From the NCBI GenBank assembly GCA_903926205.1, contig CAIYID010000031.1:1-64000 (forward strand): a stretch of 64,000 nucleotides of DNA, read 5' to 3'. Shown here piece by piece: positions 1 to 64,000 of the stretch. This DNA comes from an uncultured Bdellovibrionales bacterium (lineage in GTDB: Bacteria > Bdellovibrionota > Bdellovibrionia > Bdellovibrionales > Bdellovibrionaceae). The notes below the pieces were generated by a model. The model made no database searches and had not been told where the DNA came from. It saw only the letters and a program-made list of their open reading frames with translations. The number at the start of each line of letters is the position of its first letter. The first letter of the stretch is position 1. A program made the position numbers and the translations under genes.

Positions 1-2
1 GT

Positions 3-92
3 AAACTGCGACGACTTCGTGGCGGAAAGGAGCAGATGAAAATATTTATCAATACATTGAACGGATTTGACTCTGAACAAAAGGCGGCCTAA
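3..92 (+). CDS. possible C-terminal fragment of an upstream gene
   Basis: Frame 3 is open from the window edge to a TAA at 90-92, giving a basic tail of about 29 residues that ends FDSEQKAA. No domain can be recognised. An open frame this short can arise by chance. An AGGAG precedes an in-frame ATG at 36 but sits only three bases from it, so an 18-residue ORF is a less likely alternative. Low confidence. Confidence 0.3.
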   Translation, partial: KLRRLRGGKEQMKIFINTLNGFDSEQKAA

Positions 93-366
93 ACAACAAT
101 TGAGCCCGGCCGAACTCTAACGGCAATCGGGACAAGTCCAATATAGATGACGAAAAAGTGCAATACCCCTGTTATTTTTCTGACAGGTATATTTTACCAT
201 TAAATATCACATTGTTATGTTCAGATATTTGCAAAATTTAGAAACTTTAATGACGCACGCGACTTTTGTATTAAATAGGTACTAACTGCAAAGCTGTTCT
301 CAAAAGAATTGGTCTGAATAATTAAAAATCGAAAAAAATGAAAACTGAATAGTCCGCCGCCTCTTC
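93..366. other. non-coding stretch before the first complete gene
   Basis: No ORF with a plausible start or ribosome binding site is visible. The stretch is AT-rich. A weak CCTGT/ACAGG stem with a T-rich loop lies near 169-188 and could be the end of an upstream transcript. I see no tRNA or riboswitch consensus. Confidence 0.5.
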
Positions 367-395
367 TTGCTCAAAGTCACTGACCTTAGTATAAC
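367..395 (+). promoter_or_regulatory. sigma-70-like promoter, possibly leaderless
   Basis: TTGCTC (367-372) and TATAAC (390-395) are separated by exactly 17 bases. Six bases follow before the ATG at 402, so a normal start point would fall on or next to the start codon. No Shine-Dalgarno sequence precedes that ATG. The prediction is therefore a leaderless transcript, inferred from sequence only. Confidence 0.45.
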
Positions 396-401
396 ACTCC
401 G

Positions 402-656
402 ATGACTAAAGGATTTAATTCAGATCTTTCCGTTCGCGGAAAAAAATACCATATCCAAACAGAAGACTGGGGAACGCAGAACCCCTTTATCGTGAGTCGT
501 ATTTTTTGCAACGGCGCTGTTTTGAAAACTATTAAAATTTCGCATGATGACGCCCTTCGCGGCGGTCCTGTAAATGATAAAGAAGCCATTGGCCTAGCTT
601 TGCGTCGCCAGCATAATCAAATCATGGATGATCTTCTCTCCGGAGCCCTGGTCTAG
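402..656 (+). CDS. small conserved-looking protein of unknown function, 84 aa
   Basis: The 84-residue soluble protein has no signal peptide or membrane segment. It has a compact beta-type N-terminal part (RGKKYHIQTEDWG near residues 12-24) and a C-terminal helix rich in Arg and Gln. I do not recognise a family with confidence; proteins starting like this occur upstream of cell-division genes in Bdellovibrio-like genomes, but that is recollection. There is no ribosome binding site before the ATG, whereas a good promoter ends 6 bases upstream, suggesting leaderless translation. ftsE follows after 68 bp, with a hairpin between them, so co-transcription is uncertain. Confidence 0.65.
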   Translation: MTKGFNSDLSVRGKKYHIQTEDWGTQNPFIVSRIFCNGAVLKTIKISHDDALRGGPVNDKEAIGLALRRQHNQIMDDLLSGALV

Positions 657-690
657 CGAGCGAAATGGTCGGGCTAGACCATTCTCATTG
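649..690 (+). terminator. weak terminator-like hairpin over the stop codon
   Basis: TGGTCTAGC (649-657) pairs perfectly with GCTAGACCA (673-681) across a 15-base loop. The stem includes the TAG stop of the small gene, and TTCTCATT follows rather than a full T tract. It may be a weak terminator or a processing site ahead of ftsE. Confidence 0.4.
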
Positions 691-724
691 AGACAATGTC
701 TGTTCCTCTTTTTAGACTAAATAT

Positions 725-1387
725 ATGATTCATTTTTCACACGTCTACAAGACATACAGCGGGTCAGTTCACGCACTTAAAAATGTCGACCTCAATATCG
801 ACAAAGGTGAATTTGTCTTTATCACCGGTCCAAGCGGTGCTGGCAAGACAACCCTTTTCAAAATGCTTTCTGCTTACGACCGACCGAGCTCTGGCTCAGT
901 TAATGTGGCCGGCTTTGACCTCGGAAGAATTTCAGCCGAAGAGGTTTCAATTTTTCGCCGAAGAATTGGCGTTATTTTTCAAGATTTTAAATTACTTAAA
1001 GATCAAACTATTTTTGAAAATGTTGCTTTACCATTACTGGTAAGAGGCGACCGACCTAATCAAGTCAGTCGACGAGTGGCAGACATTCTTGAACATGTTG
1101 GCCTATCAAATAAAGCTAATCAGCGACCCGAATTTATTTCAGGGGGAGAACAGCAGCGCACAGCGATCGCAAGAGCTCTCATCCACCAGCCAGGTGTACT
1201 GATTGCAGATGAACCGACTGGAAATTTGGATCCAAATCTAAGCGAGGAAATCATGGATTTACTCGAACGAGTTTGCGCCCAAGGAACAACCGTTTTTGTT
1301 GCTACTCATGATTTAGAAATGGTGAAACGCAGAAAAAAAAGAACAATCAAAATAAATAATGGAATCATAGTTGGAGACAGCAAATGA
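725..1387 (+). CDS. ftsE: cell division ATP-binding protein FtsE
   Basis: ABC-type ATPase of 220 aa, the usual FtsE length. Visible motifs are Walker A GPSGAGKT (35-42), Q-loop FQDF (85-88), signature SGGEQQR (139-145), Walker B VLIADEP (158-164) followed by TGNLDP, and the switch histidine in ATHD (193-196). With FtsX it forms the cytoplasmic engine of a divisome complex that drives periplasmic peptidoglycan amidase activation. The assignment is secured by ftsX following with a 4-bp overlap and by an EnvC-like gene after that. No clear Shine-Dalgarno sequence precedes the ATG (TAAATAT lies directly upstream). Confidence 0.95.
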   Translation: MIHFSHVYKTYSGSVHALKNVDLNIDKGEFVFITGPSGAGKTTLFKMLSAYDRPSSGSVNVAGFDLGRISAEEVSIFRRRIGVIFQDFKLLKDQTIFENVALPLLVRGDRPNQVSRRVADILEHVGLSNKANQRPEFISGGEQQRTAIARALIHQPGVLIADEPTGNLDPNLSEEIMDLLERVCAQGTTVFVATHDLEMVKRRKKRTIKINNGIIVGDSK

Positions 1388-2319
1388 GAAGAAGTGTCTC
1401 TCGGATCACGTCTCATGTGAGTAAATCTTGGCATCATCATTTGCCCCTTCAACTTGCAACGATGATTGTTCTAATTGCCAGCTTTGTCGTGGTCTCTGGC
1501 GTCATTACGATGAGTTACAATCTCAACCGCGTTTTAACCCTCTGGGGCGAGTCCATGCAAGTGAGTGTGTACTTTAACGAAAATTCGACAGAACAAAATA
1601 TCTCCTATGTAAAAAAATTCTTGGATGAGAACCAAAAAGTAGAAAAACCAAAATATGTCACAAAAGAGGCCGCGCTGAGTGTTTTTAAAGAGCAAATGGC
1701 GAGTTATGCTCCAGATCTTTTAAGTGATAAAGATTTGGTAAAATTTATTCCTTCCAGTTTTCAGTTTGGTCTTAAAAAACACATCAATCCCGAGGAACAA
1801 TTAGAAACTATGCAGACACTTGCAGCGTCTCTTAAAGTCATGGGCGGAGTCGAAGACGTTAGCTACGGCCAAGAGTGGGTTAAAAGTTATTCCACTCTTA
1901 CGCGCGTTCTTTCTTGGGGCGGCGAATTTTTCATCGTTATTATCGCAATTTCAGCAGCCTTTGTGATGGCCAACTCAATTCATAGTTCCATTGCACAAAG
2001 ACGAGGGGAAATAGAAGTTCTTGAGCTCGTCGGTGCGACAGCAAATTACATTCGAATTCCCTTTGTTTGCGAAGGGGCTTTAATGGGTGGAGTCGCCAGT
2101 TCTTTAGCTCTGGCTCTAAGCTATGGCGTTTTTTCATCTTTGAAAAATTATTTACATAACCAAATCGCCTTTTTACAATTGTCTTCACAAATTCAATTTA
2201 TCGGAATGGATATTCTTTTGGCGGTTATTATCTTTGGCGTTATTGCTGGAGCTTTGAGTTCGTGGATCTGTGTGCGCCACATCAATGATGGCTGGGCGGC
2301 GATACAGTCGAAAAAATGA
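1384..2319 (+). CDS. ftsX: cell division protein FtsX
   Basis: Polytopic membrane protein of 311 aa. One transmembrane helix lies at about 23-45, followed by a large periplasmic loop (about 50-180) carrying the VSVYFNENSTE strand typical of FtsX and the family's QEWVKSY-type segment. Three further helices are near 190-215, 235-258 and 280-300, giving the usual 1+3 topology. The ATG overlaps the ftsE stop (ATGA). The FtsX loop recruits coiled-coil LytM activators of the EnvC type in Proteobacteria, and exactly such a gene follows 7 bp downstream. This supports a working FtsEX-EnvC module. Confidence 0.93.
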   Translation: MRRSVSRITSHVSKSWHHHLPLQLATMIVLIASFVVVSGVITMSYNLNRVLTLWGESMQVSVYFNENSTEQNISYVKKFLDENQKVEKPKYVTKEAALSVFKEQMASYAPDLLSDKDLVKFIPSSFQFGLKKHINPEEQLETMQTLAASLKVMGGVEDVSYGQEWVKSYSTLTRVLSWGGEFFIVIIAISAAFVMANSIHSSIAQRRGEIEVLELVGATANYIRIPFVCEGALMGGVASSLALALSYGVFSSLKNYLHNQIAFLQLSSQIQFIGMDILLAVIIFGVIAGALSSWICVRHINDGWAAIQSKK

Positions 2320-2326
2320 AAGAAAA

Positions 2327-3490
2327 ATGAAGTTAACTGTAAAGTTTTTTTTACTATTATGCATGATACTTTTTGTCTCAACAAAGGCTAAAGGCAATTT
2401 TTTATCTGCTGCAACTCAGGAGAATCAAAACTCTGAACAATTAGCTTTGGCGTTAGAAAATGCAAAAAAGGAAATCGTCGATAAAGAGATCCACCAAAGA
2501 AAAGTGATGTCTTCCCTTTACGAGATCAATCGAAAAATGAAAAAAATTATTTCGGACGAGTCAAATTTAAGTCAGCAAAAAATGGTTTTCGAAAGTTCAG
2601 CAAAAGATCTAGCGATAAAAATTTTAGATTTAGAAGAAAAATTAAAAGTACAAAAATCATTAATGCGTGAGCGTCTTTCGGCGATTTACAAATTAGGCGG
2701 TCAAGGTTTGGCGCGCTTGATCTTTTCGTCCTCTAGCTCTGCTGAGCTTGAAAAAAATCTTAAAATTTTAGGTATTATTGCCAAAAGAGATTTGGATGTG
2801 ATTAAGGAACATTCCGCAACAATGAAGGAGTTGGAAAATAAAAAAATAAAATTTATTCAACGCTTAACTAAAATTAAAATACTGAGTAATGAAATTAAAA
2901 CTCACGAAGCCCGATTAAATAGCGAAAATAATAGTAAATCAAAAATTCTGGATAACATCAGAAAATCCAAACAGTTTTCGTTGAATCGCCTGAGTGGGCT
3001 TCGCTCGAAATCCAATGAGCTAGTGGCTCAGGATGAATCCGGTGTATTAGATTTACTTTTTCACGCCTCTTTTTATGAAAAAAAGAAAAGTCTTCCAACT
3101 CCAGTAAGGGGCCCAATCGTAAAAAATTTCGGAGTGATTCGAGATGAAGAACACAATTTGACTTGGTCACACAAAGGCTTGCTATTTTCTGTGCCTCTCA
3201 ATAGCCCAGTAAAAACTGTTTTTGATGGAACTGTAGCTTTTGTAGGAGACCTTCCTGGTCACAATCAAACCGTGATCATCGACCATGGTGATCACTACTA
3301 TTCTGTTTATGGAAATAACAATAAAGTATTAGTCTCGGTGGGAGATGAAATCCTACAAAATCAAGTGATCGCTCACTCGGGCCGTAATGACGACGGCGAA
3401 AATGAAGCAAGTGTCAATGGACTCTATTTTGAAATAAGACATTTTTCCGAACCCTATGATCCAAAATTGTGGCTGAAAGGAACGTTATGA
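2327..3490 (+). CDS. envC: EnvC-like murein hydrolase activator (coiled coil plus degenerate LytM)
   Basis: Secreted protein of 387 aa. It has a signal peptide (about 1-25), a long coiled coil rich in Lys, Glu and Leu (about 35-250) and a C-terminal LytM/M23 fold (about 260-385). Active LytM enzymes keep HxxxD and HxH zinc ligands. Here the corresponding places read SHKGLLF and YYSVYGNNN, so the zinc site is lost, exactly as in E. coli EnvC, which activates amidases rather than cutting itself. The chosen ATG (2327) starts the signal peptide; an upstream in-frame start would lie within ftsX. Adjacency to ftsEX fits a role as the activator pulled by that complex. Confidence 0.88.
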   Translation: MKLTVKFFLLLCMILFVSTKAKGNFLSAATQENQNSEQLALALENAKKEIVDKEIHQRKVMSSLYEINRKMKKIISDESNLSQQKMVFESSAKDLAIKILDLEEKLKVQKSLMRERLSAIYKLGGQGLARLIFSSSSSAELEKNLKILGIIAKRDLDVIKEHSATMKELENKKIKFIQRLTKIKILSNEIKTHEARLNSENNSKSKILDNIRKSKQFSLNRLSGLRSKSNELVAQDESGVLDLLFHASFYEKKKSLPTPVRGPIVKNFGVIRDEEHNLTWSHKGLLFSVPLNSPVKTVFDGTVAFVGDLPGHNQTVIIDHGDHYYSVYGNNNKVLVSVGDEILQNQVIAHSGRNDDGENEASVNGLYFEIRHFSEPYDPKLWLKGTL

Positions 3491-4905
3491 ATCGACAACC
3501 AACAAAACTTTTTTTGAGAAAACTATTATTGGCAGGATTTTTTATTACTGTGAGTCTGCTTGCCAGTCGTTTTGATTGGTCTCTCTTGAAAGCCGAAGCT
3601 GAGGAACGCTATTCTGAATTGCAAAACTTTAGTAAAGTTCTCAATTTAGTTCAACAATACTACGTTGAGGAAATCGATAGTAAAAAATTAGTATATGGAG
3701 CGATCAAAGGAATGCTGCGCGAGCTTGATCCTCACACCAACTTTCTTCCACCAGATATTTTCAAGGATTTTGAAACAGAAACTTCCGGAGAATTCGGTGG
3801 ATTGGGAATAGAAATCTCGGTGCAAGGTGGAATATTGACAATCATTTCACCGATAGAGGACGCGCCCGCATGGGAAGCTGGAATTAAGTCTGGTGACAAA
3901 ATCATTGCTGTCGATGGAAGTTCTACTAAGGGTTTAAGTCTTGTCGAAGCGTCACAGTTAATGCGAGGCAAACGAGGTTCGCGTACAACTTTGACTATCG
4001 TTCGGGACGGACAAGAGGATCCTTTTGATGTTGCTATCACTCGTGGGAGTGTGAAGATTAAATCAGTAAAACCGACTGATCTTGAAGATGGCTTTGTTTA
4101 TATCAAGGTAACGAGTTTCATTGAGAACACCTCGAAAGATTTAGAAAAAGCTCTCGCTGAAACCCAAAAAAAATATTCGGGAATCAAAGGCTTGATCTTG
4201 GATTTACGACGCAACCCTGGCGGGCTTTTGGATCAAGCCGTGAAGGTTGGCGACTTGTTTTTAACTAATGCCACCATCGTTAGCACAATAGGTCGCGATC
4301 CAAAAAACAAAGAAGTTGCAACAACGACCAATCGATTGAAATACAGCGACTTTCCTATCATTGTATTAATGAATGAATATTCCGCCAGTGCGAGTGAGAT
4401 CGTTGCTGGGGCGTTACAAGATAATCATCGAGCAATTATTATGGGACAAAAATCATTTGGAAAAGGCTCCGTACAGTCGGTTATTCGCTTGGGTGATGGC
4501 TCTGGTTTGAAACTAACTGTTGCTAGATATTATACTCCCAGTGGACGATCCATCCAAGCAGAGGGAATTGTTCCTGACATTGAAGTGGAAGATGTCGATT
4601 TCGATGCTTTTTCTAAAGCCATCGTAAAAAACAAATCGACTCGCGAAAAAGACATGACAGGGCATCTACTTTCGGAAAAAGAAAAATCAGAAAAGAAAAA
4701 AGAAACTAAACGTCTGAGCGCCAAAGATGCCAATGTCACCGCTTGGTGGAAAGAAGCGGTTTCAAAAAAAGATGACGCTAAGACTCCAAGGGAAAAATTA
4801 ATCAGCGCCGATTATCAGATTTATCAAGCCTTTAACTACATTAAGGCCTGGAAAATCATGAAGGGAATTAATCCTCCCCCTCCGGAACCGACAAAATCTC
4901 TTTAG
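3487..4905 (+). CDS. ctpA: S41 family C-terminal processing peptidase (CtpA)
   Basis: Periplasmic serine protease of 472 aa. It has a membrane anchor or signal (about 11-28), an S41 N-terminal region with RELDPHTNF (79-87), a PDZ domain (about 100-180) and the protease domain (about 195-370). The Ser/Lys dyad is visible as NEYSASASE (296-304) and SFGKGSVQ (323-330, Lys326). A charged Lys/Glu-rich tail follows the catalytic domain. The start was set at the ATG overlapping the envC stop, with AGGAACG upstream. In other bacteria Ctp proteases trim cell-wall hydrolases and lipoproteins, so linkage to ftsEX-envC suggests turnover of this septal system. That last step is inference. Confidence 0.93.
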   Translation: MNRQPTKLFLRKLLLAGFFITVSLLASRFDWSLLKAEAEERYSELQNFSKVLNLVQQYYVEEIDSKKLVYGAIKGMLRELDPHTNFLPPDIFKDFETETSGEFGGLGIEISVQGGILTIISPIEDAPAWEAGIKSGDKIIAVDGSSTKGLSLVEASQLMRGKRGSRTTLTIVRDGQEDPFDVAITRGSVKIKSVKPTDLEDGFVYIKVTSFIENTSKDLEKALAETQKKYSGIKGLILDLRRNPGGLLDQAVKVGDLFLTNATIVSTIGRDPKNKEVATTTNRLKYSDFPIIVLMNEYSASASEIVAGALQDNHRAIIMGQKSFGKGSVQSVIRLGDGSGLKLTVARYYTPSGRSIQAEGIVPDIEVEDVDFDAFSKAIVKNKSTREKDMTGHLLSEKEKSEKKKETKRLSAKDANVTAWWKEAVSKKDDAKTPREKLISADYQIYQAFNYIKAWKIMKGINPPPPEPTKSL

Positions 4906-4968
4906 ACTATTGAATTTATCATTTCATCGTTCTAGAGTTTACCCAACGAGTTAACAACGGAGGGTTAC

Positions 4969-5523
4969 ATGAAATTTTTAGTTTTAGTATTATGCTTATC
5001 TTTTTCAGGGTTTTCTTTTGCACAGTCCTTTGCAAGCGGGAACAAATTTACAACAAAGCCTATTTCCGGGGATGTAATGGTACAATGTACGGATCCTCAC
5101 TTTGGGCTCACCACTCAGCATTTCGAGTGCGAAGACAATCGATTGTCACCAGAGGAATTTGACTATTTTGTTGGTCCTCAAGTTGATGCTGACAATGTTG
5201 TGCTTGTTTCGACCTATGAAAATGGCATAACTTCGAAAGAGAAGTCGGCTGGCTATAAAAATGGAAAAAGCTCGAGCCATATTAATTTGTGGATTTCGAG
5301 CCTATTTCAGCATCCTTTGTTAGCGGAAGGACTTAATAAAATTTCCTACGTGCTAAAAAAATCAGGTCAAGTGGTTGGCCAAGGTCAATTTGATGTGCAA
5401 GTCGCTAAAGGCGAAACTCGTCGTTGTCCTTCAGGATTTTACATGACTCCGGTGTTTTCAGATTGCCAAAACCCATACATGGTTTGCGATCAATACTTCC
5501 AGCAATACAATTACTGCCAGTAG
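4969..5523 (+). CDS. secreted cysteine-containing protein of unknown function
   Basis: The 184-aa protein has a signal peptide cleaved after about residue 18 (SGFSFA-QS). The mature part has several cysteines clustered towards the ends (VQCTDPHFG and FECED near 40-55, then RRCPSGF, SDCQNP, MVCDQY and YCQ at the C-terminus), consistent with disulfides in the periplasm or outside the cell. A strong GGAGG precedes the ATG, and a 63-bp gap separates it from ctpA, so it may have its own promoter. No family recognised. Confidence 0.8.
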   Translation: MKFLVLVLCLSFSGFSFAQSFASGNKFTTKPISGDVMVQCTDPHFGLTTQHFECEDNRLSPEEFDYFVGPQVDADNVVLVSTYENGITSKEKSAGYKNGKSSSHINLWISSLFQHPLLAEGLNKISYVLKKSGQVVGQGQFDVQVAKGETRRCPSGFYMTPVFSDCQNPYMVCDQYFQQYNYCQ

Positions 5524-5578
5524 AATAAAGCCTAGGTAGAATACCATCACTTCTAAAAGTGAATCTCAAATTCCTTAG

Positions 5579-5607
5579 TTCTCATGAGCCGCGATGGCTC
5601 ATGAGAA
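5579..5607. terminator. 12-bp perfect inverted repeat between convergent genes
   Basis: TTCTCATGAGCC is followed by the loop GCGAT and its exact complement GGCTCATGAGAA. It lies between two convergent transcripts (the secreted-protein gene and tig). There is no T tract on either side, so it could be a factor-assisted or bidirectional terminator, or a 3' end stabiliser. Confidence 0.5.
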
Positions 5608-5615
5608 GTGGGAGT

Positions 5616-5634
5616 CTGAGGGCAAAGCCCTCAG
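5616..5634. terminator. 8-bp hairpin with AAA loop
   Basis: CTGAGGGC-AAA-GCCCTCAG is a perfect, GC-rich stem. Flanking bases GTCTG and CAGAC extend it with one bulge, and AGAAGT/ACTTCT further out also pair. It is the second hairpin in the tail-to-tail gap before tig and lacks a T run. Confidence 0.45.
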
Positions 5635-5657
5635 CAGACAGGACTTCTTATTCTGAC

Positions 5658-5681
5658 CTGCAAACAAATTCTAGTTTGCAG
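5658..5681 (-). terminator. hairpin spanning the tig stop codon
   Basis: CTGCAAAC pairs with GTTTGCAG across an 8-base loop that contains the TAG of tig. On the minus strand it would form at the very 3' end of the tig coding region. No T tract follows, so it may protect the 3' end rather than terminate. Confidence 0.4.
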
Positions 5682-6984
5682 AATCCTTTAATTTCGATTT
5701 TTCTACTTCTTTAATCTTTGAAGATTTCGTCAAGAATTCGATCACTTTTTCTTCTGTGATCATGTAGGTCAAGCGCTGAGCCTGCTCAGGTTTGGCGTAA
5801 AATTCACGTACCTTCTCTGTATCCATATTAATTTGCTTTGCGTAGGCTTCAATTTTCGCTTCTACATCTTGTTTGTTCCAGCGTAAGTCATGTTTCTGAG
5901 CGATAGCATCAACCAAAAATCCAGCATTAAGCATTTCTTTCGCCGTAGCGTTGAAATCTCCGTCCCACTTTTTCGTGTAATCTTGAAACTCCTCATCAGA
6001 CATTCCTTGGTCGATCATTTTTTGTTTCATATCATCAACCAATGCTTGTTTTTGATCTTTCATCATCGAAGGTGGAACATCCAATGGATTTTCTTTTACT
6101 AAGACCTTCAATAAACGATTTTTAAAATCTTGCTCGATACGGCGAACTTCAGACTCTTGTAAATCTTTTCGAATGGTTTCTTTCAATTTATCGACAGACT
6201 CCTCTGCACCGATAGATTTCAAAAAATCATCAGTCAACTCTGGTAATTCTTTTTTCTTTAGGGCTTTCATAACAACTTTGAACTCGACAGGTTTTCCTGC
6301 CAATTCTTTTGAGTGATAAGGGTCTGGAAATTTTAAATTCAAAGTTTTATTTTCGCCAATTTTCATTCCGACAAGACCTTCTTCAAAGCCATCAATGAAA
6401 GATTTCGAGCCTAATTCTAAATTATGATCAACACCTTTGCCACCTGGCAGAGGCTGACCATCAACATAGCCATCGAAGTCAACAATAGCGAAGTCACCGT
6501 TTTTTGCGGGACGATCTTCAAACACAGGAACGAAGTCAGCTTTAGATGAGCGAATATTATTTAAAACTTGCTCAACTTGAGCTTCGTCAAATTGAAGTTT
6601 TTCTTTTTCAACTTCAAGATTTTCATATTTTTTCAAAGTCACTTCAGGGCGAACTTCAAAGTGCGCGGTGAAAGCAAAATCTTTTCCTTGATCTGGAACA
6701 TCGTATTCAAATTCAGGATAGCTAATAGGATCTAAGGAATGCTCCTTCAAAGCCTCGTAATAGTGCTTTTGAATGAGGTCTTGTACTACATCCTGCTTCA
6801 CTCGGTCAGCGTACATTGTTTTGATTGTTGCCATTGGCACTTTGCCTTGGCGAAAGCCTTTGATGTGAGCTTCTTTTTGCACTTGTTTAAATAGCTTTTC
6901 AAAAGCGGCCTCAACTGTAATTGCTGGAATTTCAATATTGAGTTTGCGCTCAAGACTGCTTACTTTTTCGATATTGGTTTTCAT
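5671..6984 (-). CDS. tig: trigger factor, ribosome-associated peptidyl-prolyl isomerase chaperone
   Basis: Protein of 437 aa, close to the 430 or so usual for trigger factor. The ribosome-docking signature GFRQGKVP is in the N-terminal domain near 43-50. An FKBP-type isomerase domain occupies roughly 155-245 (FDGYVDGQPLPGG to VEFKV), and the rest is the helical substrate-cradling C-terminal domain. The start chosen is ATG at 6984 with GGAG seven bases upstream; a GTG codon directly before it is an alternative. No clpP or clpX neighbour is visible; tig stands alone between its hairpin-rich end and a divergent promoter region. Confidence 0.95.
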   Translation of the reverse strand: MKTNIEKVSSLERKLNIEIPAITVEAAFEKLFKQVQKEAHIKGFRQGKVPMATIKTMYADRVKQDVVQDLIQKHYYEALKEHSLDPISYPEFEYDVPDQGKDFAFTAHFEVRPEVTLKKYENLEVEKEKLQFDEAQVEQVLNNIRSSKADFVPVFEDRPAKNGDFAIVDFDGYVDGQPLPGGKGVDHNLELGSKSFIDGFEEGLVGMKIGENKTLNLKFPDPYHSKELAGKPVEFKVVMKALKKKELPELTDDFLKSIGAEESVDKLKETIRKDLQESEVRRIEQDFKNRLLKVLVKENPLDVPPSMMKDQKQALVDDMKQKMIDQGMSDEEFQDYTKKWDGDFNATAKEMLNAGFLVDAIAQKHDLRWNKQDVEAKIEAYAKQINMDTEKVREFYAKPEQAQRLTYMITEEKVIEFLTKSSKIKEVEKSKLKDSAN

Positions 6985-7135
6985 CACTCTGCTCCTTAAA
7001 GTTGAGGTAAATATTCAATAACTATGCACTTGGTCAAATGAATCGCGGTAATGTAGGAGAATAGCTCTGTGTTAGCAAGCAAATAGGACGCTGCGCAATG
7101 ATTCAATTTCACAGCCCTGAGACACTGTTGACCCG

Positions 7136-8017
7136 ATGGAAATTAATTTTGTGACTGGAAAAGGTGGAGTGGGTAAATCGGCCGTGGCGGCAGCGCTTGC
7201 CTTGCGACGAGCGCGCGCTGGTTTTCGTACTATTTTGGTGGAACTCGGTGATCAAAGCTATTTTCGCGATTATTTAGATCTGAAAGAGGTTCAGTATCGC
7301 CCGCAAGCCATCAAAATTGGCGGAGTTCAGTTTGATTTAGCCCAGTGGTCAGGGCAGGAATGCCTTAAAGATTACGCTCTTCATATTTTAAAAATAGAAA
7401 GCCTTTATCGACTTTTTTTTGAAAATGCGGTGTCGCGAGCTCTGGTCAATGTGGCCCCGGCTCTGCCAGAATTGTCCATTCTAGGAAAAATCACCAGTGG
7501 GCCACCTCGAAATGTCGGACCAAAGCTTCCTTACGACGTGATTGTTGTTGATGCCTATGCCTCTGGTCACTTCATGGCTTTACTGAATGCTCCTGCGGGC
7601 TTAGCGGCCGCTGTGAAATTTGGGCCAATGGGAGAGCAAGTTCGAAGCATTGACTCCGTCCTACACGATCAAGAAATTTGTCACTTCTACGTGGTAACCT
7701 TGCCAGAAGAGCTTCCTGTTGTGGAAGGCCTGGAGTTGGCTCATAACATTAATAAAAGACTTCAAATAAAACCAAAACTTTTGTTGAATCGATGTCTCTT
7801 TTTCGAGGAAGAATTACTCACCGAGTTGGAGCAAGAGAACTCTGCCGCGGATCACTTGCCATCGTTTTCAAAATACTTACTGGAATTGAATTTACGTCAA
7901 AGGCTAATGCAAGATCGCTTGTTAAAGAGTGGGTACTCCACCGAAACTCTTCCGTGGGTTCTTTCTTTCGATACAAAAAATGTTCTCGAAAAATTATCCC
8001 AGGAACTGAAAATATGA
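7136..8017 (+). CDS. Get3/ArsA-family ATPase, first of a tandem pair
   Basis: Cytosolic P-loop ATPase of the SIMIBI class, 293 aa. The deviant Walker A GKGGVGKS (8-15) keeps the signature lysine that acts across the dimer, and YDVIVVDAYASGH (about 138-150) is the Walker B and switch II region. It is short compared with ArsA or Get3 and lacks the arsenic-binding cysteine cluster, so arsenite transport is unlikely. The next gene overlaps it by 4 bp and encodes a relative, which suggests an obligate heterodimer. Membrane-protein targeting or envelope assembly is a guess from family and context. Confidence 0.8.
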   Translation: MEINFVTGKGGVGKSAVAAALALRRARAGFRTILVELGDQSYFRDYLDLKEVQYRPQAIKIGGVQFDLAQWSGQECLKDYALHILKIESLYRLFFENAVSRALVNVAPALPELSILGKITSGPPRNVGPKLPYDVIVVDAYASGHFMALLNAPAGLAAAVKFGPMGEQVRSIDSVLHDQEICHFYVVTLPEELPVVEGLELAHNINKRLQIKPKLLLNRCLFFEEELLTELEQENSAADHLPSFSKYLLELNLRQRLMQDRLLKSGYSTETLPWVLSFDTKNVLEKLSQELKI

Positions 8018-9108
8018 TCTCGACGCTTGATTCTGCGAATGTTTTGATCTGCATTGGAAGCGGCGGAGTGGGTAAAACCACCCTGGCGGCCTCCTTAGGT
8101 TTTTTAGCCGCAAAGCGAGGGCGACGAGTTTTAGTGCTGACAATTGACCCTTCTCAGCGCTTAAAAACCACACTAAAACTCTCAGACAACGGCGATCTTT
8201 CTATTCTTGAACATCCGAATATACGCGGAAAATTTTCCGCCGCTGTTATCGATCCTAAAAAAACCTTCGACGAGTTTATTACTCGCGCGGCAAGCCAAGA
8301 GGATTTAGCAAAAAAAATAATTCACAACAAACTTTACGAGGAACTCTCAACGACCCTGAGTGGCTCTCAAGAATTCACCGCTCTGGAAAAGCTTTATTCT
8401 GCTCATGAATCTGGCGAGTATGACCTTATTATTTTAGATACTCCACCCACTAAGCATGCGATTGATTTTTTAAATGCTCCTCAAAAATTATCCGCGATTT
8501 TTAATGAAGGCGTCACGCGATGGTTTCGACAAACCGATAAGAATAGCTCGGTGTTTATAAATTTTTTTCATGCGGGAACACGGCAGGTTTTGAGAGCGCT
8601 GGAAGCACTCACTGGATCTGAGTTTATGCATGAACTCAGTGAGTTTTTCGAAAATATTCAAGCCTGGCAGTCAAAACTGGAAGATAGAATCAATTCAGTT
8701 CACCGTCTATTAATCAGTCCGAAAACTCATTTTTGCCTAGTGACAAGTTTCGATCCTGCTAAGCTCAAAGAAGCCGCCTATTTTGGAAAAGAAATTCGCC
8801 GAGGGGGCTATACCTTGTCTTCTGTCGTTATTAACCGGGCCTTACCCAGCTGGCTTTTACAAACTACAAGTCAGCAAATGACCCATGCAAATAGCGTAAC
8901 AACGACCGCCCTTGATAAAAAATTCCAGGAGCTAAAAAATTACTACCAAGAACGTGATTTGTTTTATCGTACTTTTACAAAAGAACTTATTTTAGAAATG
9001 AAGAACGAGGACATTGTGTTTCGGATTCCTGAATTTGATCGAGATATTTCGAACATTACAGATATAGCTGAGCTGGCTCATTTGATTGAAAATGGAGGTC
9101 TGCAATGA
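8014..9108 (+). CDS. Get3/ArsA-family ATPase, second of a tandem pair
   Basis: ATPase of 364 aa with Walker A GSGGVGKTT (15-23), where the family's signature lysine is replaced by serine. LTIDPSQRLKTTL (about 44-56) corresponds to the switch I/ADP-binding region of ArsA proteins, and LIILDTPPTKHAIDFL (about 140-155) to switch II. The ATG at 8014 overlaps the previous stop (ATGA); a longer frame starting at 7792 runs through the upstream gene and is rejected. The missing lysine in only one partner fits an asymmetric heterodimer like the two-gene ATPase pairs of actinobacteria. The substrate is unknown; a TPR lipoprotein gene follows with another 4-bp overlap. Confidence 0.8.
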   Translation: MISTLDSANVLICIGSGGVGKTTLAASLGFLAAKRGRRVLVLTIDPSQRLKTTLKLSDNGDLSILEHPNIRGKFSAAVIDPKKTFDEFITRAASQEDLAKKIIHNKLYEELSTTLSGSQEFTALEKLYSAHESGEYDLIILDTPPTKHAIDFLNAPQKLSAIFNEGVTRWFRQTDKNSSVFINFFHAGTRQVLRALEALTGSEFMHELSEFFENIQAWQSKLEDRINSVHRLLISPKTHFCLVTSFDPAKLKEAAYFGKEIRRGGYTLSSVVINRALPSWLLQTTSQQMTHANSVTTTALDKKFQELKNYYQERDLFYRTFTKELILEMKNEDIVFRIPEFDRDISNITDIAELAHLIENGGLQ

Positions 9109-10244
9109 GACTAAGACGGCTAATTTTTTTGGTTATTTTATTTCCAATTATTTTTTCCTCGTGCATTCATTTTACCAAGCTCACTCAAGGTGAGCCCGTG
9201 AGTCCTCAAATGCGTGCCACCCTCGATGACCGATTGACCGAAGCTGAAAAACTCTTAGCTTTGCTCGATTTTTCTCAAGCCGCATTAAAATTTGAAAATT
9301 TCGAAAAAGAATTTCCGCAAAATATTTTTCTCTATCGCTCAAAGCTAGGCCATGCTCGCGCTTTAGTCGGTGACGAAAAATACACTGAAGCACTGGTGCT
9401 TTACCGAGAAGTGATTGACGCCTCTTTATCTTCAAAACCTGAATTTACCGCCTTGGCCAGCTATTATTCCAGCTACTGCTACGAGGCCTTGGGTGACGAC
9501 CCGAAAACTCTGGCGGCTTTGCTGGATGCAAAAAATTTAGCTGACAAGCTTCCCATTGAAATTGCCCAAGCCGAGCTCCCTGCGCGTTTAGCTGCCTATT
9601 ACAATCGATCTGGCGATATCGAAACAGCTCGAAAGTTTTACCATTCAGCAGACCAAGGCATTGCAACGGTTTTCCACGATAGCTCAACAAAAAGCATTAC
9701 CGCTAAAGCACGAACCCTTTATTTGATGGGGGAGCTTTCTTCCAACCAGCTTTCCGTTGAATCGACTCAGGCGCAAATGGACAGTTTAGCCATGTTGCAA
9801 ATTTTTTCATTGCGCTCTATTGAGCTCAATGAACCCCAGTGGTCTCCCCAAGCGCTAAAAAATCTTCAGAATAATTACAAGGATCTCTGGAATACCATTT
9901 TACAATTTCCTAAAAACAGAGCGCTTGATGCTTTTGCCGCCGAACAAGAGCTGGAGGAAATTCAAATTAGAGCATTAGGCCAACTTCTTGAACTCATGCA
10001 GAAGTTGAAACTTTTTCGGTCTCCGACTCCAAGCGCTGAAAATCATTTTACCGCTGAGTTATTTTTATTTTTAAAACAATTAGAAGGTCATGCCCAAAAA
10101 ATGTTAGCCTCGAAAGGAATTCTTCGATTGACTCCAGAGTCTCAAAAGAGACAAAGTCTGCACCGAGAAGGAACTATTCGCGACGATAATAAAACTTCAA
10201 ATGGACCCCTGCCTAACGAAGAAATAAATTTACAGGAAAATTAA
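9105..10244 (+). CDS. TPR-repeat lipoprotein
   Basis: Protein of 379 aa with a type II signal peptide; the lipobox ends FSSC at about residue 20. Helical tetratricopeptide-like repeats fill about 40-220 (for example KLGHARALVGDEKYTEALVL), followed by a helical region and a polar disordered tail. No family name can be given. It overlaps the ATPase gene by 4 bp and is followed with no gap by the GshA-like gene, so the four genes are probably one operon. A periplasm-facing partner of the ATPase pair is possible but unproven. Confidence 0.75.
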   Translation: MRLRRLIFLVILFPIIFSSCIHFTKLTQGEPVSPQMRATLDDRLTEAEKLLALLDFSQAALKFENFEKEFPQNIFLYRSKLGHARALVGDEKYTEALVLYREVIDASLSSKPEFTALASYYSSYCYEALGDDPKTLAALLDAKNLADKLPIEIAQAELPARLAAYYNRSGDIETARKFYHSADQGIATVFHDSSTKSITAKARTLYLMGELSSNQLSVESTQAQMDSLAMLQIFSLRSIELNEPQWSPQALKNLQNNYKDLWNTILQFPKNRALDAFAAEQELEEIQIRALGQLLELMQKLKLFRSPTPSAENHFTAELFLFLKQLEGHAQKMLASKGILRLTPESQKRQSLHREGTIRDDNKTSNGPLPNEEINLQEN

Positions 10245-11492
10245 ATGATTAAAGCTAAACTTCATCAACATTTTTGCTCGTGCAGTGATCGACTGGCCGA
10301 ATGGTATTGTGAAAGAATTAGAAACTTGGGCTATCCAGTTTATTCTAGTTATGACATTCGTGATTCTGGCTTTAAAATTTCAAATGTTGATGCCAATATT
10401 TATCCTGCGGGCTTTAATAACATTTGTCAGACCGATCGGGACAATGCTGGAGAATTAGCCAAAAGTTATCTCGAAGGTCATTACAAAAATTCCACTAAAA
10501 TCATGCTCCTCACTGAAGAGCACACCAATAATCCGTATTATTGGGACAATGTCGTCAGTATCCGCGGGATTCTAGAAGAAGCAGGAAAACAAGTTTTGGT
10601 CAGCATTCCGAAGCCCTTAGAGCAACCTTTGCTATTGAAAAGTGCCAAGGGAGTAGAAATCGAAGTTCACGCTGGATTTGGCAATTCAGAAGCCGTAAAC
10701 AAATTCAAACCTGATCTCGTCATTTCAAATAACGATTTTTCCCAAGCCCATGAAGCTTGGGCCGAAACGATCGACTGTCCAATCAATCCGCCTCGTGGAA
10801 TGGGTTGGTATCAACGCAAAAAAAGTCGTTATTTCAAATATTACAATCAGCTCGTGAATGATTTTTCCCAGCTTGTAGAGATGGATCCTTTTTTACTTAA
10901 CGTCAAAACTGAATTTTTTGAAAATTTTAGCCCGGAAGAGCCAACCTCTTTGCAAAAGTTGTCTGATTCCGTGGATCAGATGCTCGAGTCTTTAAGAGCA
11001 GATTATGCTCAAAGAAAAATTTCTACCGAACCCTTTGTTTTTGTGAAAAACAATTCTGGCACTTACGGATTAGCTGTGATTCGCGTCGGCAGTGGAAAAG
11101 AAGTGCTGGACTGGAATTATAAATCTCGGAAAAAAATGAAGGCTGCCAAGGGCGGACGTGACGTTGAGGATGTGATCATTCAAGAGGGAATTCCTTCACG
11201 CGTTCAAACCGAAGGTTCAACGGCAGAACCTGTGATCTATATGATCGGCAGTGATTTGGCCGGTGGCTTTTTGCGCACGCATGCAGAAAAAGACGCGACG
11301 GAATCCCTTAACTCCCCAGGCGCTGTTTACAAACGACTTTGTGTTTCTGATTTGAACGTGAGTTTAACCTCACACCCGCTCGAAAACGTGTATGGATGGA
11401 GTGCCAGATTAGGTCTTTTAGCTATCGGCCTCGAAGCGCAGGAAATGAAAGTTGAGTTTTCTGGCTTTGAAAAGAAATGCTTCGAAAGTTGA
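10245..11492 (+). CDS. gshA: glutamate-cysteine ligase, GshA family
   Basis: Protein of 415 aa resembling the GshA family of glutamate-cysteine ligases first described in acidithiobacilli and related proteobacteria (Pfam GshA). It has the long conserved stretches DSGFKISNVDANIYPAGFNN (44-63), GFGNSEAVNKFKPDLVISNNDF (about 145-167) and VFVKNNSGTYG (about 264-274) of that group. This enzyme makes gamma-glutamylcysteine, the first step to glutathione. The ATG directly follows the previous stop codon (TAAATG), indicating translational coupling. No gshB is visible nearby. The family match is from memory of the conserved segments, so the exact reaction is moderately certain. Confidence 0.75.
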   Translation: MIKAKLHQHFCSCSDRLAEWYCERIRNLGYPVYSSYDIRDSGFKISNVDANIYPAGFNNICQTDRDNAGELAKSYLEGHYKNSTKIMLLTEEHTNNPYYWDNVVSIRGILEEAGKQVLVSIPKPLEQPLLLKSAKGVEIEVHAGFGNSEAVNKFKPDLVISNNDFSQAHEAWAETIDCPINPPRGMGWYQRKKSRYFKYYNQLVNDFSQLVEMDPFLLNVKTEFFENFSPEEPTSLQKLSDSVDQMLESLRADYAQRKISTEPFVFVKNNSGTYGLAVIRVGSGKEVLDWNYKSRKKMKAAKGGRDVEDVIIQEGIPSRVQTEGSTAEPVIYMIGSDLAGGFLRTHAEKDATESLNSPGAVYKRLCVSDLNVSLTSHPLENVYGWSARLGLLAIGLEAQEMKVEFSGFEKKCFES

Positions 11493-11617
11493 GCAGAAGC
11501 ATTGGTTCTCTAAATAGAAACTCAGATTGAATTTCAAGGTCTAGATTTGTATCGACTTTGGTCGACACAGACTTCCGCTTTCTTCAGCTTTTGCTAGACT
11601 AGAGTTTGAGGTGATTT

Positions 11618-12280
11618 GTGAGAATTATTTTTCTTGGAATTTTTTTGGTATGTATCTTTTTTGTCGGCTGCCTGATTCCTAAATATTCTCCACAGTTTTC
11701 AAGAACCGTGGGACAGATAACCAAATCAGCTTCTCGAGATCCCGCTGCGATTCGAAGAGTTTACGACTTCAGTCAATTAGACGGCTCTGCGCTTGATCAA
11801 GCCTCCAAACAAAGACTTATTTCCGGTGCAAAAATTCGCAAAGATGCAGAAGAAATTGGCATCGAGCTAGGCCACTTTGTTTTAAAAGGAATGAATGGTC
11901 AAAAAACTTTTGCCTGTCAGAAATATTCACATATTGTTTTACAATTTGAAGGTGATGGCTCTGCCAGTAACGGAGAAAAACCAACGATGGAAGTGGAAGG
12001 AAGTTGTGAGATTTCTACTGCTGATGTGAATTCAATATCTCCACTCTGGATTCCCGTGGCAAAAATTTTAGGAGAGCCCGTTGCAGATGGAGAATTTGAT
12101 TTTCGGGATGGGCATCCGATAAAAGTTCGCTTCGCCAATGTTTTCCAAGAATGGCCAGCAGAATGGCGTCTTCGTGGAATCAAATTGATCAATCAAGAAG
12201 ATCCGTCAAAAGAAGTGAGCATCGTGGATAAAGAGATCCGTCAATTCATGGACCACCCCTTTATCGTTAACTTCAAATAA
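11618..12280 (+). CDS. putative lipoprotein of unknown function
   Basis: Protein of 220 aa starting at GTG, with GAGG a few bases upstream. The N-terminus is a hydrophobic signal ending FFVGC at residue 18, a plausible lipobox. The rest is a soluble, probably beta-rich domain with two further cysteines (FACQKY and GSCEIS), which may form a disulfide. No family recognised. It stands alone, 125 bp after gshA and 141 bp before dusB. Confidence 0.72.
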   Translation: MRIIFLGIFLVCIFFVGCLIPKYSPQFSRTVGQITKSASRDPAAIRRVYDFSQLDGSALDQASKQRLISGAKIRKDAEEIGIELGHFVLKGMNGQKTFACQKYSHIVLQFEGDGSASNGEKPTMEVEGSCEISTADVNSISPLWIPVAKILGEPVADGEFDFRDGHPIKVRFANVFQEWPAEWRLRGIKLINQEDPSKEVSIVDKEIRQFMDHPFIVNFK

Positions 12281-12421
12281 TCCCAAACGGCCGAGCGACC
12301 AGAACTTTTTTCATTATAGCACCCCTCTGAAAGAGCTTTCTCGTCTTTCTTTTCATTCTTTTCGTTAGTATTTTCTTTGGCCTTTTCTTTACAAAGAACC
12401 CCTGCTAGAACTCCCCACCTT

Positions 12422-13501
12422 ATGCCCTCACGCTCCCAAAAACGAATAAACCCACTATTAGCTCTAAAGGAAAATCCTTTCGTGCTGGCTCCAATGGCTG
12501 GTATTACGGATCATGCTTTTCGATCTTATATGCGGGAGCTTGGAGCCGGAGTGGTTGTGAGTGAGTTGGTCTCCGCCGCGGGGCTTGAGTACAAGTCAAA
12601 ACGCACAGAAGCCTTAATGAGTTTTTCTGAAGAGCAACGACCTGTAGGGATTCAGATATTTGGAGAAAATCCCGAGCATGTGGCTCATGCGGCTCGTTTT
12701 GTTGAGGAAAAGGGCGCTGACTTTGTCGATTTGAATTTTGGTTGTCCGGTTCCAAAGGTAGTCAAAAAGGGCGCCGGGTCCGCCATGTTGAAAGATTTAC
12801 CAGCTATGAAAGCTTTATTACGAGCTGTCGTTGCTGCCGTCAAAATTCCTGTGATGATTAAAATTCGCACCGGCTGGGATCAAAATTCAAAAAATGCCAA
12901 CGAGGTGGTTCGCTTGGCCGCAGACGAGGGCATTTCTTGGGTGGCCATTCACGGTCGCACACGCGCTCAAGGTTATGAGGGTTTGGCGGATTGGGAGTTG
13001 ATTGGCCAAGTAAAAGCTAAAAACTCCATTCCTATCATTGGCAATGGCGACGTCGTGACCGCTCAACAAGCCGTTCAGAGATTGTCAGAATACGGTTTGG
13101 ATGGAGTGATGATTGGGCGCGGAGCTCTTAAAAATCCGTTTATATTTCAGGAATCATTTGCGCTTTGGAGGGGAGATTCCTTGAATTCACTACCTGAGCA
13201 AGATCTTTACTCTGCTTTTTTAAAACTACGAGATTACATTGTGGCGCATTGTGAAGGGGCTATTGTTCAAATTCAGTTAAAGAAGTTTGCCGCTTGGTAC
13301 TCGACAGGGTATCCTGGCGCCGCTCAATTTAGGAAGAATATTTTTCAGGTGTCGTCGACAACAGAGATTTTGGAGACCACCTTTAGATTTTTTAAAACAA
13401 CGAACGAAAACCAAAGCGAGCTCAAGATGAATGGACGAGTGGAGTCGCAAGACCAACTCGGACCAAGCAATGATGGCTTTTTAATGGGAGGACATGGCTA
13501 A
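12422..13501 (+). CDS. dusB: tRNA-dihydrouridine synthase, DusB-like
   Basis: FMN-dependent enzyme (359 aa) that reduces uridines in the tRNA D-loop. The TIM-barrel signatures are all present: LAPMAGITDHAFR near 24-36, the catalytic cysteine in NFGCPVPKVVKKGAGSAML (about 105-123), KIRTGWD, HGRTRAQGYEG, the phosphate-binding NGDV and IGRGALKNPFIF. The ATG at 12422 was chosen over an in-frame TTG at 12377; neither has a good ribosome binding site. The stop overlaps the typA start by one base, so the two are probably co-translated. DusB is preferred to DusA or DusC on sequence flavour only. Confidence 0.88.
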   Translation: MPSRSQKRINPLLALKENPFVLAPMAGITDHAFRSYMRELGAGVVVSELVSAAGLEYKSKRTEALMSFSEEQRPVGIQIFGENPEHVAHAARFVEEKGADFVDLNFGCPVPKVVKKGAGSAMLKDLPAMKALLRAVVAAVKIPVMIKIRTGWDQNSKNANEVVRLAADEGISWVAIHGRTRAQGYEGLADWELIGQVKAKNSIPIIGNGDVVTAQQAVQRLSEYGLDGVMIGRGALKNPFIFQESFALWRGDSLNSLPEQDLYSAFLKLRDYIVAHCEGAIVQIQLKKFAAWYSTGYPGAAQFRKNIFQVSSTTEILETTFRFFKTTNENQSELKMNGRVESQDQLGPSNDGFLMGGHG

Positions 13502-15333
13502 TGTTATTTGATCCGGCAAAAATTAGAAATATCGCAATTATCGCGCACGTCGATCACGGGAAGACAACACTCGTCGATCATTTATTGAAACAAGCCGGAA
13601 CCTTCCGCGACAACGAACACGTTGATGAGCGCTTAATGGATTCCATGGATCTTGAAAAAGAGCGTGGAATAACTATTGCGGCGAAGAATGCTTCTTTCAT
13701 GTACAAAGATTTCAAAATCAATATCGTCGATACTCCGGGGCATAGCGACTTCGGTGGTGAAGTTGAACGAATTTTGAATATGGTGGATGGTGCGATTCTT
13801 TTAGTCGACGCTTCCGAGGGGCCTCTTCCTCAAACACGTTTCGTCTTGAAAAAGGCCTTGGAGCAAAATTTAAAAGTGCTCGTTTGTGTTAATAAGATCG
13901 ACCGTCCAGATGCGCGTATTCAAGAAGTCTTGAATGAGGTTTTCGATTTGATGATCGATTTGGATGCGTCTGAAGAGCAAGCTAATTTCGTTCCTGTGTA
14001 CGCTATCGCTCGTGAGGGTGTGGCAACACTTGATCCTGCTGTGAAGACCACCGATCTGACTTGTCTCTATGAAAAAATCATTAGCGAGGTTCCAGCTCCT
14101 AAAGTTTTCGAAGATAAACCGCTACAATTAATGATTTCAAATTTGTCTTACAACACCTTTGTTGGACGTTTGGGAATCGGCCGCATGCGTGCAGGAAAGA
14201 TCCGCGTGGGCGATGAAGTTCTTTGCATGCAAGATAAAAACGTGAATAAAAAAGTAAAAGTCTCAGCTTTGTTTCAATACCGCGTGAACCAACAGGTTCC
14301 TGTTCAAGAGATCGGCGCAGGCGACATCGCGATTGTTGCAGGTCTTGAAGATTTCGGCATCGGTGACACCATTACGAATCCTTTGGATCCTCAACCGCTC
14401 CCGCGAATTCGTGTGGAAGAGCCTACCGTCGGTATGATTTTCTCTGTTAACGATGGCCCTTTCGGCGGTCGCGATGGAAAAAAAGTCACTTCACGAACAA
14501 TTTTGGAGCGCCTAGAAAAAGAGATGCTTCATAACGTGGCACTTCGTTTAGAGAAAACAAATACCAATGAGTCTTTCAAGGTCATCGGTCGTGGAGAATT
14601 GCAACTGGCTGTTTTGATCGAGCAAATGCGACGCGAAGGTTTTGAACTTTGTGTTTCTAAACCTCAGGTTATTTTTAAAGAGGAAGATGGAAAAAAGAAA
14701 GAGCCTTTTGAAATCGCCATCGTCGATATCGAAGATCAATACACGGGAGTCGTCACTGAAAAAATGGGAATCCGAAAAGGTGTGATGATCAACATGAACA
14801 ACAAAGGTTCCGGTCGCACTCGCTTGGAATTCCGAATTCCTTCACGCGGACTGATTGGTTATCGTTCTGAGTTTTTGACTGATACTCGTGGTACAGGACT
14901 TCTTAATACGCAATTTGATGGCTGGGATGATTATCGCGGAGATATTAGCTCCCGAAATACCGGTGCGATGATTAGTGATCGACAAGGTGTTACGACGGCT
15001 TATGCAATCTGGAATTTACAAGAACGTGGTCGCATGTTTGTGCATCCAGTGGCCGAAGTTTACAACGGAATGATCGTGGGTGAACATGCCAAAGAAAACG
15101 ATCTTGAAGTTAATATCACGCGAGAGAAAAAATTAACCAACGTTCGTGCCTCTGGTTCGGATGAAGCTATTCGTCTGGTTCCAGTAAAATCATTGACCTT
15201 GGAGCAAGCAATGGAATGGATTCATGATGAGGAACTCATTGAAGTGACTCCGACCCATATTCGCTTGCGTTGTCGTCAATTAGATCCGCACAAACGTAAC
15301 CGCGTGCGCGCAGATAAGATTAACGAAGATTGA
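13501..15333 (+). CDS. typA: translational GTPase TypA/BipA
   Basis: Ribosome-associated GTPase of 610 aa, the standard length. The G domain shows AHVDHGKTTL (G1, about 15-24), the RGITI switch (G2), DTPGHSDFGGEVER (G3) and NKID (G4). EF-G-like domains follow, with the BipA hallmarks FKVIGRGELQLAVLIEQMRREGFE and PSRGLIGYRSEFLTDTRGTG (about 440-460). It acts in 50S subunit assembly and stress adaptation in other bacteria. GAGG precedes the ATG, which overlaps dusB by one base. Confidence 0.97.
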   Translation: MLFDPAKIRNIAIIAHVDHGKTTLVDHLLKQAGTFRDNEHVDERLMDSMDLEKERGITIAAKNASFMYKDFKINIVDTPGHSDFGGEVERILNMVDGAILLVDASEGPLPQTRFVLKKALEQNLKVLVCVNKIDRPDARIQEVLNEVFDLMIDLDASEEQANFVPVYAIAREGVATLDPAVKTTDLTCLYEKIISEVPAPKVFEDKPLQLMISNLSYNTFVGRLGIGRMRAGKIRVGDEVLCMQDKNVNKKVKVSALFQYRVNQQVPVQEIGAGDIAIVAGLEDFGIGDTITNPLDPQPLPRIRVEEPTVGMIFSVNDGPFGGRDGKKVTSRTILERLEKEMLHNVALRLEKTNTNESFKVIGRGELQLAVLIEQMRREGFELCVSKPQVIFKEEDGKKKEPFEIAIVDIEDQYTGVVTEKMGIRKGVMINMNNKGSGRTRLEFRIPSRGLIGYRSEFLTDTRGTGLLNTQFDGWDDYRGDISSRNTGAMISDRQGVTTAYAIWNLQERGRMFVHPVAEVYNGMIVGEHAKENDLEVNITREKKLTNVRASGSDEAIRLVPVKSLTLEQAMEWIHDEELIEVTPTHIRLRCRQLDPHKRNRVRADKINED

Positions 15334-16256
15334 AAACGATCGTTGAAGCTAAGGGTATTGTAAAAAGATACGGCGAAAAAAATGTCGTCGATGGGATCGA
15401 CTTCGAAGTCAGCCGGGGGGAAATTTTTGGTCTCCTCGGCCCCAATGGTGCCGGAAAATCTTCAGTTATGAAAATGATGTACGGCGCTTCTGCAATTTCA
15501 GAGGGTGAACTGTTCGTCATCGGTCTTAATGCAAAAAAAAATTTCCGAGAAATTAAATCTCGCGTGGGCGTGATTCCGCAAGAAGACGGTTTGGATGAAG
15601 AATTCACCGTCTTCGAAAACTTGATGTTGTACGCGGGCTATCAGCTCATCGATAAAAATGTTGCCCGACCACGAGCTGAAGATCTTCTGCGGCTAATGCA
15701 CTTAGAAGACCATCGAGATAAATTTATTCCAGAATTGAGCGGCGGCCTTCGTCGGAGACTGACCATCGCTCGAGGCATGATCAATAATCCTGAAGTGTTA
15801 TTTTTAGACGAACCCACCGCTGGCCTCGATCCAGACATTCGCTTGTGGGTCTGGGAGTTTCTGGAAAAAATTCGAGCTGAAATGGGCACCGTTGTTTTAA
15901 CGACTCATTACATGGAAGAGGCCGAACGACTTTGCGATCGCGTGGCGATCCTAGAAAATGGAAAAATTTTAGCTTTGGGCGCTCCTGCGCAACTTATTCT
16001 CTCGAAAATAGGCGCAGAAGTTGTTGAATTGAAAGTTGAGCAAAAAGACTTAGGCTATTATTTAGAACGGCTAAAAGAAAACAACTTTCGCTATCAAGTG
16101 GTTGGAAGTTCAATCAATGTTCACCTCGACGAAGGCCAGAATAATCAAGACGTTCTTTCTCTTGTTTTTAGCCGCCAAGTGACGATTCGTCGACCTAATT
16201 TAAATGATGTTTTTCTTCGCCTCGCTGGTCATAATTTGCGAGGAGAACCGGTATGA
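15330..16256 (+). CDS. ABC transporter ATP-binding protein (NodI/ABC-2 type)
   Basis: ATPase of 308 aa with Walker A GPNGAGKSS (about 36-44), signature LSGGLRRRL (about 142-150), Walker B VLFLDEPTAGLDP (about 162-174) and a C-terminal extension typical of DrrA/NodI-like exporters. The only reasonable start is TTG at 15330, which overlaps the typA stop as TTGA; no ATG or GTG lies in the right place. The permease gene follows with a 4-bp overlap. The substrate is unknown; NodI-type pairs export polysaccharide-like or lipid molecules and drugs. Confidence 0.88.
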   Translation: MKTIVEAKGIVKRYGEKNVVDGIDFEVSRGEIFGLLGPNGAGKSSVMKMMYGASAISEGELFVIGLNAKKNFREIKSRVGVIPQEDGLDEEFTVFENLMLYAGYQLIDKNVARPRAEDLLRLMHLEDHRDKFIPELSGGLRRRLTIARGMINNPEVLFLDEPTAGLDPDIRLWVWEFLEKIRAEMGTVVLTTHYMEEAERLCDRVAILENGKILALGAPAQLILSKIGAEVVELKVEQKDLGYYLERLKENNFRYQVVGSSINVHLDEGQNNQDVLSLVFSRQVTIRRPNLNDVFLRLAGHNLRGEPV

Positions 16257-17056
16257 TCAAGTGGAAAGAGCCCAGGACAGAAAAAATTCCACTCACCCAA
16301 AAATGGGCCCTCATTTACCAAATTTGGAATCGCAATTTTTTGCAATTTAAACGCTTCTGGGTTATTTCTTTATTATGGATTTTGATTGAACCCCTTTTTA
16401 TATTGGGAGCGATCGGATACGGATTAGGCTCCTTTGTTTCAACGATCAATGGTGTTTCTTATATCGTGTTTTTCTTTCCCGCTTTGATTTGCACAAGCTC
16501 TATGTTTATTTCTTATTTCGTCTCGACTTACGATAATTTCTCAAAGCTTAATTTTCAAAAATTATTCACGTCTCAAATGACGACCGCCATTGAACCGCAG
16601 GAAATTGTTTTAGGAGAAATTCTTTGGGCGACAACCAAAGGCGCTATGAGCGCAGTTGGGGTCTCGGTTATCGCCAGCTTCTTTGGCCTGGTCGATAGCT
16701 GGAGAATTTTTCCAGCACTGGGCGTAATTGTTATTTCATGCCTTTTCTTTTCTTGTTTCGGATTGTTGATTACTACTTTTGTGAAAAATTATGACCAAAT
16801 TATTTATCCGAGTTCAGGACTCATTATTCCGATGTCTTTGTTTAGTGGCACCTATTTCCCGATTGAGAATCTTCCTTTTGGCTTGAAATATTTCGCCTAT
16901 ATCTTTCCACTCACCCACTCCGTACGAATGGTTCGCGGACTATTATCCACTGGTTTTGATTACTGGATGATCTTAAATTTAGCTTACTTACTTATTTTAA
17001 TTTATATCTTAATTAAGTGGTGTTCGATTCGACTTGCTAATAAAATTCTTAATTAA
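16253..17056 (+). CDS. ABC-2 type permease (NodJ-like)
   Basis: Membrane protein of 267 aa with six hydrophobic segments (about 35-60, 66-90, 115-140, 150-175, 183-205 and 235-258). It carries the ABC-2 motif region with SLFSGTYFPIENLP near 195-210, typical of NodJ/DrrB permeases. Its ATG overlaps the ATPase stop, so both subunits are made together. It ends tail to tail with the minus-strand glycosyltransferase, sharing four bases (TTAA), so no terminator can lie between them. Confidence 0.88.
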   Translation: MIKWKEPRTEKIPLTQKWALIYQIWNRNFLQFKRFWVISLLWILIEPLFILGAIGYGLGSFVSTINGVSYIVFFFPALICTSSMFISYFVSTYDNFSKLNFQKLFTSQMTTAIEPQEIVLGEILWATTKGAMSAVGVSVIASFFGLVDSWRIFPALGVIVISCLFFSCFGLLITTFVKNYDQIIYPSSGLIIPMSLFSGTYFPIENLPFGLKYFAYIFPLTHSVRMVRGLLSTGFDYWMILNLAYLLILIYILIKWCSIRLANKILN

Positions 17057-17898
17057 TCATCTTCTGGCTCAGCCGTTTCTTCTTCGGAAACAACTTCTGG
17101 TGCCAGCGTATCCGATTTTATCTCTTCTATCGCTTTTTCCGTTGGTCTTAAAAAGCTCGCTAGCTCCATTTTAGCCGTCTGATATTCAATCTCAGAAATA
17201 CGTTGGTATTGATACAAATTGTCGATAATTTGATGCAACCGGTGTTCCGCAAAGGGTGTTAACTGGTGTTTAGAATAGCTCACTGAGTATTTTTGCGGGC
17301 TCGGAAGCAAAAAAGTCAAAAAGGCAGATTCAATAATATTAAGCTGTGAGGGTGATTTTCTAAAGTAAAATTGAGCCGCCGCTTTAATACCAAAAAGATC
17401 CTTTCCAAAATGAACAACATTCAAATAACGTTCAAGAATTTCTTTTTTAGTTAGTACTTTTTCAAGCCGCAAAGTAATAATGGCTTCTCTGAATTTTCTT
17501 AACAGCGTTTTTTCTTCAGTCAAAAAAAGATTTTTTGCTAATTGCTGAGTGATTGTCGAACCGCCGCGTTTAAATTTTCCTGTCTTCAAATTTTTTTCCA
17601 AGCTTTTTTTCATTTCATCAAAATCAAAACCTTGGTGAGTCCAAAATGAAGAATCCTCAGTCAAAACAACTGTCTTTATTAAATAAGGAGACACTTCTGA
17701 GATTGGAACATAGCTTTTTGATCTTGGACACAACTCGACCTGATACATTTTTGTGGTCATGCAGCCCCGAATTTCTTGGTTCGTCGGAAAAAGCGAAATC
17801 ACTCCAGCAAGCAAAAGCAAACCCAGCGTGCAAATCGCTGCCGTAATAACGAAAATAAATTTCAGGGTTTTTGACAAAATGTTCATCCTTTTAATCAT
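17053..17898 (-). CDS. mtgA: biosynthetic peptidoglycan glycosyltransferase, GT51 family (MtgA-like)
   Basis: Monofunctional glycosyltransferase of 281 aa that polymerises lipid II into glycan strands at the inner membrane. A membrane anchor lies at 12-34. GT51 motifs are TEDSSFWTHQGFD (80-92, catalytic Glu81), RGGSTITQQLAKNLFL (111-126), RKFREAI (134-140) and ILERYLNVVHFGKDLFGI (154-171). No transpeptidase domain follows; the C-terminus is an acidic tail ending in EPEDD. It sits 12 bp after an SDR gene on the same strand, and its last bases overlap the permease gene on the other strand. Confidence 0.9.
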   Translation of the reverse strand: MIKRMNILSKTLKFIFVITAAICTLGLLLLAGVISLFPTNQEIRGCMTTKMYQVELCPRSKSYVPISEVSPYLIKTVVLTEDSSFWTHQGFDFDEMKKSLEKNLKTGKFKRGGSTITQQLAKNLFLTEEKTLLRKFREAIITLRLEKVLTKKEILERYLNVVHFGKDLFGIKAAAQFYFRKSPSQLNIIESAFLTFLLPSPQKYSVSYSKHQLTPFAEHRLHQIIDNLYQYQRISEIEYQTAKMELASFLRPTEKAIEEIKSDTLAPEVVSEEETAEPEDD

Positions 17899-17910
17899 TC
17901 GCCTGACAAT

Positions 17911-18930
17911 CTATACCTTAGATCCATTCGAAGATTTATTCTCTTTTAAAAGTCCCTGTTCACGAATCCAATCAACACTTTTTCCGATCGAATAACGGGC
18001 GGATTTTGGATTAAAACCCAATTCCTTTTTTGCCTTTGCATTATCAAACCAATGGTAAAGAGTCGATGTCCAAGCGTTTTCTCGACTAATGGGACCTTTC
18101 AGTCCAAAATCATCCATCCAATCACCCAAAGTTCCTAAGGCATGCAAAAAGAAATCAGGTAATTTTTTTGTGGGCGAGTGTGCACCTGCCGTTTGAGCGA
18201 TTAAAGAAAAAAGTTCTTTAATCGTGAGATTCTCGCCACTCAAAATATAACGCTCTCCTGATTTTCCGTTTTTCCAAGCTGAAATAACGGCACTGATGAC
18301 GGCTTCCACATTAACAACGTTAACTCCGCCCGAGGTGTAAAAGGGAAATTTTCCTTGCGCGACCCTGAGCTGAGTTTTTCGACTTCCTTTGCGGGCGTCG
18401 CCTGCGCCATAAATAGTGCTTGGGTTTAAAATAACTGCGTTTAATCCGCGTTCTTTCACCGCCTGCAAAACCAGTTGCTCTGCCTGAAACTTAGTTTCGA
18501 AATAGCCTAAATTGAGGTGATGAATATTAAATTTTGAATTTTCGTTTAAAATTTCTTTTTCCGAAAAGCCTGCTCCAATAGCTACGACAGAACTCATATA
18601 AACAAGTCGCGGAACTTTCTGGGAAAGACAAGCTTCGATCACATTCTTCGTGCCACCAACATTCACTTTTTCCATTTTTTCCCGATCAATTTTTCGATAA
18701 GCAATGAGCCCCGCTAAATGAAAAACCACTTCCACGTTTTGAAATGAAAGTTCAAGAGATTTTAAATCAGTGACATCGCCATAAGCAAAATGACAATTAA
18801 CCCCTGAAAGCTCGCTCAGGTCGCTCGATTTTCTAATTAGAGCATGAACTTCATGACCCTGCTGGACCAATTCACGAACCAACCAACTTCCGACAAAACC
18901 ATTAGCTCCTGTTACAACCACCTTAGCCAC
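17911..18930 (-). CDS. NAD(P)-dependent sugar epimerase/dehydratase-like SDR
   Basis: Extended short-chain dehydrogenase of 339 aa. The Rossmann motif VTGANGFVGSWL lies at 6-17, SSVVAIG (about 118-124) carries the catalytic serine region, and GYFETK provides the Tyr-x3-Lys pair. NPSTIYGAGD is typical of the dihydroflavonol-4-reductase/HpnA-like branch. The substrate cannot be named: nucleotide sugar, sterol-like or hopanoid-related compounds are all possible. It precedes the GT51 gene in one likely operon, hinting at envelope metabolism. Confidence 0.82.
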   Translation of the reverse strand: MAKVVVTGANGFVGSWLVRELVQQGHEVHALIRKSSDLSELSGVNCHFAYGDVTDLKSLELSFQNVEVVFHLAGLIAYRKIDREKMEKVNVGGTKNVIEACLSQKVPRLVYMSSVVAIGAGFSEKEILNENSKFNIHHLNLGYFETKFQAEQLVLQAVKERGLNAVILNPSTIYGAGDARKGSRKTQLRVAQGKFPFYTSGGVNVVNVEAVISAVISAWKNGKSGERYILSGENLTIKELFSLIAQTAGAHSPTKKLPDFFLHALGTLGDWMDDFGLKGPISRENAWTSTLYHWFDNAKAKKELGFNPKSARYSIGKSVDWIREQGLLKENKSSNGSKV

Positions 18931-19080
18931 AAATAACCCCTTTAAAATCTAATGAGTTCTATCTACCAAGCTCCAAAAAAACTGAAAACCTGCCAACCTA
19001 ACTTTGATCGTTTTTAAATTTAGGTACAACTGGATCAAAAGTCCAGCTTCGACTCTTAAGAACAAGATTCTTGATGGATC

Positions 19081-19138
19081 AGCTTTTTCATAAAAAGCTT
19101 GGCAAAAGTCTGGAGTGAAAAGCGAAGATCCCGCTTTT
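19081..19138. promoter_or_regulatory. paired hairpins upstream of motA
   Basis: AGCTTTTT-CAT-AAAAAGCT (19081-19099) and AAAAGCG-AAGATCC-CGCTTTT (19118-19138) are two perfect inverted repeats in the 266-bp divergent region between the SDR gene and motA. They may be operators or an mRNA leader structure for motAB. No sigma-28 consensus was found here. Confidence 0.35.
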
Positions 19139-19196
19139 GCTAAGACTGTGGCAGAATATTTTCAACATCATGTATTTGCAGAGAAATGGACAATAA

Positions 19197-19949
19197 ATGG
19201 AAATGACATCATTTTTCGGAATTGCCTTAGCGATCGGTGGAATTCTTCTTGGGAATATCATTGAAGGTGGGCACATTAACTCGCTTCTTCAATTCGCCGC
19301 TGCGGTGATTGTACTAACAGGAACTCTTGGTGCAGTGATTACTTCGTCTCGAAAAAAAGACCTTTCACTTGCTGTCGAATTAATGAAGAGCGCCTTTAGA
19401 AAATCGAAAAATTTTAAATCCGAAGCTGTTGTGACAGAATTCATTCACTGCGCGCGGCTTGCCCGAAAAGAGTCCATTCTTTCTATTGAACCCCGCATTG
19501 CTGGGTATTCAGACCCATTTATGCAAGGAGTGATGCGAGCCGTGATCGATGGTTTGGATCCAAAAGTGATTCGAGAAATATTTGAGCAAGAAATTTCATT
19601 GGAAGAAGAAGGCTTATTAGCAGGTGCGAAAGTATGGTCTGATGCTGGTGGTTTTGCCCCGACGGTAGGAATCATCGGAGCCGTGCTGGGTTTAATTCAT
19701 GTGATGAGTAATCTTGCAGATACGAGTAAACTTGGTGCAGGTATCGCGGTGGCTTTTGTGGCCACAGTCTACGGCGTCGGTTTTGCCAATTTGGTGTTCA
19801 TACCCATCGCTAACAAAATTCGAAAAAAAGTTTCAGAAACCCTTCGCGAAAGGGAGTTGATCCTAGAGGGCGGCCTGGCAATTTCAGCTGGACTCTCACC
19901 GATTATGGTGGAAATTAAATTGAAACCTTACATAGAAAAGCAAAATTAA
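19197..19949 (+). CDS. motA: flagellar motor stator protein MotA
   Basis: Protein of 250 aa with the MotA/PomA layout: two N-terminal helices (about 3-21 and 28-48), a cytoplasmic loop with conserved charges (about 50-145) and two C-terminal helices (about 150-170 and 180-205) containing GGFAPTVGIIGAVLGLIHVM, the proline-containing proton-channel helix. It forms the stator ring with MotB, whose ATG overlaps the motA stop by one base. Bdellovibrio-like bacteria carry several motAB sets, so this is probably one of a few. Confidence 0.93.
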   Translation: MEMTSFFGIALAIGGILLGNIIEGGHINSLLQFAAAVIVLTGTLGAVITSSRKKDLSLAVELMKSAFRKSKNFKSEAVVTEFIHCARLARKESILSIEPRIAGYSDPFMQGVMRAVIDGLDPKVIREIFEQEISLEEEGLLAGAKVWSDAGGFAPTVGIIGAVLGLIHVMSNLADTSKLGAGIAVAFVATVYGVGFANLVFIPIANKIRKKVSETLRERELILEGGLAISAGLSPIMVEIKLKPYIEKQN

Positions 19950-20692
19950 TGGCGAGAAAAAAGAGACTCGAAGAGCCCGAAAATCATGATCGTTGGTTGG
20001 TTTCCTATGCTGACTTTATCACCTTGCTCTTCGCATTTTTTGTTGTTTTGTACGCAACCTCAAACCGAAATGAAGAAAAAGAAAAAGAATTTCAAGAATC
20101 TATTCGGCACTACATGAAGATGTTTGTTTCCGTTGTGAACCCAGGAGGCTCTGGAACTGCGGCAGCACCAGGTCCCGTCTTTGATAGTGTAGATACCATG
20201 AGACGAACATCAAGAGATCAGCGACAAATGGAGAAAGAGTTACAAAAAATCATTGAAGCAAGATTGACTGAAAAAGAACGTCAAGAACTCGTGCCAGACG
20301 TAAAATCAGATCAGCACGGAGTGCGAATTGTTCTCTCTGCAACAGCTTTTTTTCCGACGGGCTCGGCAAAAATGAGATTACCTGCCACAAAAGCCTTGAG
20401 CTCACTGGCGGATGTTCTAAAAACTACGCCTTACCGTTTGGTGGTGGAGGGTCACACAGATAATCAACCCGTTTTAGGCGGCCAGTATGAAACCAATTGG
20501 GAGCTTGCTGGCGCCAGAGCCGCCTCAGTTGTTCGATTTTTAGCAAAAGTTCACGGCGTTAATCCTAAAAAAATGTCCGCTGTTTCTTTTGCAGATCAAA
20601 AACCCATAGCGGAAAATGACTCTGAAGAGCATCGCTCAAAAAATCGTCGAATTGAGATTCTTATTGCCACTGATAACGAATCAGAGGAGTAA
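19949..20692 (+). CDS. motB: flagellar motor stator protein MotB
   Basis: Protein of 247 aa. After a basic N-terminus comes the plug/TM helix WLVSYADFITLLFAFFVVLY (16-35) with Asp22, the predicted ion-carrying residue. An OmpA-like peptidoglycan-binding domain occupies about 110-240 (EGHTDNQPVLGGQYETNWEL and HRSKNRRIEI). It anchors the stator to the wall. It ends 3 bp from the stop of the convergent histidine kinase. Confidence 0.94.
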   Translation: MARKKRLEEPENHDRWLVSYADFITLLFAFFVVLYATSNRNEEKEKEFQESIRHYMKMFVSVVNPGGSGTAAAPGPVFDSVDTMRRTSRDQRQMEKELQKIIEARLTEKERQELVPDVKSDQHGVRIVLSATAFFPTGSAKMRLPATKALSSLADVLKTTPYRLVVEGHTDNQPVLGGQYETNWELAGARAASVVRFLAKVHGVNPKKMSAVSFADQKPIAENDSEEHRSKNRRIEILIATDNESEE

Positions 20693-20695
20693 CCT

Positions 20696-21892
20696 CTAAG
20701 CAGATTTCGCTTCACCGATATTTCTCGATACCTGATGATGAACAGCCAGAGGAATTCGGATATTAAATCTCGTGTTGGGGCAAGAATTGTCGTATTCAAT
20801 GTGCCCATTGTGATACTCAAAAATTCCTTTGGTCACGGACAAGCCAAGTCCAGAACTTTTCTCAGCCTCCCGAGTGGTAAAAAATGGATCGAAAATTCTT
20901 TTTTGATCCATTTCTGCAATTCCAGAACCGGAGTCAGTGACTGTAATTAAGAGTTGATTGTTGACCCTGGAGCACTCAAGCCTGATCCAACGAACTTTCA
21001 GCTTTCTTGTTGCTTCAAATGAATTCGAAATCATATTAAAAAGTGCCGTGATTAACAATGAACGCTGTCCGTACACTTCCAAATCATTTTCTCCTGGCAG
21101 GAGCGTGAATTCATAATCTTTACTCTTAAGCCGTTCAGACCAAAAAGAGGCTAAATCTTCAAACAAAGACGCTACTGAGATATTTTCTGCGTTTTCATCG
21201 GTGCTATTTTTTGTCATCATGCGAAGAGATAAAACAATTTTTGAAATTCGCTTCACGTTGTTTTCAATTTTATCCAAAGTCTCAATGACCTCTGAGGTCG
21301 GAACCTGCCCACGATGAAGTTTTATGTTCAAAGTTTGCGCGCGCCCTAGAATAATGGCCAGTGGATTATTAATTTCGTGAGATACACCAGCGCCAAGATC
21401 ACTCGAAAGAGCCTGCCGACCCAATTCGAATAAATTACTTTGTTCTTCGTCTTTGGCTTTTTGCTTTATCATTAACTCGCCAGCATCGGTCACCAATACT
21501 AAATATTGATGACCTTTAGCTTTTAAACTCACATCCGTAATTTTGATTTGAACAGTTTTGTCGACATTTTCTTTGTCTGGCAACTCAATGTTTTTAAATG
21601 GAAAAGCCCCATTTCTTTTTTCAGTAATTAAATTCAAAGCCTCTGTTTTGATTTTATTTATAATTTCGAAGGGGAGCGCCTCGTCGTAATTAAGAAAGGG
21701 TAAATTGTTCCTGTGGAGAGAACTCCATTTATTTTTTTTCGAATCGTAGGTGAAAAAACCTACACCTGAAATCTCTAAAACTTTCTTATAAAGGTCCGTG
21801 CGCTGATCCAAGGATAGCCGCAAGAGTCTGACCCCCGTCAGACAAACGATAATTACTGCTAAAAATAAAACAATACCAAAATTGAAACTCAT
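20696..21892 (-). CDS. membrane-anchored sensor histidine kinase (NtrB-like)
   Basis: Kinase of 398 aa. A single N-terminal membrane helix lies at 5-25, followed by a PAS-like sensing region (about 35-140). The H-box is GVSHEINNPLAI (169-180, phospho-acceptor His172). The ATPase domain has the N-box MISNSFEA, the G1 box DSGSGIAE, the F-box and the G2 box GLGLSVTKGI. The SHEINNPLA form is typical of NtrB/ZraS-like kinases that partner sigma-54 activators. No response regulator lies beside it, so it is an orphan. What it senses is unknown. Confidence 0.88.
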   Translation of the reverse strand: MSFNFGIVLFLAVIIVCLTGVRLLRLSLDQRTDLYKKVLEISGVGFFTYDSKKNKWSSLHRNNLPFLNYDEALPFEIINKIKTEALNLITEKRNGAFPFKNIELPDKENVDKTVQIKITDVSLKAKGHQYLVLVTDAGELMIKQKAKDEEQSNLFELGRQALSSDLGAGVSHEINNPLAIILGRAQTLNIKLHRGQVPTSEVIETLDKIENNVKRISKIVLSLRMMTKNSTDENAENISVASLFEDLASFWSERLKSKDYEFTLLPGENDLEVYGQRSLLITALFNMISNSFEATRKLKVRWIRLECSRVNNQLLITVTDSGSGIAEMDQKRIFDPFFTTREAEKSSGLGLSVTKGIFEYHNGHIEYDNSCPNTRFNIRIPLAVHHQVSRNIGEAKSA

Positions 21893-21926
21893 TCCACCAA
21901 GACATCGGCGATTTCCTCAAAATACT

Positions 21927-21956
21927 AAAAAAATGAGGGCCACTTTATGGCCCTCA
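21927..21956 (-). terminator. rho-independent terminator
   Basis: On the minus strand TGAGGGCCA, a 5-base loop and TGGCCCTCA form a perfect stem followed directly by seven T residues. It terminates the 22004-22681 gene, about 50 bp after its stop, just before the promoter of the histidine kinase. Confidence 0.85.
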
Positions 21957-22003
21957 AGGAGGAATTAATATTTCCCTAGACTAAAGGCTGAGGAATAAAA
22001 AAA

Positions 22004-22681
22004 TTATCCTTTGCAGTCCTCAAGTTTTTTTACTAAATCCTTTTCGTCTCCGAATGCTTTGAGCGCCATTTCAAGAGCCTGTTCAGAATCTTTTGCTTGG
22101 CCTGTTCTCAATAATTCAGACATTCCGCGCATTAATTTTTCATAGCTATGCGCTTCTTTTGCGTCCAATTTTCCTTCAGCAATTTCTTGACCCATCTTTA
22201 AAACTTTTGCCACTGCTTTTCCTTCACTCGTATGTGGCTTAAGTATTTTCCCTGCAACAAGGCCTAAATTTTCAGAAAAAGTTTGATTCGACTGATGAAT
22301 GGCTTCTTTTAATTCTTTAGCTTTGGCATCAATATTATTTGAAATAATTCGGCTGTCTTTCAAAATAGCATCACTTCTGATCAAAGATTTTGCAACCGCT
22401 GCGACACTCACAGAACCCTCATTCAGAGCAAAGGAGCTTCCTAAACTAGCCGTATCCATGCTGCTATGGGCTCCTTTTCCAGAAACGACGACGAGCTTGT
22501 CATGAATTTCTTTCAGCGCCATAACCTTTTCATGCGCTTCTTCAGGTCTCTTCGCGACTTCGTTAAAAAGCCTGTCTTTAACATCATCGTGGGTGCGAAC
22601 CTCATGCGCTATTGGAAGAGCCGTTGCCGTGATGCTTAATACAAAAGAAGTCACCAGCGTTGATAAAATAAGACCTTTCAT
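22004..22681 (-). CDS. secreted alpha-helical protein of unknown function
   Basis: Protein of 225 aa with a signal peptide (about 1-20, cleaved near ATA-LP). The mature part is rich in Ala, Lys, Glu and Ser and looks entirely helical, with a single cysteine two residues from the C-terminus. AGGAGG precedes the ATG and a strong terminator follows, so it is a monocistronic unit. No family recognised. It is next to another large secreted protein on the same strand but 143 bp separates them. Confidence 0.75.
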   Translation of the reverse strand: MKGLILSTLVTSFVLSITATALPIAHEVRTHDDVKDRLFNEVAKRPEEAHEKVMALKEIHDKLVVVSGKGAHSSMDTASLGSSFALNEGSVSVAAVAKSLIRSDAILKDSRIISNNIDAKAKELKEAIHQSNQTFSENLGLVAGKILKPHTSEGKAVAKVLKMGQEIAEGKLDAKEAHSYEKLMRGMSELLRTGQAKDSEQALEMALKAFGDEKDLVKKLEDCKG

Positions 22682-22824
22682 TTTTCCTCCTAGATTTTCC
22701 GGTTTTCAGCCGGTGTTTATTTTTTTTACACCTGACAAGAGTTGTTGGCTTTTTAGAACTTTGCTCTCTGTCAGATCGTTTTAAAATTTACAATATTACA
22801 ATATTCAAAGTTCGTGCCGATCGC

Positions 22825-25653
22825 TTAATCCTTCTGTGCACCAAGCCTGGTTTTCAAATCCTTTTCAGTCACCTTTCCTGCTTGAGGCACCCATTCAGTT
22901 CCTTCTTCGGCTTTCTCCATAAAGCGCTCTTTGTAGCTAGCGGCATTGACAATTTTTCCGTAGGTGACGAGTGCTCCATAGGCTTTGTTTAAGTTACCTG
23001 TCAGCGTATTTAAAATTTGTTTTTTCTCTTCATGAGAATTCTCTTTTTGAGCCACTAATTGTTTGGCGAACTCAGAAAGTTTGTCATTGATCTCTTTAGC
23101 GACTGAATCCAGATCTGCGTTGGAAAGTCGGCTCACCAAGACTAAATTACCCTTCGCGCTTCGCCCTTGCTTGGTAGTTAATTGAATGCTCTTCAAAAGA
23201 TTTTTCATCTTAGCTCCAGCCACTCCTAATTCATTTTTGAATTTTAGAAACGCCGCCTGGTCAGGAGATAACCTCTCAAGAATTGAAAGATAGAGTGCTA
23301 TTTCTTGCTCTGTGGAACGAATAATCCCATTTGAAAGATTTGTGGGATTTGAGGCTTCTTTCTCAGTTTTCCACAAATCTACAAAAAGACCGATAACGAT
23401 CTCTCGATATTTCTTTTCGTAATCTATCCAAGCTTGAATAAACTTTGGCTCTACTTTTGCAGTCCACCAAGCCACGACATTTGAACCACGCGAATCTCCT
23501 AAAATACTTGGATCAATTTCTTTTTCAATCAGATTTTTATAAAGATTTTTTTCTGGGGCAGGATGTTGCCAAGGATTTTGATTGAAAGTAAATTCCATAT
23601 TAAAAATATCATTATCATGAAGCGCATCAACTTTAAAATTGGCCGTACCAAGATCACGAAGCGGTTCGGTGCTCTTGATCACTCTTGGCGGGTAGAAATT
23701 TGCATTAAAGCCCGTCACCGTACTTCCCACAAGGGATTGATTAGTCGTTGGCCCGGCAAACATTTGAGCAATCATCGCTTCTGGAATTGTTGGAACAGGA
23801 GTAAAGCCGAAGACCTTTGAAAAAGGATTAACAAGACCATCGCCTTTATAAACTCCATCAAGAGCCCGAAGATATCCTTTTCCCTTTGACAAAAGTGGTT
23901 CTGGATTACCGATGGCCTTTCTTAAACTTTTTAAATAATCAATCATGCCTTGACTATAAAAGACTTCGAACGCAAGAGGCTCTCGATGAACAGGCAGTGT
24001 TTCAGGATTTGGCGAAGTAAGACCCAATATTTGATTGATTCTGATAAGTGCCATCGCCATCTTATGTGTGTCTTTAGAGGCAAAAGCATTGTGTATGTCC
24101 CACCACAGAAATTTTTCAGGATCTTTCAGCTGATCATACCAAGCTTTATGCGCCGACATATTTTGTTCCATTGTTTTTGCGCGAGCATTTAAAGTTTCGA
24201 TTTGATCGTCTTCAACTGGCTTTTGTAAGGTAATATATTTCGATGGAACTACGGCTTGACCATCTGATGAATTAACGCCAAAAAGCGGATAAGCTTGAAA
24301 AATATTTGGATGATCCGCGAGGGTTGGATGATATTTCACGGCCCAAACATCCGCCAGAAAATCAGAATAGAATCTTTTTGAAGAATTGTATTGAGCTGAT
24401 AAATTTCCCAGGTAACCGAGCCATTTATTATGAGCGGTCATGGTTTTAATGGAATTATTTTCTCTCCACTTATCCATCAACTCTGAATATTTTATAAGTG
24501 ACTCATTCACACCTTTAAAATTTCCCGTTCTTGCTGCATCACTTAAAGTTGTTCCTTCTTCATTCAGTTTTGGCCCCAACATCATCCAATTATTCCAGAC
24601 ATAAGTGAGCGGAACTTCAATAAACTCAGACATGTCTATAAATCCTGCTAGTTCCAAAACCTGCTCACCCCAAAAAAGAACTTGAATACCTTTTACCGCC
24701 CAGCCGGTCGGAGTGAACGAAAGAGCGATATTTACACCCAACACTCGTGAAACTGCTGCCGCCGAAATTTTTGCTCCTGCCACTGTCAATTTTGCAGCTA
24801 TTTTCAAAACATCTGTTCCAAAAGCCATGATAAACGTTGATGCCATCATGCTGACAATGCCAGGCACCATCTCAAGACCCTTTTCTTTGAAGCTAAACTT
24901 AATCCAAGCCTCATACGCTTTATCACATTCGGCGGGCACATGATGAATGGCACAATTAACTAAGCCAGGAAAATGAGCGACTTCACTGAAAACTCGTGAA
25001 CTCATCATCCCAACGGACATTCCTAAATACGGAAGAAGAGAATGAAGCTTAGGTGAAAGTATGGCGGCTAAGGGCTGTGTGGAAGCGTGATTTCCGGCCA
25101 TAAATGCAGCAAAACCTAATTGAGAAATAGGATCTTTTTGTCCTTCTAGAAATTGTTCATAGGCACCAGGATTACTATTGTAATTCAAAACTAAATCTTG
25201 AGTCGCCACAACTCCCAATGCCATAAAAAACGTGAAGGCCTCAATGGGAAATCGTTTTAATGGGCTCAGTAAAACTCCTGTGGTATGAAGCCCTCCTCTG
25301 AGGAGCGCTCCAGGTGCTTTTTTGAGCGCACTAGAAAGCCTCGACGGACGGAAGGAGGCGAGCACTTCCGGGGTCGATTTAGGCATATGAAATAAGTGAA
25401 GAAGTTTTCCATTTTTGCCCATCAAACTTAAAAAGTAATCACCGCCAGAATTAAAACCATGTTTAACTGAGCCAACACCCAATTCTTCCATTCGTTTAGG
25501 TAAATATTCGCCAGCCATCTCTGCAAGTCTTGCGTTTCCTGCTAGCTCTTTCGCTGCAACCTCCGCCACTTCCACGTTGGCACGCAAACCTCCAAAGGAC
25601 ACGCTGGGGACCACGAGTAAGAAAGACATCATGTATGAAATAAAAAATCGCAT
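22825..25653 (-). CDS. very large secreted or envelope protein of unknown function
   Basis: Protein of about 942 aa. The start at 25653 gives a clean signal peptide (MRFFISYMMSFLLVVPSVSFG) with GGGAG upstream; a longer frame adds 11 residues without a ribosome binding site. Residues about 120-350 contain several hydrophobic Gly/Ala-rich helices (for example FTFFMALGVVA and LGMSVGMMSS), while 350-940 are soluble and mostly helical, with many Trp, Tyr and Asn residues. Two cysteines (NCAIHHVPAECDKAYE) may form a disulfide. No domain is recognised. Base composition looks like that of its neighbours. Confidence 0.75.
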   Translation of the reverse strand: MRFFISYMMSFLLVVPSVSFGGLRANVEVAEVAAKELAGNARLAEMAGEYLPKRMEELGVGSVKHGFNSGGDYFLSLMGKNGKLLHLFHMPKSTPEVLASFRPSRLSSALKKAPGALLRGGLHTTGVLLSPLKRFPIEAFTFFMALGVVATQDLVLNYNSNPGAYEQFLEGQKDPISQLGFAAFMAGNHASTQPLAAILSPKLHSLLPYLGMSVGMMSSRVFSEVAHFPGLVNCAIHHVPAECDKAYEAWIKFSFKEKGLEMVPGIVSMMASTFIMAFGTDVLKIAAKLTVAGAKISAAAVSRVLGVNIALSFTPTGWAVKGIQVLFWGEQVLELAGFIDMSEFIEVPLTYVWNNWMMLGPKLNEEGTTLSDAARTGNFKGVNESLIKYSELMDKWRENNSIKTMTAHNKWLGYLGNLSAQYNSSKRFYSDFLADVWAVKYHPTLADHPNIFQAYPLFGVNSSDGQAVVPSKYITLQKPVEDDQIETLNARAKTMEQNMSAHKAWYDQLKDPEKFLWWDIHNAFASKDTHKMAMALIRINQILGLTSPNPETLPVHREPLAFEVFYSQGMIDYLKSLRKAIGNPEPLLSKGKGYLRALDGVYKGDGLVNPFSKVFGFTPVPTIPEAMIAQMFAGPTTNQSLVGSTVTGFNANFYPPRVIKSTEPLRDLGTANFKVDALHDNDIFNMEFTFNQNPWQHPAPEKNLYKNLIEKEIDPSILGDSRGSNVVAWWTAKVEPKFIQAWIDYEKKYREIVIGLFVDLWKTEKEASNPTNLSNGIIRSTEQEIALYLSILERLSPDQAAFLKFKNELGVAGAKMKNLLKSIQLTTKQGRSAKGNLVLVSRLSNADLDSVAKEINDKLSEFAKQLVAQKENSHEEKKQILNTLTGNLNKAYGALVTYGKIVNAASYKERFMEKAEEGTEWVPQAGKVTEKDLKTRLGAQKD

Positions 25654-25987
25654 AGTTTGCTCCCTGCTAAGGAGAGAGCAAGGCAAATGCCATTCTAGAT
25701 AGAATTTACGAGCTCATGGTATTGACTGGAATTTTTTGGACGATTTCACGCTGGTCAGGTGAAAAAAATTTAGTCAGGCAGGTGGCTCATTCTGAGAAAA
25801 GAGCAAGTGGTTGATTTTTGACGACTTCATCTCTCTTCTAAAAAATGTGACCATACTCCATGAGACGTTCGCGAATTGCAAAACAATTGAAGAATCAGTT
25901 GTTTTTCTAGAAGTTATAAATGATCGTCAAACGAACAAATAAATCAATGATTTTAGTTTTGCATTTGCAAAGGCGCTCGACTGTTTT
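25654..25987 (-). promoter_or_regulatory. long upstream region of the large secreted protein gene
   Basis: This 334-bp stretch separates the radical SAM gene (ending at 25988) from the large secreted-protein gene, both on the minus strand. It has no credible ORF. A perfect palindrome ATTCTA-GA-TAGAAT lies at 25692-25705, about 40 bp upstream of the start codon, where an operator or promoter element would be expected. A TTGC-AAAT-GCAA inverted repeat lies near 25962-25973. Nothing else is evident. Confidence 0.4.
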
Positions 25988-27514
25988 TCAATTTTCTGCT
26001 TTTGCATGCTTCTGCTGCCGAGCCGAACTTCTCGATGTCGATTTCAACGTCTGTGCTTTTGACGAGCTTCGAATAATTTCGCTAGCCTGTTCGGGCGACA
26101 AACCTAATTTGACTAAATAGACCTCAGCAGAGTCCATCAAAGCTCCCCTTGATATCGCGTGAGTTTGCGCATGACGAGAGCTTAAAAATTGCGAAAAATC
26201 CCAAAATACTTCAAACAAGGACTCCCTGTGTTTTTCCGAAGCGAGGCGCTTCAGAAAATTCATCAACAAACCAAAATTTCCGCTGTTGGCATACAAATCC
26301 CAAAACTGCGCAAAGCGATTGAACTTCTGCATTTCAAAAAAATCGATGTCTTTATTTTTCAAAATCTGAAAGGGCGGCTGATCGGAATAAACCATTTCAT
26401 ACTCCTGATCATGGCGAATGATCGGCGTTCCTTTGAGTCGCTTGAGTATTCCCACCTGAATTTCATCCACTTCACATTTTGCCAACACATCGAATCCACG
26501 CGCGAAGGACTCCTTGGTTTCCCCTGGTAAACCCACAATCAAGTCCGCATGAGTATGGACTCCGGTTTGCTCTCGCAAAAATTGAAAATTCTCTTCGATT
26601 TTCAAATAATCTTGTCGACGACTCACATTGGTCGCCACAATTGGGCTCCAGGTTTGTACTCCGATTTCAAATTGCAGGGAACCCTTCGGAAATTTTTTAA
26701 TGAGTGTTCGAATTTCCTCTGGCAAACGATCTGGAACCATTTCAAAATGCAAAAATAAACCGAGTTCTCTGCGCTCTAAAAAAAATTCCAAAATTCTACA
26801 GCTAATACTGGGACGTAAATTAAAAGTTCGATCCAGAAACTTAAAACTTCTCGCTCCGCGATCTAAAAGTTTCTGAGTTTCCGCTAAAAAAAGATTTACA
26901 TCAAAATTTCTGACACTTTCCTCCATGGAACTTAAACAATACTCACATTTGTAAGGACAACCTCGAGAGGCCTCGACATAAATCACTCGATGAGCCAAAT
27001 CTTCGTTTGAGTAGTAATCATAGGGGAACTTGATGTCGTTAATTTCAGGCAAGGGGCCTGAAATTAATTTCCGACTAGAGAGTTTTTCCGGGCGAGTTCC
27101 AGCGACCAGTTTCCCATTGAGGACTTCTTCATTCAAAATTTCCCGACACAAATCCCGAAACAAAAATTCTGATTCGCCTTGAATCACATAATCCGTGAGA
27201 GGAAATAAATTTTGTTTTTCACTTTCATAAGAGATCTCTGGCCCACCTAGAACTAAAATAACTTCAGGCGCAATTTTTTTTAAATGAGAAATCACTTCAA
27301 AAGTTTGATTGGTGTTCCAAATATAAACGCCAAGACCAATGATCTTTGGTTTTTTCGCCAACAAAGTCTCCGCGATGTCTCTAGGATTTTTTCCCAGAAC
27401 AAATTCAACAATTTCAGATTGAGGTTGAAGCTCTGCCAAATTGGCAAAAAGATAACGCAAACCCAGTGAAGTGTGGTGATATCTAGCATTGATTGTGGCG
27501 AGTAAAATATCCAA
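25988..27514 (-). CDS. B12-binding-domain radical SAM protein
   Basis: Protein of 508 aa. The N-terminal cobalamin-binding-like domain (about 1-125) shows KIIGLGVYIWNTN and VLGGPEIS. The radical SAM cluster is CPYKCEYC (186-193: Cys186, Cys190 and Cys193 bind the iron-sulfur cluster), followed by the TIM-barrel part with LIVGLPGE. A C-terminal DUF4080-like helical domain follows, then a basic Ser/Arg/Lys tail. Relatives act as methylases or methylthiotransferase-like enzymes, mostly of unknown substrate. The His-rich cobalamin motif DxHxxG is not evident, so B12 binding is uncertain. It is a single gene downstream of rnpB on the same strand. Confidence 0.85.
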   Translation of the reverse strand: MDILLATINARYHHTSLGLRYLFANLAELQPQSEIVEFVLGKNPRDIAETLLAKKPKIIGLGVYIWNTNQTFEVISHLKKIAPEVILVLGGPEISYESEKQNLFPLTDYVIQGESEFLFRDLCREILNEEVLNGKLVAGTRPEKLSSRKLISGPLPEINDIKFPYDYYSNEDLAHRVIYVEASRGCPYKCEYCLSSMEESVRNFDVNLFLAETQKLLDRGARSFKFLDRTFNLRPSISCRILEFFLERRELGLFLHFEMVPDRLPEEIRTLIKKFPKGSLQFEIGVQTWSPIVATNVSRRQDYLKIEENFQFLREQTGVHTHADLIVGLPGETKESFARGFDVLAKCEVDEIQVGILKRLKGTPIIRHDQEYEMVYSDQPPFQILKNKDIDFFEMQKFNRFAQFWDLYANSGNFGLLMNFLKRLASEKHRESLFEVFWDFSQFLSSRHAQTHAISRGALMDSAEVYLVKLGLSPEQASEIIRSSSKAQTLKSTSRSSARQQKHAKAEN

Positions 27515-27532
27515 AAATTTTCCACCCGTGCC

Positions 27533-27575
27533 TTGATTAAAAAAGTAGAGGCACCGAAGTTTTATCTTCGGTGCC
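27533..27575 (-). terminator. rho-independent terminator of rnpB
   Basis: On the minus strand GGCACCGAAG, a short loop and CTTCGGTGCC are followed by TCTACTTTTTTA. It lies just beyond the 3' end of RNase P RNA and 19 bp before the radical SAM start codon. Confidence 0.88.
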
Positions 27576-27586
27576 CCACAATGCGG

Positions 27587-28014
27587 GCTTTTGTGTTTTG
27601 CTATAAGCCGGATTCTGTCTACTCAAAAAGAAATCCCGAATTCCTTCTTAAAGAGTTCATCATTCCTCTAGGCCCAACATTGCTATTGGGCTCAAGCGAT
27701 CCTACCCGGAGGTCCCTCATGGGTCATGAGTGCTTTCGATTCTTGCGAATCTTGGCTTGCCTCCCTATTTGATCTTGCTCCACGCAGAGTTTGGCTGTTT
27801 TCACTCCAGCAGCATCGATTTTCATCGACCACTCTTGCGAGTGTCCCCAAGAAGCTCCCGTTCCCGCTTCAAGGATCATGGCCCTGGATATTCTCTCTGT
27901 TCCACTGTTCCGACGGTTTCCCGTGAGGGGCGTTACCCCCTGCGATACCCGATGGAGTCCGGACTTTCCTCCCTGCCAATTTTTCTAAATAAATTTAAAA
28001 AAACCAACAAAGCG
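27587..28014 (-). ncRNA. rnpB: RNase P RNA, bacterial type A
   Basis: The catalytic RNA that matures tRNA 5' ends. On the minus strand the universal 5' core GGAGGAAAGTCCGGACTCC (27954-27972) is followed by the expected internal elements, including GGAACAGTGGAACAGAGAG-type, GCAAGATCAAATAGG-type and GGGTAGGATCGCTTGAGCC-type segments. It ends with the conserved 3' motif AGACAGAATCCGGCTTATA (27602-27620). The ends were placed where the outer P1-type pairing GCTTTG/CAAAAGC closes, so they may be off by several bases. Length of about 430 nt fits type A. Short ORFs overlapping this stretch are spurious. Confidence 0.95.
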
Positions 28015-28035
28015 ATGGACTGCAAAACGGATGGG

Positions 28036-28064
28036 ACTGTAACACAGTGAGTCCATTCAAACAA
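28036..28064 (-). promoter_or_regulatory. candidate rnpB promoter
   Basis: On the minus strand TTGTTT and TACAGT are separated by 17 bases and lie 20-50 bp upstream of the predicted RNase P RNA 5' end. The match to consensus is moderate and is supported mainly by spacing and position. Confidence 0.35.
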
Positions 28065-28144
28065 GAGGCACCATCGATTTTTGCTTTGCGGTTGAATTTT
28101 CCGTAAGCCTCCCTTAGGTTTGATCCTATTGAAGGGAAACACGA

Positions 28145-28573
28145 ATGAAAAAGTTCAGCGTCATTTTAGCCACTCTTTTGCTCAGTCTTTTTACTTTTTC
28201 TGCTCATTCTGAAGAGGGCAAAGGCGCGAATATGGAGTTATTTCCTGCTCCAAAAGCTGATGCGAGCAAAGCGGCACGTCCAGCAAAGCCTGAGCTGACG
28301 GAGCCCAGCTACCGCGCCCTCATCCAAGGGGACACGGTCACTTTGAAATGGAAAGAAGTTCCAGCGGCAAATGCCTATCATTTGCAACTTGCGATTGATC
28401 CAAATTTCAAATGGTTGGTCGTCAATGAAGAGCTTTTAAAAGCCAACTCCTTCGACGTCAAAGGTCTCGAAAAAGCGAAACATTATTTTTGGCGTGTGGC
28501 CGCTTTGAAAACTGAAAATGTTCCAACCTTTATGAAGGGTTGGTATTCTCTTTCTACCTTCGAAACCCCTTAA
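28145..28573 (+). CDS. small periplasmic protein with a fibronectin type III-like domain
   Basis: Protein of 142 aa. It has a signal peptide (1-22, cleaved near AHS-EE), a short Pro/Ala/Lys linker (about 30-50) and one beta-sandwich-like domain at about 53-140. GDTVTLKWKEVPAANAYHLQLA and KHYFWRVAAL match the strand pattern of fibronectin III folds. AAGGGAA precedes the ATG. Such domains often bind peptidoglycan or proteins; no specific role can be given. It is divergent from rnpB and convergent with alaS. Confidence 0.75.
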   Translation: MKKFSVILATLLLSLFTFSAHSEEGKGANMELFPAPKADASKAARPAKPELTEPSYRALIQGDTVTLKWKEVPAANAYHLQLAIDPNFKWLVVNEELLKANSFDVKGLEKAKHYFWRVAALKTENVPTFMKGWYSLSTFETP

Positions 28574-28579
28574 GGTTTC
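28562..28579. terminator. small hairpin between convergent genes
   Basis: GAAACC-CCTTAA-GGTTTC is a perfect 6-bp stem. It covers the TAA stop of the FN3-like gene and sits 2 bp from the alaS stop codon, so it may serve both strands. There is no real T tract. Confidence 0.35.
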
Positions 28580-28580
28580 T

Positions 28581-31376
28581 TCACTTGCCCGCCTGACAAC
28601 CCAAAAGGGCTTCCGCTTTTTTCTGAGCCTCTGACAAACGACTTCGATCCGGAGCTGCTCCTTGAGCAAAGTCTGGGCGACCGCCGCCCTTACCGCCCAT
28701 GATTGTGGCCACTTCCTTCAACAAATTACCGGCAGAAAATTCTGGATTTAAATCTTTGCTCACAATCACGATGATGGGATGAGAGGCTTCTCCCTTTCCG
28801 ACGGTGATAACGATTCCAGACTGAATTTTATTTTTTAGTTGATCGGCCACTTGAGCCAAGACTTCTCGGTCTTCAATTTCAACATTGGCAAAAATAAACT
28901 TCGCTGACGCCGTTTTGGTTTTGAAAGATTTAGCGGTGGAAATTAAGTGATCAAGGTTAACTTGTCCGCCTTGAAGTTTTTTTATTTCTTTTTCTAAGTT
29001 TTTTATTTCGGATTTTTTCTCTTCAATCCAATTGAAAACCTCAACTTTACTTTCAAGAAAACTCTGCCAAGGCTCGTTCAATCCAGCACTGATCCGCGCT
29101 TTTTGATTTTCGGCCGCGTTTTTCAAGAAAAACTGCAATGCCACCTCACCCGTGAGACCCTCAATTCGACGAACGCCAGCGCTCACACCACTTTCGCTCA
29201 CAATTTTTATCATTCGGATTTGTGCTGTGTTACCAACATGAGTTCCACCGCAAAGCTCAGTGGAAAACTCTCCCATTTTCAACATTCGAACTTCATCACC
29301 GTATTTTTCTCCAAAAAGTGCCATCGCACCTTGAGTGATGGCCTCTTTATAAGAGAGCACTTTCGATTGCACCTGTTCCGCTCGGCCAATTTCATTATTT
29401 ACCAAAGTTTCGATTTGCTGTAGTTCCTCAGAAGACAAGGCTTTATTATGAGTGAAATCAAATCGCAGGCGAGTCGCATCCACTAAGGACCCAGCTTGAG
29501 TCACATGAGTGCCCAGCACTTTACGAAGAGCCGCGTGCAAAAGATGCGTGGCCGAGTGATTGCTTGCCACTGCCGCACGCTCTTTATCATCGACCGCTAA
29601 CTCAATGCCACTGCCAGCATTAATTTCCCCTCGATCAACTTCGATATGATGAAGAAATACGTCGCTCTGTTTAGTTACATTCAAAACCCGGGCTGAGCCA
29701 GACTGTGACGTGAGTGTGCCTAAATCACCGACTTGGCCGCCGCTCTCTCCGTAAAAGGGTGTTTTTTCAGTGATCAAAATTCCAGTTTGGCCGGCTTTTA
29801 ATGCCGAAATTTTTTCTTTTCCGTTAGAAAGGGCAATAACAACCGACTGATCCAGCAAGCACTCATAGCCACTAAAAATAGTTCCAGAATGGCCAGGGCC
29901 CGCGTGGCTGGCGCCAGCGCCAACGCTTGTTTTTTGTTTAGTGAGTACTTCTTGAACGAGCGAAATCAAATGAGCTTCGTCTGAAGCGATGGATTTTCCT
30001 TTCCATGAAGCTTTGGCTTTGTGACGAGCGGTTTCCATTTCAGATTCGAATTTATTTTCATCAATCGTGAAGCCTTGCTCTGCAGCCATTAGCCGCGTTA
30101 AATCCGCAGGAAAACCATAAGTGTCATAAAGTTTAAAAACCACGTCTCCGGAAATAACTTTTTTATTTTGAGCTTTCATTTTTTTAAGCTCTTCACTGAG
30201 CATTGCTTCACCTGTTCCAAGAGTGATCATGAAGCGATCTTGTTCATCTTGAATCGTGCTCAGAATTTGCGTCTTGCGTTCTTTAAGTTCAGGAAAAATA
30301 GAACTCATATTTTCAATCAACAATTGCGAAATCTCTGGCAAAAAGGATTGGCCGTCTGTGAGTAAATTAGCGAAGCGTACCGCCCGACGCAAGATTCGGC
30401 GTAAAACATAACCTCGCCCCTCATTTGAAGGAAGCGCACCATCGGCAAGCAAAAACGCGCAGCTTCTCGTGTGATCCGCAACCACACGAAGAGCCGCAAC
30501 GAGTTCTCGATCTTTCGGGGAAACTTTCGCATGAATTCCTTCAAGATTCATTTGCTCAATCACTTTAAGTAAATCATTTTTTTTAGAAATCTCTGCTGAG
30601 CGCTGAATCAAAGGCCAGAATAAATCTGTGTCGTAATTGTTAAGCTTCCCTTGAAGAGCCGCCGTCACCCGCTCCAAGCCAGAGCCCGTGTCCACGGAGG
30701 GTTTTGGGAGTGGGTCCATCACTCCTGGTGATTTTTCGTAAAATTGCATAAAAACTAAATTCCAAATTTCCACAAAACGATCTTCACCCGCGGCTATTCC
30801 CTTGAAGGGATCGGATTCTTTTCCTGCGCGGGCGCCATGATCATAAAAAATTTCCGAGCACGGCCCGCAAGGGCCAACATCGCCCATGCGCCAAAAATTG
30901 TCTTTTTCATCAAAGCGGAAAATTCTTTCTTTCGCGACACCCTCTTGCTTATGCCAAATATCGGCAGCCTCATCGTCGGTGCGAAAAACAGTGACATAAA
31001 GTTTATCTTTGGGAATGCCATAGTCTTTTGTTAAAAGCTCCCAGGCAAAATGAATGGCGTCTTTTTTAAAATAATCTCCAAAAGAAAAATTCCCGAGCAT
31101 TTCAAAAAAAGTATGATGTCTTGCCGTGAAGCCAACATTTTCCAAGTCATTGTGTTTGCCACCTGCACGAACACATTTTTGTGAAGTGACCGCTCTTGTG
31201 TAATCACGTTTTTCCAAACCCAAAAAAGAATTTTTAAATTGATTCATTCCCGCGTTGGCGAAAAGCAAAGTGGGGTCGTTTTCTGGAATGAGAGAAGAAC
31301 TCCCAACATGAGTGTGACCTTGTTTTTTAAAGTAATCGATGAATTTTTGGCGAATTTCTTGGCTCGACAATCCCAT
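28581..31376 (-). CDS. alaS: alanyl-tRNA synthetase
   Basis: Class II synthetase of 931 aa, somewhat longer than the 875 or so usual. N-terminal catalytic motifs are FYFKKQGHTHVGSSSLIP-like near the start, GKHNDLENVG and GDVGPCGPCSEIFYDHG. The editing domain has the zinc-binding HSATHLLH and the distal ELCGGTHVGNT, and a C-Ala region follows with GKGGGRPDFAQG. The ATG at 31376 follows GAGG and lies one base after the recX stop, so recX and alaS are coupled; an upstream TTG-type start would extend into recX. Confidence 0.97.
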   Translation of the reverse strand: MGLSSQEIRQKFIDYFKKQGHTHVGSSSLIPENDPTLLFANAGMNQFKNSFLGLEKRDYTRAVTSQKCVRAGGKHNDLENVGFTARHHTFFEMLGNFSFGDYFKKDAIHFAWELLTKDYGIPKDKLYVTVFRTDDEAADIWHKQEGVAKERIFRFDEKDNFWRMGDVGPCGPCSEIFYDHGARAGKESDPFKGIAAGEDRFVEIWNLVFMQFYEKSPGVMDPLPKPSVDTGSGLERVTAALQGKLNNYDTDLFWPLIQRSAEISKKNDLLKVIEQMNLEGIHAKVSPKDRELVAALRVVADHTRSCAFLLADGALPSNEGRGYVLRRILRRAVRFANLLTDGQSFLPEISQLLIENMSSIFPELKERKTQILSTIQDEQDRFMITLGTGEAMLSEELKKMKAQNKKVISGDVVFKLYDTYGFPADLTRLMAAEQGFTIDENKFESEMETARHKAKASWKGKSIASDEAHLISLVQEVLTKQKTSVGAGASHAGPGHSGTIFSGYECLLDQSVVIALSNGKEKISALKAGQTGILITEKTPFYGESGGQVGDLGTLTSQSGSARVLNVTKQSDVFLHHIEVDRGEINAGSGIELAVDDKERAAVASNHSATHLLHAALRKVLGTHVTQAGSLVDATRLRFDFTHNKALSSEELQQIETLVNNEIGRAEQVQSKVLSYKEAITQGAMALFGEKYGDEVRMLKMGEFSTELCGGTHVGNTAQIRMIKIVSESGVSAGVRRIEGLTGEVALQFFLKNAAENQKARISAGLNEPWQSFLESKVEVFNWIEEKKSEIKNLEKEIKKLQGGQVNLDHLISTAKSFKTKTASAKFIFANVEIEDREVLAQVADQLKNKIQSGIVITVGKGEASHPIIVIVSKDLNPEFSAGNLLKEVATIMGGKGGGRPDFAQGAAPDRSRLSEAQKKAEALLGCQAGK

Positions 31377-31377
31377 T

Positions 31378-31842
31378 TTATTTCCGTCCTCTAGAGATAA
31401 CTTGTTGAATCGTATTTCTTCGAAAACCACGACTTAAAAGAAAGCGGCTTAATTTGGCAACAAGACGCCGCTTTTCTTCCGAGTCTGTGACTTCAGAAAG
31501 TGAGTATTTATTTTTGACGAGTTCTTGGGCCTTTTCAAGTTCTTGCTCATCATTGGACTCGACTTCCGGCAGGCCTTTTTTCTTTAAAAAGGAATTGATG
31601 TATATAATTCCCTTTTTTTTACAGTGCAAAGACTCTGCCGCCTTAACGGCCAGAGCTTTTCTGCTAGCTGCGTCGTTTGGAATCCAGCCTCGATCCTTAC
31701 CGTAATTAATAGCGATCTCAATTTCCTCCGAGGAGTATTGACGCTTAAGTTTTTGGCGCAATTCTTTTTCTGAATGGTCACGCCGAGCCAAATAATCCAT
31801 GACTTTGTTGCGCGCTGTAGTGGAAGGCTTTCGTTCTTTCAT
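31378..31842 (-). CDS. recX: RecX-family regulatory protein
   Basis: Small helical protein of 154 aa that inhibits RecA filaments. The RecX signature is clear in ALDYLARRDHSEKELRQKL-like residues near 15-33 and in the repeated three-helix units ending SRFLLSRGFRRNTIQQVI. It is not next to recA (about 1.3 kb away, opposite strand) but is coupled to alaS, the gene that often follows recA-recX in proteobacteria. This suggests an inversion or rearrangement of an ancestral recA-recX-alaS order. Confidence 0.85.
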   Translation of the reverse strand: MKERKPSTTARNKVMDYLARRDHSEKELRQKLKRQYSSEEIEIAINYGKDRGWIPNDAASRKALAVKAAESLHCKKKGIIYINSFLKKKGLPEVESNDEQELEKAQELVKNKYSLSEVTDSEEKRRLVAKLSRFLLSRGFRRNTIQQVISRGRK

Positions 31843-31965
31843 GAGGGTGATTTTAAGATAGTTTGAATGCTGGCAGCAAGTCTTGCTGCTTCAGTTTGCG
31901 ATATCTTTTTCAGTTCTACTTGGCTGCAAGATTGACAACGACAAATCACCAGCTAGATTTTTGCC

Positions 31966-32430
31966 ATGATAAAAAAAATTGTAACATTTTTTGGAGCTGG
32001 CTTGTCTCCCATCGCCCCAGGCACTATGGGTACATTGGCCACAATTCCTATCGCCGCTTTATTGATTTGGTTAGGTCCCTTGTGGCACATGGCTTTGACT
32101 CTTTTACTCACCCCTTTCGCGATTTGGGCCTGCGAAATGTACGAATGCAACAAGAACGGTCACGATCACCCTGAAGTGGTCATTGACGAGGTCGTTGGGT
32201 TCCTGATCACCCTGGTGTGGATGCCTTTGACCTGGCAGTCTTTACTGGTCGGTTTTGTGCTTTTTCGACTTTTTGATATTTTAAAGCCTTGGCCTATTGG
32301 GTGGTTGGACAAAAACATCCCTGGCGGAGCCGGTGTCGTTATTGATGACGTCGCGGCAGGATTGGTGGCGAATCTACTCATGCAAATGATTCTCACAAAA
32401 ACAGCTTGGCTGGGCGTGCAGATTCTATGA
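31966..32430 (+). CDS. pgpA: phosphatidylglycerophosphatase A
   Basis: Membrane phosphatase of 154 aa that makes phosphatidylglycerol. PgpA motifs are GLSPIAPGTMGTLATIP (12-28), VVIDEVVGFLIT (about 71-82), FRLFDILKPWPIGWLDKN (about 100-117) and GGAGVVIDDVAAGL (about 119-132). Three or four hydrophobic helices are visible. The cinA gene overlaps its stop codon (ATGA), as pgpA-cinA-recA clusters commonly do. Confidence 0.93.
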   Translation: MIKKIVTFFGAGLSPIAPGTMGTLATIPIAALLIWLGPLWHMALTLLLTPFAIWACEMYECNKNGHDHPEVVIDEVVGFLITLVWMPLTWQSLLVGFVLFRLFDILKPWPIGWLDKNIPGGAGVVIDDVAAGLVANLLMQMILTKTAWLGVQIL

Positions 32431-32906
32431 ATCAAAACTCTCAGCTCTTAAAACTAATTGATGTTTTACGAGCAAAAAACCTGAAGCTTGGTTTGGCTGA
32501 GTCTTGCTCTGGCGGCTTGCTTTCTGCCACTATAACTGAAGTCCCTGGTGTTTCTGATTTTTACACGGGAGGCATCGTTGGCTATTCCAATTCGATCAAA
32601 CAAAGTATCTTGGGCGTTAAAGAAGAGACTCTTAAAAAATTTGGAGCAGTTAGTGCTGAAGCTGCTCAAGAAATGGCCAAGGGAGTTTGTGAAAAATTAA
32701 ATGCAGATTGTGCGATCGCTATTACGGGCATCGCAGGTCCGAGTGGCGGAACGCCAGAGAAGCCTGTCGGTACTGTGTTTTTTGCCATTAAAGGTCCAGA
32801 TTTTGAAATGGCGAAAAAGGAAATTTTTGCCGGGACTAGGATTGAGATTCAAAAATTAAGTGTAATTTGTTCTATTGAATACCTATTAAATCAGCTACTT
32901 AGGTAG
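32427..32906 (+). CDS. pncC: CinA C-terminal domain protein (nicotinamide-nucleotide amidase)
   Basis: Protein of 159 aa corresponding to the stand-alone C-terminal domain of CinA (PncC), which deamidates NMN to nicotinate mononucleotide for NAD recycling. Signatures are AESCSGGLLSATITEVPGVSDFYTGGIVGYSN (about 24-55), KFGAVSAEAAQEMA, and the active-site region AITGIAGPSGGTPEKPVGTVF (about 98-118). The N-terminal MoaB-like domain of full-length CinA is absent. The start was set at the ATG overlapping pgpA. recA follows after 195 bp. Confidence 0.92.
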   Translation: MNQNSQLLKLIDVLRAKNLKLGLAESCSGGLLSATITEVPGVSDFYTGGIVGYSNSIKQSILGVKEETLKKFGAVSAEAAQEMAKGVCEKLNADCAIAITGIAGPSGGTPEKPVGTVFFAIKGPDFEMAKKEIFAGTRIEIQKLSVICSIEYLLNQLLR

Positions 32907-33049
32907 TTTTTATTGTTTATTCAATGACGGCAATGATCAGACTTTTGTAGAGGAAAAATATTCCTCATCGACCAGTGTCGGCAAAAATTTTTCATTTGAA
33001 TCAATATGTAAATTATGTGTAAGTTAATTTTATAAAAACAACCAAAGTC

Positions 33050-33080
33050 TTCGTGAGCAACTAAAAATGATTCTCACGAA
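33050..33080 (+). promoter_or_regulatory. stem-loop in the recA leader
   Basis: TTCGTGAG (33050-33057) pairs perfectly with CTCACGAA (33073-33080) across a 15-base AU-rich loop. It ends 10 bases before the GAGG that serves as ribosome binding site. No TTACN3GTAA (reported LexA box of Bdellovibrio) or CGAACN4GTTCG is seen upstream of recA; the nearest look-alike, TTATGTGTAA, has the wrong spacing. Confidence 0.5.
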
Positions 33081-33101
33081 AAGAAAGAATGAGGCAACGA
33101 G

Positions 33102-34268
33102 ATGGCGAATATGAATGACAGTAAACATGAAGGAAAAAATTTGGATCCAAAGGCCCTTGCAGAAAAACGTAAGGCTCTCGACTTAGCTGTTGGAACCATT
33201 GAAAAACAATTTGGCAAAGGTTCCATCATGCGACTAGGAGCCGGTGAGTGCTTGGTCAGAGATGTTGAAGCTATATCAACTGGCTCACTTAGTCTGGATA
33301 TCGCTTTGGGAATTGGCGGCTTACCAAAGGGACGTATCGTTGAAGTTTTCGGGCCAGAATCTTCAGGTAAAACAACCATTGCTCTTTCAGTTATTGCGCA
33401 GGCACAAAAACTTGGTGGCGTGGCCGCTTTTGTCGATGCTGAGCATGCATTGGATGTTGGTTACGCCCGAAAACTGGGCGTAAACACAGAAGAACTTTTG
33501 ATTTCACAACCAGACACTGGTGAGCAAGCTCTTGAAATCACAGAAACTCTTGTTCGCTCGGGCGCCATCGACGTGCTTGTGATCGACTCAGTTGCGGCAC
33601 TTGTGCCTCGCGCAGAGATCGAAGGCGATATGGGCGATAGCCACATGGGTTTGCAAGCTCGTTTGATGTCTCAAGCTCTCAGAAAATTAACAGCAGCCAT
33701 TAGTCGTTCAAATACCTTAGTCATCTTTATCAACCAAATTCGCATGAAAATTGGTGTGATGTTCGGTAATCCAGAAACAACAACAGGTGGAAACGCGCTC
33801 AAATTTTATTCCTCTGTTCGCTTGGATGTTCGCCGAGTTGGAGCGATCAAAAGCGGTGAAGATGTAACAGGAAATCGCACAGCGGTAAAAGTTGTGAAAA
33901 ATAAAATGGCACCGCCATTCACAAAAGTTGAATTTGATTTGATGTATAACGAAGGAATTTCAGCCGAAGGCGATATTTTGGATCTTGGCGTCACCGCAAA
34001 CCTGATAGAAAAATCAGGAGCATGGTTTAGCTACAATGGTGAACGAATGGGTCAAGGGCGTGATCAAGCAAAAGAATTTTTAAAACAAAATCCTAAGGCC
34101 TGCGAAGATTTGCGAAACAAACTTTTAGCAGCTAAAGGAATTGGTGGTTTGTTGATGAGTACTCCAGAGGTTCACGAGGAAGGCAGTGAAGCCGATTTAG
34201 AGGCTGACGACGGTGGCCTAAAGGGATCTTCTGGAAAATCAGCAGCAAACAAAAAAACAAAACATTAA
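33102..34268 (+). CDS. recA: recombinase RecA
   Basis: DNA strand-exchange protein of 388 aa. Walker A is GPESSGKTT (about 84-92); [32 protein letters not shown] (Walker B), the L2 loop with [27 protein letters not shown] and the C-terminal domain are all intact. The C-terminal tail is acidic and then ends in a basic AANKKTKH stretch. GAGG precedes the ATG at 33102; an ATG three codons later is possible. A strong terminator follows, so recA is probably expressed alone or with weak read-through from cinA. Confidence 0.98.
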
Positions 34269-34315
34269 TTTCTAAAATTAGTCATTGATGTTTGTTTTGT
34301 TCTCTCTACACGAAG

Positions 34316-34345
34316 GCCTGATCGAAAGATCAGGCTTTTTTGTTT
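34316..34345 (+). terminator. rho-independent terminator of recA
   Basis: GCCTGATC-GAAA-GATCAGGC forms a perfect stem with a GNRA tetraloop, followed by six T residues. It lies 48 bp after the recA stop. Confidence 0.93.
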
Positions 34346-34482
34346 GCTTGTCTAAAGCGGCTGCTTCTTTCGGATTCTATCTCGAAAAATGCAAGCAGTT
34401 GATTTTAGTACGTTCAATTTTTCGAAATAAAATTTTCGAGACTCAGCTGGGTCTTAAGTAAGATGAAGGTTTATTCATTCAT

Positions 34483-34517
34483 TAAAAAAATCTTTTCGCA
34501 CCATCATGGCGCGAAAA
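34483..34517 (-). terminator. rho-independent terminator
   Basis: On the minus strand TTTTCGCGCC, the loop ATGAT and GGTGCGAAAA (one G-T pair) are followed by GATTTTTTTAA. It terminates the 34523-35113 gene immediately after its stop codon. Confidence 0.8.
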
Positions 34518-34522
34518 AACTA

Positions 34523-35113
34523 CTATTGAACATGATCATTTCCACTAGGATTTACTGGAACAGCTGGTAAAGAAATGATGGCAAATGGATTAACTTGAGA
34601 AGTTTCTGCAACCGTGCCTTTCGCGGGAAAAAAATGTTTACAGTCATTAATGAGGAGTGCCGGAATTTGCTTCTGTCCACGTATTTTATTGCATTCGTTT
34701 TGGTTAAGTTCAGTTAATACATTATTTATTTTATATGGTGCCTTAACAACGTCGTCTAAGACTGATTCAACTCTACACGAAGGCCCACTTCGATCTAGTT
34801 TAATTGTCGTTTCTATAGTTGGAGCGTCTGTCACTCCCGAAGAATGAGATGTGTCTCGGAAGGTAATTTTAATCTCTTTCTCACCTATTACTTGAAATTT
34901 GGAACGCCTACCGCCGTCCTCATTAATTTCAACTTTTCTCACTCCGTTTTCATCTGCCCTCTGCAATGCTGATAATGAAACCTTACTAAGATACTTTTCA
35001 TTGAAACCATATCTTTTAAATTCTAAGTTAACTATTTTTTGACATTTATCTTCTGCAATTGATGAAAAACTAAATGCAAAAGTCAACGCACACACTAATA
35101 TTATTAGTTTCAT
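34523..35113 (-). CDS. secreted protein of unknown function
   Basis: Protein of 196 aa with a signal peptide (about 1-20, FSSIA-ED). The mature part has four to five cysteines (DKCQKI, PSCRVE, NECNKI and NDCKHF), likely periplasmic disulfides, and a beta-rich centre (FQVIGEKEIKITFRD). The C-terminal 30 residues are Pro/Val/Asn-rich. It is monocistronic with its own terminator. No family recognised. Confidence 0.72.
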   Translation of the reverse strand: MKLIILVCALTFAFSFSSIAEDKCQKIVNLEFKRYGFNEKYLSKVSLSALQRADENGVRKVEINEDGGRRSKFQVIGEKEIKITFRDTSHSSGVTDAPTIETTIKLDRSGPSCRVESVLDDVVKAPYKINNVLTELNQNECNKIRGQKQIPALLINDCKHFFPAKGTVAETSQVNPFAIISLPAVPVNPSGNDHVQ

Positions 35114-35579
35114 TTTCTTTTCCAGTCCTTATTTTAAAACTTTTCTATCAATGTGCTTAGTTTATAACATGACTCTAATTTTCAAAAACTTTATGATTTT
35201 TGAAAGGCAATTCCCGGACAAAGATCTAAATAATTTTGCGAATATTTATATTCCTTCAGATATCCTTAATTCATATTCGAGTTTAAAATTTAGAAACTGG
35301 CTTCTTTTCGTGGTGATAGCTTTTTTTGTTCAAAACATATCGCCGAGGCTATCTGTCCTCATAAGTCGCGAAGGTACACAAATTTCATTTGAAACTTATT
35401 GCTGCGACTTTAACTTTGGTTTGCGTACAAACAAAAAGTAAAGTCGAGTCAGTGAGTGGCGGTAATTCACAAGATGCCTTCTCGACTTATGAAAACTCAT
35501 CATTATTCACGGGCGTTGCCACTAAGAATGGCAATCATCGCCAGGAATGGGGCCAGTTTATATTATAAAATTGGAACAA
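35114..35579. other. poorly coding stretch with a possible remnant or short gene
   Basis: This 466-bp region is AT-rich. A plus-strand frame at 35151-35441 (96 aa) is open but has no ribosome binding site or natural composition, and I reject it as a gene. A different frame at 35389-35568 reads like a short secreted protein and is listed separately. The region may be decayed coding sequence. Confidence 0.35.
35389..35568 (+). CDS. possible short secreted peptide or gene remnant
   Basis: Read from TTG at 35389, this 59-residue frame has a hydrophobic start (KLIAATLTLVCVQT) like a lipoprotein or secretion signal, then a polar part SGGNSQDAFSTYENSS and a TAA at 35566. There is no good ribosome binding site, only AAGG about 15 bases upstream. 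It could be the head of a larger gene truncated by decay. Low confidence. Confidence 0.25.
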   Translation: MKLIAATLTLVCVQTKSKVESVSGGNSQDAFSTYENSSLFTGVATKNGNHRQEWGQFIL

Positions 35580-36056
35580 CTACTGTTTAAGCGAATCGGG
35601 ACTGATTGGATCGAGAGAGCTTGAAAAATCATTAAATTTGTAAATATGAATTCTTGGCACTAAATTTTCGTCAAAACTGGGTGCAATAATTTCCAATGCC
35701 TTGTCGTTGTCGATATCCAAAAGAAGAAGATTTGTGGCACTGCCTTTGTAATTAAATAAACCATCTCTTCGCTCGGGCAAGATTGCTCTACCTTTAAAAA
35801 AGGTTTTTCCTGAGGCCACATCATTTTCATAAACTTCAATATTAATATTATCTTGGTTTTTTACTTTCAAAACGGTGAAAGCTCGGCCCGTTCCTAAGAG
35901 GTCACCCATTGCTTTGGCGAGGATTTCTCTTTTGTTGGGAATGAGATAATCGCGAAGTGTTGTGCGCCAAGCGTCGTTCAAATTTATGGCGGCAAGGCCG
36001 ATCGAAATCGACATCAATGTTGAAAATAATATCCAAAAACGCCATGATGCAGACAT
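35580..36056 (-). CDS. membrane-anchored protein with FG-GAP-like repeat
   Basis: Protein of 158 aa. One N-terminal membrane helix lies at 7-25, then a soluble extracytoplasmic domain. The segment LLLLDIDNDKALEIIAPSFD (about 108-127) resembles the calcium-binding D-x-D-x-D loop of FG-GAP/VCBS repeats. The rest is beta-rich. Function unknown. It is divergent from the nitroreductase gene with 35 bp between the start codons, so their promoters must overlap. Confidence 0.65.
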   Translation of the reverse strand: MSASWRFWILFSTLMSISIGLAAINLNDAWRTTLRDYLIPNKREILAKAMGDLLGTGRAFTVLKVKNQDNINIEVYENDVASGKTFFKGRAILPERRDGLFNYKGSATNLLLLDIDNDKALEIIAPSFDENLVPRIHIYKFNDFSSSLDPISPDSLKQ

Positions 36057-36091
36057 GGTCTAATTCTATAGACTTTGCCTAGGAGAATTCA

Positions 36092-36682
36092 ATGATTAGT
36101 ATTGATGAGAGAGAAAAGTTTTATAAGCTCATTGAGTCAAGAACGTCGATTCGCAAATTCAAGCCCGAGATGCCACCCAAGGATACTTTGCAAAGAATAT
36201 TGAGTGCCGGAATGCATGCACCTAGCGGAAAAAATCGGCAAAATTGGAGATTTTTTGTCGTCACTGGAAAAAAAAGGGATGAATATTTAAAATATTCACA
36301 GAAATCTTGGTTAGGAATTAAAGGGGTTTTACAAACACGACTCAAGCCTTCGCTCTATCAATTCACAGAAAGATTTTTTTTTACTTTAGGTGACGCGCCA
36401 GTAATTATTTTTTGCTACTCAGAAAATTCACCCGAAGAAAAAGACTTAACCAGTATTGGTAGCGTTTATATGGCGGCACAAAATATTAATTTGGCCTGTC
36501 AAGCAGAGGGACTGGGCTGCTGCACGATGGGCGCTCCTCTAGAAATTAAAGACGAGATAAACGAGTTTTTGGGCATTACTCAAAAACTCGAACTTCTTTG
36601 CGCCATTGTGCTAGGCTATCCAGATCACGAACCACCTAAGCCGCCGAGACAAACTGAAGGACGAGTCACTTGGTTGGAATAA
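36092..36682 (+). CDS. nitroreductase-family FMN oxidoreductase
   Basis: Protein of 196 aa. It has the family start SRTSIRKF (about 16-23, FMN phosphate contacts), HAPSGKNRQNWRFFVV (about 48-63) and the C-terminal AAQNINLACQAEGLGCCTMG with IVLGYPDHEPPKPPRQ. Such enzymes form FMN-binding dimers that reduce quinones, nitroaromatics or flavins with NAD(P)H. The real substrate cannot be told. CTAGGAGAA precedes the ATG. Stands alone. Confidence 0.88.
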   Translation: MISIDEREKFYKLIESRTSIRKFKPEMPPKDTLQRILSAGMHAPSGKNRQNWRFFVVTGKKRDEYLKYSQKSWLGIKGVLQTRLKPSLYQFTERFFFTLGDAPVIIFCYSENSPEEKDLTSIGSVYMAAQNINLACQAEGLGCCTMGAPLEIKDEINEFLGITQKLELLCAIVLGYPDHEPPKPPRQTEGRVTWLE

Positions 36683-36786
36683 GACCCTAATTCTGCGAAA
36701 GTTTTCTAATTTTTAAACAAGACGTAAGTAGTGAAAGCAACGCACGCGGTACTTCAGGATCGCGCCCTATGCTAGGATTTTAGCCA

Positions 36787-37740
36787 ATGAAAACAATATC
36801 TATCATAATAATTTCTACCATCGTAAGTGTCCTTTGTTTCGCGCAGACCACCACTCAAAAACCGAATCTGAAAGCCACTGGGAATACGACGACTGCTACG
36901 AATTCAAAAACGTCAAAAAAGGCAGAGAAAAAATTTGAACCTCTGCCTTTACCGACTCCAGCTCCGACGCCGATTCCTCCGCCAGAAAGTCCATGGACAC
37001 GTGAACTTGTGTTATCTGGAGATTTTTTTCAAAATTCAGCAACGAGCACACAATGGGATGACCTTAAATTAGGCTATAACTTTTCAGAACAAGTATCCAT
37101 GCTTTTGGAATGGGGATACAGTGGTTTATTACAGCCAAAAAATTCCTCTGACGCCCAAATATGGGATCCTGAAATTTCTTTAGGTTTTGATATTCCTTTA
37201 TCCCCGAAGCAAAATAAATCTCAGTGGAATTTTCAGGCAGGAACCTCTCTGGTGCTTCCTGCTTCGCCGGATTCTGTAAAGAACAGTTTGATAGCAGGCT
37301 TTAGCGTAAATCTGGGCTTTCAGTGGAAGAGAGGCCCTTGGACTGTCATTAACTCTAATAATGCTTACGTCTATTCCTTTCAATACCAGCCGACGACTTT
37401 TCCTGACAACCCCATCTCTGACTCTGTGAGCGCACCTGTACCCATACAGCCGAGTAATAGCCTGACCTATGTGTCAACGTCACAATTATTTCGCGTTGCC
37501 TACGCCTTCACTCCCAAAATTTCTGGCAAGATAGACACTTGGTACAATATGGATTTTAATGGCAATGTTTTACCGAATGAACTTGTGAAGCTAAGTTCTA
37601 CCGTAGGATATGCCGTTACGCCGGGATTTAGTGTTTTTACAGGGCTCGCTACCTCTACGCGAGTCGACCAAAATGTAACACCCGGTTTGCTCAGTTATGA
37701 TTCAACCGCATTTAGACTTGGCGTCGATATTAAGTTTTAG
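36787..37740 (+). CDS. putative outer-membrane beta-barrel protein with Pro-rich neck
   Basis: Protein of 317 aa. It has a signal peptide (1-19, CFA-QT), a Thr/Lys-rich then Pro-rich linker (PLPLPTPAPTPIPPPESP, about 57-74), then about 240 residues of alternating hydrophobic strands (LKLGYNFSEQVSMLLEWGYSG, SLGFDIPLS, FRLGVDIKF). The chain ends in phenylalanine, the usual outer-membrane insertion signal. The Pro-rich neck suggests the N-terminus reaches through periplasm or wall. No specific porin family recognised. Confidence 0.75.
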   Translation: MKTISIIIISTIVSVLCFAQTTTQKPNLKATGNTTTATNSKTSKKAEKKFEPLPLPTPAPTPIPPPESPWTRELVLSGDFFQNSATSTQWDDLKLGYNFSEQVSMLLEWGYSGLLQPKNSSDAQIWDPEISLGFDIPLSPKQNKSQWNFQAGTSLVLPASPDSVKNSLIAGFSVNLGFQWKRGPWTVINSNNAYVYSFQYQPTTFPDNPISDSVSAPVPIQPSNSLTYVSTSQLFRVAYAFTPKISGKIDTWYNMDFNGNVLPNELVKLSSTVGYAVTPGFSVFTGLATSTRVDQNVTPGLLSYDSTAFRLGVDIKF

Positions 37741-37796
37741 TCGAGTTTGATTAAAATACTTTTCTTAACGCCAGGACTAGCGAAAATTCTTGTTCA

Positions 37797-38891
37797 TTAA
37801 TTCTTCGTCGTCTTATCCGTTTTCTTACTGAGATCTCTCCAGCTTTTTCCCTGACGAGCTTTTGCATCTAATTGGAATTTTTGCACCGCTTGAAGATGGT
37901 TTTTATAATCTTCAGAAAACTGATGAGTGCCATCATTGTGACTCACAAAATACAAATAGCTCGAGGTCACAGGCTTCACGGCCGCCAGCAACGCCTCTTT
38001 TCCCGGATTAGCAATTGGACCTGGTGGCAATCCTTTAATCACATAAGTATTATAACTCGTTGGGCGAGCGATATCCGCCTTGGTAATATTAATTTCAAGC
38101 TTTCCACTCTCCATTGCTTTTCCATAAATGATCGTCGGGTCAGTTTGTAACAACATGCCTTTGCGAAGACGATTATGAAATACAGAAGAAATCAGCGGAC
38201 GCTCGTTAGGTGCGCCAGTCTCTTTTTCAATGATGCTCGCCAAAGTCACCACCTTATGACGACTCCAATTTGGTAAACTTGACTCAGTTTGCAATTTTGA
38301 TTGCGCAGCCACCTCTGCATAAACAATTTTAAAACGATTCACCATTTGAGCTAAAATTGTTTTATAGTCTGTGTATTTTGTGAAGCTGTAGGTCTCAGGA
38401 AAAAGATAACCCTCAAGCGAAGACTGTTCCTCGCCCAAAGTTTCTTTCACAAAAGTGGGATCCTGAATTGTGCTAAGAACTTCTTTGGCGCTCGCCAAAC
38501 CCCCTTGATCGAAAATTTCCGCAATCTCAAAAATACTTAAACCCTCTGAAATCGTGAGGCTTCGTTCAATACTTTTTCCAGAGAGAATTTGGGCTAAAAC
38601 TTCATTGGGCTTCATGTTTTTATTGAGGAGATATTCCCCAACTTTCATCTTATTGGCGCCGCCACGAAATTTCGCGAGGAGTACAAAAAAATCTGCGTTT
38701 TTAATCAAACCATTTTTTTCAAGATCCTTGGCAACCGCACGAAAACTCAATCCCGGAGCTACTTCATAGACAACTTCCTCCGAAGTTTGGCTCATGGATT
38801 GTCCGATAAAATGGCTCCAAGCAAACCAGAGGGCAGCGCCTCCGATAAGAAAAATAATCAAAGCAAATGCAGGGATTAGTTTTTTGAGCAT
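37797..38891 (-). CDS. mltG: endolytic murein transglycosylase MltG
   Basis: YceG-like lytic transglycosylase of 364 aa that cuts nascent glycan strands at the inner membrane. A membrane anchor lies at about 7-28, followed by a LysM-like region and the catalytic domain with EGYLFPETYSF (about 158-168), TLASIIEKETG (about 216-226, catalytic Glu), RLRKGMLLQTDPTIIYG and SYNTYVIKGLPPGPIANPG. It is the last gene of the minus-strand arginine-catabolism operon, starting 1 base after astD stops. Co-expression of a wall enzyme with amino-acid catabolism is unusual. Confidence 0.93.
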   Translation of the reverse strand: MLKKLIPAFALIIFLIGGAALWFAWSHFIGQSMSQTSEEVVYEVAPGLSFRAVAKDLEKNGLIKNADFFVLLAKFRGGANKMKVGEYLLNKNMKPNEVLAQILSGKSIERSLTISEGLSIFEIAEIFDQGGLASAKEVLSTIQDPTFVKETLGEEQSSLEGYLFPETYSFTKYTDYKTILAQMVNRFKIVYAEVAAQSKLQTESSLPNWSRHKVVTLASIIEKETGAPNERPLISSVFHNRLRKGMLLQTDPTIIYGKAMESGKLEINITKADIARPTSYNTYVIKGLPPGPIANPGKEALLAAVKPVTSSYLYFVSHNDGTHQFSEDYKNHLQAVQKFQLDAKARQGKSWRDLSKKTDKTTKN

Positions 38892-40424
38892 TTATTTCCC
38901 TTGCTCCAAGACAACGCCAGGAACCATTTTTGTCGCATCAAAGGGCGTATGATCTTCAAGGCTTGCCACAGGAACTGTACAGTACTGAATCGCAAAATGA
39001 GCGGAAGGACGATCGTTACCGGATTTTCCCATGCCTCCAAACGGAAGTTTGGAGCTCGCTCCATTGGTGGTTCGATTCCAGTTGAGCAATCCTACCCGTG
39101 ACTCCAGAAGAGCCTTTTTATAAAGACTTTCATTTTTTGAAAAGAGCGCCATGACTAAGCCATAGCCGGTGGAGTTCACAATATTTAAGGTCTGATCAAA
39201 ATCACTCGAACGATAAATCGCGACATTAGGACCAAAAATTTCGCTTTTTTGATAAACAGAATTTGGTTCGAATTTTTTTACTAAATGAATACTCGGAGTA
39301 ACGTAGTGCCCTTTGTGCTTCAAATCCAAGGATTTTCCGCGCATCAAACTTTCACAATTCTCGCGATTGGCGATTTCCTGAAAGCGTAAATATTTCTCAA
39401 CAGCGGCGCCATTAATCAAAGGCCCCATAAATGGATTTTCCGAGTAATGACCAATGCTCAGTTTTTTTGCTGCTTGGTAAAATCTTTCCGTGAATTCATC
39501 AGCAATTTTATCATGCACGATGACTCGACTGGTGCAAGAGCATCTTTGACCTGTCGACATAAAGGCGCCGACAAGAGTTTCATAGATCGCCTTTTGCATT
39601 TCTGCATCATCCCACACCACTGTGGCGTTCTTGCCACCCATCTCGAGCGCTAAAATTTTCCAATGGTGATCTAATGTCGATTGCTTTATTTTCTGACCAA
39701 CCTCGTATGAACCTGTGAACAAAATGCCATCCACATGTTCATGAATAGTCAACCTTCGCCCCGTTTCGCCGTCACCTTGAATTAAATTAAAAACGCCTGG
39801 AGGAAATTGAGCTTTTTCCACACACTGAGCATAAACTTGCCCAACATAAGGCGTCTGCTCTGAAGGCTTAAAGACGACCGTATTTCCCGCTAACAGAGCC
39901 GGCACAACATGGCCATTTGGTAAATGAGCCGGAAAATTAAAAGGCCCAATAGCGGCCATCACTCCACGAGGTTTATAACGAATCACGCCATCAACACTCG
40001 GAAGTGCGTTGGAAATTCTTTCTTCTGCAATAAGTTTGGAAGAGAAATTCACCGTAATATCAATTTTATTTGAAAGGGCGCCCGCTTCGGTCGTAGCATC
40101 CCATTTTGACTTGCCCGTATCGCGACAAATGGCATCGATCATCTCTTGTTTATGAGTTTCGAAAACTTCCTTCAGTCGCAATAAATAACTTTTGCGCTCT
40201 TCAAAACTCAAACGAGCCCAAGGTAAATATGCTTTTTTAGCAGACTCAACAGCCTGATCAACATGATCGTGTTTGAAACTCACTGTCAAAACTTCATCAG
40301 ACAAATCTGCAGGAGAAATATCTTTGAATTGCCCGTCAGCTTTTTCAGGTTTTTGCCAATGGCCATTGATGAAATCACCCAAATAAGAAGTCGTTCTTTG
40401 AGTTACCTCTTGTTGCTTATTCAT
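38892..40424 (-). CDS. astD: succinylglutamate-semialdehyde dehydrogenase (AstD-like)
   Basis: NAD-dependent aldehyde dehydrogenase of 510 aa. Motifs are GPFNFPAHLPNGHVVPALLAGNTVVFKPSE (cofactor site, about 159-188), LALEMGGKNATVVW (catalytic Glu), GQRCSCTSR (catalytic Cys, about 292) and EIFGPNVAIYR. The GPFNFPAHLPNGH segment is characteristic of AstD rather than other aldehyde dehydrogenases. It oxidises N-succinylglutamate semialdehyde in the AST route of arginine breakdown. AGGAG precedes the ATG. It lies between astA and mltG. Confidence 0.9.
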   Translation of the reverse strand: MNKQQEVTQRTTSYLGDFINGHWQKPEKADGQFKDISPADLSDEVLTVSFKHDHVDQAVESAKKAYLPWARLSFEERKSYLLRLKEVFETHKQEMIDAICRDTGKSKWDATTEAGALSNKIDITVNFSSKLIAEERISNALPSVDGVIRYKPRGVMAAIGPFNFPAHLPNGHVVPALLAGNTVVFKPSEQTPYVGQVYAQCVEKAQFPPGVFNLIQGDGETGRRLTIHEHVDGILFTGSYEVGQKIKQSTLDHHWKILALEMGGKNATVVWDDAEMQKAIYETLVGAFMSTGQRCSCTSRVIVHDKIADEFTERFYQAAKKLSIGHYSENPFMGPLINGAAVEKYLRFQEIANRENCESLMRGKSLDLKHKGHYVTPSIHLVKKFEPNSVYQKSEIFGPNVAIYRSSDFDQTLNIVNSTGYGLVMALFSKNESLYKKALLESRVGLLNWNRTTNGASSKLPFGGMGKSGNDRPSAHFAIQYCTVPVASLEDHTPFDATKMVPGVVLEQGK

Positions 40425-40433
40425 AGAATCTCC

Positions 40434-41474
40434 TTAAGTTTGTTCTTTTCCTCGTTTTGCATAATTCCAGGGAGCTAAAAAAATTTCCTGGCCATTTTCC
40501 AAGCAGAGGGCTTGTTTCATTTTTGGTGCCACAGCGATCTCATCGTCGCGCAAATCGTAACTCACCAGTCCTGCAGAAAACTCTTCCTCCGTAGTACCCA
40601 CTAATCCTTGTTCTTTGTAAGACGCTTCTTTAAAGTCCGCGACCTTAAATCGACGTCCTTGTTGAATAACAGAAATGTCTGGAGTATTGGCCCCAAAATG
40701 AGGGCCACCATCGAAAGGATCAACTTCGTCGAGATATTCAAAACCGATGCTTTCCAACAAATGTTGAGCGGGTTTTGTTTGCTCGCCGACTCGACCTAAA
40801 ACAGAGCGAGCTTTTGAGTCTAAGAGACACAAATAAATATCTTCTTGAGGAAAAAGAGAGCCAATAAATTCTTTATGCGTTTGCGACAGCAGATCGGCCT
40901 CTTGATAAGGTAGACCTGTGAATCGACGGCCGAGAGCCTCCCAGAACTCACTTCTGCCCTCATCAGTCAGAGGAGGTGTGAGCTCACATAAAATTCGATT
41001 TTCAAATTTCTCCATGTGCATACCGACATACATAAATCGAGAAAGGCTGATTTGTTTTCCCAATTTTTCAGGACGCCGGCGATAAATTTTATCTACTAAT
41101 AATCCACCAATTTCCGAAGGACCGTCTTCATCTTGCTGAAAACGCAAAACTTGATGAATAAATCCAATGCCCAGATCCTCAGAGTAATGATTTTTCTTTA
41201 GCAATCTAAAGTAATTATGGGGAATCGCTTGAGTGCCATGTTTTGCCATGATGAGAGAACTTCCCACAACAAGTTTTTCTTCTGTGTCTTCAAGTACAAA
41301 CAAATAGACGGCCTCTTGCTTACTCAAGGCCCCTTCAAAAGATTGATTGCTACGGTCGATTTTTTCCGACAGTACCTTTTTCTCCCCAGGGAGATTTAAT
41401 AAATTAAATTGTCGAGCCAAGTCGGTCAGTTGCGATAGATCTTCATGGCGAACAGGTCGCACAATAAAACTCAT
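40434..41474 (-). CDS. astA: arginine N-succinyltransferase (AstA)
   Basis: Protein of 346 aa catalysing the first step of the AST pathway, succinyl-CoA plus arginine. It shows the AstA N-terminus FIVRPVRHEDLSQLTDLARQ, then FNLLNLPGEKKVL, LLVDKIYRRRPEKLGKQISLSRFMYVG (acetyl/succinyl-CoA site) and DPFDGGPHFGAN. ATG at 41474 was preferred (GAGG eight bases upstream and ATGA overlap with the upstream gene) over a TTG two codons earlier. AstA and AstD together make the pathway call firm. Confidence 0.88.
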   Translation of the reverse strand: MSFIVRPVRHEDLSQLTDLARQFNLLNLPGEKKVLSEKIDRSNQSFEGALSKQEAVYLFVLEDTEEKLVVGSSLIMAKHGTQAIPHNYFRLLKKNHYSEDLGIGFIHQVLRFQQDEDGPSEIGGLLVDKIYRRRPEKLGKQISLSRFMYVGMHMEKFENRILCELTPPLTDEGRSEFWEALGRRFTGLPYQEADLLSQTHKEFIGSLFPQEDIYLCLLDSKARSVLGRVGEQTKPAQHLLESIGFEYLDEVDPFDGGPHFGANTPDISVIQQGRRFKVADFKEASYKEQGLVGTTEEEFSAGLVSYDLRDDEIAVAPKMKQALCLENGQEIFLAPWNYAKRGKEQT

Positions 41475-42817
41475 ATACAAAACCTCGTTATTGCTTTCTT
41501 GTAAAATTCAATGGCCGTCTGTAAATCCTTGATAGCCACATGCTCATTGGGCGTATGAATATTCCCTTCGCGAGCGCCAGGTCCAAAACACAAACATTCA
41601 ATATTCACGCGACTCAGCAAGCTCGCTTCATTTGTCGAAGACTGACTAAGTAATTCCGTGGAGAGCCCCAAAGCTTCTAAATCATGCAAGCATCCTTGAG
41701 TAAATTCAGAATTTTTTGCCGTCGAAAAAGGTGTTTTATAATCAGTGACACGAAAATCTGCACCCACCTTTTGGCATTCGGCTTTCAAATCGTTCATTAG
41801 TTTTTGATAAGTCTCTAAACTCACCGAAGGCGTGATTCGGCAATTTCCAGAAATAAAAATATGATTATCCAAAGTTTTAATCATGCCAATATTCAACGTC
41901 GGATGTGAAGGGCTGAATCCTGGATCTTCGTATTGCAAAAATTTTTGCTCCAGATCACAAATGGCGCCGTAAATTGTTGTTAATTTTTTCGACATCGGAT
42001 CTTGTTGTCCAGAAACGGGCTCGATTTCTAAGAAAGCACTTGCAGGGACCGTGTTAAAATTAACCCCACCTTCAACGTCCATGATCGTCAAATCTTCTGG
42101 AAGCTGCGATAAATATTCGAACATTTTTTTGATCGCGCTATCACCTAATTGAGGATTTGAAGAGTGCGAAGGTTTTCCATTGAAAACCTTGCTGTGTGTT
42201 GAAGAGCTTTCACGTAAATTATGTTCTGAGCGAAATTGATTTTCTGCTTCGCTAAATGGAATTCGAATTTCTACCGCGGCCATTCCCTTGCCCGCATTAA
42301 TAATTTGTAAACCCGAGGGCTCCCCGATCAAAGCACGCTTTGCCTTAATTTTGTTTTTGCGAATGATTCTTAAAGTCCCAACCATACCTTGCTCTTCACC
42401 GAAAGTTCCCACAAGAACAGGTAATACTTTCCAAGTTTTTTGATCTTTAAAACTACGTAAGGCTTCAAGCTTACAGAAAAAATCTAATTTCACATCCGCA
42501 GTGCCTAAGCCAAAAATATTTCCTTCGATAATGTGAGCATCAAAGGGATTATGCCCTGTTTTTGTCCATAAACCGTAGGGCCCAGGATCTGTCGTATCCA
42601 AATGTGTTTGAAGCAAAAACTCCTCTTGGCCTGAATTTGCTTGGGGTCGAAATAATAAATTTATTTGAGGCTGGTCGGTCAGAACCTCTGACATTGTTTC
42701 AATATGAAAGCCCGACTGTTGGCCCAGCTCCAAAAAGAACTGCGCCACCTCTTTGTTGCCTTGTGAAGGTGTACTATCCAGAGAAATAATTTTTCTGCAG
42801 GACTCAATAAAATCCAA
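41471..42817 (-). CDS. M20-family metallohydrolase, candidate succinyl-ornithine/glutamate deacylase
   Basis: Zinc hydrolase of 448 aa of the ArgE/DapE/carboxypeptidase group. Metal ligands are visible in LLQTHLDTTDPG (about 68-79), GLGTADVKLDFF (about 103-114), TFGEEQGMVGT (catalytic Glu pair, about 139-149) and the C-terminal GNIHTPNEHV. A dimerisation domain with NGKPSHSSNP lies in the middle. The start is TTG at 42817 with GGGAG inside the end of the previous gene. Its place in an ast operon lacking astE suggests it removes succinyl groups (inference). Confidence 0.82.
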   Translation of the reverse strand: MDFIESCRKIISLDSTPSQGNKEVAQFFLELGQQSGFHIETMSEVLTDQPQINLLFRPQANSGQEEFLLQTHLDTTDPGPYGLWTKTGHNPFDAHIIEGNIFGLGTADVKLDFFCKLEALRSFKDQKTWKVLPVLVGTFGEEQGMVGTLRIIRKNKIKAKRALIGEPSGLQIINAGKGMAAVEIRIPFSEAENQFRSEHNLRESSSTHSKVFNGKPSHSSNPQLGDSAIKKMFEYLSQLPEDLTIMDVEGGVNFNTVPASAFLEIEPVSGQQDPMSKKLTTIYGAICDLEQKFLQYEDPGFSPSHPTLNIGMIKTLDNHIFISGNCRITPSVSLETYQKLMNDLKAECQKVGADFRVTDYKTPFSTAKNSEFTQGCLHDLEALGLSTELLSQSSTNEASLLSRVNIECLCFGPGAREGNIHTPNEHVAIKDLQTAIEFYKKAITRFCI

Positions 42818-44197
42818 TTATACTCCCTCGAGAATTGCATTTTCGAGAAGGCTTTTTGCGACTTGAATATCAGAGTCCTTAATGATCGCAGGAATTAAAA
42901 ATCTCACGCGAACGGGGTCTTTTCCGCAACTAAAGGCAATCAAACCTTTATCGAAAAGTTTTTTTAGCAAAACATCCACTTGCTCTTTTTTTCCGTCAAA
43001 GGGAGTTACTGCTACCATTAAACCCAAGCCCCCTGCGTCCTGTAATTTTCCTTTGCAAGTTGTTTCATTGAGCTCATTCAACATTCCGATAAATTTGTGA
43101 TGAATGTCCATGATGCGACCATTTTTACCCAAATAGCCTTCTTTTGTCAGAATCTCCAAAGTTTCAATTCCAACAGAAAGCGCTGCTGAGGTGCCCGAAA
43201 AAGTTCCCGCGATCAAACCTGGCTTTGGATTAAATTCTTCTGTGTACAACGTGCAGCCAACTTGTGCAGTTTTTGCTACCGTGCACACATCGATGTAATT
43301 TCCGATATCAAGCGTTTCAAAAGCAAATAATTCTCCGGTGCGGGTGAAGGTTTGAACTTCGTCCGCCCAAACTGGAATTTGTTTTTCTTTACAAAATTCA
43401 AGCAACGGCAAAAAGAATTCTCGCGGAGCTGCCTGATAACCGCCTTCGCCCAACATAGGTTCAAAGACGAAACAACTAATATTTCCCTCATGTTTTGCGA
43501 CGTGCTCTTTCATTTGAGTGAGAGTTTTTTCAATACTTTGAGGATCTCTTTTATCATAAAAAGGCAATCGCAACATTTCATGATATTCAGGAAGACCTTG
43601 CTTATAAGCAGGATTATCTGTGAGCTCTGCCATCATGGTTGATCGACCGGCAAAAGCATTTTTAAAACTTAAAACCATTCGCGCAGGAGTTTTTTTCTGT
43701 CGACAAATCTTTAGAGCACTTTCGTTCGCCATCGTACCACAAGTGGCAAGCCAACCGTATTTAAGCCGAGAGCGCTTTCCTGCTAGACCAACTATTTTTT
43801 CCAAAAAGCGGCTGTATTCACGATTTGGTTGAAGGTTTCCTTGGTTCACAACATCCACCAGAGCACCACGAATCGCGGCCGCCATAATTTTTGGATGTGA
43901 GTGACCCATCAAGTGAATTCCAATTCCATTAATCAAATCGAGCTTTACACTTCCATCCTCCAACTCAACATAAGCTCCATGACCAGCCCCTGAACCCACA
44001 TAATTGAAATGCAAAGGGCGACCACGAATTTTTCCAGCTTGTTCAATTTCGCGCTTTCCACTTTCAGCATGCTCCGGGTGAATCGGTTTTATCCCTGTGA
44101 GTTGCGCGTTTAATTTTTGTACCGAACCAACAAGATCAGAAATTGTTTTTTGAATTTCTGTTGATTCTTGAATTTGATGACCGATCAGTTGAGACAT
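42818..44197 (-). CDS. class III aminotransferase, AstC-like
   Basis: PLP enzyme of 459 aa. Class III features are DLINGIGIHLMGHSHPKI (about 87-104), TCGTMANESALKICRQ (about 153-168), FEPMLGEGGYQA, WADEVQTFTRTGELFAFE (PLP-anchoring Asp) and TVAKTAQVG (Schiff-base lysine). In this operon it would act on succinylornithine as AstC does, giving the semialdehyde used by AstD. The start at 44197 has AGGA upstream; a TTG 78 bases earlier is rejected. First gene of the operon, divergent from the TPR-SH3 gene. Confidence 0.85.
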   Translation of the reverse strand: MSQLIGHQIQESTEIQKTISDLVGSVQKLNAQLTGIKPIHPEHAESGKREIEQAGKIRGRPLHFNYVGSGAGHGAYVELEDGSVKLDLINGIGIHLMGHSHPKIMAAAIRGALVDVVNQGNLQPNREYSRFLEKIVGLAGKRSRLKYGWLATCGTMANESALKICRQKKTPARMVLSFKNAFAGRSTMMAELTDNPAYKQGLPEYHEMLRLPFYDKRDPQSIEKTLTQMKEHVAKHEGNISCFVFEPMLGEGGYQAAPREFFLPLLEFCKEKQIPVWADEVQTFTRTGELFAFETLDIGNYIDVCTVAKTAQVGCTLYTEEFNPKPGLIAGTFSGTSAALSVGIETLEILTKEGYLGKNGRIMDIHHKFIGMLNELNETTCKGKLQDAGGLGLMVAVTPFDGKKEQVDVLLKKLFDKGLIAFSCGKDPVRVRFLIPAIIKDSDIQVAKSLLENAILEGV

Positions 44198-44307
44198 ATT
44201 TGATTCCTTCCAGCGCCAAAGGCAGGCCGTTTTAAGTCGAGTTTTGAGTCTAACGAGTGCCATCCATGATGACAAGGAAAGCGCTTTAGCATTAGACTCA
44301 ATCAGAC

Positions 44308-45141
44308 ATGAAATCGATTCTCAGCCTATTTCTTATCGCGACCTTCTTTCTTGGGTGTTTTTCCTTTGCCACTGAACCTGATAATTCAGGGAGCTCTGAG
44401 TCATTAAGCAGTTTTGACTCAGCTTTTCAAACTGGCCTGAAAAATTATCAGGAAAAACATTTTGATTTATCGGTGAGTGCTTTTCAAAAAGCTCTTGAAT
44501 TAAGCCCTAAAAATATTTCGACTTTGACGAACTTGGCTTTAGCCCAGTTTCAAAATGGCCAAAAGGGTTGGTCCATCGCTTTATTGCGTAAGGCACTTAA
44601 CTTCGATCCTGAAGATCCAACCGCCAGGGCTGCTTACGACTTTATTCTGCCTCAACTCGAAGTGAAAGAAATCCCCCATGAACTTTTGTGGAGCGAAACC
44701 CTTCACGCTCGTGTGCTTTCACCTTTTTCCTTGTTTTGGTTTTCTTGTTTAGCAGCTCTCTTTATTTTTTCTGCAGGCTGGTCGATCTTAACCTACATTG
44801 GAAAGTTAAAGCGCTCTCAATTAAAAGAGACTGTTCCTCCGTCCTTTAGTTCACTCACAATATTCTTCCTATTAGGAGCGGTTGTTTTTCTCTTGTTATT
44901 GGGATTAAAAATTGTGGATCAGTCACAAACTCGAGGAACCATTGTCACTAAGGACAAGGCGAGTGTTTTATCCTCTCCAGATGAAAAAGCCCCGTCCTTA
45001 TTTGAAGTTTATCCCGGTTTTGAAGTTATTGTGGAAAAGTCTGTTGAAAAAACGGGAAGTCAGTGGCTGCAAGTGAATTACCCAGGTGGACCAACCGGGT
45101 GGATTCCTCAATCAGCACTTTTACTTACAACGGAGAATTAA
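44308..45141 (+). CDS. TPR and SH3 domain membrane protein, BatE-like
   Basis: Protein of 277 aa. It has a signal sequence with a possible lipobox (FFLGC, Cys17), TPR repeats (about 36-110, KNYQEKHFDLSVSAFQKALELSP), two membrane helices (about 140-163 and 188-208) and a C-terminal bacterial SH3-like domain (about 215-275, GTIVTKDKASVLSSPDE and PTGWIPQSALLL). This domain order is that of BatE proteins of the Bat operons, but batA-D are not in the window, so the name is tentative. Three bases separate it from the next gene, so they are co-transcribed. Confidence 0.75.
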   Translation: MKSILSLFLIATFFLGCFSFATEPDNSGSSESLSSFDSAFQTGLKNYQEKHFDLSVSAFQKALELSPKNISTLTNLALAQFQNGQKGWSIALLRKALNFDPEDPTARAAYDFILPQLEVKEIPHELLWSETLHARVLSPFSLFWFSCLAALFIFSAGWSILTYIGKLKRSQLKETVPPSFSSLTIFFLLGAVVFLLLLGLKIVDQSQTRGTIVTKDKASVLSSPDEKAPSLFEVYPGFEVIVEKSVEKTGSQWLQVNYPGGPTGWIPQSALLLTTEN

Positions 45142-45144
45142 TTT

Positions 45145-45669
45145 ATGCCAAATTTCATTTGGGAAAATCTATTTCGCAATTCAAACTCGGAACAAACTCT
45201 CCGCCAAAAATTAAAAAGTAATTTTTTATTTCAAGACCTGTCCCTTTCTCAATTAACCTTACTGGAAAGAATTGTGAACGTAAGGTCCTACCGACCCGGT
45301 GAAAATATTTTTCGCCAAGGCGATATCGGTGTGGGTATGTATTTAATTTCTGAAGGTATTGTAAATATTTATGTCGAAGAAATCGTGCCAGAAACTGGCG
45401 AGCCTAAAATGGCTCATGTCACCCAATTAAAAGAGGGGGACTTTTTCGGAGATCTCGCCCTTGTTCAAGAAAATGGTCGGCGCAGTGCCACTGCAATAGC
45501 GCACAAAGATGTCGTGTTGATTGGTTTTTTCAAATCAGATCTAATGGAAATTGCAGGAAGAAATCCCACCGCTGGGGTCAAAATTCTATTGCGTTTAGGA
45601 GAAGTTCTTGGTGAACGCTTAAGAGAAACCACGGCTAAAATCACTGAACTTAAGAAAAAGGGCTCCTAA
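45145..45669 (+). CDS. cyclic nucleotide-binding domain protein
   Basis: Protein of 174 aa with a single CNMP-binding domain (about 40-155). The beta-roll has YRPGENIFRQGDIGVGMYLISEGIVNIY, and the phosphate-binding cassette reads FGDLALVQENGRRSATA, with Asp in place of the usual Glu but the Arg kept. No DNA-binding or catalytic output domain follows, only a short helix, so it probably acts through a partner protein. Its stop overlaps the next gene by one base. Whether it binds cAMP or another nucleotide cannot be read from sequence. Confidence 0.85.
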   Translation: MPNFIWENLFRNSNSEQTLRQKLKSNFLFQDLSLSQLTLLERIVNVRSYRPGENIFRQGDIGVGMYLISEGIVNIYVEEIVPETGEPKMAHVTQLKEGDFFGDLALVQENGRRSATAIAHKDVVLIGFFKSDLMEIAGRNPTAGVKILLRLGEVLGERLRETTAKITELKKKGS

Positions 45670-46730
45670 TGCTAGAGCCCACTCGAAGTCAGCGAGCCAT
45701 TATTATTGAGCGAAGAGTAAAACTGCTGGCCTTTCTTTGTAGCCTCGCCTCACTTTTTTCATTTATTCTTTTTGTACCAAATCTTCTTGTGTCTTTTCTT
45801 TCAGCTCTCGTCACTTATTTTTTATTAGCCCCCTCGGTGGATTATATGGAACGCCACGGGCTGAGCCGCTTATTTGCCACCATCATTCCTTTTTTATTTT
45901 TGACTTTGGCTATGGTCATTACAATTTATTTATTCGTGCCAGATCTGGCGCAGCAAGCCGGCTCTTTACAGGAGAACTCGCAAAAATACCTTGAGACCGC
46001 CTCTGCTTTATTATCTCGCGTGGAAGAGCAAATCGGAGTGATGTTGAATTCAGTCTTCAAAGTCGACTTACACAATCAATTCAGTCCGCAAATTTATTCC
46101 TGGGCGTCTTCTTTTTTTAAACAACTACCGGCTTGGATTTCCAAATCCGCAACGGTATTAATTCTTTCGCCTTTTTTGGCTTTTTTTATGCTACTCAATG
46201 GTCGAGAATTTGTTCGGCTGCTCATCGGTATGGTCCCAAATAATTTTTTTGAGCTCGCTCTCAGCTTGAATTATCAAATTAGTCATCAAATTGGTGGTTT
46301 TATTCGGGCTCGCTTGATTGAAAGTTTTATCGTTGGCTTATTCCTTTGGCTGGGGCTTCTCATCATGGGCTTTCCCTTTGCCCTCGTACTTGCTCTGTTT
46401 GCTTCTTTACTTAATATTATCCCATACTTGGGGCCAATTATTGGAGCCCTGCCAGCCTTCCTCATTGCAATGACCAATGGCGGCTCACCAACTGAACTGC
46501 TAACGCTTTTTACTATTTATGGAATCGTGCAAGTTATTGATACTGTGGTTTTGGTTCCCTTTTTGGTGGCAAAAATTGTGAACCTTCATCCCGTGACCGT
46601 GGTTTTATCGATCATTATTGGCTCTCAACTTATGGGAATCCTTGGAATGATCATCTGTATTCCTGTGGTGAGTGTTTTGAAAGTAACTTCAGCCGCTCTG
46701 TATCGTCATTTTACAGATTTCCGCACCTAG
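45669..46730 (+). CDS. AI-2E family transporter
   Basis: Membrane protein of 353 aa with about eight helices and the family end segment LHPVTVVLSIIIGSQLMGILGMIICIPVVSVLKV (about 308-341) plus NIIPYLGPIIGALPAFLIA (about 248-266). The family (named after an AI-2 exporter, but including Na+/H+ antiporters and unknowns) is broad, so the substrate is open. It starts on the last base of the cyclic nucleotide-binding gene. Confidence 0.85.
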   Translation: MLEPTRSQRAIIIERRVKLLAFLCSLASLFSFILFVPNLLVSFLSALVTYFLLAPSVDYMERHGLSRLFATIIPFLFLTLAMVITIYLFVPDLAQQAGSLQENSQKYLETASALLSRVEEQIGVMLNSVFKVDLHNQFSPQIYSWASSFFKQLPAWISKSATVLILSPFLAFFMLLNGREFVRLLIGMVPNNFFELALSLNYQISHQIGGFIRARLIESFIVGLFLWLGLLIMGFPFALVLALFASLLNIIPYLGPIIGALPAFLIAMTNGGSPTELLTLFTIYGIVQVIDTVVLVPFLVAKIVNLHPVTVVLSIIIGSQLMGILGMIICIPVVSVLKVTSAALYRHFTDFRT

Positions 46731-46751
46731 AAAATCGGACTGGTTGACATT

Positions 46752-47540
46752 ATGTTTCGCCCAGATTTAGACTTGTCACCGATGACAATGCCACGAGTTA
46801 CCTCTTTAATACTGTTGGGTTTTTTAACAATTTCCTCTTCGATTTTTATTGGAGGCTGTAGCTCCGATGAAAAAAAAGTCGACACTGCGGAGGCCGCCTA
46901 TGAATTGGCTCAGCAGTACGACAAAGAAGAGCGCTACGAAGAAGCCATTCGACGCTACCAAGAAGTTAAAAATAAATATCCCTATAGCAAATTTGCGGTT
47001 CTATCAGAATTAAGCGTTGCGGATGCTCATTACAAACAAGAGTCTTTTCCAGAAGCGCAAGTGTCTTACCAAAACTTCAAAGACCTACATCCAAAATTCG
47101 AAAAAATTGATTACGTCACTTTTCGGCTTGGGCTCTGCTACTTTAATCAATTGCCACCCACCAGTGATCGCGATTTAGCTTTAGCTGGAAAAACAATTTC
47201 AAATTTTGACGAAGTCATTAAACAGTATCCAAACTCAGAATTCGTTAAAGAGGCGCAAGAAAAAAAAGCAGCTGTGCTAAAACTCCAAGCGGAAAAAGAA
47301 ATCTACATTGCTGATTTTTATTTCAAAAAAGCGCAGTGGGACAGTGCTCGCCTTCGTTATGAAGGCGAAGTAAAAAATTTTCCAGGCCAAGGCTTTGAAG
47401 CGAAGGCACTTTCTCGTGCGGTTATTTGCGCAGCAAGAGCCTCAGAAATGGATAGAGCTAAAGAACTGCTGGCTCTACTCAAAAGTCGCTTTCCAAAAAA
47501 CCAGTCTGAAATTCAAGATGCGGCGAGGGAAATCCGATGA
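46752..47540 (+). CDS. bamD: BamD-like outer membrane assembly lipoprotein
   Basis: Protein of up to 262 aa with a lipoprotein signal ending FIGGC at residue 36 from the first ATG; starts at 46782 or 46788 would give a more normal signal length, but none has a strong ribosome binding site. It has TPR-like repeats typical of BamD (YELAQQYDKEERYEEAIRRYQEVKNKYPYSKFAVLSELSVADAHY, then FPEAQVSYQNFKDLHPKF). BamD is the essential lipoprotein of the beta-barrel assembly machine. It overlaps the following TPR gene by 4 bp. Confidence 0.8.
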   Translation: MFRPDLDLSPMTMPRVTSLILLGFLTISSSIFIGGCSSDEKKVDTAEAAYELAQQYDKEERYEEAIRRYQEVKNKYPYSKFAVLSELSVADAHYKQESFPEAQVSYQNFKDLHPKFEKIDYVTFRLGLCYFNQLPPTSDRDLALAGKTISNFDEVIKQYPNSEFVKEAQEKKAAVLKLQAEKEIYIADFYFKKAQWDSARLRYEGEVKNFPGQGFEAKALSRAVICAARASEMDRAKELLALLKSRFPKNQSEIQDAAREIR

Positions 47541-48268
47541 TGGACTCTCTTCAGCAAGATGTCTGTGCGGAAGCTAAAGAAGCGTTTATTGGTGGAAATT
47601 ACAAAGTGGCCGAACCTATTTTGCAACAGCTCCTTTTGCAAGGCACTCGCAATCCTGAAGTTTTTCAAATGATGGCGACCATTTATTACGACAAAGGGCA
47701 ATTCAATAAAGCCATCAGAACCTTTAAACGAGCACTTGAAATTGATCCAACTTACACCGATGCAAGTGTCGGGCTTTCCATTATTTTAAATGATTTGGGC
47801 CGTTATGATGAAGGAAAAAAAGTTTTTGAAGATGCGCGCAAGCTCCTCAATCAAAACAAAGGCATTAATGATCCTCATGTTGACGAAAAGATTGCCTCCA
47901 AACATGAAGAACTGGCGGATCTTTACTTTCAATACACTCGCTACAACGAAGCCCTTGAACAATTATTAAAAGCACAAAAACTTTCCGCTCGCCGAGCTGA
48001 AATTTCCATGCGAGTAGCGGAGTGTTTTGTAAAACTTGGTGATACGCAAAAAGCGGTTCGCTGCCTGCAAACAGTCCTTCGAGATTATCCTCATTTCAAT
48101 CCGGCGCGCATGAAATTAGGAGTTGTCTTTTATAACAACCATCAAATTGCTGAAGCGACTGAGCAATGGGAAAATATTTTACTGCGCGATCCAAAACACA
48201 CAGAAGCAAAAAAATATCTCAAGATGGCCCAAACCGTGGGAATCACTTCCCTGAGCCCGAATCCTTAA
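47537..48268 (+). CDS. TPR-repeat protein
   Basis: Soluble cytoplasmic-looking protein of 243 aa with no signal peptide. It is made of about six tetratricopeptide repeats (for example MATIYYDKGQFNKAIRTFKRALEIDP, 52-77). The start overlaps the bamD-like stop (ATGA). It could be a scaffold for the neighbouring envelope or pilus genes; TadD of tad loci is also a TPR protein, but TadD is a lipoprotein, so this is not clearly TadD. Function unknown. Confidence 0.8.
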   Translation: MMDSLQQDVCAEAKEAFIGGNYKVAEPILQQLLLQGTRNPEVFQMMATIYYDKGQFNKAIRTFKRALEIDPTYTDASVGLSIILNDLGRYDEGKKVFEDARKLLNQNKGINDPHVDEKIASKHEELADLYFQYTRYNEALEQLLKAQKLSARRAEISMRVAECFVKLGDTQKAVRCLQTVLRDYPHFNPARMKLGVVFYNNHQIAEATEQWENILLRDPKHTEAKKYLKMAQTVGITSLSPNP

Positions 48269-48276
48269 GGAGATTT

Positions 48277-48795
48277 ATGTCGAATCTAAAAGAAGATTTA
48301 CTACTTTTTATTACCCGCGATGAAATTAAAAATTTAGTTGGCTCGTTAGCTAAGCAAATTGAGGCCGATTACGATGGAAAAGAAATCGTTTTTATTTGCC
48401 CCCTTCGAGGATCAATTCATTTTTGCGCTGATTTGATGAGGGAAATTGAACTTCCTCAACAAGTGGATTTCGTTCATCTGCAAGCTCTATCAAAGGGCGG
48501 AACAGTTAAAATCATCAAAGACATTTCGATTAATTTATTAAATAAACATGTTTTGATCGTTGAGGAAATCATCGACACGGGTCGCACTTTAAAGTTTTTG
48601 CGCGATCGTCTTTTGGCTTCCTCTCCCGCTTCGCTGAAAATTGTTACCCTGTTGGACAAGCCCGCTCGTCGTGAACTGCCGATTCGCGCTGATTATATTG
48701 GGCGCACCATCGATGATCGCTATGTTGTAGGCTACGGAATGGATTCGGAAGAGTTTGGCAGAAACTATCCAGATATTTATTTCCTAAAAAATTAA
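48277..48795 (+). CDS. hpt: hypoxanthine phosphoribosyltransferase
   Basis: Purine salvage enzyme of 172 aa. The PRPP-binding signature is VEEIIDTGRTL (about 92-102), preceded by CPLRGSIHFCADLMREI and followed by VTLLDKPARRE and the base-binding DDRYVVGYGMD (about 148-158). It converts hypoxanthine or guanine plus PRPP to nucleotide. AAGGAG precedes the ATG at 48277; a longer frame overlapping the upstream gene is rejected. Purine salvage suits a predator feeding on prey nucleic acids. Confidence 0.93.
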   Translation: MSNLKEDLLLFITRDEIKNLVGSLAKQIEADYDGKEIVFICPLRGSIHFCADLMREIELPQQVDFVHLQALSKGGTVKIIKDISINLLNKHVLIVEEIIDTGRTLKFLRDRLLASSPASLKIVTLLDKPARRELPIRADYIGRTIDDRYVVGYGMDSEEFGRNYPDIYFLKN

Positions 48796-48807
48796 AGGAG
48801 TTCAATC

Positions 48808-48885
48808 ATGTTATCCCGCCAGCTCGTCATCTTGTTTGTTGCATCAGCGCTTTTATTTTTTGTTGTAAACGCCTTTGTAAGTTAG
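48808..48885 (+). CDS. 25-residue membrane peptide
   Basis: A very short gene, 12 bp after hpt, with a full AAAGGAG seven bases before its ATG. The product (MLSRQLVILFVASALLF...) has a basic N-terminus and a single transmembrane helix covering nearly the whole length, ending NAFVS. The strong ribosome binding site and perfect small-membrane-protein profile make it more than a chance ORF. Role unknown. Confidence 0.55.
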   Translation: MLSRQLVILFVASALLFFVVNAFVS

Positions 48886-48922
48886 TTGGTTTTCAGAAAT
48901 ACTTTCTCCCAGCACATCTAGA

Positions 48923-48945
48923 TGAGATTCGTCTCAATTCGAGAC
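48923..48945. repeat. overlapping inverted repeats with GTCTC/GAGAC cores
   Basis: TGAGA-TTCG-TCTCA (48923-48936) overlaps GTCTC-AATTC-GAGAC (48931-48945). Both lie about 190 bp upstream of the flp pilin gene. Related inverted motifs recur at 58985, 60587 and 60613, all in non-coding DNA near the pilus/hit locus, so they may be binding sites of one regulator. Confidence 0.4.
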
Positions 48946-49080
48946 ACTTTTCTTCAGTCCTAAATCCAGCGACAATCTGAACTTTGACAGTGAGGGTCCT
49001 GTTCTTTTCCCTCTAGGGGCTAAGGTCCTGTTAAACTCTTGAACAATTTAAGTTTCCTCACGAGAAAACCCTTCATCTCC

Positions 49081-49108
49081 TAATGAAGTCTGCGCTTTTC
49101 GCCGATAG
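49081..49108 (+). promoter_or_regulatory. sigma-28 (FliA)-like promoter before flp
   Basis: TAATGAAG (49081-49088), 12 bases, then GCCGATAG (49101-49108) closely resembles TAAAGTTT-N11-GCCGATAA. It ends 26 bp before the flp start codon. The spacing is one base longer than the E. coli consensus. Confidence 0.45.
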
Positions 49109-49133
49109 GCCTGACAGTAGAAGGAGGATCGTA

Positions 49134-49319
49134 ATGAAACAATTTAAAAATGTTTTGAAAAAGCTATGGAGTGATGAGGCCGGACAAGGAACTGCGGAGT
49201 ATGTGCTTTTGCTCGTACTTGTTGTGGCTCTTGTTATCGCTTTCGGAAAACCATTGAAAGAAGCAGTGATGGGTAAAATTTCCAGTCTCACTGGCTCGAT
49301 CAATGAATTCAATCCTTAA
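49134..49319 (+). CDS. flp: Flp/Fap-type major pilin
   Basis: Prepilin of 61 aa. A basic leader (MKQFKNVLKKLWSDEAG) precedes the class IVb processing motif; after the glycine comes QGTAEYVLLLVLVVALVIAFG, with the conserved Glu-Tyr pair five residues into the mature pilin. It is the structural subunit of Tad pili. GGAGG lies 6-8 bases upstream, and a possible sigma-28 promoter is upstream of that. The first gene of the tad cluster. Confidence 0.93.
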   Translation: MKQFKNVLKKLWSDEAGQGTAEYVLLLVLVVALVIAFGKPLKEAVMGKISSLTGSINEFNP

Positions 49320-49335
49320 TTAAAAGGAGTCATTC

Positions 49336-49518
49336 GTGACGGTTGAATATGTGTTGCTCATGGCGGTGTTCGTGCTCCTGTTGATGGGCTCGATCATTAA
49401 GGGTCCTTACGGGGCCTTTACCAACACGGGGCCAAAGCTTGGTGCACGTGTGGAGCGACACTTAATCACGGGTGATGGATTTAAGCCAAGCGGACAATTG
49501 AATGCCTGGAGTGAATAG
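49336..49518 (+). CDS. pilin-like protein lacking a leader
   Basis: Protein of 60 aa starting at GTG with AAGGAG upstream. It begins TVEYVLLMAVFVLLLMGS, i.e. directly with the Glu-Tyr and hydrophobic helix of a Flp-type pilin but without the basic leader and processing site. The C-terminal half is polar. It may be a minor pilin inserted unprocessed, or a truncated duplicate of flp that is still translated. 16 bp after flp. Confidence 0.7.
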   Translation: MTVEYVLLMAVFVLLLMGSIIKGPYGAFTNTGPKLGARVERHLITGDGFKPSGQLNAWSE

Positions 49519-49531
49519 ATGAGGAGAAAAG

Positions 49532-50047
49532 ATGAGTGAATTCTTCTTGAATCCAAAAATAATCTTGGCTGCGCTGTTGATCATCATCAGCGTGGTCACT
49601 GATTTGCGAACCAAAAAGGTTCCAAATCGGTTGATTATTATTGGATTTATCCTCGCGATTGCACTGATTGCAATCGTCGATGGAAAAGGAGGAGTTTGGC
49701 CAGCCCTAGCCTCCCTCGGCGCAGCGGCACTCTTTGCCTTCCCTCTCTATTCTTTAAAGGCGATTGCGGCGGGAGATTTAAAATTAATTATTATTTTATC
49801 TCTTTTATTAAATTGGAATATTTCTATCACGATGATTTTAGCCTCAATGATTTGGGGTTCAATTTTGGGACTTGTGAGAGTTGTTCTTGCTGGAAAATCA
49901 CGTGAATTTTTTCAAAACATCGTTGCTATCGTAAAAAAAGCGACTCCAGCGACTCAAAGTTTAAATTATGTTCCTTATACCATTGCGATCTTGTTTGGAT
50001 TTTTAACTTCTCTTGGACTTTCTAGCGTGGGGATCTCATGGATATGA
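49532..50047 (+). CDS. cpaA: prepilin peptidase, CpaA/TadV type
   Basis: Aspartyl membrane protease of 171 aa with about six helices. The two catalytic aspartates are seen in VVTDLRTKKVPN (about 21-32) and AIAAGDLKLI (about 77-86, the GxGD-type motif here as AGD). It cleaves Flp prepilins. The N-methylation domain of longer PilD enzymes is absent, as usual in TadV. AGGAG precedes the ATG. It overlaps the next gene by 10 bp. Confidence 0.9.
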   Translation: MSEFFLNPKIILAALLIIISVVTDLRTKKVPNRLIIIGFILAIALIAIVDGKGGVWPALASLGAAALFAFPLYSLKAIAAGDLKLIIILSLLLNWNISITMILASMIWGSILGLVRVVLAGKSREFFQNIVAIVKKATPATQSLNYVPYTIAILFGFLTSLGLSSVGISWI

Positions 50048-50283
50048 AAGGACAGGGCTCTTTAGAATTTATTTTGCTCATGGTGCTCAGTGTGGCGCTC
50101 ATTACAGGCGCCGTGAAAGCACTTAAAGACATGGATTTTATCAACACTGTCACGGTGAAACCCTGGGCGGTTGTTTCCGGTATGATTGAATGCGGGGTTT
50201 GGAAGCCTTGTGGAGTTACCGTTAAAGTTTCTGGATATCATCCGAGCAATCGAGTGATTAGCTACAAACCGGTGGGACAATGA
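50038..50283 (+). CDS. TadE-like minor pilin, short
   Basis: Protein of 81 aa with a type IV prepilin motif: MDMKG then QGSLEFILLMVLSVALITG, where the Glu five residues after the glycine is kept. The mature part has two cysteines (ECGVWKPCGV). It overlaps cpaA at its start and the next pseudopilin by 4 bp at its end. Confidence 0.75.
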   Translation: MDMKGQGSLEFILLMVLSVALITGAVKALKDMDFINTVTVKPWAVVSGMIECGVWKPCGVTVKVSGYHPSNRVISYKPVGQ

Positions 50284-50921
50284 AAAAGAAGTTAAATCAA
50301 TCAGGACAAGCTTCTGCGGAATTTCTCTTCTCACTGATTATTGCTTTTGGTTTATTTATTCTTTTTTTCTCTATTTCATTTACCCTTACTGTCGTCGAAG
50401 TTGGACAATACATTGCTTTTTCTACTTCTCGCGCCCAAGTGGGTGGAAATAAAAACCAAGCCGCGCAAAGGGAAGCGGCAACAAATAAATATCAATCGTT
50501 TTCTTCTTTGCCTGCCTTTGGCCTTTTATTTAAATCAGGCTGGTTTGTTTTCGCGAAAAACCCCGATATTCGACAAGGTGGTTCTAATTCCCAAGATAAT
50601 TTCCGAGATAAATTAGGAGATGGTGGATCAGGCGCGACTCCACCATTTGAACAGGTCTATACGGGAGTTTCCATCCCCTTTCAGTCGAAAATTCTTGGAA
50701 TGCAAGTGCCTTTTCTAAACCCGGCCTCAACTGAGGACGCGGGATTTTCGACTAATATTAATGCCATTTTGATACGCGAGCCAACTCAAGAAGAATGCTA
50801 TCGATATTGGGGCGCCGCCCGTGCTCAAGCTCTAAAAAACTTACCTTCTGGCGCGGCACTTCCTGCCGGCGGTGGTTACGATCCAAGTGCCTATGTCATG
50901 ATGGAGGACGCTGGATGTTAA
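50280..50921 (+). CDS. TadE-like pseudopilin
   Basis: Protein of 213 aa. The prepilin motif is KKKLNQSG then QASAEFLFSLIIAFGLFILFF, with conserved Glu. The soluble domain is Gly/Asn-rich with a pair of cysteines near the C-terminus (EECYRYWG and DAGC). Such minor pilins seed or cap Tad pili. It overlaps both neighbours, indicating tight co-translation. Confidence 0.78.
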   Translation: MKKKLNQSGQASAEFLFSLIIAFGLFILFFSISFTLTVVEVGQYIAFSTSRAQVGGNKNQAAQREAATNKYQSFSSLPAFGLLFKSGWFVFAKNPDIRQGGSNSQDNFRDKLGDGGSGATPPFEQVYTGVSIPFQSKILGMQVPFLNPASTEDAGFSTNINAILIREPTQEECYRYWGAARAQALKNLPSGAALPAGGGYDPSAYVMMEDAGC

Positions 50922-51397
50922 ACCTTAAAAACGAAAACGGAAATGCGACTCTTGAAATGATTCCCGTATTAATACTCTTTATTTTATTACTTAATTTTGG
51001 ATTAGGGTTTTTCGGAATTATTCATTCGGGAATTTTAAATTCTATTGCGGCTAGAAATTATACCTTTGAAACTTTTCGAAATCGCAGCAATTTGAATTAT
51101 CTCCGCGATGAAGGTGGTGATAATAATCCTTATTATTCTCAAATGAATTTTCGATTTCATGGAATTACAGAAGAAGGTGCGCCAATCAACACCTGGACCG
51201 CAACCAAGCGCCCACTTAAATTCACAGACCTGCAGACTGGTGTGAACAAAACAGCAACCGCGCAAGATCATAATTCAACGGTAAGATCAAAAATGTCCGA
51301 CGATACAAAGAAAACCTCAGATTATTTTGATGGAGTTTCGCCGGTTTGGATTATGACCCAATATGGAATTTGTTTAAATTCGATTTGTGAGGGGTAG
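50915..51397 (+). CDS. TadE/TadF-like pseudopilin
   Basis: Protein of 160 aa whose ATG lies 7 bp inside the preceding gene, with GGAGG seven bases upstream. The N-terminal NLKNENGNATLEMIPVLILFILLLNFGLG has the glycine and the Glu at +5 (NATLE) of class IVb prepilins. A polar soluble domain and a terminal Cys pair (ICLNSICEG) follow. A longer upstream frame is rejected. Confidence 0.75.
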   Translation: MLNLKNENGNATLEMIPVLILFILLLNFGLGFFGIIHSGILNSIAARNYTFETFRNRSNLNYLRDEGGDNNPYYSQMNFRFHGITEEGAPINTWTATKRPLKFTDLQTGVNKTATAQDHNSTVRSKMSDDTKKTSDYFDGVSPVWIMTQYGICLNSICEG

Positions 51398-51428
51398 TTT
51401 TAATTGGAATTGCTAGGGGGAATGAAAA

Positions 51429-52310
51429 ATGAACAACAATGAATCGAGAAACTTATGGGTTTCTCTAGGAGCAGGCCTTTTTGCTGCTTTTCTTCTCTAT
51501 AGTTATTCACAAGAAAAAAAGGCTGAGTATGACAAACAGTTTGGTTCAACAAAACCTGTGGTTTTAGCCCGAGTCGATATTAATGAAATGCAAAATCTTG
51601 ATGATTCGATGTTAGAAATTGTTCAGCGCCCAACTGATTTCGTTGAGCCTGGTGTGGCCACGGATTTTGACTCCGCCGTTGGTCAGATTGCCGCTGTTCC
51701 GATAAAAAAAGGCGAACAGCTTTTACTTAACAAACTTTTACATCCTGGGCCGGAAACAGGGATCGCTCTGCAAGTGGCTCCTGATAAACGAGCAGTAACC
51801 ATTCCCGTGGATGAAGCCCGCGCGGTTGCAAAACTCATTCGGCCAGGAGATCGAGTGGACGTTTACGCGGCCGTTGATACTGGTCGAGGCACCAGCCAAA
51901 GACGCGAAGTCATTCTTTTCAAGGGGGATGTGGTTGTCCTAGCGACAGGGATTAGTGTTGTAAACACCTTGCCACGTCTCTATGAAGTTGATCCAACCGG
52001 GAAGCAGCTCACTCAAATTAACCTTACTGGCGACACAAAATATCAGACAATCACAATTGAAGTTAAGCCAAAAGAAGCTCAAGATTTGATTTACTTTATG
52101 ACAACTTCACCAGGAAATATCTTTTTTACTCTTAGAAATCCGAACGATAAAATGACAGACGCGCGAACGCCGAGTACGAACGCGGACTCTTTCACTCTTC
52201 GACTGAGTGGTTTAGCGGAAGCCCCTCAAACATATACAACAGGACCTAAGCCACCGATGGTGCAAGTTCCTGCGCCGCCAGCACCAGTTTTACCTGGAAG
52301 AGGAAGGTAG
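51429..52310 (+). CDS. cpaB: Flp pilus assembly protein CpaB/RcpC
   Basis: Periplasmic SAF-domain protein of 293 aa. A membrane anchor lies at about 9-26, then VLARVDINEMQNLDDSMLEIVQRP (SAF strand region), IPVDEARAVAKLIRPGDRVDVYAAVD (typical RcpC core, about 124-149) and a Pro-rich tail. It links secretin to the inner platform or modifies pilins. GGGGGA lies just upstream. Confidence 0.88.
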   Translation: MNNNESRNLWVSLGAGLFAAFLLYSYSQEKKAEYDKQFGSTKPVVLARVDINEMQNLDDSMLEIVQRPTDFVEPGVATDFDSAVGQIAAVPIKKGEQLLLNKLLHPGPETGIALQVAPDKRAVTIPVDEARAVAKLIRPGDRVDVYAAVDTGRGTSQRREVILFKGDVVVLATGISVVNTLPRLYEVDPTGKQLTQINLTGDTKYQTITIEVKPKEAQDLIYFMTTSPGNIFFTLRNPNDKMTDARTPSTNADSFTLRLSGLAEAPQTYTTGPKPPMVQVPAPPAPVLPGRGR

Positions 52311-52316
52311 GAGCAT

Positions 52317-53870
52317 ATGAAGTGTTTTCTATTTTTAAAATGGAGTCCTCCAAGATTGAAAATTCTTACTTTCTTTTTCTTGATATTTAACTTTCATGTG
52401 GCCGCGTTGGCTCAATCATCAAGTCAAGCGACCCTCAGTGAAGAAGAAACTTTAGATATTCCAAAAGCACGTAAATTTATTTATCTTACCCTTGGAATTG
52501 ATTACGATGAAAAAGTTTCCCAAATGCCAGAGGTCATTTCGTTTCGCGGTGATTATCAAAAAGTGACTGCGGCCGTCTTTTCGAAAGGCACACAAATCAT
52601 TCGTTTTAACCCTAAATCCGAAGGAATTGCCACTCTGCTCGTCGTGGATAAAAATAAAAAGAAAATCGCTGAATATCGAATTATTGTTCGTAAATCAAAA
52701 CTTGATGCTGTGGCCAGAGAAATTCAGTCTTTACTCGGGGACGTCGAGGGAATCACCGTTAAAATATTGAACAACAAAGTTCTTGTTGATGGCCAAGTTC
52801 TATTACCAGCCGATATGAGCCGCGTGGTCAACGTCGTTGCTCAATTCGGTGATCAAGCGGCTACTCTTGTGACCATGTCACCAATGGCACTCCGAAAAAT
52901 TTCAGATTTTATCGCTCGCGATATTAACAATCCCGAAGTCGAAGTGCGTGCGCTCAACGATAAAATTATTCTTTCGGGCTGGGTGAACTCTGATGATGAA
53001 AAAGCGAGTGCCGAAAATATCGCGAAATTTTATATGCCACCAATGGTCGCAGATAACGGACCATCAAAAGATGTCATCATTCGTCGGCGCCCCGCTAATG
53101 ATGGAATAGTTAATTTAATTAAAGTAAAACCCGCTCAACCACAACCTCCTCCAAAAATGGTGCAAGTCGTGGTTCACTATGTTGAGCTTGCTAAAGACTA
53201 TTCGAAATCCTTTCGATTTCAATTTATGCCCGACATTGCTGATGGCTCAGGCATTACCCTCCAAGGAGGCGACAGTGCGTCTGGTGCGACCACACAGTTT
53301 GCAGCAACCATCAATAGTTTAATTCCAAAACTCAATTGGTTGAAATCACATGGCCATGCAAGATCCTTAGAAAGCGGAACAATTCTTGTCAAAGAAGGTG
53401 AAAAAGGTACTTTTGATAGCCACAGTAAAATGCCTTCCACGACAGTTCAGGGTGCCGGCGGTCAATTAGCCACCAATGGCGGTGAAAACATCGGTATCAC
53501 CACCATAGTCACTCCTACTCTGACGGGTGAGCGTTCTGACTCTGTCGACTTAGATGTCAATTTTACCATTAGCGCTCCGAATGGAACAACTTCTGCCGGA
53601 TTGATTGTTGCAACGAATGTGATCAATTCAAAACTAGTTGTGCGAAGTACACAAAGTGCGGCAATCGGTGGGCTGATTTCAAATAATACCGTGACGGGCT
53701 ACAATCGCTTGCCACAAGGTGTGAGCCAAAATCCGATCATCAGTTTATATGCATCAAAAGATTTCACAAGAGGTCAAAGTCAGTTTGTGGTGTTTGTCAC
53801 GCCTATCATTCGTAGTTCTGCGAGTGTTGGTGCTGAAAAATTAAAAAAGAAATTTCGCTTAAGAGAATAA
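52317..53870 (+). CDS. cpaC: Tad pilus secretin CpaC/RcpA
   Basis: Outer-membrane secretin of 517 aa with a long signal region (about 1-38). BON and pilus-N-like domains are followed by the secretin core, including VQVVVHYVELAKDYSKSFRFQF, GKMPSTTVQGAGG-type loops, DLDVNFTISAPNG and the final GGLISNNTVTGYNRLPQGV and FVVFVTPII strands. It forms the channel through which the Flp pilus leaves the cell. 6 bp after cpaB. Confidence 0.9.
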   Translation: MKCFLFLKWSPPRLKILTFFFLIFNFHVAALAQSSSQATLSEEETLDIPKARKFIYLTLGIDYDEKVSQMPEVISFRGDYQKVTAAVFSKGTQIIRFNPKSEGIATLLVVDKNKKKIAEYRIIVRKSKLDAVAREIQSLLGDVEGITVKILNNKVLVDGQVLLPADMSRVVNVVAQFGDQAATLVTMSPMALRKISDFIARDINNPEVEVRALNDKIILSGWVNSDDEKASAENIAKFYMPPMVADNGPSKDVIIRRRPANDGIVNLIKVKPAQPQPPPKMVQVVVHYVELAKDYSKSFRFQFMPDIADGSGITLQGGDSASGATTQFAATINSLIPKLNWLKSHGHARSLESGTILVKEGEKGTFDSHSKMPSTTVQGAGGQLATNGGENIGITTIVTPTLTGERSDSVDLDVNFTISAPNGTTSAGLIVATNVINSKLVVRSTQSAAIGGLISNNTVTGYNRLPQGVSQNPIISLYASKDFTRGQSQFVVFVTPIIRSSASVGAEKLKKKFRLRE

Positions 53871-53880
53871 TTTTTTTGAG

Positions 53881-56115
53881 GTGTCTGTGGTTATTAGCCC
53901 TAGTTGTAATTTGATTGCGGTGATTGGTGGAAAAGGTGGCGTTGGAAAAAGCGTCTTTGCCGCTAATTTTGCAGCGACTTTAATGCTGGAGCTGCGCACA
54001 CAAGTTCTTTTGATCGACGCGGATGCGAAATCTTGTGGTGACCAAAATGTTATTCTAGGAATTCGTCCAAACAAAACCGTTTCTGAAGTTGCCAATTTTA
54101 CAGGCTCTTTAAATCCACAAGCCCTCACTCAGCTCATTACAAATCATCCGTCTGGTCTCGGTTTTATTGGTGCCGTTCGTGGGCCCGAAGAAACTCTTAA
54201 GGTCAATCCGGACTCTTTCCTTAAACAACTTGAATTCCTCAGTCGGAGTTACAAATTTATTGTGGTTGATTTGGGAAATGATTTACAACCGCTGCAACAT
54301 GCTCTTCTGCAAGAAGCTACTGCCGCAATTATTATCACGGTTCCCGAAGTTCTGGTGATCAATCAAACTCAGCGCCTCATTCAAGAACTGCTGACGGCGA
54401 CCTACCCGATTGATATGTTTCAGCTCGTCATCAACAAGGTGTCCGGCCAAGGTCTGGCGCCACAAATGATTGCTCAAACACTGAGGATGCAACCTTTGGG
54501 CGCAATTCCGTTGGATGACGTAACAACGGCAGGCTCGTTGCAAAGATCGACGCCTTTTGTTTTATCCAACAGCAAAGCACCCGTAACCGCCGCTTACTAT
54601 GATGTCGCTCGCAAATTAACTGGCGGAGTTTTGCAACGCCTAAAATCCTTGCAAAAGCCCCAAGCCATTGTTTCGCCAAATTCAAGTAGTGGTGACTCTG
54701 GCGGCTCTCAATCCTTTTCCGATGGAATTGATCCAAGAACCGCGTTAAAAATCCGCGTGCATGTTGAGTTGATAAAAACGATGGATTTAAAAAAAGGGAT
54801 CACCGACACTCAAGGAGACAAGGGAAAAGAAGTTGCCCTCCGTCAAAAAACTCAAGCACAAATCACGACGATTGTAGATAAAGAATCGCCGGGGATGGCT
54901 CGTGAAGATCGTTCGAAAGTGATCAAAGAGGTTTTAGATGAAGCCTTGGGACTTGGACCCTTGGAAGATCTTTTGGCTGATAACTCCGTGACTGAGATCA
55001 TGGTTAATGGCTACAAAAAAATCTTTGTGGAAAAAAGTGGTAAGGTACAAATTTCACCCGTCACTTTCACTTCAAATCTACATTTGCGTAATGTGATCGA
55101 GCGAATCGTCACTCCCCTTGGACGACGTATTGATGAAAAAACTCCCTATGTGGATGCTCGATTAAAAGACGGAAGTCGGGTCAATGCCGTGATCGAGCCT
55201 CTTTCCATTGATGGCCCCGCCGTCACCATTCGAAAATTTAAAAAGGGTGGGATCACTCCAGAAAAATATATTGAATTTGGATCAATCACTCGACCGATGG
55301 TCGATTTTTTAAAAATTTGCGTGGAAAACGGTTTAAACATTGTTGTTTCCGGCGGTACGGGCTCTGGTAAAACAAGTTTACTCAATATGATTTCAAATTA
55401 TATTCCCTCTCATGAACGAATTGTTACTGTTGAGGACGCGGCCGAGCTACAAATGATGCAAGAACATGTGGTTCGCTTAGAAACTCGTCCCGCCAACATG
55501 GAAGGCACTGGCGCGGTCACCATTCGTGACTTAGTCCGAAACGCCTTGCGTATGCGTCCAGATCGAATCGTCGTCGGCGAAACTCGCGATGGCGCAGCTT
55601 TGGATATGCTTCAAGCAATGAACACCGGTCATGATGGCTCTATGACCACCACTCATGCAAATAGTCCACGCGAATGCATTGGACGTTTGGAAACACTTTG
55701 CCTAATGTCGGGCATCGAACTTCCGACAAAAGCCATTCGAGAGCAAATTGCCTCAGCCGTGAATTTGATCGTGCAAATTCAACGTCTTTCGGATGGAAGT
55801 CGTAAAATTACGAGCATCACAGAGGTTTGTGGAATGCAGGGAGAGACCGTGACTCTACAAGAAATTTTTCGTTTCAAGGAAACTGGTTTCGACAAAAATC
55901 GAAAAATTCAAGGGCAATTTCAGGCCTGCGGAATGATTCCAACTTTTATTGAGGAGCTTGAACAAAAAGGGGTCATCATACCGCGTGACATGTTCTCGAA
56001 TGATCCCAAAGCCACCGCAACCGGCCTAACTAAAGAAGCGACGAAGATCGCACCTGCGATGCCGGGAAATATGGCTAACCTAATGAAGAAAACTGGTACG
56101 GGCGGCAAAACATGA
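53881..56115 (+). CDS. CpaE-CpaF fusion: MinD-like ATPase joined to Tad assembly ATPase
   Basis: Protein of 744 aa. Residues 1-255 are a MinD/CpaE (TadZ) type ATPase with deviant Walker A GKGGVGKS (17-24) and [11 protein letters not shown], lacking the receiver-like domain of CpaE. A Ser/Gly-rich linker (about 262-284) follows. Residues 290-715 are a CpaF/TadA motor with GGTGSGKTS (491-499), [15 protein letters not shown] (561-567) and the His box [13 protein letters not shown] (582-594). GTG at 53881 is the start; GTG at 53887 is equally possible. Joining both would tether polar localisation and pilus extrusion in one polypeptide. A chimera from a frameshift is excluded because the frame is continuous. 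Confidence 0.9.
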
Positions 56116-57002
56116 TGAATCTTTGGCATAAGTTTATCATCAGCGATTTTTTAATGATCCTGATTGTGACTGGTCTTACGATTTTTGTTGTTCACAAAAA
56201 TTCAAACAGCGTAATAAAACGTCTCACTGATAAAACATTAAAAAATCGAGATGAAATTTTGCGACTTTTAGATCTCATGTTTGTTGAAACCACTGAAAAA
56301 AAAGTGACTCAAATGTTGGTGATGGTAAGTTTTGGTTTAGGACTATTAGTGTTTTTCGCTGTTTGGCCAAACTTTTGGATAGGAATTGTTCTCGCAACGG
56401 TGGTTATTATCGCGGGTTGGGCCTTGCCTTTAGTCGCGGTGAAAAATCTTTATGATAAACGCTGCAACCGACTTGTGGATCAGATGATTGATGGTCTCAC
56501 AATCATGGGAAATGGCATTAAGTCTGGGCTCACTGTTCCACAAACGATGGAACGTGTGGTGGAAAATCTGAACGCGCCAATCTCACAGGAATTTGGTCTA
56601 GTCATTTCTCAGATTCGCCTTGGACGAAGCGTGGAAGAAGCTCTTGTCGAATTTGGCGAAAGAATTCCTCGTGCGGATGTGCAAATGTTTGTAACTGCTA
56701 TTAATATATTAAAAGAAACCGGTGGAAATTTAGCAGAAACTTTTGCCACAATTGTCACCGTTATTCGAGAACGCCAGAAAATTGAAAAGAAAATCGAAGC
56801 CATGACTGCCCAGGGAATGATGCAAGGCCTGATTGTTTCTCTAGTTCCGGTCTTTCTTATTATCATGTTTTTCTTTTTAGACCCTCCTTTCATCACACCA
56901 CTATTTACCACGCCCTTAGGCTTGGTGATTTTAACAGTGATTATCGGGCTCGTAGTTATTGGTGGCATTGTAATGAGAAAAATTGTTAAGATTGAAGTGT
57001 AA
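56112..57002 (+). CDS. tadB: Tad platform protein TadB
   Basis: Inner-membrane protein of 296 aa with a T2SSF domain (DGLTIMGNGIKSGLTVPQTMERVVENL, about 125-151, and FVTAINILKETGGNLAETFATI, about 195-216) and helices near 10-30, 68-110, 235-255 and 265-285. It overlaps the fusion gene by 4 bp. Tad systems normally have two such proteins, TadB and TadC; only this one is present here. Confidence 0.88.
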   Translation: MMNLWHKFIISDFLMILIVTGLTIFVVHKNSNSVIKRLTDKTLKNRDEILRLLDLMFVETTEKKVTQMLVMVSFGLGLLVFFAVWPNFWIGIVLATVVIIAGWALPLVAVKNLYDKRCNRLVDQMIDGLTIMGNGIKSGLTVPQTMERVVENLNAPISQEFGLVISQIRLGRSVEEALVEFGERIPRADVQMFVTAINILKETGGNLAETFATIVTVIRERQKIEKKIEAMTAQGMMQGLIVSLVPVFLIIMFFFLDPPFITPLFTTPLGLVILTVIIGLVVIGGIVMRKIVKIEV

Positions 57003-57021
57003 CAATTTGAGAGGTTTTAGG

Positions 57022-58686
57022 ATGAAACAATTGATAGCACTTATTTTGACGGCTTTATCATGCTCCGTTTTGTTTTCAAATTTCGCACATGCCATCGTCG
57101 ATATGCGAAATGCCAACTACTCCAACACGTGGATTGATCTAGAGCTCACTGGCTCTGGATACGAATTGAAGGTTTCTCGAACCTACAATAGTCGCACGCT
57201 GTTCAATGGAATCTTTGGCTTTGGTTGGTGTTCAGATTACGAAACAAAACTGGATGTAACTCCTGAGGGAAATTTAAAACTGACTGAGTGCGGAGCCGGT
57301 CAGGAAAATTATTATTTTCCTAGGGAATTTAATCGAAAAGAAATCAATAAAACTGTTGGGCAAATTATCACAGCTCTCCGTGCTCAACGAAAAACTGACG
57401 AAAAAACTTTAAAAATTCTTGAGACTGATCTTCCGACAAATCACAATCTTCGCGCCAAATACGCTTTTGATTTGAAAATTTCAGTTTCCGTGAAAGAAGG
57501 CTCACAGTTTTATGCCAATTCCCGTGAAGTGGAAAATGTGGTCTTTGCTAAGGGTTATTACACCAGAAATTTAGTGGATGGCTCTTCTCAGCGATTCACC
57601 AAAGAAGGTCGCATGACTCATCTTTATGATAAAAACGGAAACTACATAAAAATAGATTATGATAAAGATGTGATCAAAGAGGTTTCTGATAATAATGGAC
57701 GACGGCTTAATTTTAAATTTTACACCAATCACAAAGTGAAATCGATCAGTGGTCCAAATAATTTGATGGTTGAATACAAATTTGAGAATATGGATGACCT
57801 CACTTACGTGAAAAACTCTTGGAACAACGTTTATAATTATCAATATGATGATATGCACGATTTAGTGAAGGCCACTTTTCCAGACGGCACCTTTGTAGCA
57901 TTGAGCTATGATAAAAAACACAATTGGGTGACGAGCTTTACTGACCGGGAAAAATGCAAAGAAGAGTATCTCTATGAAAACTCTCCCGATGATCCTAAAA
58001 ATCACTACTCGTCCATTGTGAAGAAAACCTGTGGCAAAGAGGTTGTGACAGATTCGAAATATGAATTCTGGCACAAGGTGCGTGCTGATGGTGAGAAATA
58101 CTTGTGGCGTGTGGGCTCTGTCATCAACGGAAATTCCACAGAAGTCACCTATCATGAAACTTTTGGAAAGCCCGTTTCCATTCGTAAAAATGGCGAACTT
58201 TTTTCTTTCGAATACCTCGCGAACGGTCAAGTGAAACAAAAAGCAACAAAGTATGCAACGCTGACTTACGATTACTCGAAAGAGAACAATAAAGTTTCCT
58301 CTGTGGTGGCCGTGTCTAAGAGTGATAAAGGCAAAGTCATGAAAACTCTAAAAACGGAATTTAAATATGATGGCAAAGGAAACTTAATTTGGGCGTCTAA
58401 CTCTGATGGTCAACGGGTCGAAATGAGTTACGATCCAAAAGGTCGAATTGCAAGCATCAAAGACCAAGCAAAAAAATTCGTGAAAATTGAATACGATGAA
58501 AAATCTGGTAAACCGGCGGTCGTCAGTCGACCAGGCTTAGGCACCATTCACGTCACTTATAAAACTAGTGGTGAAATTGACAAAGTAAACAGCAATGAGG
58601 GCCCATCAGTAGCAATGCAAGTGGCAAGCACCTTTAATAACTTGCTAGAGATTATTTCTCCGGCAACAGCAGAAGTTTATAACTAA
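57022..58686 (+). CDS. secreted YD-repeat protein, Bd0109-like hit locus partner
   Basis: Protein of 554 aa with a signal peptide (1-24, FAHA-IV). It has a DUF6531-like N-terminal domain (GYELKVSRTYNSRTLFNGIFGFGWCSDYETKL, about 45-76), then Rhs/YD-type repeats (RMTHLYDKNGNYIKIDYD, VEYKFENMDDLTYVKNSWNNVYNYQYDDMHDLVKATFPDGT, FKYDGKGNLIWASNSDGQRVEMSYDPKGRI). No toxin domain follows, so it is a structural or surface protein. In Bdellovibrio bacteriovorus bd0109 is of this kind and sits between tad genes and bd0108, the same order as here. GAGAGG precedes the ATG. Confidence 0.82.
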   Translation: MKQLIALILTALSCSVLFSNFAHAIVDMRNANYSNTWIDLELTGSGYELKVSRTYNSRTLFNGIFGFGWCSDYETKLDVTPEGNLKLTECGAGQENYYFPREFNRKEINKTVGQIITALRAQRKTDEKTLKILETDLPTNHNLRAKYAFDLKISVSVKEGSQFYANSREVENVVFAKGYYTRNLVDGSSQRFTKEGRMTHLYDKNGNYIKIDYDKDVIKEVSDNNGRRLNFKFYTNHKVKSISGPNNLMVEYKFENMDDLTYVKNSWNNVYNYQYDDMHDLVKATFPDGTFVALSYDKKHNWVTSFTDREKCKEEYLYENSPDDPKNHYSSIVKKTCGKEVVTDSKYEFWHKVRADGEKYLWRVGSVINGNSTEVTYHETFGKPVSIRKNGELFSFEYLANGQVKQKATKYATLTYDYSKENNKVSSVVAVSKSDKGKVMKTLKTEFKYDGKGNLIWASNSDGQRVEMSYDPKGRIASIKDQAKKFVKIEYDEKSGKPAVVSRPGLGTIHVTYKTSGEIDKVNSNEGPSVAMQVASTFNNLLEIISPATAEVYN

Positions 58687-58700
58687 TGGAGGGGCTCAAT

Positions 58701-58964
58701 ATGAAAAAATTTTTATCTACTCTTTTAATTATTGGAGCCTTTGTTTCTTCAGTGGCGCTGGGTCAATTGGTTCAGCAGACGGAAGATCCGAATAAAACCC
58801 AGCATGATGGCGCTAACGTGACTGCCCTCGGAGCCAAGTCAGAAAATAATAGCGCGTTTTGTGATTGCAGAACGACACAGGTAGATAGGAACGAAAACCC
58901 TAAGTCCGACCTTTCAGGAGGCACGGAAACTCATACAGCACCTTCTAAAGAAGGTGAACGATAA
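58701..58964 (+). CDS. small secreted protein, candidate homologue of the hit gene (bd0108)
   Basis: Protein of 87 aa: signal peptide (1-21, VALG-QL), then a polar, probably disordered mature part with a Cys-x-Cys pair (54, 56) and a charged Ser/Thr/Glu tail. GGAGG lies upstream of the ATG at 58701. The call rests on position (right after the YD-repeat gene at the end of a tad cluster), small size and export, matching bd0108 of the B. bacteriovorus host-interaction locus; I cannot align it. Mutations in bd0108 are linked to prey-independent growth. A CACCTTC-TAAA-GAAGGTG hairpin lies at 58939-58956 inside the 3' end of the coding region. Confidence 0.72.
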   Translation: MKKFLSTLLIIGAFVSSVALGQLVQQTEDPNKTQHDGANVTALGAKSENNSAFCDCRTTQVDRNENPKSDLSGGTETHTAPSKEGER

Positions 58965-59376
58965 GCGTTTAGATGAAAATCTAATCTCAAGTTGAGACGT
59001 CGTCATGACTGACCGCTATTTTTAGCAGCCCTTTTATCACTCTGAATATTTTCTTTGAACTTGCAGTTCCAATCACACGTCTAACTGAGCACTACAAGTT
59101 ACAAAGAATATGAGTTCTTAAACAATATCTTATTTTGAAACAAAATTTCTGAACGCAAGAATCAGTCGAGGTTCTAGTCAGTGTTAACTCCTTGATCGAG
59201 TTCTACTTAATCGTCTGAAAAATCAATAAGTAAACTCCGTTTTTTCTCTCACCATTGACCAAAACATGACTAAGCCATGTTGGTGAGCCCGATCTAAACG
59301 GCAGCAAAGCTTGGCTTAATGGTTGCAATAAACTCCTCCAACGAGTCATAGATTTTTGAAAAGTCCGGGGGGATTT
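58965..59376. other. long non-coding region after the hit-type gene
   Basis: 412 bp without a credible ORF. It contains the perfect inverted repeat TCTCAA-G-TTGAGA (58985-58997), 21 bp after the hit-type stop codon, and a bulged hairpin near 59262-59286 (AACATG/CATGTT with further pairing). No clear terminator T tract. A small RNA or a long 5' leader of the lipoprotein gene is possible. Confidence 0.4.
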
Positions 59377-60417
59377 ATGTTCAAAAAAGAAACACAAGCG
59401 CTCTTAGTTTTAATTTCATTATCTTTGATCGGATGCGCGCCGACTGGAAAGAGTAGTGGGTCCTCGACAAGCGTATCCAGCAGTAGCCAGATACAACAGG
59501 CGATAAACTATGCCTCAGGAAATGCTTTCCTACAGAACTACACCTCTAATGGTGTCACGCCAAGTCCATCTGCACCAGTGTGTTCGGCTTCTCAAGTGCA
59601 AAGAGAAATCACGATGGTACAAGATATGATTTCAGAAATTCAGAAATATGCGCCAGCTGGCTCGTCTTTCGCACAGTGCACTCTTGATCTTCTCAATCAA
59701 CGCGAAACAGACTTGCAAACACTTCTGGCTCAAGTCAATAGTGCCAACGGTAGTTGTGGAGCAATGATGCGAGCAATTGAGGTTGGTCAGTCGCTTCCTT
59801 CTTCTTGCCAAACGTTAACAAACAATCAATCTGGATCAAGTCAGAGTCCAACTTCAGGAGCCCCTAGTTCTGGTGGTTACCATCATGGCAATAGTGGTTC
59901 AGGAAGCTCATCGGGAGGAACTCCTCCAGCTCCTCCAACTCCACCAGCTCCTGGTTCAGGAAGCTCATCAGGTTCAGGAAGCTCATCGGGCTCAGGAAGT
60001 TCATCTGGAGCGGCTCATCACGTGCCGCCATCTCCTCCAGCTCCGGGCTCAGGAAGTTCATCAGGTTCAGGAAGTTCATCAGGCTCAGCTCCGACGCCTC
60101 CTGCTCGAACTCCAACTCCTGCTCCTACTCCTGCTCCTGCTCCTACTCCCGCTCCTGCTCCAACCCCCGCACCAACTCCAGTTCCACCATCAACGACGTC
60201 TGTTACTTATACCCAAGTTAAGGCATTCCTTGGCCCCGCTTGCACAGGCTGCCACTCAAACATGGGCTCTTACAGTGGTGTTATGAACTATGTCTCTGCA
60301 GGAAATCCAAACTCGAGCTCTCTCTACACTAAGGCAGTAGGAGGAATGGGTGGATTATCTAGCACAGAGTTAAGTGATCTTTCTCAATGGATTAGAGAAG
60401 GAGCTCTGAACAACTGA
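59377..60417 (+). CDS. lipoprotein with Ser/Gly and Pro/Ala linkers and a cytochrome c-type haem motif
   Basis: Protein of 346 aa. The lipobox is LSLIGC near residue 20. A helical domain with cysteine pairs covers about 60-150. A low-complexity segment of repeated GSGSSS and PPAPP units (about 165-245) is followed by a PTPAPA tract (about 250-275). The C-terminal domain has CTGCH (289-293), the covalent haem c motif, in a fold ending LSDLSQWIREGALNN like planctomycete-type cytochrome c domains. GGGGGG precedes the chosen ATG; an ATG 7 codons earlier is in frame. The repeats reveal themselves as many spurious ORFs in other frames. Confidence 0.8.
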   Translation: MFKKETQALLVLISLSLIGCAPTGKSSGSSTSVSSSSQIQQAINYASGNAFLQNYTSNGVTPSPSAPVCSASQVQREITMVQDMISEIQKYAPAGSSFAQCTLDLLNQRETDLQTLLAQVNSANGSCGAMMRAIEVGQSLPSSCQTLTNNQSGSSQSPTSGAPSSGGYHHGNSGSGSSSGGTPPAPPTPPAPGSGSSSGSGSSSGSGSSSGAAHHVPPSPPAPGSGSSSGSGSSSGSAPTPPARTPTPAPTPAPAPTPAPAPTPAPTPVPPSTTSVTYTQVKAFLGPACTGCHSNMGSYSGVMNYVSAGNPNSSSLYTKAVGGMGGLSSTELSDLSQWIREGALNN

Positions 60418-60462
60418 TTATAGTTACTATCGAAAAGAACATCACATTTTAAATTTACCAAC

Positions 60463-60493
60463 AACCCCGCCACTGAGCGGGGTTATTTTTTTC
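60463..60493 (+). terminator. rho-independent terminator
   Basis: AACCCCGC-CACTGA-GCGGGGTT is a perfect 8-bp stem followed by A and seven T residues, 46 bp after the haem lipoprotein stop. Confidence 0.93.
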
Positions 60494-60812
60494 TCCGCTC
60501 AATTAAGTCCACATAATAGTACTTCCAAAGACTTTTTTTTCCTTCACACTTCTCGAAGACACCGACTATTTCTTAGTTCTGCCGCCGTCTCACAATGAGA
60601 CCTTGGTAAATTTTGAGACACTCTCAAGATACTTTTATGGACTTTTATGGAGTCGATCTAACAGCTGTATAACAATTTTGCGCACCTCTGTTTTTACGAA
60701 ATCCTAACTCATCAAAACCATTGGTATTTGCAATCCGTACCAATTCCAGAAATCAGGCACGCTCTTCGCAATAGTATCAATTATGAAGAACAAGCAAAAC
60801 AAAGGAGTCGCT
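60494..60812 (+). promoter_or_regulatory. upstream region of a small secreted-protein gene with repeated TGAGAC motifs
   Basis: 319 bp without a credible gene. It contains GTCTCA-CAA-TGAGAC (60587-60601) and, 12 bases later, TTGAGA-CAC-TCTCAA (60613-60627), two related inverted repeats in tandem. A TTTTATGGACTTTTATGGA direct repeat (about 60632-60651) follows. This looks like an operator region for the gene at 60813. Confidence 0.45.
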
Positions 60813-61037
60813 ATGAAAAATTTGAGTTTAATGACACTGGCTGTAGGAATGTTGCTATCTAACTTAGCAATGGCGACTGGTTCGGGCGACTGCCCTAAAC
60901 ATGACCAAAGTGGACGCGATGAAAAGCCTAAAGTGCAACTCGCAAAGATAGTCAATCCCAAGCCCAACATTGTTGCTGTGAAACCAGTCAGCCCATCCAA
61001 TGGTGGTGTTGATAGCTTTGAAGAGTACCGTGAATAA
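60813..61037 (+). CDS. tiny secreted protein of unknown function
   Basis: Protein of 74 aa: signal peptide (1-21, LAMA-TG), then a polar mature part with one cysteine (GSGDCPKH) and a Lys/Pro/Val segment, ending DSFEEYRE. AAAGGAG lies upstream of the ATG at 60813; an in-frame ATG ten codons earlier lacks one. Its size, export and upstream TGAGAC motifs recall the hit-type protein 2 kb upstream, but no sequence homology is visible. Confidence 0.65.
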   Translation: MKNLSLMTLAVGMLLSNLAMATGSGDCPKHDQSGRDEKPKVQLAKIVNPKPNIVAVKPVSPSNGGVDSFEEYRE

Positions 61038-61039
61038 CT

Positions 61040-61363
61040 CTATTCATCCTGGGTTTTGCTGTTAGATTTTTGATTTTTAATAGACGAAGGGCTTCGCTGG
61101 AATTCTAAATTCAGACGCGAGGCTCTTTGTGTTTCAGGATTACCAAAAGCTTGAGAGGTCAACTGAGACACCGACTTCGCGGCATTTCGAATCGTCAAGA
61201 CTGCCCCTGATGCCACTTTCTCCAAATAGCCTGCCACTGGAGAGGTCACTAACCAATTCTGAGTGTGTTGCTCAATCGTCAAACTACCTAGATGAACCTG
61301 CATTGCTAAAACAATTGCGATGGCAGCGACAAGTGATTTTAAACAAAATTTTACTTCAGCCAT
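61040..61363 (-). CDS. small membrane-anchored protein of unknown function
   Basis: Protein of 107 aa with one hydrophobic N-terminal segment (about 7-23) that may be an uncleaved anchor, then a polar region rich in Ser, Gln and Lys. Its ATG lies 8 bp inside the end of the response regulator gene, with GGGAG upstream, so the two are translationally coupled and probably work together. No family recognised. Confidence 0.6.
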   Translation of the reverse strand: MAEVKFCLKSLVAAIAIVLAMQVHLGSLTIEQHTQNWLVTSPVAGYLEKVASGAVLTIRNAAKSVSQLTSQAFGNPETQRASRLNLEFQRSPSSIKNQKSNSKTQDE

Positions 61364-61739
61364 GTTTCAAAGCTCTCCCCTTTTGCAAACTACACATTTC
61401 TACGACTCTCAGAAGCTCATCTTTGGTGAATGGCTTTCTTAAAAAATAAAAACAGCCCGCTCTAATGGCCTCTTCTTCGATCCAGTCTGTTGTTAATGAT
61501 GAGGTGGCCACCATCATTATCTGCGGATCTTGTCGCGCGATCTCGGTCACCGCCTCAAGGCCATTGAGTTCAGGAAGTACAATGTCGACAATTAAAAGAT
61601 CAGGGCTTTGCTCCAAAGCAAAAAGTATCGTATCTGGCCCGTTGGCCGCTTCAGCAACAATTTCATGACCCGCTTCCACATATGTGTCTCGAATAATCTG
61701 TCGTATAAAGCCGGCATCATCGGCAATCATAATTCTCAT
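61356..61739 (-). CDS. CheY-like single-domain response regulator
   Basis: Receiver domain of 127 aa. It has the acidic pair Asp7-Asp8 (IADDAG), phospho-acceptor Asp52 (LLIVDIVLPELNG), the switch Ser/Thr in VATSS and the conserved Lys in FLRKPF near 102-107. No output domain follows, as in chemotaxis CheY. The start at 61739 gives the normal receiver beginning MRIMIADDAG, though no ribosome binding site is seen. No kinase is adjacent; the orphan kinase at 20696 is too far to pair on position. Confidence 0.85.
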   Translation of the reverse strand: MRIMIADDAGFIRQIIRDTYVEAGHEIVAEAANGPDTILFALEQSPDLLIVDIVLPELNGLEAVTEIARQDPQIMMVATSSLTTDWIEEEAIRAGCFYFLRKPFTKDELLRVVEMCSLQKGRALKHG

Positions 61740-61771
61740 ATCAAAATTATAATTTGTTTTTTCTGAAATTC

Positions 61772-62893
61772 CTACTGGCCCCAACGATATCCCAGATTAA
61801 AGTAGGTCCAGGTATTTGTGACAGTAACTCCCGCTGGAGTTTGCCCAGTGTAAGGATCAGCCAAATTAGAAGAGCCTGAAAATTGATTTTTTTCAATTTT
61901 AACCCCCAATGACCAAACGAGCTGATTTTCTCTTGAAAGTTTCATTTCACCTCCAAGAAAAAATCCTATGCGCGAAGAAGCATTGGTGGCTCCTGAATGA
62001 AGATTTAAGCCAGTTTGAGATTCACCGTGAATAATCGAAGGAGCCACATCACCGCCAAAGGTCCAGGCGTAGGAGGGTGCGGTTGGAATTCTTACGTTCA
62101 GATACAAACCCAGCCCCTGAGATAATAATCCCGGTCGTGTCAACTCAGACGCCCCGACAGACATTTTATATTGGTTGTAAAATAATCCATAATTTAAACT
62201 GTTAGATCGACGAGACATTCCATAAAATTTTCGCAAATCAATTGAAAGCTCCGACCAATCACTTTTCACGCTGACAGAATTACCACTAGAATTAGTGGTA
62301 GGAAGAGTTTCTGAAAATGTCGCTAAATAGCTACCGGAAATACCGACCAGTGGAGTCATCCAAAGATGTGCCTGTGCTCTCATAAAGGGGGCGAAAGAAT
62401 AATAATTTCGGTAAGCCAGGTTGGCCGTGGAGTTATTATAAATCGTCCCAGTCCCAACCTCCAATTCAACACGATTGTTGCGAATATCGTCGGGATGAAT
62501 TTGTTCTCGATAGAGTTCGCCAGTATGACCGGCGCCACCTTTAAAAATATCTCGAACTTGATCCATAAGTTCCGGAGTGGGTTTAACAGAAACCTCAGGC
62601 TCTTCAATGGCAGCCGGAATATCAACTTTTATTGGAGCTGATTCTGAAGCTGGCTTTTTCCCTTTTGATTTCTTCTTTTCTTTGATTTTAAAAACAGGCT
62701 GATCACTAGCGTTCGGCTCTTTTGCTTGATACCGACCTGACTGAAGTCCAGAAGAAGTCGCGCCTTTTTCCACTGAGCCCGTGCCCGCACCCGAAGAATT
62801 GTTCAAAAGAATTTCGATTGAAGGATCCGCGGAAACAAAGGCGAATGGCGAAAGACAGAGTGAAAAAAATAAAAACAAAAAAAACATTTTCAT
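61772..62893 (-). CDS. putative outer-membrane beta-barrel protein with Lys/Pro-rich neck
   Basis: Protein of 373 aa. It has a signal peptide (about 1-22), a Gly/Ser and then Lys/Pro/Glu-rich low-complexity region (about 30-110, KIKEKKKSKGKKPAS), and a C-terminal series of amphipathic strands (VELEVGTGTIYNNSTANLAYRNYY, WTFGGDVAPSII, TWTYFNLGYRWGQ) consistent with a 10-12 strand barrel. It does not end in Phe. Similar architecture to the protein at 36787. Family unknown. Confidence 0.7.
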   Translation of the reverse strand: MKMFFLFLFFSLCLSPFAFVSADPSIEILLNNSSGAGTGSVEKGATSSGLQSGRYQAKEPNASDQPVFKIKEKKKSKGKKPASESAPIKVDIPAAIEEPEVSVKPTPELMDQVRDIFKGGAGHTGELYREQIHPDDIRNNRVELEVGTGTIYNNSTANLAYRNYYSFAPFMRAQAHLWMTPLVGISGSYLATFSETLPTTNSSGNSVSVKSDWSELSIDLRKFYGMSRRSNSLNYGLFYNQYKMSVGASELTRPGLLSQGLGLYLNVRIPTAPSYAWTFGGDVAPSIIHGESQTGLNLHSGATNASSRIGFFLGGEMKLSRENQLVWSLGVKIEKNQFSGSSNLADPYTGQTPAGVTVTNTWTYFNLGYRWGQ

Positions 62894-62971
62894 GTAATTT
62901 ATTGATCGGCAATTTTTAGGTTTTCTTGATGGTGAATTGACCTAGCGATAATAAAGAATGATAATATTCGA

Positions 62972-64000
62972 ATGAGGCGCAACATGCTTTGGCTCCCTTT
63001 GATATTGTCTCTAATGAGTTTTCCGATTTTGACCTTCGGTCAGTCGATAAAATACGTCAGCGACCTGGACCAATCTCTTAATATCAAAACCGTTTTACTG
63101 GCCCCTTTGGTGGATAATATTTCAGGAATCTATGCAACGCCCCTGAACGAGGCTTTGAAAAACTCCATTGAAGCCTCTCATCAATGGGAAACCAAACCTC
63201 TCGATAAGTCCGCCCTGATGTCTCCAGAAGAATTTGAAGCCTCACCAAGTGCCGTTAAATCTGCTGCTAAAAAATCAACTGCTGATGCCCTGATTGCAGG
63301 AAGAATTTCTAGAGGGCCAAATGGAGTGACCATTAAACTGACTCTTTTTTCTTGTGTGGATGGGCTCCCCATAGGCTCTGAAACTTTAAACAACTATCCT
63401 GGATTTGAAATTGCTGACCTGAAAATTCAAACAAGTAATTTAATGAAACTTCTCCGTGGAAAGTTACCCTATCACGGGCTTGTCATGAGCCGAAAAGGAC
63501 AATTGGTCACTTTAAATATTGGCGCGGGAGCAGGAATTAGACCAGGCTTTGAAGCCACGGTCATACAAGTGTTCAAGATCAATCGTCATCCAAAATTTGG
63601 ATTTATTGTCTCTACGGATAATTTGACTCTAGGGAAAATTCAAATCAATAAAGTAGATGAGTATTTGAGTTTCGGTACGATCACAAGTGAGCGCGAGACC
63701 AATGTCATAGCTTCAGGCAGCAAAGTCAGCTTTGGAAATACTGTTCAATATCCAAATTCCAACGTGATGTCTGACGGAAAATTAATTACTAATTTGAATG
63801 ATAGAGCTGACAATCAGCTGGCCTTTGGGGATAAACCTCGTGAGTGGTTACCGGAAACTCCACCCACTTTTGGAAAAATTGGTCTGATGGCAGGTTTAGG
63901 AACCTACACCATAAGTAATGGACTGACGACAGGCGCAGTCTCTGGCAATAGTCTTGCCACCCCAAGTATTCATTTAAACGGCGAGCTTTGGATGAGTCCT
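62972..64000 (+). CDS. secreted protein, partial, cut by the window end
   Basis: An open frame runs from ATG at 62972 (or 62984, which has the better GAGG spacing) to the end of the window, at least 339 codons, with no stop. It starts with a signal peptide (MRRNMLWLPLILSLMSFPILTFGQ). A domain with SIKYVSDLDQSLNIKTVLLAPLVDNISG and ADALIAGRISRGPNGVTIKLTLFS resembles periplasmic CsgG/LpoB-like alpha/beta folds (tentative). A second part has GAGAGIRPGFEATVIQV. It starts divergently from the beta-barrel gene. Confidence 0.8.
   Translation, partial: MRRNMLWLPLILSLMSFPILTFGQSIKYVSDLDQSLNIKTVLLAPLVDNISGIYATPLNEALKNSIEASHQWETKPLDKSALMSPEEFEASPSAVKSAAKKSTADALIAGRISRGPNGVTIKLTLFSCVDGLPIGSETLNNYPGFEIADLKIQTSNLMKLLRGKLPYHGLVMSRKGQLVTLNIGAGAGIRPGFEATVIQVFKINRHPKFGFIVSTDNLTLGKIQINKVDEYLSFGTITSERETNVIASGSKVSFGNTVQYPNSNVMSDGKLITNLNDRADNQLAFGDKPREWLPETPPTFGKIGLMAGLGTYTISNGLTTGAVSGNSLATPSIHLNGELWMSP

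Follow-up and report, generated by a model that had tools for sequence, protein, structure and literature searches.

A putative divergent hit locus in an uncultured Bdellovibrionaceae bacterium, with a predicted third secreted protein encoded behind bd0108

The choice between predatory and prey-independent growth in Bdellovibrio has been a question since the discovery of the hit locus. We analysed a stretch of 64,000 nucleotides from an uncultured Bdellovibrionales bacterium of the family Bdellovibrionaceae (hereafter the window). On its + strand, positions 49134–58964 carry tad genes followed by the genes of a YD/RHS protein (554 aa) and of a secreted protein of 87 aa. Is this region the counterpart of the HD100 hit locus (bd0108 and bd0109, with the tad genes bd0110–bd0119), and which of its components are conserved? 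The observations as a whole are very probably best explained by the hit locus of a Bdellovibrio relative within the Bdellovibrionaceae, with a third secreted component encoded behind bd0108.

The tad/flp operon and its gene order

Reference coordinates in HD100 were anchored by published primers and positions. The upstream part of the locus contains the following features.

48931–48945, no strand: palindrome GTCTCA-N3-TGAGAC with 1 mismatch, 5' of the tad operon
49081–49107, +: FliA (sigma28)-like promoter TAATG-N16-CCGATA, from sequence and scan
49134–49319, +: Flp pilin (Pfam Flp1_like, 29.6 bits, just under the cut-off; 52% identical to the HD100 orthologue)
49336–49518, +: trimmed Flp2-like protein (47% identical to the HD100 protein in the equivalent place)
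49532–50047, +: TadV prepilin peptidase, A24 (PF01478, 51.6 bits)
50038–50283, +: small prepilin-like protein (class III signal peptide below cut-off; syntenic with HD100)
50280–50921, +: TadE/F-type minor pilin candidate (no Pfam match; 39% identical to HD100)
50915–51397, +: TadE-type minor pilin candidate (no Pfam match; 45% identical to HD100)
51429–52310, +: CpaB/RcpC (PF16976, PF08666)
52317–53870, +: CpaC/RcpA secretin (PF00263, PF04972)
53881–56115, +: CpaE(TadZ)-CpaF(TadA) fusion ATPase, 744 aa (ParA-type domain and T2SSE in a single ORF)
56112–57002, +: TadB (PF00482, T2SSF)

Flp pilin, prepilin peptidase, secretin, CpaB, TadA ATPase and TadB are thus all present, in an operon that adjoins bd0109 with its genes in the HD100 order. 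The tad genes of the first-pass annotation were all recovered on the + strand at the positions it gave, with two amendments: CpaE and CpaF are fused into a single protein, and there is one T2SSF protein instead of the usual two, a second platform protein, TadC, not being found in the cluster. An ORF of more than 700 aa corresponding to the fusion ATPase occurs in 57 of 61 loci. The Flp2-like protein starts with MTVEY, a start described for Flp2 (PMC5430801). The presence of TadV inside the operon distinguishes the window from HD100; the gene is absent at the equivalent position in HD100 and in the other loci of the genus Bdellovibrio examined.

The promoter-like sequence upstream of flp resembles the Bdellovibrio FliA consensus, TTAAG-N16-CCGATA (PMC3627812), and the tad operon of HD100 is FliA-driven (PMC5430801). 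The palindrome located further upstream is also found 5' of flp in many relatives. A Tad-type pilus is likewise shared with Kil of Myxococcus, a Tad-like killing system of predatory bacteria; the available part of that report does not describe a Bd0109/Bd0108 pair for Kil (PMC12075869).

Counterparts of Bd0109 and Bd0108

The operon continues, on the same strand as in HD100, into the two hit genes, beyond which the window departs from HD100 by an inserted gene.

57022–58686, +: Bd0109 orthologue, secreted YD/RHS protein, 554 aa (RHS-type model)
58701–58964, +: positional orthologue of Bd0108, secreted, 87 aa (EDPN motif, CDC cysteine pair, C-terminus KEGER)
58984–58998, no strand: palindrome with 1 mismatch, from the palindrome scan
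59377–60417, +: lipoprotein between bd0108 and the third ORF (weak match to NCBIfam LIC11213, under the cut-off)

The 554-aa protein bears a signal sequence and is 60.1% identical to HD100 Bd0109 over its whole length. An orthologue was matched in 60 of 60 relatives. The first-pass annotation had allowed that this protein might match only Rhs proteins unrelated to Bd0109, or that homologues of bd0108 and bd0109 might lie elsewhere in the genome. The full-length identity to Bd0109 speaks against the former; as to the latter, the Bd0109 orthologue is single copy in its own genome and no better bd0108 was found.

In the structure model of the Bd0109 orthologue (pTM 0.51), RHS-type strands are clear and superposition is poor. 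The global arrangement of the model is unreliable, and a closed cage is therefore not claimed. According to the model, the protein shares the YD/RHS beta-sheet repeat fold of the Rhs core cages known from T6SS effectors and Tc toxins (such as 8qjc, 8qja and 4igl), but it has about half their length and TM values of only 0.26–0.41. Neither an autoprotease region nor a variable C-terminal toxin was seen in the 554-aa protein, whose C-terminus consists of a helix and a tail conserved across the aligned sequences. Judged from sequence and modelling, Bd0109 carries RHS repeats but no toxin tip.

The 87-aa protein is more divergent. No other protein of the genome scores higher against the NCBIfam model NF053838 hit_Bd0108 (17.9–19 bits, E 0.0015), although the score stays under the curated cut-off of 40. 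In a Bd0108 HMM search it ranks 10th among 5,668 ORFs, the top 14 all being positional Bd0108s. Taken by itself, the mature part does not match the Bd0108 profile significantly (E = 46), and membership in Bd0108 therefore rests on position and architecture. Like Bd0108 of HD100, the predicted product combines the expected position with a signal peptide, a DPN motif and a cysteine pair, although this pair is CDC in the window and CxxC in HD100, and the mature parts do not align significantly. By these features we assign it as the positional Bd0108.

The same traits recur among positional Bd0108s: a cysteine pair in 33 of 55 (7.8 in shuffled sequences), DPN in 19 of 55 (1.4 when shuffled) and K, R, N or Q as final residue in 40 of 50, against 31% in the control. 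What stays constant in the fast-changing Bd0108 would thus be its position and signal peptide, the DPN motif, the paired cysteines and, at the C-terminus, G-x-[RKNQ]. Small secreted neighbours of a Bd0109 homologue, with weak or absent Bd0108 similarity, have been reported in B. exovorus (A11Q_2207/A11Q_2208) and Halobacteriovorax (BMS_0182) (PMC4267844); we liken these cases to the window by that paper's description.

Synteny with HD100 extends from flp through response-regulator and outer-membrane-type genes past bd0108, in agreement with the gene order initially proposed. Within the window this block is interrupted by the lipoprotein gene, and a sister species has no gene at that place. Together, the Bd0109 orthologue, the synteny and the positional Bd0108 identify the region, from its sequence, as a divergent hit locus whose prepilin peptidase gene is intact. 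The proposal of a divergent hit locus is thereby borne out; a role in the predation switch of this organism would be by analogy.

Could the pair instead have nothing to do with the hit locus and be an ordinary Rhs polymorphic toxin with its immunity protein? The RHS core does give matches in Pfam, NCBIfam and the PDB, but the conserved C-terminal end leaves no variable toxin, a full-length Bd0109 orthologue with equivalent tad neighbours is present in nearly all relatives, and the 87-aa protein downstream carries a signal peptide, which most immunity proteins lack. We regard this explanation as extremely improbable. It is possible, though rather doubtful, that the locus belongs to a non-predator, encodes no more than a Tad adhesion pilus and its associated surface proteins, and acts on no growth switch. 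The organism is uncultured and the cluster is present in nearly every relative searched, which would suit such a pilus, whereas the Bdellovibrio arrangement of FliA-type promoter, Bd0109 and Bd0108 speaks against it.

A third secreted protein in place of a non-coding RNA

The conserved block continues past 58964 with a small secreted protein and three minus-strand genes (61040–62893).

60587–60601, no strand: perfect palindrome GTCTCACAATGAGAC (HD100 has this site too, in the equivalent interval)
60755–60770, +: sigma54-type promoter AGGCACGCTCTTCGCA (10 of 12 matches to TGGCAC-N5-TTGC, GG and GC 10 nt apart)
60813–61037, +: predicted third hit-locus secreted protein, 74 aa
61040–61363, -: small conserved protein within the syntenic block (34% identical to the HD100 protein)
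61356–61748, -: CheY-like response regulator (PF00072, 73.5 bits; syntenic)
61772–62893, -: conserved outer-membrane-type protein (44% identical to HD100; no Pfam match)

A 261-nt "non-coding sRNA" has been described in the HD100 hit locus at 96455–96716, and is raised in bd0108 mutants (PMC3818213). This interval contains, at 96683–96483, an ORF for a 66-aa secreted protein preceded by a Shine-Dalgarno site, and both published RT-PCR primers for the sRNA lie within the ORF. The 74-aa ORF of the window occupies the equivalent place and is its counterpart, although it enters the family only when the search is iterated with the signal peptide retained (E = 2.5e-4). We found no published protein reading of the HD100 sRNA in a literature search (PMC).

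Substitutions in the 66-aa ORF concentrate at codon position 3. Synonymous to nonsynonymous counts are 12:1, 15:3 and 14:0, and 15:0 in an independent pair; dN/dS is 0.018–0.041 against HD100 and 0 in independent pairs. Loci from across the order carry a third ORF 3' of bd0108, in the same orientation and in most cases preceded by a sigma54-type promoter. Such a secreted ORF was found in 35 of 54 intervals; the reverse strand yielded 1, and each shuffle 0.25 on average. ORF and promoter occur together in 38 of 61 loci under a strict rule, and thus not in every genome.

In HD100, as in the window, the third ORF lies behind a TGGCAC-type promoter and a palindrome. Promoter scores of at least 9 were obtained in 39 of 50 relatives and in 2.9% of shuffles, and the genome encodes rpoN (PF04552, 221 bits). 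Positions 60755–60770 are therefore read as the predicted sigma54-dependent promoter that usually precedes the third ORF. A general tie to sigma54 promoters was rejected for the palindrome GTCTCA-N3-TGAGAC, as very few of the 26 perfect sites tested have such a promoter nearby. At least 2 of these 26 sites lie within terminator-like stems. A literature search (PMC) returned no published account of this palindrome.

The transcript behind bd0108 was reported by its discoverers as non-coding (PMC3818213), and no Pfam or NCBIfam family matched the third ORF, as would be expected if the ORF were incidental to a regulatory RNA. Strong purifying selection on the protein, together with a Shine-Dalgarno site and a signal peptide kept across many genera, argues against this. 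No excess RNA structure was detected in HD100 (folding z-score -0.12) or in the window, and Rfam, applied to the window and to the loci of seven relatives, gave neither a riboswitch nor a known sRNA for the hit locus, RNase P being the sole match in the window. We therefore hold a purely non-coding function to be highly unlikely. A transcript acting both as small-protein mRNA and as base-pairing regulator would accommodate the coding evidence and the dependence of its level on the bd0108 genotype (PMC3818213), but it has no unusual structure and its untranslated flanks are no better conserved than the coding part; we consider this unlikely as well. On this sequence evidence, the HD100 "non-coding sRNA" is read as the gene for a third small secreted protein.

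Within the genus Bdellovibrio, the mature parts of the 66-aa protein and of Bd0108 are alike (hhalign 22.6, shuffled maximum 13.6, probability 45%). This likeness beyond shuffled controls suggests that the two proteins are probably paralogues in this genus. Outside the genus, a strict regular-expression motif common to Bd0108 and the third ORF is weak.

A possible model for the growth switch

By analogy with HD100, the FliA-type promoter would drive a near-complete tad operon ending in bd0109 and bd0108. Bd0109 is expected outside the inner membrane, where it would bind Bd0108 as a disordered peptide, and this binding may adjust how active the pilus is and whether the cell attacks or grows. 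Two related secreted peptides would then be under opposite control, one in the attack-phase operon and the other behind a sigma54 promoter that may become active once Bd0108 signalling is lost, and both could act on a common Bd0109/pilus machinery. We tentatively propose, as a model that may well prove wrong, that Bd0108 and its sRNA-encoded paralogue are reciprocally expressed disordered ligands competing for the RHS shell of Bd0109. Loss of Bd0108 would free Bd0109, induce the alternative ligand and set prey-independent growth across the Bdellovibrionales.

For the hit locus itself, the comparison would replace a published non-coding RNA with a conserved gene for a secreted protein that has its own conserved promoter and resembles the switch protein.

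Gene content and identity of the hit locus

The first-pass annotation described a tad/flp block on a single strand that runs into a YD/RHS gene and a gene for an 87-aa secreted protein, and all of these genes are seen in the window. Its CpaE and CpaF needed revision, both domains being present but in one fused ORF instead of two genes. The relevant features of the window are as follows.

48931, 58984 and 60587, palindrome GTCTCA-N3-TGAGAC
49134-58964, gene order: flp, trimmed flp2-like, tadV, three small prepilin-like proteins, cpaB, secretin, fused CpaE-CpaF, tadB, 554-aa YD/RHS protein, 87-aa secreted protein
49532-50047, TadV prepilin peptidase, inside the tad operon
53881-56115, fused CpaE(TadZ)-like and CpaF(TadA) protein, 744 aa
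60755-60770, sigma54-type promoter of the third gene, AGGCACGCTCTTCGCA
60813-61037, third gene, 74 aa, assigned by position, promoter, sister species and iterated profile

The source genome (3.34 Mb in 94 contigs, 99.96% complete) is represented in the window by contig 31, which also carries a bacterial class A RNase P RNA at 27588-28031 on the minus strand. An ORF of more than 700 aa occupies the position of the CpaE-CpaF fusion in 57/61 loci across the order, and the window cluster encodes just one platform protein. TadV has been stated to be missing from Bdellovibrio genomes (PMC5430801). It is found in the operon in the window and in most other families, and not in the genus Bdellovibrio or in many genomes of the same family; the window therefore retains what is likely the ancestral state, and the distribution points to loss inside the family. 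The window operon has a FliA-type promoter (TAATG-N16-CCGATA), as does that of Bdellovibrio bacteriovorus HD100 (TAAAG-N16-CCGATA), by comparison with a published consensus (PMC3627812). As HD100 reference we used G036, a relative's genome from the same family as the window, because the published hit-locus primers are found in it at sites agreeing with the published coordinates (PMC3818213, PMC4267844); the tail of primer Bd0108-R had no match in the G036 stretch searched for it.

The 554-aa protein is Bd0109: over its length it shares 60% identity with HD100 Bd0109, and it was matched in 60/60 relatives searched, with best-match identities of 33-89% in 59 of them and only a weak match in the remaining genome, G034. 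A search of its own genome gave no second copy. In an AlphaFold2 model built from seven sequences (pLDDT 77, pTM 0.51), unbroken RHS-type strands extend from about residue 160 to 525, the N-terminal part is helical and a helix lies at the C-terminus, where a helix and tail are conserved. Foldseek matched this model to Rhs cores and Tc toxin BC shells; the E-values are strong and the global superposition is poor, so that the predicted fold class, RHS-type, is clear but the overall shape is not. Neither an autoprotease nor a toxin tip was found in the protein. Genome G003 has, at locus L088, a second Bd0109 that is divergent, with 33% identity to the window protein; it adjoins a small secreted CxxC protein of 85 aa (LSPDCRDCAAAV), and no tad genes were detected beside it.

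The 87-aa protein is Bd0108 by position, a small secreted ORF standing directly behind bd0109 in 55 loci of the order. Among these positional Bd0108s, 33/55 have a cysteine pair 1-3 residues apart (shuffled mean 7.8, maximum 16) and 19/55 a DPN triplet (shuffled mean 1.4, maximum 6), which in HD100 falls within the conserved Bd0109-binding region (PMC4267844); the window protein carries both, as CDC and EDPN. When an HMM of 22 genus-Bdellovibrio Bd0108s was run against 5,668 ORFs from other genomes, ranks 1-14 were all positional Bd0108s, the window protein being tenth (E = 0.0063). It is also the top match in the whole source genome to NCBIfam NF053838 (hit_Bd0108), at 19 bits (E = 0.0015), under the cut-off of 40. 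A Bd0108 model stripped of the signal peptide still matches several relatives, at E = 5.5e-6 to 4e-3, and fails to match the window protein (E = 46). Window and sister species share 27/78 residues in Bd0108 and 89% identity over the sequenced part of Bd0109. Outside the genus Bdellovibrio, the last residue is K, R, N or Q in 40/50 positional Bd0108s and in 31% of other genes in the same loci (P about 1e-12, too small a value because related sequences were counted as independent), and 16/50 have glycine at -3, against 11.7% of other genes. The window protein ends in KEGER, several Bdellovibrio Bd0108s in KEGTR. The locus belongs to the already known hit-locus type.

The third transcript of the locus

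A non-coding RNA has been reported in HD100 at 96455-96716, between bd0103 and bd0108, and is up in all bd0108 mutants (PMC3818213). This 'non-coding sRNA' is a protein-coding gene. On its sense strand, an ATG at 96683 behind AAAAAAGGAGAGTTTT opens an ORF that runs to 96483 and encodes 66 aa including a signal peptide; both published RT-PCR primers fall within it. Synonymous to nonsynonymous differences from two close relatives are 12:1 and 15:3, third positions accounting for 12/13 and 15/18 of the differences, and independent pairs give 15:0 and 14:0. Order-wide, a sense-strand ORF with Shine-Dalgarno sequence and signal peptide occurs in 35/54 intervals behind bd0108; the control counts are 1 for the reverse strand and 0.25 per shuffle. 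An HMM of this ORF recovers it in other genera at E-values as low as 1e-10, or 8e-8 once the signal peptide is left out; neither Pfam nor NCBIfam has a family that scored above cut-off. RNA folding does not rise above shuffles in the HD100 transcript (z -0.12) or its window counterpart (+0.89), and an additional action of the RNA through base pairing finds no support. The window's 74-aa protein matches that of the sister species (blastp E = 1.9e-6) and joins the family by iterated profile search (E = 2.5e-4). Between bd0108 and this gene, a lipoprotein gene (59377-60417) has been inserted that has no counterpart in the sister species; its product contains low-complexity stretches rich in Gly/Ser and in Pro/Ala, and a CxxCH motif at the C-terminus.

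Promoter, palindrome and probable kinship with Bd0108

Upstream of the third ORF stands TGGCA[CT]-N5-NNGC[AT]. With no base preset, 39/50 upstream regions score at least 9/12 against the sigma54 consensus, versus 2.9% of shuffled regions; GGCAC and GCAATAG are conserved between the window, HD100 and a third genome, and the source genome encodes RpoN. The palindrome is present downstream of bd0109 in 32/61 loci, in most cases in the interval that separates bd0108 from the third gene, and in many loci it stands upstream of flp. Where it adjoins the promoter in the genus Bdellovibrio, the distance from its start to TGGCA is 23 nt as a rule and 33 nt in two genomes. In HD100, 93 sites match the palindrome with no more than one mismatch, against 10 for the reversed pattern, an approximately nine-fold excess that suggests a large uncharacterised regulon of some transcription factor.

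Profile comparison, made within the genus Bdellovibrio, indicates that the third protein is probably a paralogue of Bd0108. Aligned with hhalign, the mature parts of the two families score 22.6 (E = 2.2e-4, probability 45%), against a maximum of 13.6 for 150 column-shuffled controls and 5.3 for the reversed profile, and still 17.4 without the last ten columns. Glycine at -3 is found in 19/22 Bd0108s and 17/23 third proteins of the genus.

Implications for the hit locus

The literature searched contains no protein reading of the third component and no mention of its probable kinship with Bd0108 or its promoter; for HD100, the ORF may already be annotated automatically as a 'hypothetical protein'. 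In HD100, Bd0108 is a binding partner of Bd0109, deletion of bd0109 was not achieved, and bd0108 mutants show changed piliation, prey-independent growth and an increased third transcript (PMC3818213, PMC4267844). We show here, from sequence comparison, that this transcript encodes an order-conserved, Bd0108-like protein with a signal peptide and a sigma54-type promoter. Bd0109, or the pilus, may have Bd0108 and the third peptide as alternative partners, and these two would be produced in opposite states.

Follow-up and report, generated by a model that had tools for sequence, protein, structure and literature searches.

A predicted lipoprotein with a C-terminal c-type cytochrome domain on a long repeat-rich linker, encoded beside hit/Tad-type genes of an uncultured Bdellovibrionales bacterium

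The stretch of DNA analysed here, referred to as the window, comprises 64,000 nucleotides of contig CAIYID010000031.1 from an uncultured Bdellovibrionales bacterium. The open reading frame at positions 59377-60417 of its forward strand encodes, from an ATG start, a protein of 346 amino acids; a reverse-strand reading of the same interval was excluded, the minus frame being full of stops. The N terminus, MFKKETQALLVLISLSLIGC, was recognized by eye as a signal peptide with the lipobox and Cys+1 of bacterial lipoproteins. Residues 1-19 (59377-59433) end in LIG and are followed by the predicted lipidated cysteine, Cys20 (59434-59436), and the translation thus bears out the lipobox (LIGC20) described in an earlier note on this DNA. 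The residue at +2 is alanine, and by the E. coli rules, in which outer-membrane sorting is read from the +2 residue, the lipoprotein is most likely destined for the outer membrane. Downstream, a terminator-like hairpin followed by a T run (60463-60484, forward strand) is a weak call, one having been found against 2.3 expected by chance. Literature searches revealed no publication that deals with this protein or with tethered haem lipoproteins in Bdellovibrio, and PMC11495043 has no bearing on the subject.

The gene lies just after hit-type genes, as had been noted earlier. Upstream of it are Tad-type genes for a secretin, a ParA-T2SSE fusion and a T2SSF protein, then the gene for an RHS/YD-repeat protein resembling Bd0109 (57025-58686, forward strand; matches in 39 of 39 relatives) and that for a small secreted protein in the place of Bd0108 (58704-58964, forward strand), which was assigned by position and has no sequence match to families. 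The fusion (53881-56115) is a 744-residue open reading frame that joins a ParA/CbiA-type domain to a T2SSE ATPase, in a TadZ-TadA-like arrangement. In strain HD100, Bd0108 and Bd0109 were reported to interact and to affect both pilus output and prey-independent growth (PMC3818213).

The N-terminal region of the mature lipoprotein (residues 35-149; 59479-59823, forward strand) is predicted to be helical and contains four cysteines, at positions 69, 101, 127 and 144, with no CxxCH motif. A full-length single-sequence model was poor (pLDDT 48.4) and served solely for hints of helices in this region, which it placed at residues 71-91 and 97-121 with pLDDT of about 73-80. When 140 genomes of the order were searched with the region, 22 gave matches at E <= 0.1, the window's own genome included; the best match outside that genome (E 0.001) was partial, covering about 60 residues, and the others were weaker, so the region is regarded as an orphan. 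The N-terminal part likewise had no match at E <= 1 among PDB sequences.

A low-complexity linker with GSGSSS and PTPAPA-type repeats follows at residues 150-275 (59824-60201, forward strand), delimited by composition, Tandem Repeats Finder and a linker rule. Its strict extent is residues 176-276 (101 amino acids), and looser ends widen it to about 150-275 (126 residues), which agrees with the long flexible linker of about 110 residues described earlier. Residues 150-280 include 36 Ser, 31 Pro, 21 Gly, 14 Thr and 14 Ala. At the DNA level, Tandem Repeats Finder reported three 18-bp in-frame arrays, at 59953-60005 (2.9 copies, 91%), 60046-60088 (2.4 copies, 92%) and 60098-60170 (4.1 copies, 87%); because these repeats are in frame, a change of linker length by slippage would preserve the reading frame. 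Under the strict rule this linker was the longest among 12 proteins, the other 11 having linkers of 2 to 91 residues, although these comparators are paralogues and distant homologues picked from the translated relatives and include no isolates. GSGSSS occurred in the window protein only among the 12. A single-haem relative (L008, 505-1848) also has a non-haem N-terminal half, followed by a 91-residue linker of PTPVPTPI-type repeats.

The C-terminal 71 residues (276-346; 60202-60414, forward strand) are, by homology traced through profiles, alignments and a structural model, a class I c-type cytochrome domain. Its haem-attachment motif, CTGCH, occupies exactly the residues 289-293 (60241-60255) that had been given for it. 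A CxxCH motif appeared in 0.22% of shuffles of the 346-residue protein. A profile of 28 relatives, with the window row removed, gave 56.4 bits to the window protein with residues 276-346 aligned, while 1000 shuffled versions of the domain region scored 10.2 bits at most; a chance CxxCH was thereby ruled out. Met324 (60346-60348), the candidate distal axial ligand, falls on the distal-Met column of the profile built without the window row.

Two alignments describe the conservation of this domain. In the first (A1), the two cysteines and the histidine of the motif, Trp-Ile and G-A-x-N-N are invariant, and by eye Met occupies the distal position in all 13 distinct relatives. The second (A2; 29 rows) comprises the window protein and 28 of 80 loci from named genomes, chosen for spread among the 38 translated; here C, C, H, W and I are invariant, and Met was seen by eye in 24 of the 28 relatives, being absent from L068, L073, L092 and L095. 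In L068, L073 and L074, which are Bacteroidota and Helicobacteraceae relatives, His-Gly replaces the distal Met-Pro, which suggests a ligand swap.

Searched against solved structures, the A2 profile matched FoxE (1.9e-16), cytochrome c6 (4e-7) and PccH (4rlr; 7.7e-4), together with many other solved cytochromes c. The value for FoxE (5mab) is a total to which both of its haem domains contribute, whereas the window protein has one CxxCH; it thus falls outside the FoxE-type iron oxidases, and the likeness carries no evidence of iron oxidation by this protein. The model of the domain has a pLDDT of 95.2 and a pTM of 0.84, and in a comparison with 15 chains by VIA-align its best counterpart was PccH (Z 7.1, rmsd 2.0 Å, 67 aligned residues; next row Z 3.4), a score that does not settle the matter by itself, the domain being small and helical. 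The absence of FoxE from the 10 VIA-align rows has no weight against the FoxE likeness. PccH, from Geobacter sulfurreducens, carries a single haem, as is predicted for the window protein, and the modelled fold of the domain resembles it, at 24% identity over 67 residues; its chain has 126 residues against 73 in the domain model, and it is not known to have a linker comparable to that of the window protein. Several direct searches were negative: Foldseek with the domain model gave no hit in the PDB at E <= 0.001, phmmer with the domain alone found nothing at E <= 1 among PDB sequences, and a Pfam scan of the window protein returned no family at E <= 10. Cytochrome_CBB3 (PF13442), with a cut-off of 27, did not match the window protein, and the relatives L005 and L029 scored 35 and 43.3.

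The Met loop of the domain is shortened, with GGMGG in place of MPxG, and ligation by Met324 is thus likely but less sure. The same loop, together with the absence of a Pfam match and an orphan N-terminal part without a haem motif, could be taken to mean that CTGCH and the loop are remnants in a structural or adhesive lipoprotein that has lost its haem. We consider this improbable, as the CxxCH, the Met, the WIxxGAxNN ending and the remainder of the domain are intact and haem maturation genes are present in the window's genome. In that genome, CcsA was found above the cut-off at two loci, with ResB matches just upstream of both, and a search for CcmE found none, which indicates System II rather than System I and answers the earlier suggestion to check for cytochrome c maturation genes. 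The domain probably binds haem, and the earlier reading of a haem c domain is supported by homology, by the distal Met position and by the ResB/CcsA genes.

Domains of this kind are widespread in the family. At least one A2 match at E <= 0.001 was present in 62 of 66 family genomes, with four in the window's own, where the match to the window protein is by construction, its row being part of A2 (this applies also to the search of hit loci described below). Of 100 confirmed loci, 80 were kept, and the named relatives include Bdellovibrionota MAGs, Bacteroidota, Planctomycetota, Myxococcota and others. From the search that gave the 43 non-self matches mentioned below, 19 loci were covered (L005-L019 and L029-L032), L020-L028 being omitted because their matches were mostly to the linker. 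Among 11 related proteins, nine have two CxxCH motifs and two have one. No full-length orthologue was found, since the 43 non-self matches span the linker and the C-terminal part, the earliest starting at residue 138. The family's two-haem c-type lipoproteins (for example L005, L006 and L029) resemble the window protein in their lipoprotein-like start, Pro/Thr/Ala linker and C-terminal domain ending in WIxxGAxNN, but they have another haem domain in the N-terminal half, where the window protein has the four-Cys region without CxxCH; the window protein also has the GSGSSS tract in addition. The LIC11213 family lipoprotein model NF047812 has a C-terminal domain of this kind, to which residues 287-343 align, although the window protein scored 25.9 bits where the cut-off is 100 and has no full-length match to it. 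The literature on LIC11213 yielded one screen for vaccine antigens. Tethered c-type cytochrome domains are thus a standing component of the envelope of Bdellovibrio-type bacteria, as the 62 of 66 family genomes indicate, with N-terminal halves and leashes that vary widely. The window protein is an unusual-looking but largely ordinary member of this common kind, and its distinctive features are the orphan four-Cys N-terminal region without CxxCH and the GSGSSS linker.

The lipobox and the very long linker would suit a lipoprotein flipped to the outer face, with the linker presenting the haem domain outside the cell for extracellular electron exchange, as the earlier note proposed. The best structural match, PccH, comes from Geobacter, a genus known for the electrode exchange with which PccH is associated. 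OmcF of Geobacter, an outer-membrane cytochrome, is a monohaem His-Met protein with a predicted lipid anchor, features also predicted for the window protein, but it has 104 residues and no long linker (PMC6971198). Display at the surface is nevertheless rather unlikely. The protein has a single haem motif, and the window's genome gave no match to the MtrB/PioB-type porin (PF11854), the only porin type searched, in a search whose control gave a weak match in 1 of 14. Moreover Laz, the lipid-modified azurin of N. gonorrhoeae for which a role with a surface enzyme had been suggested, turned out to lie on the periplasmic side despite its lipid anchor, and a lipid anchor alone is thus poor evidence of display; an opposite report on Laz of N. 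meningitidis is cited in the same paper (PMC6277709). The term 'surface' in the earlier note is unsupported, because the sequence gives no indication of whether the protein faces outwards or into the periplasm. Extracellular electron or oxygen sensing, also proposed there, is not borne out, given the lack of a sensor or signalling domain, the one haem motif and the missing MtrB/PioB-type porin match.

The explanation judged best, and held to be probable with real room for doubt, is that the protein is a lipid-anchored monohaem c-type cytochrome acting as a tethered electron shuttle in the periplasm. The periplasmic side is favoured because there is no sign of display, a respiratory oxidase is present and the Laz analogue faces the periplasm. 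After export the chain would receive its lipid at Cys20 and most likely reach the outer membrane, and one haem would be attached to CTGCH by ResB/CcsA, its iron presumably bound by His293 and Met324. The four-Cys region near the membrane would probably form a helical module, held by disulfides, that serves as a spacer or docking part, and the disordered linker would give the haem domain a wide range of movement, most likely within the periplasm. There it would take electrons from one redox protein and hand them to another, in a respiratory or detoxifying shuttle. The window's genome contains a gene for a COX1-family haem-copper oxidase, and at one of the two CcsA loci the CcsA gene is followed by that for a multi-CxxCH protein (L063, 2350-2934); both are possible partners of the tethered domain. 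A comparable design occurs in Neisseria, where a low-complexity linker rich in Ala, Ser and Pro likewise bears a haem domain in c5 and, as the third domain, in CcoP. These Neisseria proteins are multi-haem, with CcoP an oxidase subunit, and are not known to have a four-Cys domain. Their linkers have been discussed as possibly bridging the periplasmic gap (PMC2924362).

The neighbourhood invites a further reading, in which the haem domain responds to oxygen or redox conditions and relays this to the hit/Tad pilus system encoded beside it. The gene adjoins Bd0108/Bd0109-type and Tad genes, and Bd0108 contains a C56-C59 disulfide (CXXC) for which a possible redox role was suggested by its authors (PMC4267844). 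This is very unlikely, as the protein has no signalling domain and the hit loci of 10 relatives, the other same-genus genome included, all lacked the haem domain in a profile search. C-type domains with His/Met ligation typically carry electrons. In that other same-genus genome, G027, which is 54% complete, the matching flanks lie about 0.5 kb apart, compared with about 2.05 kb in the window. An insertion by a mobile element was considered, but none was seen, and the extra stretch may be a gain here or a loss in G027. The lipoprotein gene is thus not a conserved hit component, and, with none of the 10 relatives' hit loci carrying it, its position there argues only weakly for a role in hit functions. 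More specifically, a lineage-specific redox lipoprotein recruited to the hit locus might sense envelope redox through its tethered haem domain and its four-Cys membrane-proximal domain, set the thiol state of the neighbouring Bd0108-type CxC protein and thereby adjust both the output of pili and the switch in predatory growth, but the chance of this is very slight indeed. Were the position at the hit locus functional, envelope redox would be tied to predation; the comparative evidence speaks against it, and the tethered electron carrier is retained as the preferred reading.

Other small proteins of the hit loci deserve mention. In most of the 10 relatives' loci, inspection showed a small secreted protein directly after the RHS gene. 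The copy in the window (58704-58964) is of a fast-varying kind that a protein search left unlinked across genera. It was compared with those at the Bd0108 position in L053 (1926-2207), L055, L056, L057, L058 and L060-L062, and most copies retain a close cysteine pair (CDC, CVDC, CPEC or CPTC). Six CxxCH stretches were found in the 10 relatives' loci, one of them at hit genes: the CNGCH of L060, which lies within the Bd0108-position protein of genome G038 (1941-2342), a protein without a cytochrome domain. At 60816-61037 the window encodes another tiny secreted protein, which has a CP-x-AG-x-NPK-like motif; several relatives have a counterpart in the same position, as in L053 (2417-2593) and L057 (1102-1287).
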